From Candidatus Calescibacterium sp. (GTDB lineage: Bacteria > Calescibacteriota > Calescibacteriia > Calescibacteriales > Calescibacteriaceae): DNA of 19,626 nucleotides. The position numbers and the translations under genes were made by a program. The DNA is taken from assembly GCA_025060505.1 (NCBI GenBank), contig JANXBU010000024.1, forward strand, positions 1 through 19,626, read 5' to 3'. The stretch's first letter is position 1, and each line of letters begins with the position of its first letter. Under the pieces are notes generated by a model. That model searched no databases. It was not told the origin of the DNA and saw only the letters and a program-made list of their open reading frames with translations. Positions 1 through 19,626 of the stretch are shown here, in pieces.

Positions 1-690
1 GGAACGGAGTTGATTTTACATGTAGATTTTCAGACAAAGAATGATCCGGATATGCCAAAAAGGATGCTGAGGTATTTTTATGTTGTAATTTCAAGATACA
101 ATCTTCCAGTGAAGCAGGTCGTAATATATTTGGGTAAGGAAGAACTCAGGATAAGCAACCGTATAGAGATGAGAGCAGATGGGACATTGTGTATGAGGAT
201 GAGATAATAGATCTAAAGGAGGTAGAGGCAGAGAGATTTTTGGAATCAGATAATCCGGATGTATATTTGCTTGGGATACTTGGAAAGACTCAGAACATAT
301 CGGAAGTTGTGAGAAAGATAGTTCAGAAGCTCAGAGAAAGTTTTGAGAGAAGGGAGATAACCAAACACGATATTTTAGAAATATATAAATAGGTTAGGAG
401 TATTTGGTGAGCTCAGAGATATAAGAGAAGATTTGAGGAAGTAGGTAGAAAAAACAGTGATAGATATAGACATAACCAAAACTTGGCTCTACCAAGAAGG
501 ACTGGAGAAAGGTATGAAAGAAGGTATGAAGAAAGGGTTAAAGGAAGCTTTACTCTTTGCCATACAGGTTAAGTTTGGCAGAACTCCTACATCAATCAAG
601 AAGGAGATAATGGGGATAGAAGATTTAGATAAACTTAGGCTCTTGAAGAAGGAGCTACTGAAGACAAAAACCCTGAAAGAATTTGAAAAA
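1..690 (+). pseudogene. Rpn-family PD-(D/E)XK nuclease/'transposase' gene, 5'-partial and decayed
   Basis: The reading frame enters from the left edge and matches the middle and C-terminal parts of the Rpn (recombination-promoting nuclease, formerly transposase_31) family. The conserved stretch LHVDFQTKNDPDMPKRM follows the usual 'LHxEFQ..nDp.mp.RM' pattern, with Asp where the family normally has the catalytic Glu of E-x-Q. The protein is broken three times. Frame 1 is lost near 165-190 and continues in frame 3 (DIVYEDEIIDLKEVEAE). Frame 3 stops at 390-392 while the homology returns to frame 1 (LGVFGELRDIREDLRK). A TAG then follows at 442-444 before the C-terminal part with its typical KGxxEGxKKG charged helix (about 505-545). 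Homology fades near 690 with no stop of its own; the frame then runs antisense into the xer gene. The family is known for RecA-independent recombination. This copy cannot make an intact protein. Confidence 0.8.
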
Positions 691-742
691 AACTCAAATC
701 TCCGAACAACTGATGCCAAGATTTCCTTCGCTATACCTTCCC

Positions 743-1597
743 CTATTCTTCTGACTCCCTTGGATGAACCTTTTTGTATATTGATACGATCTCGTTTATG
801 TTTGTATGAACATACTTTTGTGTTGTGTTTATTGAGGAGTGCCCGAGAAGTTCCTGAATTACTCTTATATCTGCTTGATTTTTCAGAAGGTGTGTTGCGT
901 ATGAATGTCTCAGAAGATGTGGCCACACATTCTTACCCGTTTTCAAAAATCCTTGTCTCTTTACTATCTTTCTTATGTATCTTGAAGAAAGTTTTTTCCC
1001 GTATTTGTTCAAAAGCAAATAACCGTCGTCCTCATCTCTCAAATACTTTGGTCTGATGTTTTTTATGTAAAAATCAATTTCTTCTCTGACATATGTAGGT
1101 ATTGGAACAGATCTCCATTTTCCACCCTTACCATATATTTTCAGAAAATCCCCCGAGATATTTTCTAACTTCAGATTCTCAAGCTCAGAAACTCTGAGTC
1201 CGCACCCATACAAAATCAAGATCGCCAACCTATCTCTTTCCTTATCTGTATCTGTTAGATCAAGAGCCTCGTCTTCATCAAGATATGAAGGTATCCTGGT
1301 TTTCCTCTTTCTGAAAGGAACAAGCTCTGCTGGATTATATTTCACATAGCCTCTTTCCTCCAAAAATCTGAAAAAAGATTTTATTGAAGAAAGTTTCCTT
1401 TCAATTGTTGAATCTTCTTTTCCCTCCTCAGAAAGATACCTTATGTATTTCTCTATATCTTTGAAATCTACTTTATCTAAATCTTTTGAAATGAAACCGG
1501 AAAACTCTTCAAGATCTTTCATATAAGCCCGAAGTGTGTTTGCTGAAAAATTTTTGGACTCAAGAAAAGAAATGAATTCCAAAATGTACTGTGACAC
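743..1597 (-). CDS. xer: XerC/XerD-type tyrosine recombinase
   Basis: This is a site-specific recombinase of the Xer type, of 284 residues (XerC and XerD are about 300), expected to resolve chromosome dimers at dif. An N-terminal core-binding (SAM-like) domain covers about residues 1-90. The catalytic domain shows every active-site residue: Arg135 in GCGLRVSEL, Lys157 in GKGGK, His227 and Arg230 in HLLRH, His253 in LGH and nucleophile Tyr262 in QKYVH. The start is GTG at 1595-1597. There is no Shine-Dalgarno; a TATAAT lies exactly six bases before the GTG, so the transcript may be leaderless. XerC and XerD cannot be told apart here, and the organism may use a single Xer. The 3' end abuts the decayed Rpn gene, which points the other way. 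No integrase-like arm-binding domain is seen, so a phage integrase is unlikely. Confidence 0.93.
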   Translation of the reverse strand: MSQYILEFISFLESKNFSANTLRAYMKDLEEFSGFISKDLDKVDFKDIEKYIRYLSEEGKEDSTIERKLSSIKSFFRFLEERGYVKYNPAELVPFRKRKTRIPSYLDEDEALDLTDTDKERDRLAILILYGCGLRVSELENLKLENISGDFLKIYGKGGKWRSVPIPTYVREEIDFYIKNIRPKYLRDEDDGYLLLNKYGKKLSSRYIRKIVKRQGFLKTGKNVWPHLLRHSYATHLLKNQADIRVIQELLGHSSINTTQKYVHTNINEIVSIYKKVHPRESEE

Positions 1598-1913
1598 AAA
1601 ATAATTATAAAAATCAAAAAAGTTCTATATATCCAAACATCCGAAATTAGTGCAGATTTGCTTGATCTGAAATCATACCTATACTATTTGATGGTTTCAT
1701 GAGGAAATTAATACCCAAAATTGTTTTATTACCCACAACATACAAAATATCATTTGAGAATACTTCAGTTTCAATTTTGCAACAGAGCAAAGTTGAATAA
1801 ATTTGTTGTGATCATAGAAAAATACGGTAAATAATTCAGCTTGCTGTATCACTCTCACAGAGAAATCTTTGTACTTTCAGAAAGTGGAACAAGATTTAAG
1901 TAATTGCAAAATT
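1598..1913. other. 316-bp AT-rich gap between hisF and xer with no recognisable gene
   Basis: I see no ORF with family resemblance, no tRNA arm pattern, no strong hairpin with a T-tract and no repeat here. Apart from the -10-like TATAAT next to the recombinase start, nothing can be supported. It may simply be a decayed intergenic region. Confidence 0.5.
1604..1609 (-). promoter_or_regulatory. Candidate -10 element of xer (leaderless arrangement)
   Basis: On the minus strand a perfect TATAAT is followed by six bases and then the GTG start of the recombinase. That is the spacing expected if transcription begins at the start codon. No convincing -35 hexamer is visible 16-18 bases further upstream, so the call rests on the -10 match and the position alone. 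Confidence 0.3.
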
Positions 1914-2681
1914 TCAATCTGTTCTGACATAAATATGGTTATCTTTGAGATAATCTTTTAGTTCCCCGATCTTTATTTTACCATAGTGGAACACAGATGC
2001 AGCAAGACAAGCTGAAGTTCCAATCTTTGCTGCTTGAAGAAAATGCTCTTTTGAACCAGCACCACCTGAAGCTATCACCGGAACCGAAACAGCTTCAAGA
2101 ACCATAGTCAGAAGTTCCAGATCGTATCCTTCCTGGGTCCCGTCTTTATCTATTGATGTGAGGAGAATTTCTCCGCAACCAAGTTCCTCGCATCGTTTTG
2201 CCCAATCCACAGCATCAAGATCTGTTTCCTTCTTACCAGAGTATATAAAAACTTTGAATTTTCCATCTACTCTTTTTGCATCTATTGCAACAACAACACA
2301 CTGACTCCCAAACCTTTCTGCACATTCCTTTATAAGTTTGGGATTCTCAACGGCACCGGTATTTATAGAAACTTTGTCAGCACCGTATTTCAAATACTCT
2401 CTCATATCCTCAGGAGTTCTCACACCTCCTCCAACAGTTATTGGCACAAAGACATTCTGAGCTATTTTCCTGATCATCTCAAGTGAAGCTCTTCTCCCCT
2501 CCACACTTGCAGATATATCAAGAACACATATCTCATCAGCTCCTTCTTGCCCATATACCTTTGCTGACTCAAATGGATCACCCGCGTCTCTTAAATCTAC
2601 AAAGTTTATACCTTTAACAACCCTGCCGTCTTTTACATCAAGACAAGGAATTATCCTCAGAACTCCAAGGTCTTTTTTCAC
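1914..2681 (-). CDS. hisF: Imidazole glycerol phosphate synthase cyclase subunit HisF
   Basis: HisF is the (beta/alpha)8-barrel partner of HisH. It uses ammonia delivered by HisH to turn PRFAR into imidazole glycerol phosphate and AICAR in histidine synthesis. The 255 residues match the family length. The two catalytic aspartates are present: Asp15 in RIIPCLDVKDGRVVKG and Asp134 in VVAIDAKR, both offset by four from the usual Asp11 and Asp130 because of a slightly longer N-terminus. The phosphate-binding loops TVGGGVR (82-88) and ASGGAGS are also visible. Translation starts at a GTG (2679-2681) with no Shine-Dalgarno. No other his gene lies in the window, so the pathway genes are scattered. 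Downstream on the same strand, after a long gap, comes the recombinase; co-transcription is doubtful. Confidence 0.97.
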   Translation of the reverse strand: MKKDLGVLRIIPCLDVKDGRVVKGINFVDLRDAGDPFESAKVYGQEGADEICVLDISASVEGRRASLEMIRKIAQNVFVPITVGGGVRTPEDMREYLKYGADKVSINTGAVENPKLIKECAERFGSQCVVVAIDAKRVDGKFKVFIYSGKKETDLDAVDWAKRCEELGCGEILLTSIDKDGTQEGYDLELLTMVLEAVSVPVIASGGAGSKEHFLQAAKIGTSACLAASVFHYGKIKIGELKDYLKDNHIYVRTD

Positions 2682-2798
2682 AACTAAAAAGCATAAATAT
2701 AATTAAATACTTTGAGAGAAAATCACAAAAGTGAAACAGTAACAAAATACAATTCAGTAAAACCCCAACAGGATATTTATATGAACTAATTTAGAGAT

Positions 2799-3389
2799 AT
2801 GCTACAGGTTTATACCGAAACAAAGGGAAAAACTATAAAAATAAACTCAGCATTTAAAGAATGGAGAAGTGTAATAGAAGCTCTTGGAAACGGAGAGCAG
2901 ATAATCATTCTGAGAAAAGGCGGGATAATAGAAGATGAAGGAGATTTTGTTCCAAAAGAAAAATATTTTTTTCTATTTCCTACTTTAACACACGAAAGAG
3001 AAGGCTATCTCAAAAAGACCTATCACAAACAACAGGAGCTATCAGAAGATGAATTAGAAATAAAATACTGGGCGGATACAGTCTTAGCGAGAAAAGTAGA
3101 AGATGAAGAAACTCTGAAAAAATTATCTCCATATCATATATGGAGTGATGAAACTGTTCTTGAAAGATTCCACAGATGGGGGAAAAACGAAGTATGGTGT
3201 CTTGTTGTTCGCGTCTTCAAACTGAAAAACCCGATTAAAATCAAAATGAAACCAGAATACGGCGGATGCAAATCATGGATAGACATCTCAGAAAACATAG
3301 ATATTCAAGAATCGACACCAGTGCTATCTGATAAAGATTTCGAAGCAAAATTCAATGAAGTTGTCAAAATTCTGGAAAAGCAGAAGTAA
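2799..3389 (+). CDS. DUF1802 family protein
   Basis: This is a 196-residue soluble protein that I recognise as DUF1802. The family signature is seen in order: AFKEW (18-22), the GEQIIILRKGGI block (32-43) and FPTLTHE (60-66), followed by a charged central part with several Trp residues (YWADTV, HIWSD, RWGKNEVW). The biochemical role of the family is not established. The start at ATG 2799 places the KEW block at the usual distance from the N-terminus. There is no signal peptide or membrane segment, and no Shine-Dalgarno. It is transcribed away from hisF across a 117-bp divergent gap and lies 153 bp upstream of recG on the same strand, which is too far to claim an operon. Confidence 0.8.
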   Translation: MLQVYTETKGKTIKINSAFKEWRSVIEALGNGEQIIILRKGGIIEDEGDFVPKEKYFFLFPTLTHEREGYLKKTYHKQQELSEDELEIKYWADTVLARKVEDEETLKKLSPYHIWSDETVLERFHRWGKNEVWCLVVRVFKLKNPIKIKMKPEYGGCKSWIDISENIDIQESTPVLSDKDFEAKFNEVVKILEKQK

Positions 3390-3542
3390 ACGGAAAACCC
3401 CAATCCTACTTCTAAGAAATTAAAATGAAACAGAGCTAGATACCACCATACATAAAAACATGTAATTTCAGTCTTACTAACAATTTCTATCTTTACACTT
3501 ACAAATATTTAAAAATTAAAAAATATCAATTTAAGTTTCAAG

Positions 3543-5672
3543 ATGTCTGATGAAAAAAAATTGCAAGCAGAGGAGTTTCTAACAAAAGCTCAGAACATAC
3601 TTTCAACAGATGTAAGATTCATAAAAGGAATAGGACCAAATGTTGCTCAACACTTGTACAAAAAGGGCATATTCAAGGTAGAGGACCTTATATTCTCCAT
3701 ACCAAAAGCTTACGAGAACAGAGGGAACATAAAAAAAATATCGGAACTTCAAGAAGGAGAAAAAGCCGCTGTCATAGGTAGAATAAAATTCAGCTCAGAA
3801 GTCATAACACCAAATGGTAGAAAAATGTGGAAAATTATACTATCTGATGATTCCGGAAACTTGGAATGTGTATGGTTTTCATGGACAGAATACATTGATC
3901 TTTTTAAAGAAGGAAATGAAGTGTGTGTGTTCGGGACTGTGAAATTTTTCAGAAAAACTCCACAGATGTATCATCCTAAAATAGTCAAATCACAAGATAT
4001 ATCAAAATTGAAGCTTGGCAAAATAGTTCCGGTATATACGATCTCAGATCCGGTTGATTCTTCTATGACCGCCAGAGCGATAAGAAAAGTTATCGAACAG
4101 GTTGGAGATTACATCTTCTCATTTGTTCCAAAGAGTATAGAAGAAAAAAATCAGATCATGCCTCTAAAAGAAGCTATACTGAAAGTTCATATTCCAGAAA
4201 AATATGCTCAGAGCCTTGACGAAATTGAGCAAGCAAAGAAAAGAATAATATTTGAAGAGATATTCAGAACACAACTTGCCTTGCTACTGAAAAGGAAATA
4301 TGTTATAGATAAAAAAGCTCAACAGTTTTTTGTGAGTGATTCATTACTTAGTTTCTTCTTTTCAACTCTACCCTTCAAGCTAACCTCGGCTCAGCTACGC
4401 GTAATTGAAGAAATAAGAAAAGACCTTGAAAAACCAAATCCTATGTATAGACTTCTTCAAGGAGATGTTGGTTCAGGAAAAACTCTCGTAGCTTTTGTTG
4501 CTTGCCTTATATGTTCTGCTGCTGGGTATCAATCTGTTGTTATGGCTCCAACAGAAATATTAGCTAATCAGCTTTATCAAAACTTTGTTAATTTTGGCAA
4601 ACCACTCGGACTCAAAATAGGAATAATTACAGGTAGTACAAGAACATCTGAAAGAAAAGAATTATACGAAGCTTTGCAGAAAGGATACATAAATTCTCTT
4701 GTCGGAACTCACGCACTTATATACGATGACAATATAAATTTCAAAAACCTCGGACTTGTTGTCATAGACGAACAGCACAGATTTGGTGTCCTTCAAAGAA
4801 TATCACTTATAAATAAAGGCAAAGAATATTCACCTCACATACTTGTAATGACAGCAACTCCCATACCAAGAACAGTAGCTTTAACTGTTTGGGGAGACCT
4901 TGATATATCTGTTATAGATGAAATGCCCCCGGAAAGAAAAGGAGTTAGAACAAAAGTGTATTATGAAAACGAAATGCATATCGTATGGAATGAGATACAA
5001 AGAGAACTTATAGAAGGGGGAAAAATATTTATAGTCTATCCTCTGCTGAAAGAATCAGAAAAGATAGATCTACCATCTGCTGAGAAGATGTACAAAGTTA
5101 TATCTGAAAAATTCTCAAGCTGGGGAGTCGGACTTATTCACGGTAAAATGCCGGGAGATAAAAAAGCAGAAGTCATAAAAGATTTTGCTGAAGGTAAAAT
5201 AAGAATTCTTGTCTCAACAACAGTAATTGAAGTCGGTATAGATGTTCCAGACGCAACTATGATTGTAATAGAACATGCAGAAAGATTCGGACTTTCTCAA
5301 ATACATCAGCTCAGGGGAAGAGTGGGTAGAAAAGATAAAGAAGGAAAATGCATTCTGGTTATACCAGATAAAATATCTGAAAACTCAGAAAAAAGAATTC
5401 GGATATTAGAAAAAGAGAACAATGGATTTAAAATATCGGAAGAAGACCTCAACATAAGGGGACCAGGTGAAATACTTGGAATAAAACAACATGGTGCCAA
5501 TGAACTGAAAGTTGAGTATATCAAAGATCTTAAACTTATATCTTTTGCAAGAGAAATAGCAAAGAGCATAGCGAATCAAGATGTAATTGAACACAATGAT
5601 GAGAAAATCTTATTTGAGAAAATAGTAGATAAATTCCTTTCAGATAAAATACCTTTTACTATGTCTGGATAA
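3543..5672 (+). CDS. recG: ATP-dependent DNA helicase RecG
   Basis: RecG is a superfamily 2 translocase that binds branched DNA and reverses stalled replication forks. It has 709 residues, close to the bacterial norm. Residues 20-150 form the wedge region, with a helix-hairpin-helix-like FIKGIGPNVAQHLYKKG near 27-42 and the OB fold after it. The helicase motifs are intact: Walker A GDVGSGKT (307-314), DEQHRFG (409-415, a DEQH box), TATPIPRT (437-444), STTVIEVGIDVP (558-569) and HQLRGRVGR (588-596). The C-terminal NIRGPGEILGIKQHG segment (637-651) fits the TRG/translocation hairpin of RecG. The ATG at 3543 has no Shine-Dalgarno. The gene converges with the CheX-domain gene across 129 bp. It shares its helicase class with mfd at the other end of the window, but the N-terminal wedge separates the two. 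Confidence 0.97.
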   Translation: MSDEKKLQAEEFLTKAQNILSTDVRFIKGIGPNVAQHLYKKGIFKVEDLIFSIPKAYENRGNIKKISELQEGEKAAVIGRIKFSSEVITPNGRKMWKIILSDDSGNLECVWFSWTEYIDLFKEGNEVCVFGTVKFFRKTPQMYHPKIVKSQDISKLKLGKIVPVYTISDPVDSSMTARAIRKVIEQVGDYIFSFVPKSIEEKNQIMPLKEAILKVHIPEKYAQSLDEIEQAKKRIIFEEIFRTQLALLLKRKYVIDKKAQQFFVSDSLLSFFFSTLPFKLTSAQLRVIEEIRKDLEKPNPMYRLLQGDVGSGKTLVAFVACLICSAAGYQSVVMAPTEILANQLYQNFVNFGKPLGLKIGIITGSTRTSERKELYEALQKGYINSLVGTHALIYDDNINFKNLGLVVIDEQHRFGVLQRISLINKGKEYSPHILVMTATPIPRTVALTVWGDLDISVIDEMPPERKGVRTKVYYENEMHIVWNEIQRELIEGGKIFIVYPLLKESEKIDLPSAEKMYKVISEKFSSWGVGLIHGKMPGDKKAEVIKDFAEGKIRILVSTTVIEVGIDVPDATMIVIEHAERFGLSQIHQLRGRVGRKDKEGKCILVIPDKISENSEKRIRILEKENNGFKISEEDLNIRGPGEILGIKQHGANELKVEYIKDLKLISFAREIAKSIANQDVIEHNDEKILFEKIVDKFLSDKIPFTMSG

Positions 5673-5748
5673 TTTCCGTTGAGCTTAATCCTGAAACTTG
5701 CCAAAACCAAAGATCATATAAAATAAGTAGGTTTTCAGGCTCACCAAA

Positions 5749-5777
5749 TTCTTGTTTGCAACGGAGTAAAACAAGAA
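5749..5777. terminator. Hairpin between convergent recG and the CheX-domain gene
   Basis: The arms TTCTTGTTT (5749-5757) and AAACAAGAA (5769-5777) pair perfectly over nine bases around an 11-base loop. Its position between two convergent stops suggests a shared transcription end. The stem is AT-rich and neither side has a T-tract, so intrinsic termination is doubtful. Confidence 0.3.
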
Positions 5778-5801
5778 CCCAAGAAGATGAAGGTAGAAAA
5801 A

Positions 5802-6620
5802 TCAAGATTCTTTGAAGAATAAAATATAAACATCATCCGGAGATGTGAGATTGTATTTGAAAACTTTTCCCTTAATATCCGGATCTGTTGGAAGAGATAT
5901 TTTTATCCTCCTTCCCAATCTCTCCATTTTGGCAACAACATTACCCATAACTATATTCATAAACTCCTTAACTGCATCTCTTTTTAGCTCCTGCGATTCT
6001 GGAAGTCCATACTCCTTCAATAACATATCAGCAAACTTTTCCGGCGGAGAGAAAACAACTTTTATGTTCACATCACCCGACACCTCAATTTGTGTATCAT
6101 AATTATTTCTTTTCTGGAATTCTTCAAAAGAAAAATCTCCAAATTTTGTATTGACATCAACAGTTCTGAGTAAGAATTTTTTCGCAAGATCCACCACAAT
6201 ATTTATTATATCTCTATCTTTTACACCTTCTGGTAAAAATACCGTTTCGGTCATGTATATTCTCTGCTCTGTTTCGAAAAATTTCAGTTCCCTTTCAAGA
6301 ACATCTCTCGTTATAAAACCCTTTTCAACTAGAATATCTCCGAGCAGCTTGTGAGAGCTTTTCTGAATTGTAATTATTCTCTCAACTTGCTCCTGTGTGA
6401 GATATCCAAGCTTTGTAGCAGCTTCACCGAATTTGAGCTCTTCTCTCTTTTGTAGCTTCCTTATTTCTTCGACCTGCGCTGGAGTAAGGTAGCCCAGTCT
6501 TATAGCATGTTCTCCCAATTTAAGATTAACTTTCTTCTGCTCCTCTATAGCTTCCAGAAGTTGTTCACGGGTTATAACCTTTCTTTCAACAAGAAAAGTT
6601 CCAAAGAATTTCACTCCCAT
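5802..6620 (-). CDS. MshEN-like repeat protein with C-terminal CheX phosphatase domain
   Basis: This 272-residue protein has two parts. Residues 5-115 are four repeats of one pattern, 'xxG..lv..g.iT.eQle..i..Q', with the key glycines at 7, 36, 65 and 94, an exact 29-residue period. This resembles the paired motifs of MshEN (GspE N-terminal) domains, some of which bind cyclic di-GMP. The conserved Arg of the canonical RLG is Phe, Lys, Lys or Leu here, so binding is uncertain. Residues 120-272 look like CheX: the catalytic ExxN is Glu219-Phe-Met-Asn222, followed by GNVVAKM and the ISLPT strand. CheX dephosphorylates CheY-P. A strong GGGAGG ribosome site precedes ATG 6620. The gene begins 13 bp after the receiver gene, so the pair is an operon and the receiver is the obvious substrate. 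No membrane segment is seen. Confidence 0.75.
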   Translation of the reverse strand: MGVKFFGTFLVERKVITREQLLEAIEEQKKVNLKLGEHAIRLGYLTPAQVEEIRKLQKREELKFGEAATKLGYLTQEQVERIITIQKSSHKLLGDILVEKGFITRDVLERELKFFETEQRIYMTETVFLPEGVKDRDIINIVVDLAKKFLLRTVDVNTKFGDFSFEEFQKRNNYDTQIEVSGDVNIKVVFSPPEKFADMLLKEYGLPESQELKRDAVKEFMNIVMGNVVAKMERLGRRIKISLPTDPDIKGKVFKYNLTSPDDVYILFFKES

Positions 6621-6633
6621 ACCCTAAACCTCC

Positions 6634-7002
6634 CTACATTTGTTCTATTATTCTTTTTATGTCTTTTTCATCAAACGGTTTAGATATTATAGCTTTTGCT
6701 CCCGATCTCATCGCTTCCTCTGCTTTCTCCGCAGCACCTCCTAATGAAGATATCATAACAACCTTGGCACTTTTATCCATACTCAGTATTGTTTTGAGTG
6801 TTTGCAGACCATCCATGTTGGGCATTAGTATATCGAGAAAAACAATATCAGGAGTAAGCTTTCTGTATAATTTCACACCCTCCATACCATCTTTAGCATG
6901 GGCTAAAACCTCTGCCATCCCGGTCTTTTCAACAATTGCCTTCAATTGCTCAAATGTAAAGACACTATCATCTATAATGAGAACCCTTTTTTTAGATTCC
7001 AT
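6634..7002 (-). CDS. CheY-like single-domain response regulator
   Basis: This is a stand-alone receiver domain with no output domain, like CheY. The acidic pocket and switch residues are intact (numbered from a TTG one codon upstream): Asp12 and Asp13 in LIIDDS, phospho-acceptor Asp58 in VFLDILMP, Ser86 in MISSLGG and Lys109 in ISKPF. I prefer the ATG at 7000-7002 over the upstream TTG at 7003-7005, because a strong AAGGAGG (complement of 7011-7017) sits eight bases before it. It is the first gene of a two-gene unit with the CheX-domain protein, which probably removes its phosphate. No histidine kinase lies in the window, so the input and the target (flagellar motor, pilus or other) are unknown. 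Confidence 0.9.
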   Translation of the reverse strand: MESKKRVLIIDDSVFTFEQLKAIVEKTGMAEVLAHAKDGMEGVKLYRKLTPDIVFLDILMPNMDGLQTLKTILSMDKSAKVVMISSLGGAAEKAEEAMRSGAKAIISKPFDEKDIKRIIEQM

Positions 7003-7010
7003 CAAACATA

Positions 7011-7017
7011 CCTCCTT
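7011..7017 (-). promoter_or_regulatory. Strong Shine-Dalgarno of the receiver gene
   Basis: AAGGAGG on the minus strand lies eight bases before ATG 7002. It decides the start in favour of the ATG over the TTG just upstream. Such a strong site is exceptional in this window, where most genes have none. Confidence 0.75.
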
Positions 7018-7084
7018 CTAATAAATGCTGATAAATAACATACAAAATATAATACAAATATAAGCAATTTTGTATTTTTTTTCG

Positions 7085-7210
7085 CTAATTTTTATTCCTA
7101 AGCGAGATTTCGCGGATCTGCTCTGCCGAGAAGAAAATGATGAAATAACAAAACTGCCAAGCCAGATCGCATTGCATATTTTTGCTATCCTGCATCATAC
7201 CCGAGATAAT
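7085..7210. repeat. Possible decayed dispersed intergenic repeat
   Basis: A GC-richer island within AT-rich non-coding DNA contains GCGAGATTTCGCGGATCTGC followed by CTGCCGAGAAGAAAATGATG. The pattern of 'gagat...cgcggatctgc...gagaa...aatgatg' recalls the dispersed intergenic elements often mistaken for small genes. An 88-codon ORF crosses it in the plus direction, but it has no family match I recognise and no ribosome site. Whether the segment is repeated elsewhere cannot be seen from this window. Confidence 0.25.
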
Positions 7211-7299
7211 ATTTTCGGCACTTTTATAAAAAATACATTTCAACTTAAACTAACACCCAGTGAAAAATACTATACACAAACTGCTGTGTCCAATAAAGG

Positions 7300-7401
7300 A
7301 TTCAATATCTTCCAAAACACCCACACACCCCTATAACCCACTTACATAACCATAACATCAACTCAACTAACCAACATACCCACACCACCACTTAAAAACA
7401 T
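7300..7401. other. 102-nt segment with no G on the plus strand
   Basis: From 7300 to 7401 there is not one G on the plus strand (no C on the minus strand). The sequence is rich in A and C with runs such as CCACACACCC and CACACCACCA. It lies inside the transposon remnant, between the left inverted end and the transposase tail. No open frame of note and no perfect repeat is present. A second G-free run of 35 nt (7720-7754) lies just outside the right end. Confidence 0.85.
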
Positions 7402-7409
7402 GCTCGTTA

Positions 7410-7598
7410 TCATAACTTGGTTAGCTCCTTCCGTATGTTCTCTAACTTCACGCTACTCACATACTCTCCAAACCATCGCTTGAAAGAGGAAAAGAAAATC
7501 TCCACGTGCCAATGCCTTCCATAACCCTTTCTCCATTTCTTTTTGCCCTTTCTGATTGCCCTTACCACCTCATCCCTTGCACCGTTGCCAGTAATCAC
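7410..7598 (-). pseudogene. C-terminal fragment of an IS4/IS5-type DDE transposase
   Basis: The 62 codons contain the hallmark of the third catalytic motif: a Trp-rich segment WRKGYGRHWHVE, followed by IFFSSFKRWFGEYV. The Glu of HWHVE would be the last residue of the DDE triad, and 'E..FS..KR.FGE' is typical of IS5-like and related IS4-superfamily enzymes. The usual 200 or more residues before it, with both catalytic Asp residues, are missing, and an in-frame stop precedes the segment directly. Its base composition is visibly richer in G and C than its surroundings, consistent with a transferred element. It lies within the inverted-repeat-bounded remnant. Confidence 0.7.
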
Positions 7599-7719
7599 CT
7601 ACTGTGTCCAAAAATTGCCTAATAATTTCGTACCTGATTTGTGATAGTTTTATAAAATGTCAGACTCAAATTCTGAAGTAGCTGAATATCAGACATCAGA
7701 GAGCATTACTGGACACAGC

Positions 7720-7897
7720 ATACACAAACCACAAACAAATCCCAACATAACTACGGCAAAGAAATTTGGAATCTACATTCTTCAAAAAGAAATTCTACAG
7801 TGAAAATACCAAGAATTTAAAAAAACTCCCTTACATCATTTCATCATAGCATAGTTGAAAATTTTTTGGAGAATCTTTCAAAAAGTTCTACGAAAGA
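7720..7897. other. Non-coding region downstream of ribD
   Basis: This AT-rich stretch holds no recognisable gene. Near ribD a short stem, ATCTTTC and GAAAGAT around 7873-7892, could form a weak hairpin after the ribD stop, but it lacks a T-tract. The first 35 bases lack G. Confidence 0.35.
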
Positions 7898-9085
7898 TCA
7901 AAAAACATCCCAAATAAGTTCCTTTGATAATCTTAAAAGTATATCTTCTCCTGTTTTCTTTATTGATAATATCTTCAGACCTACTGACTGATACAAACTC
8001 AAAGGCTTGTTGTTGCCGATACTTTTTCCTCCGCCAAGTATCTTCGGAGCAATAAAAATCCAAATTTCATCAAACAAATCTTTAGCAATAAATTCCCAAG
8101 CCGTTCTTGCACCTCCTTCCACAATAACAACCATAATTCCAAGATTATACAGAAAATCTATCATATCCAAAAGATTTATCACACCGTCAGATGATTTAAT
8201 AAGAGCAAAAGATATATTATTTCTTGAGCTTAACTTATGTTTTTGAAATTCAGAAGATAGAAATTCTTTTGCATAATCAGTAGAACCTATAAATAAAACA
8301 TTGTTTCCTTGATATAAGTTCATTTCTGGATTGGAAAACAAAGAAGATAAATCTGGATCTATAACAATTTTTATAGGATTTGGATAATCTCCACCTATAC
8401 GCTGTCTTACTACTTGCAACTTTCTTAAAAACGAAGGTTTCAAATTCCTTGTATTGAGATACGGATTATCTTTTACAAATGTTTCCTTACCTATTATAAT
8501 TGCGTTGGATTTAGCTCTGAGCATGTGAACGAGCTTGAGAGATTTTTCAGATGTTATATATTTTGATTTTCCCGAAAAATCGGCGATCTTTCCATCAAGA
8601 GTTTGCGCTAACTTTATTATGACATAAGGTCTCTTTTTTTCTGTGAATACAAGGTAAGGCAAAAGGATTTTTCTTCCTTCACTCTCTAATATTCCTCCTT
8701 TGATATATACTCCGCCTGTCTCATAATTTTTCTGATCTATATTTGGATCATATACTGAGAAGAAAACTTTTTTGATACCAGCTTCCCTTATCTGCTCAAC
8801 GCATGGAGGAGTTCTTCCGTATGTATTACACGGTTGTAGAGAAACATACATACATGCTCCTTCTGTAGAAAAATTGTTTCTCCTCGCTGAGTTTATTGCC
8901 TCTACCTCTGCATGTGGGAAACCAGCTCCCAGATGAAATCCTTCTCCTATAATTCTTCCATCTTTAACAAGAACAGCTCCAACCCAAGGATTTGGTGCGG
9001 TTTTTCCAGCGTTCAATTTTGCCAACTCAAAAGTTCTTCTGATGTATCTTTGCTCTTCCAAGTCTCCAGAAAATTTCATTTCCAC
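7898..9085 (-). CDS. ribD: Bifunctional riboflavin biosynthesis protein RibD (deaminase/reductase)
   Basis: RibD carries out two successive steps of riboflavin synthesis: deamination of the diaminopyrimidine nucleotide and NADPH-dependent reduction of its ribose. The 395 residues fit the fused form. The N-terminal zinc deaminase (about 1-145) has HAE (His58-Ala-Glu60) and the PCN...TPPC cysteines (Cys86, Cys95). The reductase domain (about 150-395) begins with the typical RPYVIIKLAQTLDGKIA and contains GKSKYITS, ETFVKDNPYLNTR and the nucleotide-binding EGGARTAWEF. Two positions differ from the usual LEPCxHxGRTPPC: Gln84 for Glu and Asn87 in the following loop. The start could be GTG 9085 or ATG 9079; neither has a Shine-Dalgarno, and a TATATT lies just upstream. 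No other rib gene is nearby, and ctaB diverges from it. Confidence 0.95.
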   Translation of the reverse strand: MEMKFSGDLEEQRYIRRTFELAKLNAGKTAPNPWVGAVLVKDGRIIGEGFHLGAGFPHAEVEAINSARRNNFSTEGACMYVSLQPCNTYGRTPPCVEQIREAGIKKVFFSVYDPNIDQKNYETGGVYIKGGILESEGRKILLPYLVFTEKKRPYVIIKLAQTLDGKIADFSGKSKYITSEKSLKLVHMLRAKSNAIIIGKETFVKDNPYLNTRNLKPSFLRKLQVVRQRIGGDYPNPIKIVIDPDLSSLFSNPEMNLYQGNNVLFIGSTDYAKEFLSSEFQKHKLSSRNNISFALIKSSDGVINLLDMIDFLYNLGIMVVIVEGGARTAWEFIAKDLFDEIWIFIAPKILGGGKSIGNNKPLSLYQSVGLKILSIKKTGEDILLRLSKELIWDVF

Positions 9086-9176
9086 AAAAATATAAAACTT
9101 CGGAAAAAAATTTCTTTCTTACACAAACAAATAAAACTTCTCAAAGTTTTCAAAAGTATGATAACATATACATACA

Positions 9177-9225
9177 GAATATATATCATAATGAATATAT
9201 ATCACAAGAATATGAATATATATCA
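9177..9225. promoter_or_regulatory. Three direct copies of GAATATATATCA before ctaB
   Basis: GAATATATATCA occurs at 9177-9188, 9193-9204 and 9214-9225, with steps of 16 and 21 bases; the last ends 12 bases before the ctaB ATG. They lie in the 152-bp divergent region between ribD and ctaB. The arrangement suggests operator half-sites or an upstream element, but AT-rich slippage could also produce it. Confidence 0.4.
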
Positions 9226-9237
9226 CTTCATAATGAA

Positions 9238-10059
9238 ATGAGCCAAAAGATAAGAGACATTCTCCTGCTGACAAAGTTCAAAATAGCGCTCGCAAACGCG
9301 CTAACAGCATTGGCCGGTTTCTCACTGGTTCAAAATATCAACGAAAAAATAATCCTCGTATTCTTCGGAACTTTTTTTATGGCAGGTGGCGCAAGCGCAG
9401 TAAACCAAATTCTTGAAAAAGATCAAGATATACTGATTCCGAGAACAAAAATCAGACCTCTTCCCTCCGAGAGAATGACAAAAAAAGGAGCTTGGATTAT
9501 AGCATTGGCCTACCTAATCACCGGATCTATTATGTTAGCACTTTCAAGCTTAATGTCCTTTATTCTGGGATTATGTGCTTTTGTTATCTACTCCTTTGTT
9601 TATACGTTTCTGAAAAAAATAACCCCTCTTTCACTTTTTGTTGGAGCTATTGTAGGAGCAATACCGCCACTAATAGGATACTTTGCCGCATCTCAAAAAA
9701 TATCAAACGAAGCTTTTTTACTTTCTGCTTTCATGTATGCATATCAAATACCACATACACTTGCCTTGTTTTACATATACAATGAAGAATTTATTAATTC
9801 AGATTTCAAAACATTTGCTTACCTTGGAAGAGAAAAAATTAGAAAAATAATAATCATAACTCTTTTGATCACATTAGTCATAGGATTAGCATTCATAAAT
9901 ACCATTGGAAAAATACTCGTTGCTCCATTCCTGATAATTGCAATCATAGGATTTATGAGAACCATTCAGAACACAAAAAAAATATTTTCAGACCTAAACA
10001 TATTTGTTCTACTTGTAGTTTTAAGCACTGCTCTTGTAAAAATAGCTCAATCAATGTAG
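9238..10059 (+). CDS. ctaB: Heme O synthase (protoheme IX farnesyltransferase)
   Basis: This membrane enzyme of the UbiA prenyltransferase superfamily adds a farnesyl group to heme b to give heme O for heme-copper oxidases. The 273 residues form about eight or nine hydrophobic helices. The first polar loop has the prenyl-diphosphate site NQILEKDQDILIPRT with Asn56, Asp62, Asp64 and Arg69, then KIRPLP; the canonical N-x3-D-x3-D reads Asn56-Glu60-Asp64, so the first acid is Glu. The second region, YTFLKKITPLSLFVGAIVGA then IPPLIGY (122-148), and AYQIPHTLALF (168-178) are characteristic of CtaB/CyoE rather than of UbiA or menaquinone enzymes. The ATG at 9238 has no Shine-Dalgarno and follows an array of AT-rich repeats. 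No oxidase subunit or ctaA gene is adjacent. The gene converges with the livH-type gene. Confidence 0.9.
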   Translation: MSQKIRDILLLTKFKIALANALTALAGFSLVQNINEKIILVFFGTFFMAGGASAVNQILEKDQDILIPRTKIRPLPSERMTKKGAWIIALAYLITGSIMLALSSLMSFILGLCAFVIYSFVYTFLKKITPLSLFVGAIVGAIPPLIGYFAASQKISNEAFLLSAFMYAYQIPHTLALFYIYNEEFINSDFKTFAYLGREKIRKIIIITLLITLVIGLAFINTIGKILVAPFLIIAIIGFMRTIQNTKKIFSDLNIFVLLVVLSTALVKIAQSM

Positions 10060-10100
10060 CATAGAGAGCAAACACAAATTAGATGATAAATAAACTTGCT

Positions 10101-10138
10101 GTAATCATGCAGAGCTTTTGTAATTATGCAGAGCTTTA
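10101..10138. repeat. 19-bp tandem duplication between convergent ctaB and livH-type genes
   Basis: The unit GTAATCATGCAGAGCTTTT at 10101-10119 is followed directly by GTAATTATGCAGAGCTTTA at 10120-10138 (two mismatches). It lies in the 151-bp convergent gap. No strong hairpin with a T-tract is visible, so its role as a transcription end is unproven. Confidence 0.7.
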
Positions 10139-10210
10139 TTGTATAGAATCCATACATAGCAGAGGCATAGCGCGTTTTTCACATCAGCAATTATAAAGCA
10201 AATAAATAAA

Positions 10211-11062
10211 TCAGACTCTTTCTTTTATCTCTCTTCCGAGTAGTCCTTCTGGTTTTATCAGAAGGAAAACAAGCGCTATGAAGAAAACAAATGCTGTTTT
10301 GAATTTTATAGAAATATATCCACCAAAGATGTTCTCTGCGAGACCGACAATGATACTACCTATAACAACACCAAACGGATTATCGAGTCCGCCCACAACT
10401 GCTCCTATAAAAGATTTGACAAATGGATCAAACAAGAAGAACTGATCAACGAAATAAAGGGGAGCAATCAATGATCCAGCTATTGCACCTATGAAAGATG
10501 CTATAAACCAAACAAAACTTACAACCTTCTTTACACTTATTCCAAGCGTAGCAGAAGCTTCGCGATTCTGCGATATAGCTCTTATTTGAATTCCAAAATT
10601 CGTTTTCATAGTAATAAAGTACATACCCAACATAAGAAATAAAGAAACCAGAAGTATTACAACAAACTGAGCAGGAAATATAAAAAATCTTCCATAAGCT
10701 AACGATGGAAAATCTTTCGGTTCAGCTCCCCAGATCACAATCTCAAAACTCTGAAGTATGTAGGCAAAAGCAATCGTAATTATGGTTAAACCGAGCGGAT
10801 TGACTCCCCTTCTCTCTCCTTCGTATATTATGAACCTGTAAAACAGCATAGACACAACACCGCTACAGAATGCACCAACTACAACTGAAATCAGAAGATT
10901 TTCTGTTTTTTGATGTAAAGTCAAAGCAATAAAAGTTCCAAGCGTTGCGATATCACCGTGAGCAAAATTTAGGATTCTGGTTGTTCTATATATCAAAAAT
11001 ATTCCAAAGGAAAGCAAAACATATATTAAGCCAACTTGTAAACCAGAGATCAGATAATCCAT
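10211..11062 (-). CDS. livH: Branched-chain amino acid-type ABC transporter permease (LivH family)
   Basis: This 283-residue inner-membrane permease has about eight hydrophobic helices. It carries the family signature NFAHGDIATLGTF (32-44) after RTTRIL, the cytoplasmic coupling region ISQNREASATLGISVKKVV (about 162-180), and the C-terminal AVVGGLDNPFGVVIGS and IKPEGLLGREI blocks. LivH pairs with LivM, the ATPases LivG and LivF and a periplasmic binding protein to import branched-chain amino acids or related substrates such as urea. None of these partners is adjacent: the next gene downstream is convergent ctaB. The gene starts six bases after the era stop without a Shine-Dalgarno, so it is probably translated from the rpe-era transcript. 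The substrate is not determined by the sequence. Confidence 0.85.
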   Translation of the reverse strand: MDYLISGLQVGLIYVLLSFGIFLIYRTTRILNFAHGDIATLGTFIALTLHQKTENLLISVVVGAFCSGVVSMLFYRFIIYEGERRGVNPLGLTIITIAFAYILQSFEIVIWGAEPKDFPSLAYGRFFIFPAQFVVILLVSLFLMLGMYFITMKTNFGIQIRAISQNREASATLGISVKKVVSFVWFIASFIGAIAGSLIAPLYFVDQFFLFDPFVKSFIGAVVGGLDNPFGVVIGSIIVGLAENIFGGYISIKFKTAFVFFIALVFLLIKPEGLLGREIKERV

Positions 11063-11068
11063 AACTAA

Positions 11069-12055
11069 TTAGTCAGAAAAATAAACCTTTTTTACAAAAT
11101 GTATGTTCTTTCTCCAATCACCCCTGACCTTAACCCAAAGGTCAAGATAAACCTTCTTGCCAGTCAGAAGCTCCAATTCTTCCCTCGCGAGAGTTCCTAT
11201 CTGCTTTATCTTTGATCCGTCTTCACCTATGATTATTTTCTTCTGACCAGGTCTTTCAACATAAATCGTAGCCTTTATGTAAATCACTTTATTACCACGA
11301 TGTGTAACTTCCTCAATATCTACAGCAGTTGAATAAGGTATTTCCATATGAGTGTAATTGTATATTTTCTCCATTATAACCTCCTGAACCAAAATTCTCA
11401 AAGGTAGCCCAAAAATGGTGTCCTCCGGAAAATGAATTTCTGACTCCTGTGGAAGATACTTTAGCGTATATGATATAAGCTCTTGAAGGTTCAAACTTTT
11501 TAAAGCAGAAACCGGAATTATCTCCTTATAAAAATTCCATTTACCAATCTCCTCCATCATAGGAAGAAGTTTTTCTTTCTTTATGAGATCTATTTTGGTC
11601 AGAACACAGAAAACAGCCGGATTCAGTCCCTCGGTTCCTAATATATGTTTCAGATTTTCAAAAACATCAATATCTTCTCCCTGAATTCCCTCAGATGAAT
11701 CTACAAGATGATATACAACATTTGCAGATTTCAGTGAATCTATTGCATGCTTTACCATCTGGGAACCGAGTTCATCTTTTGGTTTGTGGATACCCGGCGT
11801 ATCAATAAAAACGAGCTGATAGAGTTTTCCATCCTCCCTTATTGTCTTTATACCTATTATAGATCTTCTTGTTGTCTGGGGCTTCGGTGAAACCGCGGAT
11901 ATCTTCGTTCCGACTAATGTATTTATGAGCGTAGACTTACCAACATTCGGTCTCCCGACACACGCTATATAACCGTATTTTACCTCACTTGTCTCTTGAC
12001 GTGATAACTCTTGTTCCGGTTTTTTCTGATTTTCTTTGATATGATTTCCCTTCAT
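11069..12055 (-). CDS. era: GTPase Era (16S rRNA-binding ribosome assembly factor)
   Basis: Era binds the 3' end of 16S rRNA and checks maturation of the 30S subunit. The 328 residues exceed the usual 300 or so because of a 25-residue charged N-terminal extension. GTPase motifs: G1 GRPNVGKS (34-41), G2 around PQTTRR (59-64), G3 DTPG (85-88), G4 TKID (153-156, with Thr instead of the common Asn of NKxD) and G5 SAL (183-185). The C-terminal KH domain shows VERPGQKKIIIGEDGSKIKQ (266-285) with the GxxG loop at 277-280. The ATG overlaps the rpe TGA in ATGA, so translation is probably coupled, and the livH-type gene follows six bases after its stop. No internal ATG would remove the extension without cutting into the G domain. 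Confidence 0.96.
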   Translation of the reverse strand: MKGNHIKENQKKPEQELSRQETSEVKYGYIACVGRPNVGKSTLINTLVGTKISAVSPKPQTTRRSIIGIKTIREDGKLYQLVFIDTPGIHKPKDELGSQMVKHAIDSLKSANVVYHLVDSSEGIQGEDIDVFENLKHILGTEGLNPAVFCVLTKIDLIKKEKLLPMMEEIGKWNFYKEIIPVSALKSLNLQELISYTLKYLPQESEIHFPEDTIFGLPLRILVQEVIMEKIYNYTHMEIPYSTAVDIEEVTHRGNKVIYIKATIYVERPGQKKIIIGEDGSKIKQIGTLAREELELLTGKKVYLDLWVKVRGDWRKNIHFVKKVYFSD

Positions 12056-12753
12056 GTCAGTACAGCTTCGCTTCTGGAAATAGATTTTCTTATTGATTCA
12101 ATCTTTTGCTTTCTGTTGCCACTGAAAATGAAAGAGCCAAATACAAGAATGTCAGCCCCAAGTTCAACAACAACTCTTGCGTTATCACTGTTTAGCCCTC
12201 CATCAACCTCTATGAGAAATTTGTAATTCTTCTGATACCTTATTCTATCAAGTTCTGATATTTTATAAACAACATTTTCTATAAAACTCTGGCCCCCAAA
12301 ACCCGGATTCACAGTCATAACCAAAACAAAATCCAAAACACCTAAAAATGGTTCAAGAGAGTATAAGGGAGTTCCCGGATTTATAGCAACTCCAGCAATC
12401 TTTCCTTCACCTTTTATGATGTCTATAACTCTGTATGGATGATAAGTTGCTTCCAGATGAAAAGATATCATATCTGCTCCTGCTGATGAAAAATCTTTTA
12501 TGTATCTTTCTGGCTTCTCAATCATAAGATGCGTGTCAAAATAAATGTTCTGCTGTAGGTTCTTTTTTATTTCAGATATACTCTGGAGAACAGGTATTCC
12601 AAAAGATATATTTGGAACAAAGTTTCCATCCATAACATCAAAGTGAATTATATCTGCCCCCGCTCTCACAACAGATTCAATCTCCTCACCAAGTTTTAGA
12701 AAATCAGCCGAAAGTATACTCGGAGCAATATATATCTTTTCTCTTGTCAGCAT
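12052..12753 (-). CDS. rpe: Ribulose-phosphate 3-epimerase
   Basis: Rpe interconverts ribulose 5-phosphate and xylulose 5-phosphate in the pentose phosphate or Calvin routes. It is a metal-dependent (beta/alpha)8 barrel of 233 residues, slightly longer than usual. Active-site residues are visible: His37 and Asp39 in HFDVMDGNFVPN, His75 in DTHLMI, Asp184 in EVDGGL, and the phosphate loops MTVNPGFGGQ (146-155) and FGSFIF. ATG 12753 lies six bases after a TATTAT, so a promoter with a leaderless start is plausible. The 3' end overlaps era by four bases. This is the first gene of the tight rpe-era-livH group; the PLD gene ends 67 bp upstream on the same strand. Confidence 0.96.
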   Translation of the reverse strand: MLTREKIYIAPSILSADFLKLGEEIESVVRAGADIIHFDVMDGNFVPNISFGIPVLQSISEIKKNLQQNIYFDTHLMIEKPERYIKDFSSAGADMISFHLEATYHPYRVIDIIKGEGKIAGVAINPGTPLYSLEPFLGVLDFVLVMTVNPGFGGQSFIENVVYKISELDRIRYQKNYKFLIEVDGGLNSDNARVVVELGADILVFGSFIFSGNRKQKIESIRKSISRSEAVLT

Positions 12754-12759
12754 ACAGAT

Positions 12760-12765
12760 ATAATA
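12760..12765 (-). promoter_or_regulatory. Candidate -10 element of rpe (leaderless arrangement)
   Basis: On the minus strand TATTAT is followed by six bases and the rpe ATG, the same geometry as at the xer gene. No clear -35 box is visible. There is no Shine-Dalgarno before the ATG. Confidence 0.28.
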
Positions 12766-12793
12766 GCAACTGTGATAAAAATTGAGTCATATA

Positions 12794-12819
12794 TTGTAAA
12801 GTATAGTTGTAAAGTATAG
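12794..12819. repeat. Perfect 13-bp tandem duplication upstream of rpe
   Basis: TTGTAAAGTATAG occurs twice without a gap (12794-12806 and 12807-12819), directly after the stop of the PLD gene and about 40 bases before the rpe start. It could be a recent slippage duplication or a pair of binding sites for rpe control. Confidence 0.8.
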
Positions 12820-12820
12820 G

Positions 12821-13318
12821 TCATCTTGAAATCTTCCAAAGTCTCTGAAATTCTTGAAGAAATCTCTGAGTCGTATTTGGATCATCATATATGAAAACAC
12901 AGTTTTCATCATTCAGATCTTCTGCTGATGCTGTAAGATTGTATGAGCCAGTCATCACGAATTTTTTATCAAAAATTATGAACTTGTGATGCATTTTTGG
13001 TGTCAGAAATCTTTTCCCTCTCCTTTCTGTTTCATAAGCTGGAACTCTGATGTTAACACCATTTTTTTTCAAAAATGTGAATTTGGAGAATTTCTCCTCC
13101 GATTGGGATGGATCGGTTATAACTTTCACATCAATTCCTCTTTCAGATGCTCTTATAACAGCTTCCGATATTTCCCTTGAAGTAAAAGAGTACGCAGCTA
13201 TGTAAACTGAATCTTTTGCCGAATTTATATGTTTTATTATCTGTTCTCTACAACCATCTGTTGCGCTGAAAAAAACTTCAACCCTCGCGGAAATATAAAT
13301 CAAAACAAAAAGTAGCAT
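12821..13318 (-). CDS. Phospholipase D-family nuclease, single HKD motif, probably exported
   Basis: This short PLD-superfamily protein of 165 residues has one HKD catalytic motif: His110, Lys112 and Asp117 in MHHKFIIFD, then GSYN (124-127) and a conserved DENCVFI (137-143). One motif per chain and this length match the Nuc-type endonucleases, which work as dimers. The N-terminus (MLLFVLIYISARVEV) is a short hydrophobic segment that could be a signal peptide or anchor, although it lacks the usual positive charges; secretion is an inference. The conserved order is an N-terminal beta/alpha part, AYSFTSREISEAVIRA (about 42-57), then GIDVKVITD (61-69). Possible roles are degradation of external DNA or DNA processing in the envelope. 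The rpe gene follows 67 bp downstream on the same strand. The flavoprotein gene diverges from it. No Shine-Dalgarno. Confidence 0.85.
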   Translation of the reverse strand: MLLFVLIYISARVEVFFSATDGCREQIIKHINSAKDSVYIAAYSFTSREISEAVIRASERGIDVKVITDPSQSEEKFSKFTFLKKNGVNIRVPAYETERRGKRFLTPKMHHKFIIFDKKFVMTGSYNLTASAEDLNDENCVFIYDDPNTTQRFLQEFQRLWKISR

Positions 13319-13437
13319 ACAATAGATGTAAAATTATAAAGCTAAAGGTTTAAAAAATCAAAATAGTTCTCACTTTCTTTAGCCATATACATATTGTAAA
13401 AATCGAGAAAATGTAAAAAATCACTAAAAACAAGATT

Positions 13438-15078
13438 ATGAATCAGTACGATTTGGTGGTAGTCGGTAGTGGAGCTGGTGGACTTGTAGGAGCTCTTGTT
13501 GGTAGCAGGAACAAAATGAAAGTTCTGGTCTTGGAAAAAACAGAGAAAATAGGTGGTTCTTCTTCTATGTCCGGCGGAGGAATGTGGATACCCACAAATC
13601 CATACATAAATGATTCTTATGATAATGCAATTGAATACCTGAACAATGTTGTTCCAAAACATAGAACTTATTCTCCCAAGAAAATCGAAAACTTTATAAA
13701 ATTCGGTCCCAAGATGTTGGAATTCCTCACATCAGAAGGGATAAAAATAAGACCCATGATAGGATATCCGGATTACTACCCAGAAAAACCCGGTGGTAAG
13801 AAAGAAGGAAGAGCAGTTGAACCAGACATATTCAATGGTAAAAAATTAGGCAAGTATCTGAAAATTTTGAGAAGATATCCAGGTATGCCCCCAATAGCGA
13901 TGTTCTCAAGAGAAGCAGCTGACTTCATTTTAGCAAAAAGGAGCTTAAAAGGATTTAGCACAGCTCTAAAAGTTATTTTCAGAACAATTTTCTACTTTGT
14001 AACATTCAGGTATCCACTTACTATGGGCGGATCCCTTGTGGGACAAATACTTCACAGGTGCCTACAAAACGGTGTTGAAATATGGATCAACAGCAAAGTT
14101 ATTGACTTTGAATTCAGCAACAACAGAGTAATATCTGTTGTAGTAGAAAAAGACGGGAAGGAAATAAAAGTTCCTGTTAAATCGGGAGTTGTTCTGGCTT
14201 CCGGAGGTTTTGAGCGATCTCAGGATTTGAGAGAGAAGTTCCTACCCAAACCCACAGATTATAGATGGACTGTCGGAGCATCCGGCAATGAAGGAGACAT
14301 TATCAAAATCCTGATGAAATATGAAGCTGATACAGATCTCCTTGATAAAGCTTGGGGAGGCCCTGTCGCAATAACCCCAGATCAAGAAACAGTATTTCTG
14401 GTATATGAACGTTCCCTTCCATTCTGTATAATCGTAGATAGTCAAGGCAGAAGATTTATGAACGAATCCGCTCCATATACGGATTGCTGGGAAAGACAAT
14501 ACAAGCATAACATTGAAGTTCCTTGCATACCAGCTTGGCTTATTATGGATAAAAAACACAGAAGTAGCTATCCGTTTGGAAAGATTCCACCGGGCATTAC
14601 ACCTAATTTCCCAGCTGAAAAAGGATTTTTGGTCAAAGCAGATTCTCTTGAAAAACTTGCAGAAACAATAAAGATAAAACCAGAAAGTCTTGTAGAAACA
14701 GTAAAAAGGTTCAATGATATGGCCAAGAAAGGCAAAGATACAGATTTTCACAGAGGCGAAAGCGCATACGATAGATACTACGGTGATCCGAGAGTCAAAC
14801 CAAATCCGAATCTTGGACCGATAGATAAACCTCCGTTTTATGCTACGGCAATATATCCGGGAGACCTTGGAACACTCGGTGGACTAGTTACAGATGAAAA
14901 CGGACGAATTATGAAGAAAGACGGAACAAAATTCGAAAATCTATATGCTACCGGAAATGTATCCTGCTCGCCGTTTGGGGGAACATATCCCGGTCCTGGT
15001 TCCACATTGGGACCCGCTTGCACATTTGCATATATCTCCGTACTTAACATAATAAAAAGCTCAGAAGAACAAAAGTAA
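13438..15078 (+). CDS. FAD-dependent dehydrogenase of the 3-ketosteroid delta1-dehydrogenase (KstD) family
   Basis: This is a 546-residue flavoprotein of the FAD_binding_2/fumarate reductase group. The N-terminal dinucleotide fold is GSGAGG (10-15) with the acidic Glu33 at the strand end, followed by IGGSSSMSGGGMWIPTN (38-54). The C-terminus has LYATGNVS and the YPGPGSTLGPA segment (517-527), whose Tyr517 and Gly521 line up with the tyrosine/glycine pair that assists enolisation in KstD. The central ERSLPFCIIVDSQGRRF and MNES (324-343) also fit. KstD introduces a 1,2 double bond into 3-ketosteroids. No steroid genes are near, so the real substrate is unknown and may be another ketone. It probably shares a transcript with cobL 57 bp downstream. 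ATG 13438 lacks a Shine-Dalgarno. Confidence 0.8.
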   Translation: MNQYDLVVVGSGAGGLVGALVGSRNKMKVLVLEKTEKIGGSSSMSGGGMWIPTNPYINDSYDNAIEYLNNVVPKHRTYSPKKIENFIKFGPKMLEFLTSEGIKIRPMIGYPDYYPEKPGGKKEGRAVEPDIFNGKKLGKYLKILRRYPGMPPIAMFSREAADFILAKRSLKGFSTALKVIFRTIFYFVTFRYPLTMGGSLVGQILHRCLQNGVEIWINSKVIDFEFSNNRVISVVVEKDGKEIKVPVKSGVVLASGGFERSQDLREKFLPKPTDYRWTVGASGNEGDIIKILMKYEADTDLLDKAWGGPVAITPDQETVFLVYERSLPFCIIVDSQGRRFMNESAPYTDCWERQYKHNIEVPCIPAWLIMDKKHRSSYPFGKIPPGITPNFPAEKGFLVKADSLEKLAETIKIKPESLVETVKRFNDMAKKGKDTDFHRGESAYDRYYGDPRVKPNPNLGPIDKPPFYATAIYPGDLGTLGGLVTDENGRIMKKDGTKFENLYATGNVSCSPFGGTYPGPGSTLGPACTFAYISVLNIIKSSEEQK

Positions 15079-15135
15079 AATCACAATTTCCAATTTCTCG
15101 CAAAACTCAAAATCATCCATAAGAATAGAATACCG

Positions 15136-16359
15136 ATGCCTGTAAATATCATCGGAATAAACGAAGATGGAATACAAGGATTGTCTGAAAGGTCAATAAA
15201 CCTAATTAAATGTTCAGAGGTAATTTTTGGTGGAAAGAGGCATCTTGAACTTGTGAAAGATATAATTGACGACAAAAAAAAGACACACATAATAGGAGCA
15301 GACACACAAGGGATAGTCAATGAGATAAAGAAAAATTTTTTGGAAGGAAAAAATGTTGTAGTTCTGAACTCAGGAGACCCTCTCTTCTACGGTCTTGCAA
15401 AAAGAGTAATAGATGAAATCGGAAAGGATTCAGTAGAGATCATACCAAATGTCTCATCAATACAACTTGCGTTTTCAAGAATAAAAGAAAACTGGGAAGA
15501 TGCAAAAATTCTCAGCATCCACTCAAAAGCCAAAAACCTCGATGATCATTTTTACGATATAATAGAAAACAGTAAGATACTCCTTCTGACATACGGAAAA
15601 GAAGATCCCAAAAAAGTAGCGAAGTTCCTGATAGATAACAACATAAAAATCCATAAGTTCTTTGTTCTTGAAAATCTTGGAGGTCCGAACGAAAGAGTTC
15701 AGGAAGTAGACATATACAACATACAAAACATGGAATTCTCTCCACTCAACATTGTAATAATTCTCAAAGATCCAGAGCAAAGAAAATTTAAAATAGGGAT
15801 ACCGGAAGAAGAGTTTGAACATGTTGGAGGCCTTATAACCAAGTCAGAAATCAGAGCAATAGCGATATCAAAACTATCTTTGTCTGAAAATTCTGTTGTA
15901 TGGGATATTGGTGGAGGTTCCGGTTCAGTTTCAATAGAGTGCGCCATGATAGCGAGAAAAGGAAAAGTATTCTGCATAGAGAAAAATGAAAAATTTTGCG
16001 GGATCATAAGAAGAAACGCTGAGAAATTTTCAGTAAAAAATATTGAGATTATTGCGGGAAAAGCTCCCGAAGTTCTGAAAGATCTACCAGATCCAGATTC
16101 CGTCTTCGTAGGTGGTAGCGGAGACGAGATAGAAGAGATAATCTCCGAATGTGTAAGCAGAAATCCAAAAAACATAGTACTCACATTCGTTGATATATTT
16201 CATCTCACAAGAGCTCTGAGTTTCATTGAAAACAAAATAAATAACTACAAAAACGAAGTTTCATTCATAAATGTTATGAAGCTCAAAGAAATACAGAATT
16301 ATCACAGGTTCGAACAAACAACAGGAGTATTTATTCTCTGGATGAAGAGAACCTTTTAG
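15136..16359 (+). CDS. cobL: Precorrin-6Y C5,15-methyltransferase (CbiE-CbiT fusion, CobL)
   Basis: This fused enzyme of 407 residues acts on the corrin ring in cobalamin synthesis. CbiE methylates C5, and CbiT methylates C15 and removes the acetate carboxyl at C12. Residues 1-215 are the CbiE tetrapyrrole methylase domain, with FGGKRHLEL (31-39), the SAM-site SGDPLFYG (79-86) and IPNVSSIQLAF (103-113). Residues 230-400 are CbiT: GGLITKSEIRA (231-241), the SAM motif DIGGGSGSVSIE (257-268), Glu282 in CIEKNE, then VFVGGSG (323-329). No other cob or cbi gene is in the window, so the gene stands alone beside the flavoprotein gene. Its last 29 bases overlap the 3' end of mfd on the other strand. 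ATG 15136 has no Shine-Dalgarno. Confidence 0.92.
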   Translation: MPVNIIGINEDGIQGLSERSINLIKCSEVIFGGKRHLELVKDIIDDKKKTHIIGADTQGIVNEIKKNFLEGKNVVVLNSGDPLFYGLAKRVIDEIGKDSVEIIPNVSSIQLAFSRIKENWEDAKILSIHSKAKNLDDHFYDIIENSKILLLTYGKEDPKKVAKFLIDNNIKIHKFFVLENLGGPNERVQEVDIYNIQNMEFSPLNIVIILKDPEQRKFKIGIPEEEFEHVGGLITKSEIRAIAISKLSLSENSVVWDIGGGSGSVSIECAMIARKGKVFCIEKNEKFCGIIRRNAEKFSVKNIEIIAGKAPEVLKDLPDPDSVFVGGSGDEIEEIISECVSRNPKNIVLTFVDIFHLTRALSFIENKINNYKNEVSFINVMKLKEIQNYHRFEQTTGVFILWMKRTF

Positions 16360-19138
16360 ATTTCACAAGAAAGTTTATAAGTCCGTCAAGTCCATCAACG
16401 GGTATTTTCAACTTCCCATCTTTTGACTCTATTTCAGCGTAGGTCAAATCCTGCGAGAACACAGCGGAGTAGATTTTCATCTCCCTCATAAGTACTTTGA
16501 GTTTTGAAATTTTTACGAAGTTCTCAATCTCTTCTATGTGTCTGTCTCCTATGAATCTGTACTTTATCATCTCATATATTGATTCCACATCCTCAACAGT
16601 TTCAGCATTTGCAAAAGCACGGTAAAAAGAGATTCTGAGCATATTGTCTGGAATAATATCTGCTGGTATGTATGCAGGCACGTCCACCTTTACCATAGGT
16701 TCAAATGAAATTTTTTCCTTCTTTTTCTCTTTCATCTCCTCTATCATCTCTCGAAGAATATCTGTATAAGCTTCAAATCCAACTGAGTAGATGTGTCCAA
16801 CCTGCTCCTTACCAAAGAGATTTCCTGCACCTCGCATTTCAAGATCTTTGAGAGAAAGATGGAGTCCCACACCTTCCTCTTTGAAATTCACTGTTTCTAC
16901 AAAAACATCCAATCTTTCCTTAGCCTGAGCACTTATATTTTCATCAAACATAAGATAGCAGAAAGCATCCTTGTCTCCTCTTCCAACCCTTCCCCGAAGC
17001 TGATAGAGTTCAGAAAGGCCAAAGAGATCCGCTCTTTCTATTATCATGGTATTTACATTCGGAATATCAACTCCAAGAGATATTATTTTGGTAGCAACAA
17101 GAATCTTTATTTTTCCTATCATAAACAGGATCAGTATCTTTTCTATCTCAGTTGGTCTCATTCTACCGTGGAGTATTGATATCGGTGTATTTTGGAAGAG
17201 CTGGTGAATATCAACAAGTCTCTCGCTTTGACCTTCAATGTAAGGAGTTATATATAAAACCTGCCCGCCTCTTTTCAGCTCAAAATCAATAACGTCCTTT
17301 ATCTTCCTTTTATCCAAGAAAGAAGTAATTATGATACCTCTTCCATATGGTTTTGTTCTTATTATTGATATATCTTTCAGACCAGTCAGAGCCATCTTTA
17401 ATGTTCTTGGAATAGGAGTTGCAGAAAGAGAAACAACATCGCATGAAGCTTTTACCCTTGATATTCTTTCTTTATGCTCAACACCAAATCTGTGTTCTTC
17501 GTCTAATATCAACATACCCAAATCTTTGAAATACGGCAGAGCATTGATTACTTTGTGCGTTCCTATAACTATATCGATTTGACCATTTTTTATACCCTCC
17601 AATATCCTTTTTTCCTCACTTCTTGGTGTAAGACGCGAAAGCATAACTACTTTGAAAGGTAGTTCTTCAAGCCTTTCTTTTATTCTCATGTAGTGCTGAA
17701 GAGCCAGAACAGTTGTAGGAGATATAAAGGCAACTTGCTTTCCGGAGTAGGCAACAACACACATCGCGCGAATAGCGACCTCTGTCTTTCCAACACCAGA
17801 ATCTCCAACAACAAGATAATCAATAGGATGATCCGATGTAGTCAGAGCATACACCAGATCTTCTATTGCTTTTTTCTGATCATCTGTTTCCTGATAAGGA
17901 AATGTCTCCTCCACCCTTGCAAGAATTTCCTCGGCTCCTTTATATGGAGGACGGAAAACCGACTTCTTTATGGCAAGAACTCTCATGAAGTCAGAAATAT
18001 GTTTCTCAATGTACTGACGAACCCTTGCTACCCTCAAGGCAAATGTTTTCCCCCCGATCTCATCTAAAACCGGGTTTTCCATACCTATATATCTGTGAAT
18101 GAATCCAATATCTTCCGCAGGAATATAAAGAAAAGAAGAGTCTCTGTACTCTATCTTCAAAAATTCTCTTCCATATTCAATTGAAGTTCCTCTGAAAATT
18201 CCAATACCATGCGTTTTATGAACAACATAAGTTCCATCTTTGAGCTCCTCGTAAGTTATCTCCGGAAATTTAAGAGAAGATTTTTTCTTTTTTTGTCTTG
18301 GATAAAATACATCAAAAGGTAAAAGAGCCACTTTAAGATCAGGAACTATACATCCAAAAGGATAATTGCTAACACGAGCTATTTTTACAGAATCTCCAAA
18401 ATATTCCTTTGCAGTCTGCTCCTCATAAGAATATTTTACAGCAACAGTCAAATCATAATTTTTCTTTATCAGATCAAAGACATCGTCTTTCGTTCTTATG
18501 TAATCGTATGGAGATAGAACATCGTAATTTTGCACATCTGAAATCAGATCTTTCACCTTTCCACGAGAGTGTTCGGAGCAAAGACCGGAATCGCAAAAAG
18601 CAACAACCTCACTGAAAAGCTCAAAAAATTTTCTGGTTGTTCTCCGAGAGATAGAATGTATATAAAAACTCTCTTTTTTTTCAACCCCGAAATTGTCAAT
18701 AATATATATCTTCTCTACTCTATCAAACAGAAGTTCAATCCTTAATCTGAAATCCCTCATCTTTATGTCAAACATATCACCTATGTATGAAAACTCTCCT
18801 TCTGAATACGGAGACTCCTGAACTCTTATATATCCGTTTTCCATAAGAAAACCCAGTATCTCTGATACTTCTATTTTCTGTCCAACCCTCAAATTCAATC
18901 TTGAATCAGATATTACAACATCTTTGAAAATATCCTTTACGTTTCTGATAAATATTTTAACTGATGATTTATGAAAGTCATATGTTTCTTCGGAGAATTT
19001 CAATCCAAAAGCGGAAAGAGAGCTTTGGAAATTATCCTTCCAATCCTTATCTGAAAAGCAGAAAAGAACAGGTTCATTATCTCCGAAAACATAATCTTTT
19101 ATGAAAATTGGTATAGCTGAGATATGCTGAATTTTCAT
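16331..19138 (-). CDS. mfd: Transcription-repair coupling factor Mfd, short form
   Basis: Mfd displaces RNA polymerase stalled at DNA damage and recruits UvrA. This one has 935 residues against about 1150 in E. coli. The missing length is at the N-terminus: only a reduced UvrB-like module is seen, with the 1b-type stretch GYIRVQESPYSEGEFSYIGD and MFDIKM (102-127). The polymerase-interacting domain spans about 290-350 (VVHKTHGIGIFRG, 305-317, is the recognisable core). Helicase motifs: GDSGVGKT (445-452), DEEHRFG (546-552), SATPIPRT (572-579), ATKIISLGVDIP (682-693) and QLRGRVGRG (713-721), followed by RGAGNLFGKEQVGHI (769-783) typical of the Mfd translocation motif. The C-terminal TRCF domain covers about 815-925. 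ATG 19138 has no Shine-Dalgarno. The stop lies inside cobL. Confidence 0.96.
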   Translation of the reverse strand: MKIQHISAIPIFIKDYVFGDNEPVLFCFSDKDWKDNFQSSLSAFGLKFSEETYDFHKSSVKIFIRNVKDIFKDVVISDSRLNLRVGQKIEVSEILGFLMENGYIRVQESPYSEGEFSYIGDMFDIKMRDFRLRIELLFDRVEKIYIIDNFGVEKKESFYIHSISRRTTRKFFELFSEVVAFCDSGLCSEHSRGKVKDLISDVQNYDVLSPYDYIRTKDDVFDLIKKNYDLTVAVKYSYEEQTAKEYFGDSVKIARVSNYPFGCIVPDLKVALLPFDVFYPRQKKKKSSLKFPEITYEELKDGTYVVHKTHGIGIFRGTSIEYGREFLKIEYRDSSFLYIPAEDIGFIHRYIGMENPVLDEIGGKTFALRVARVRQYIEKHISDFMRVLAIKKSVFRPPYKGAEEILARVEETFPYQETDDQKKAIEDLVYALTTSDHPIDYLVVGDSGVGKTEVAIRAMCVVAYSGKQVAFISPTTVLALQHYMRIKERLEELPFKVVMLSRLTPRSEEKRILEGIKNGQIDIVIGTHKVINALPYFKDLGMLILDEEHRFGVEHKERISRVKASCDVVSLSATPIPRTLKMALTGLKDISIIRTKPYGRGIIITSFLDKRKIKDVIDFELKRGGQVLYITPYIEGQSERLVDIHQLFQNTPISILHGRMRPTEIEKILILFMIGKIKILVATKIISLGVDIPNVNTMIIERADLFGLSELYQLRGRVGRGDKDAFCYLMFDENISAQAKERLDVFVETVNFKEEGVGLHLSLKDLEMRGAGNLFGKEQVGHIYSVGFEAYTDILREMIEEMKEKKKEKISFEPMVKVDVPAYIPADIIPDNMLRISFYRAFANAETVEDVESIYEMIKYRFIGDRHIEEIENFVKISKLKVLMREMKIYSAVFSQDLTYAEIESKDGKLKIPVDGLDGLINFLVKSKRFSSSRE

Positions 19139-19208
19139 TTGAGTAATTCAATGGACCAAAAACACCAATAAATTCATATGGATAAATTTTCTAACCTACG
19201 CATTAAAA

Positions 19209-19242
19209 TTAACAAAATACAAAAACCATGTTAAAACCTCCT
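19209..19242 (-). promoter_or_regulatory. Strong Shine-Dalgarno with a six-codon ORF in the mfd leader
   Basis: On the minus strand AGGAGG (complement of 19237-19242) is followed after seven bases by ATG at 19229 and a six-codon frame, MVFVFC, then TAA. It ends about 70 bases before the mfd start. It could be a translated leader or a chance match; it is striking because mfd itself has no ribosome site. Confidence 0.3.
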
Positions 19243-19390
19243 GCCATTTCTGAAATATTCAAATTCCATTATTTAAGGACAATATGAAAGCTTTAAATAC
19301 CTTTGGAGTTTTATTATTTGAATTTGATAAAACAATGAATTATTCTATTTTCATAATGCTTTATTCAGTATTTATAAAATTTTGCCAAAT

Positions 19391-19626
19391 ATGGGGAAAT
19401 ATGATATATCTTTCAAGGAACTGATCTCAGGAGCTGAAAAAGAACTGCTGAGCATCGTTGGATTAGATGTTCAAGAACTTCAACCTATGAACGTAGAATT
19501 TACATCTGTGAGAGAAAAAAGAGCTGATAAAGTATATCTGTGTACTGTGGGCTCGCAGAAAGCTCTGGCTCAAATAGAAGTTCAGCTATACTACGAAAAA
19601 GATTTTCCAGTAAGAATGGTTGGGTA
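19391..19626 (+). CDS. Rpn-family PD-(D/E)XK nuclease/'transposase', N-terminal part (runs off the right edge)
   Basis: The first 78 codons are open to the edge. They begin MGKYDISFKELISGAEKELL, continue through the catalytic RADKVYLC (PD-(D/E)XK Asp in the RAD motif) and reach IEVQLYYEKDFPVRM, which has the family's E-x-Q and the 'd.p.RM' block. It belongs to the same family as the decayed copy at the left edge, whose homologous block is LHVDFQ...PKRM; here the catalytic Glu is kept. No frame break is visible in this part. ATG 19391 is the first sensible start and lacks a Shine-Dalgarno. Upstream, 19139-19390 holds no recognisable gene. Confidence 0.75.
   Translation, partial: MGKYDISFKELISGAEKELLSIVGLDVQELQPMNVEFTSVREKRADKVYLCTVGSQKALAQIEVQLYYEKDFPVRMVG

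Follow-up and report, generated by a model that had tools for sequence, protein, structure and literature searches.

The window, by which we mean the whole stretch of 19,626 nucleotides analysed here, carries two adjacent genes on its reverse strand. The first (6634..7002, reverse strand) encodes a stand-alone CheY-like receiver of 122 residues, counted from its ATG (PF00072, 88.7 bits), and the second (5802..6620, reverse strand) encodes a protein of 272 residues in which four MshEN-like repeats stand before a CheX domain, as assigned from matches to NF053729 and PF13690 and from an AlphaFold2 model. The initial annotation had placed this protein in one operon with an intact receiver, and both reading frames and the receiver active site were confirmed. 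D11, D12, D57, S86, and K108 are all in place, in agreement with the pattern DD, D, S or T, and K, and these residues are 99–100% conserved across 77 paired receivers.

Each gene has a Shine–Dalgarno site 7 nt before its ATG. That of the receiver gene, GAAGGAGGT (7010..7018, reverse strand), gives an anti-SD duplex of −12.8 kcal/mol, and that of the repeat-CheX gene, TAGGGAGGT (6628..6636, reverse strand), which overlaps the stop codon of the receiver gene, gives −11.7 kcal/mol. Fifteen gene starts of the window were scored, and at the other 13 the duplex is never better than −2.9 kcal/mol. The earlier statement that this is the only operon with strong ribosome sites is thus right for the window (two of 15 gene starts), but the feature is not unique in the genome, where a few other genes carry such sites.

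No RNA family was found in the window. Upstream of the receiver gene, positions 7410–7550 (reverse strand) appear to hold a remnant of the C-terminus of an IS transposase, near short repeated tgtgtcca strings; the assignment comes from a weak Pfam match to DDE_Tnp_1 (17.7 bits, below the cut-off), with one stop replaced in the stretch that was read. An ORF at 457–1056 (forward strand; start MIDIDITKTWLYQEGLEKGMKEGMKKGLKEAL), which overlaps the recombinase gene, looks by eye like Rpn/DUF4351-type proteins; stops are present in frame upstream of it, and a Pfam search gave no match.

Repeats and CheX domain of the 272-residue protein

In residues 1–118, the best lag for self-similarity is, by a wide margin, 29 residues (score 103, z = 8.2, against 5000 shuffles with a mean of −69, a standard deviation of 21, and a maximum of 4), and the four 29-residue repeats previously described, with glycines at 7, 36, 65, and 94, are all present. 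Repeat 1 (residues 2–30; 6531..6617) has FFG in place of RLG and is seen as a helix pair in the model. For repeats 2 (residues 31–59; 6444..6530), 3 (residues 60–88; 6357..6443), and 4 (residues 89–117; 6270..6356), the self-similarity at lag 29 is joined by conservation and by the model; they carry KLG with Q57, KFG with Q86, and LLG with F115 replacing the Gln, respectively. All four repeats are encoded on the reverse strand.

The proposed resemblance of the repeats to MshEN is borne out by both profile and predicted fold. The NCBIfam model NF053729, ‘c-di-GMP_motif, MshE-related’, is matched at 92.5 bits against a cut-off of 38 (E = 1e-26), and it is matched in 52 of 52 relatives. The Pfam MshEN model PF05157 gave no match at E ≤ 1 for the 272-residue protein. 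The AlphaFold2 model, a single chain predicted from 52 aligned natural sequences, has a mean pLDDT of 92.4. In it, the central repeats 2 and 3 (residues 32–89; 6354..6527, reverse strand) take the fold of the MshEN N-subdomain and superpose on c-di-GMP-bound MshE (5htl_B) with Z = 12.0 and an rmsd of 1.2 Å over 58 residues, and on PilF GSPII-B with Z = 10.9, values to be read with the caution that helical bundles can score a high Z in VIA-align through their common arrangement. The assignment to the MshE/PilF fold draws also on independent sequence profiles, which match the repeats to PilF at 7e-19 and to MshE (5htl) at 9.5e-9. When repeats 1 and 2 were excised and folded alone, the model was poor (pLDDT 73.8) and its match to MshE weak (Z = 3.4). 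Repeats 1 and 2 were dropped as a separate module for this reason, and since they did not take the MshE shape alone, repeats 2 and 3 are the likelier ligand module.

The C-terminal half is a CheX domain with an intact ExxN motif, as the initial annotation had it. Pfam CheX (PF13690) matches residues 177–245 at 32.7 bits, above the cut-off of 27, and it matches 51 of 52 relatives at E ≤ 0.001. Residues 134–272 (5805..6221, reverse strand) superpose on 1squ_A with Z = 16.3 and an rmsd of 2.7 over 139 residues, and on the CheX of the CheX–CheY complex 3hzh with Z = 14.2; profile matches of this half to structures reach 6e-11 for 1xko and 1e-10 for 3hzh. The phosphatase motif E219-F-M-N222 (5955..5966, reverse strand) aligns with the ExxN of the solved CheX proteins, and in 78 sequences the Glu and the Asn are each 99% conserved.

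The CheX phosphatases of Thermotoga maritima and Borrelia burgdorferi (1squ, 1xko, 3hzh) share with the window protein the fold of residues 134–272, the single ExxN, and a CheY-like receiver as partner. However, the solved proteins that were matched are single-domain proteins of 145–172 residues, whereas in the window protein CheX follows an arm of four repeats, and in the repeat-CheX family the receiver is an operon partner or is fused. The MshE N-terminal domain and PilF GSPII (5htl, 8pdk) are alike in their 29-residue helix-pair repeats, in the conserved Gly and Gln, and in the superposition of repeats 2 and 3. The window protein differs from them in having four repeats in a row without the C-terminal GSPII subdomain, Lys, Phe, or Leu in place of Arg, and His or Arg in place of one pocket Leu, and its repeats are joined to a phosphatase rather than an ATPase. 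CheC–CheD (2f9z) is likewise a regulated CheC-type phosphatase, but the regulator there is the protein CheD, whereas the window protein has a covalently attached, possibly ligand-binding domain.

The combination of domains has been seen before. Wang et al. (2016) list CheX, in one sentence, among the domains associated with MshEN (PMC5013675), and the main text of that paper has the same two kinds of domain in one protein, without receiver pairing, function, or assay. A search of open-licence papers found no functional study of an MshEN-CheX protein, although others may exist. Thus, of the possibility that the architecture is already common and characterised, the first part holds, since it is common and in print, while a functional characterisation was not found. 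The pairing of the domains is already known; the near-obligate receiver partner, in the loci examined, was not found described.

Relatives, the adjacent receiver, and the flagellar setting

Candidatus Calescibacterium, of the Calescibacterota, with which named relatives among the GTDB contigs group the window, belongs to a thermal-spring lineage for which flagellar genes have been reported (PMC4791363). The receiver and repeat-CheX operon is present in all five Calescibacterota genomes examined, and the proteins of the four relatives are 72–75% identical to that of the window. A profile search of 386 genomes gave 11 more full-length proteins outside the Calescibacterota family. A scan of GTDB contigs with a single sequence gave no relatives, and a diverse alignment had no stretch conserved enough for a search pattern, but a closer set of sequences succeeded. 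One pattern around FFG yielded 91 relatives, mostly from Geobacterales and Desulfuromonadales, with some from Nitrospirota, Myxococcota, and Auribacterota; the best 80 of the 91 were retained. The 100% conservation of residues 2–10 is partly by construction, because the scan pattern was centred on FFG; F5, F6, and G7 are also kept in 14 of 14 sequences of a pattern-free set, for which whole profiles or whole proteins had served as queries. The tree places the window family on a long branch of its own, outside the Geobacter group. The arrangement of repeat-CheX protein and receiver is real and widespread, and it is no local oddity.

Divergent repeat-CheX proteins occur in two genomes of one family (L083, 680–1582, and L089, 3909–4838), with the receiver not adjacent; upstream of the one in L083 is a 139-residue ORF that resembles, by eye, an anti-sigma-type ATPase.

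The receiver gene lies directly upstream of the repeat-CheX gene, on the same strand, in 76 of the best 80 GTDB loci, with a median gap near 37 nt. In the four others (L152, L166, L168, and L170) the match begins no more than about 500 bases into the locus, so near its start that absence of a receiver is not established. Of the 11 proteins from the profile search, seven are encoded beside a receiver gene, which lies upstream in five cases and downstream in two, and two are fusions; of the remaining two, one locus is cut by a contig end (L079), and in the other (L080, in genome G192) the 8.9 kb that were read contain no receiver, which makes it, to that extent, a true exception. In the fusions (L081, 3884–5191, and L082, 3967–5262), a single polypeptide has the order receiver, MshEN-like repeats, CheX; their genomes are without FlhA and have one CheA match each. 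Further conserved operon genes were searched for, and none recurs. The pairwise distances of the receivers and of their repeat-CheX partners are correlated with r = 0.91, a value that shared descent alone could give. The near-obligate pairing, the natural fusions, the lack of any other conserved gene, the conserved active site, and the correlated distances together make the adjacent receiver the likely substrate of CheX, and we hold it very probable that CheX acts on its paired receiver. With the operon kept across several phyla and with the fusions of receiver, repeats, and CheX, the functional tie is much stronger than it appeared from the window alone.

FlhA is encoded in the genome of the window, together with two CheA and four CheW-domain matches, which would fit an ordinary flagellar CheY–CheX chemotaxis pair in which the repeats have no regulatory part. 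Such a pair would also agree with the position of the operon next to flhA in two relatives, and with the repeat-CheX protein being the only CheX/CheC match in each of five Calescibacterota genomes, although further CheX/CheC genes could be missed in these assemblies, which are 82–86% complete. Yet every relative used has retained the repeats, and the window operon lies outside any che cluster, its receiver being one of about six stand-alone receivers in the genome. CheA was found in 16 of 17 repeat-CheX genomes; in the two CheA regions read in the window's genome, CheA has no receiver gene as its neighbour. Outside the family, FlhA is present in eight of 12 genomes that carry a repeat-CheX protein and was not found in the other four (G153, G241, G291, and G369), which are 94–96% complete. 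Since the module occurs in these near-complete genomes, the flagellum cannot be its output in every case, and a strictly flagellar role was not adopted. An ordinary chemotaxis pair is, in our judgment, quite unlikely.

Candidate ligands of the repeats and a possible mechanism

What might the repeats bind? At the position of the Arg in RLG (−2), the four repeats have F5, K34, K63, and L92, so it was correct that they lack the canonical Arg. The further step, that they may bind another ligand or a protein instead, is weakened by PilF GSPII-B, which binds tightly with Lys and Leu. In the central pair of repeats, Lys takes the place of the Arg that in MshE stacks on guanine. GSPII-B, with its Lys and Leu, binds c-di-GMP at 6 nM, and its K167R change makes binding 25-fold weaker (PMC11731258). 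Thus, Lys in place of Arg does not exclude c-di-GMP. No repeat in any of the 78 sequences has the strict 24-residue motif RLGxx...Q, and the relaxed motif occurs in repeat 3 of 57 of the 78 and almost never in repeats 1, 2, and 4. With the extended motif (R/K/L)LG...Q (PMC11731258), repeats 2 and 3 have the Lys, Gly, and Gln twice, and F64 and R54 deviate. R54 is the equivalent of MshE Leu29, a position at which 82% of the family have His. All 17 repeat-CheX genomes checked encode GGDEF domains, so the messenger c-di-GMP is probably available to the hosts.

The repeats may no longer bind nucleotide and may serve instead as a docking arm of a constitutive phosphatase, which would hold the receiver or bring CheX to a partner such as a type IV pilus ATPase or a further MshEN protein. 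The absence of the strict motif everywhere, the degeneracy of repeats 1 and 4, and the His or Arg at the Leu29 equivalent would agree with this, and there is a precedent in PilF GSPII-A, in which the fold is good, the deviations are few, and binding is abolished (PMC12002112). A non-flagellar partner is possible, given the four high-quality genomes that lack FlhA. However, G36, G65, Q57, and Q86, which are ligand contacts in MshE and PilF, are 100% conserved, and the central pair superposes closely on the ligand-bound structure; we consider a docking arm unlikely. With the conserved Gly and Gln and the PilF precedent on one side, and the missing strict motif, the Leu29 change, and GSPII-A on the other, the binding of a cyclic dinucleotide by the repeats appears little better than an even prospect.

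The nucleotide could be a different one, such as 3',3'-cGAMP, held in an asymmetric pocket. Geobacterales and their relatives make cGAMP, and most carriers of the repeat-CheX protein are Geobacterales or kin. The half-sites of repeats 2 and 3 differ, one being all hydrophobic and the other having the conserved His or Arg at 54, and MshEN binds cGAMP weakly (PMC5013675). The His or Arg at 54 could equally be structural, and we regard cGAMP or a similar ligand as improbable.

We suggest a two-gene module in which a repeat-CheX phosphatase tuned by a ligand acts on its paired receiver. The receiver would be phosphorylated by a partner kinase encoded elsewhere, not beside the receiver gene, and the CheX-type phosphatase would insert its ExxN into the receiver active site and strip the phosphate. 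The N-terminal repeats would be a helical sensor arm, with repeats 2 and 3 predicted to have the fold of the MshE-type c-di-GMP module. There, the binding of a cyclic dinucleotide, c-di-GMP being the likeliest, would change CheX activity or dimer geometry, so that the level of the second messenger would set the lifetime of the phosphorylated receiver, lengthening or shortening it. That ligand binding controls the phosphatase is plausible and falls just short of an even chance, and the proposal as a whole is put forward equally tentatively.

More tentatively still, the module may be a portable device of two genes that is found in several phyla and in which dephosphorylation of the receiver is gated directly by a cyclic dinucleotide in the asymmetric pocket; the ligand might be c-di-GMP, or else the His/Arg half-site might read a hybrid such as cGAMP. 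If true, second-messenger and two-component signalling would be joined in one protein. The phosphatase and its likely substrate are maintained together in Geobacterales, Nitrospirota, Myxococcota, Auribacterota, and Calescibacterota, and with a cyclic-dinucleotide-type sensor of its own such a phosphatase would tie the messenger directly to phosphorylation. Because the module is small and apparently soluble, the link is testable in vitro with two purified proteins.

Two other observations concern MshEN-like sequences. In L088 (3499–4344) and L090 (3920–4750), what looks by eye like a J-domain, with an HPD motif, is followed by MshEN-like repeats. An ORF of the size of a pilus ATPase in the window's genome (L200) carries the MshEN motif in its strict form, RLGEILIKMGVINHVILAKALSAQ, and this genome may thus also encode a classical c-di-GMP receptor.
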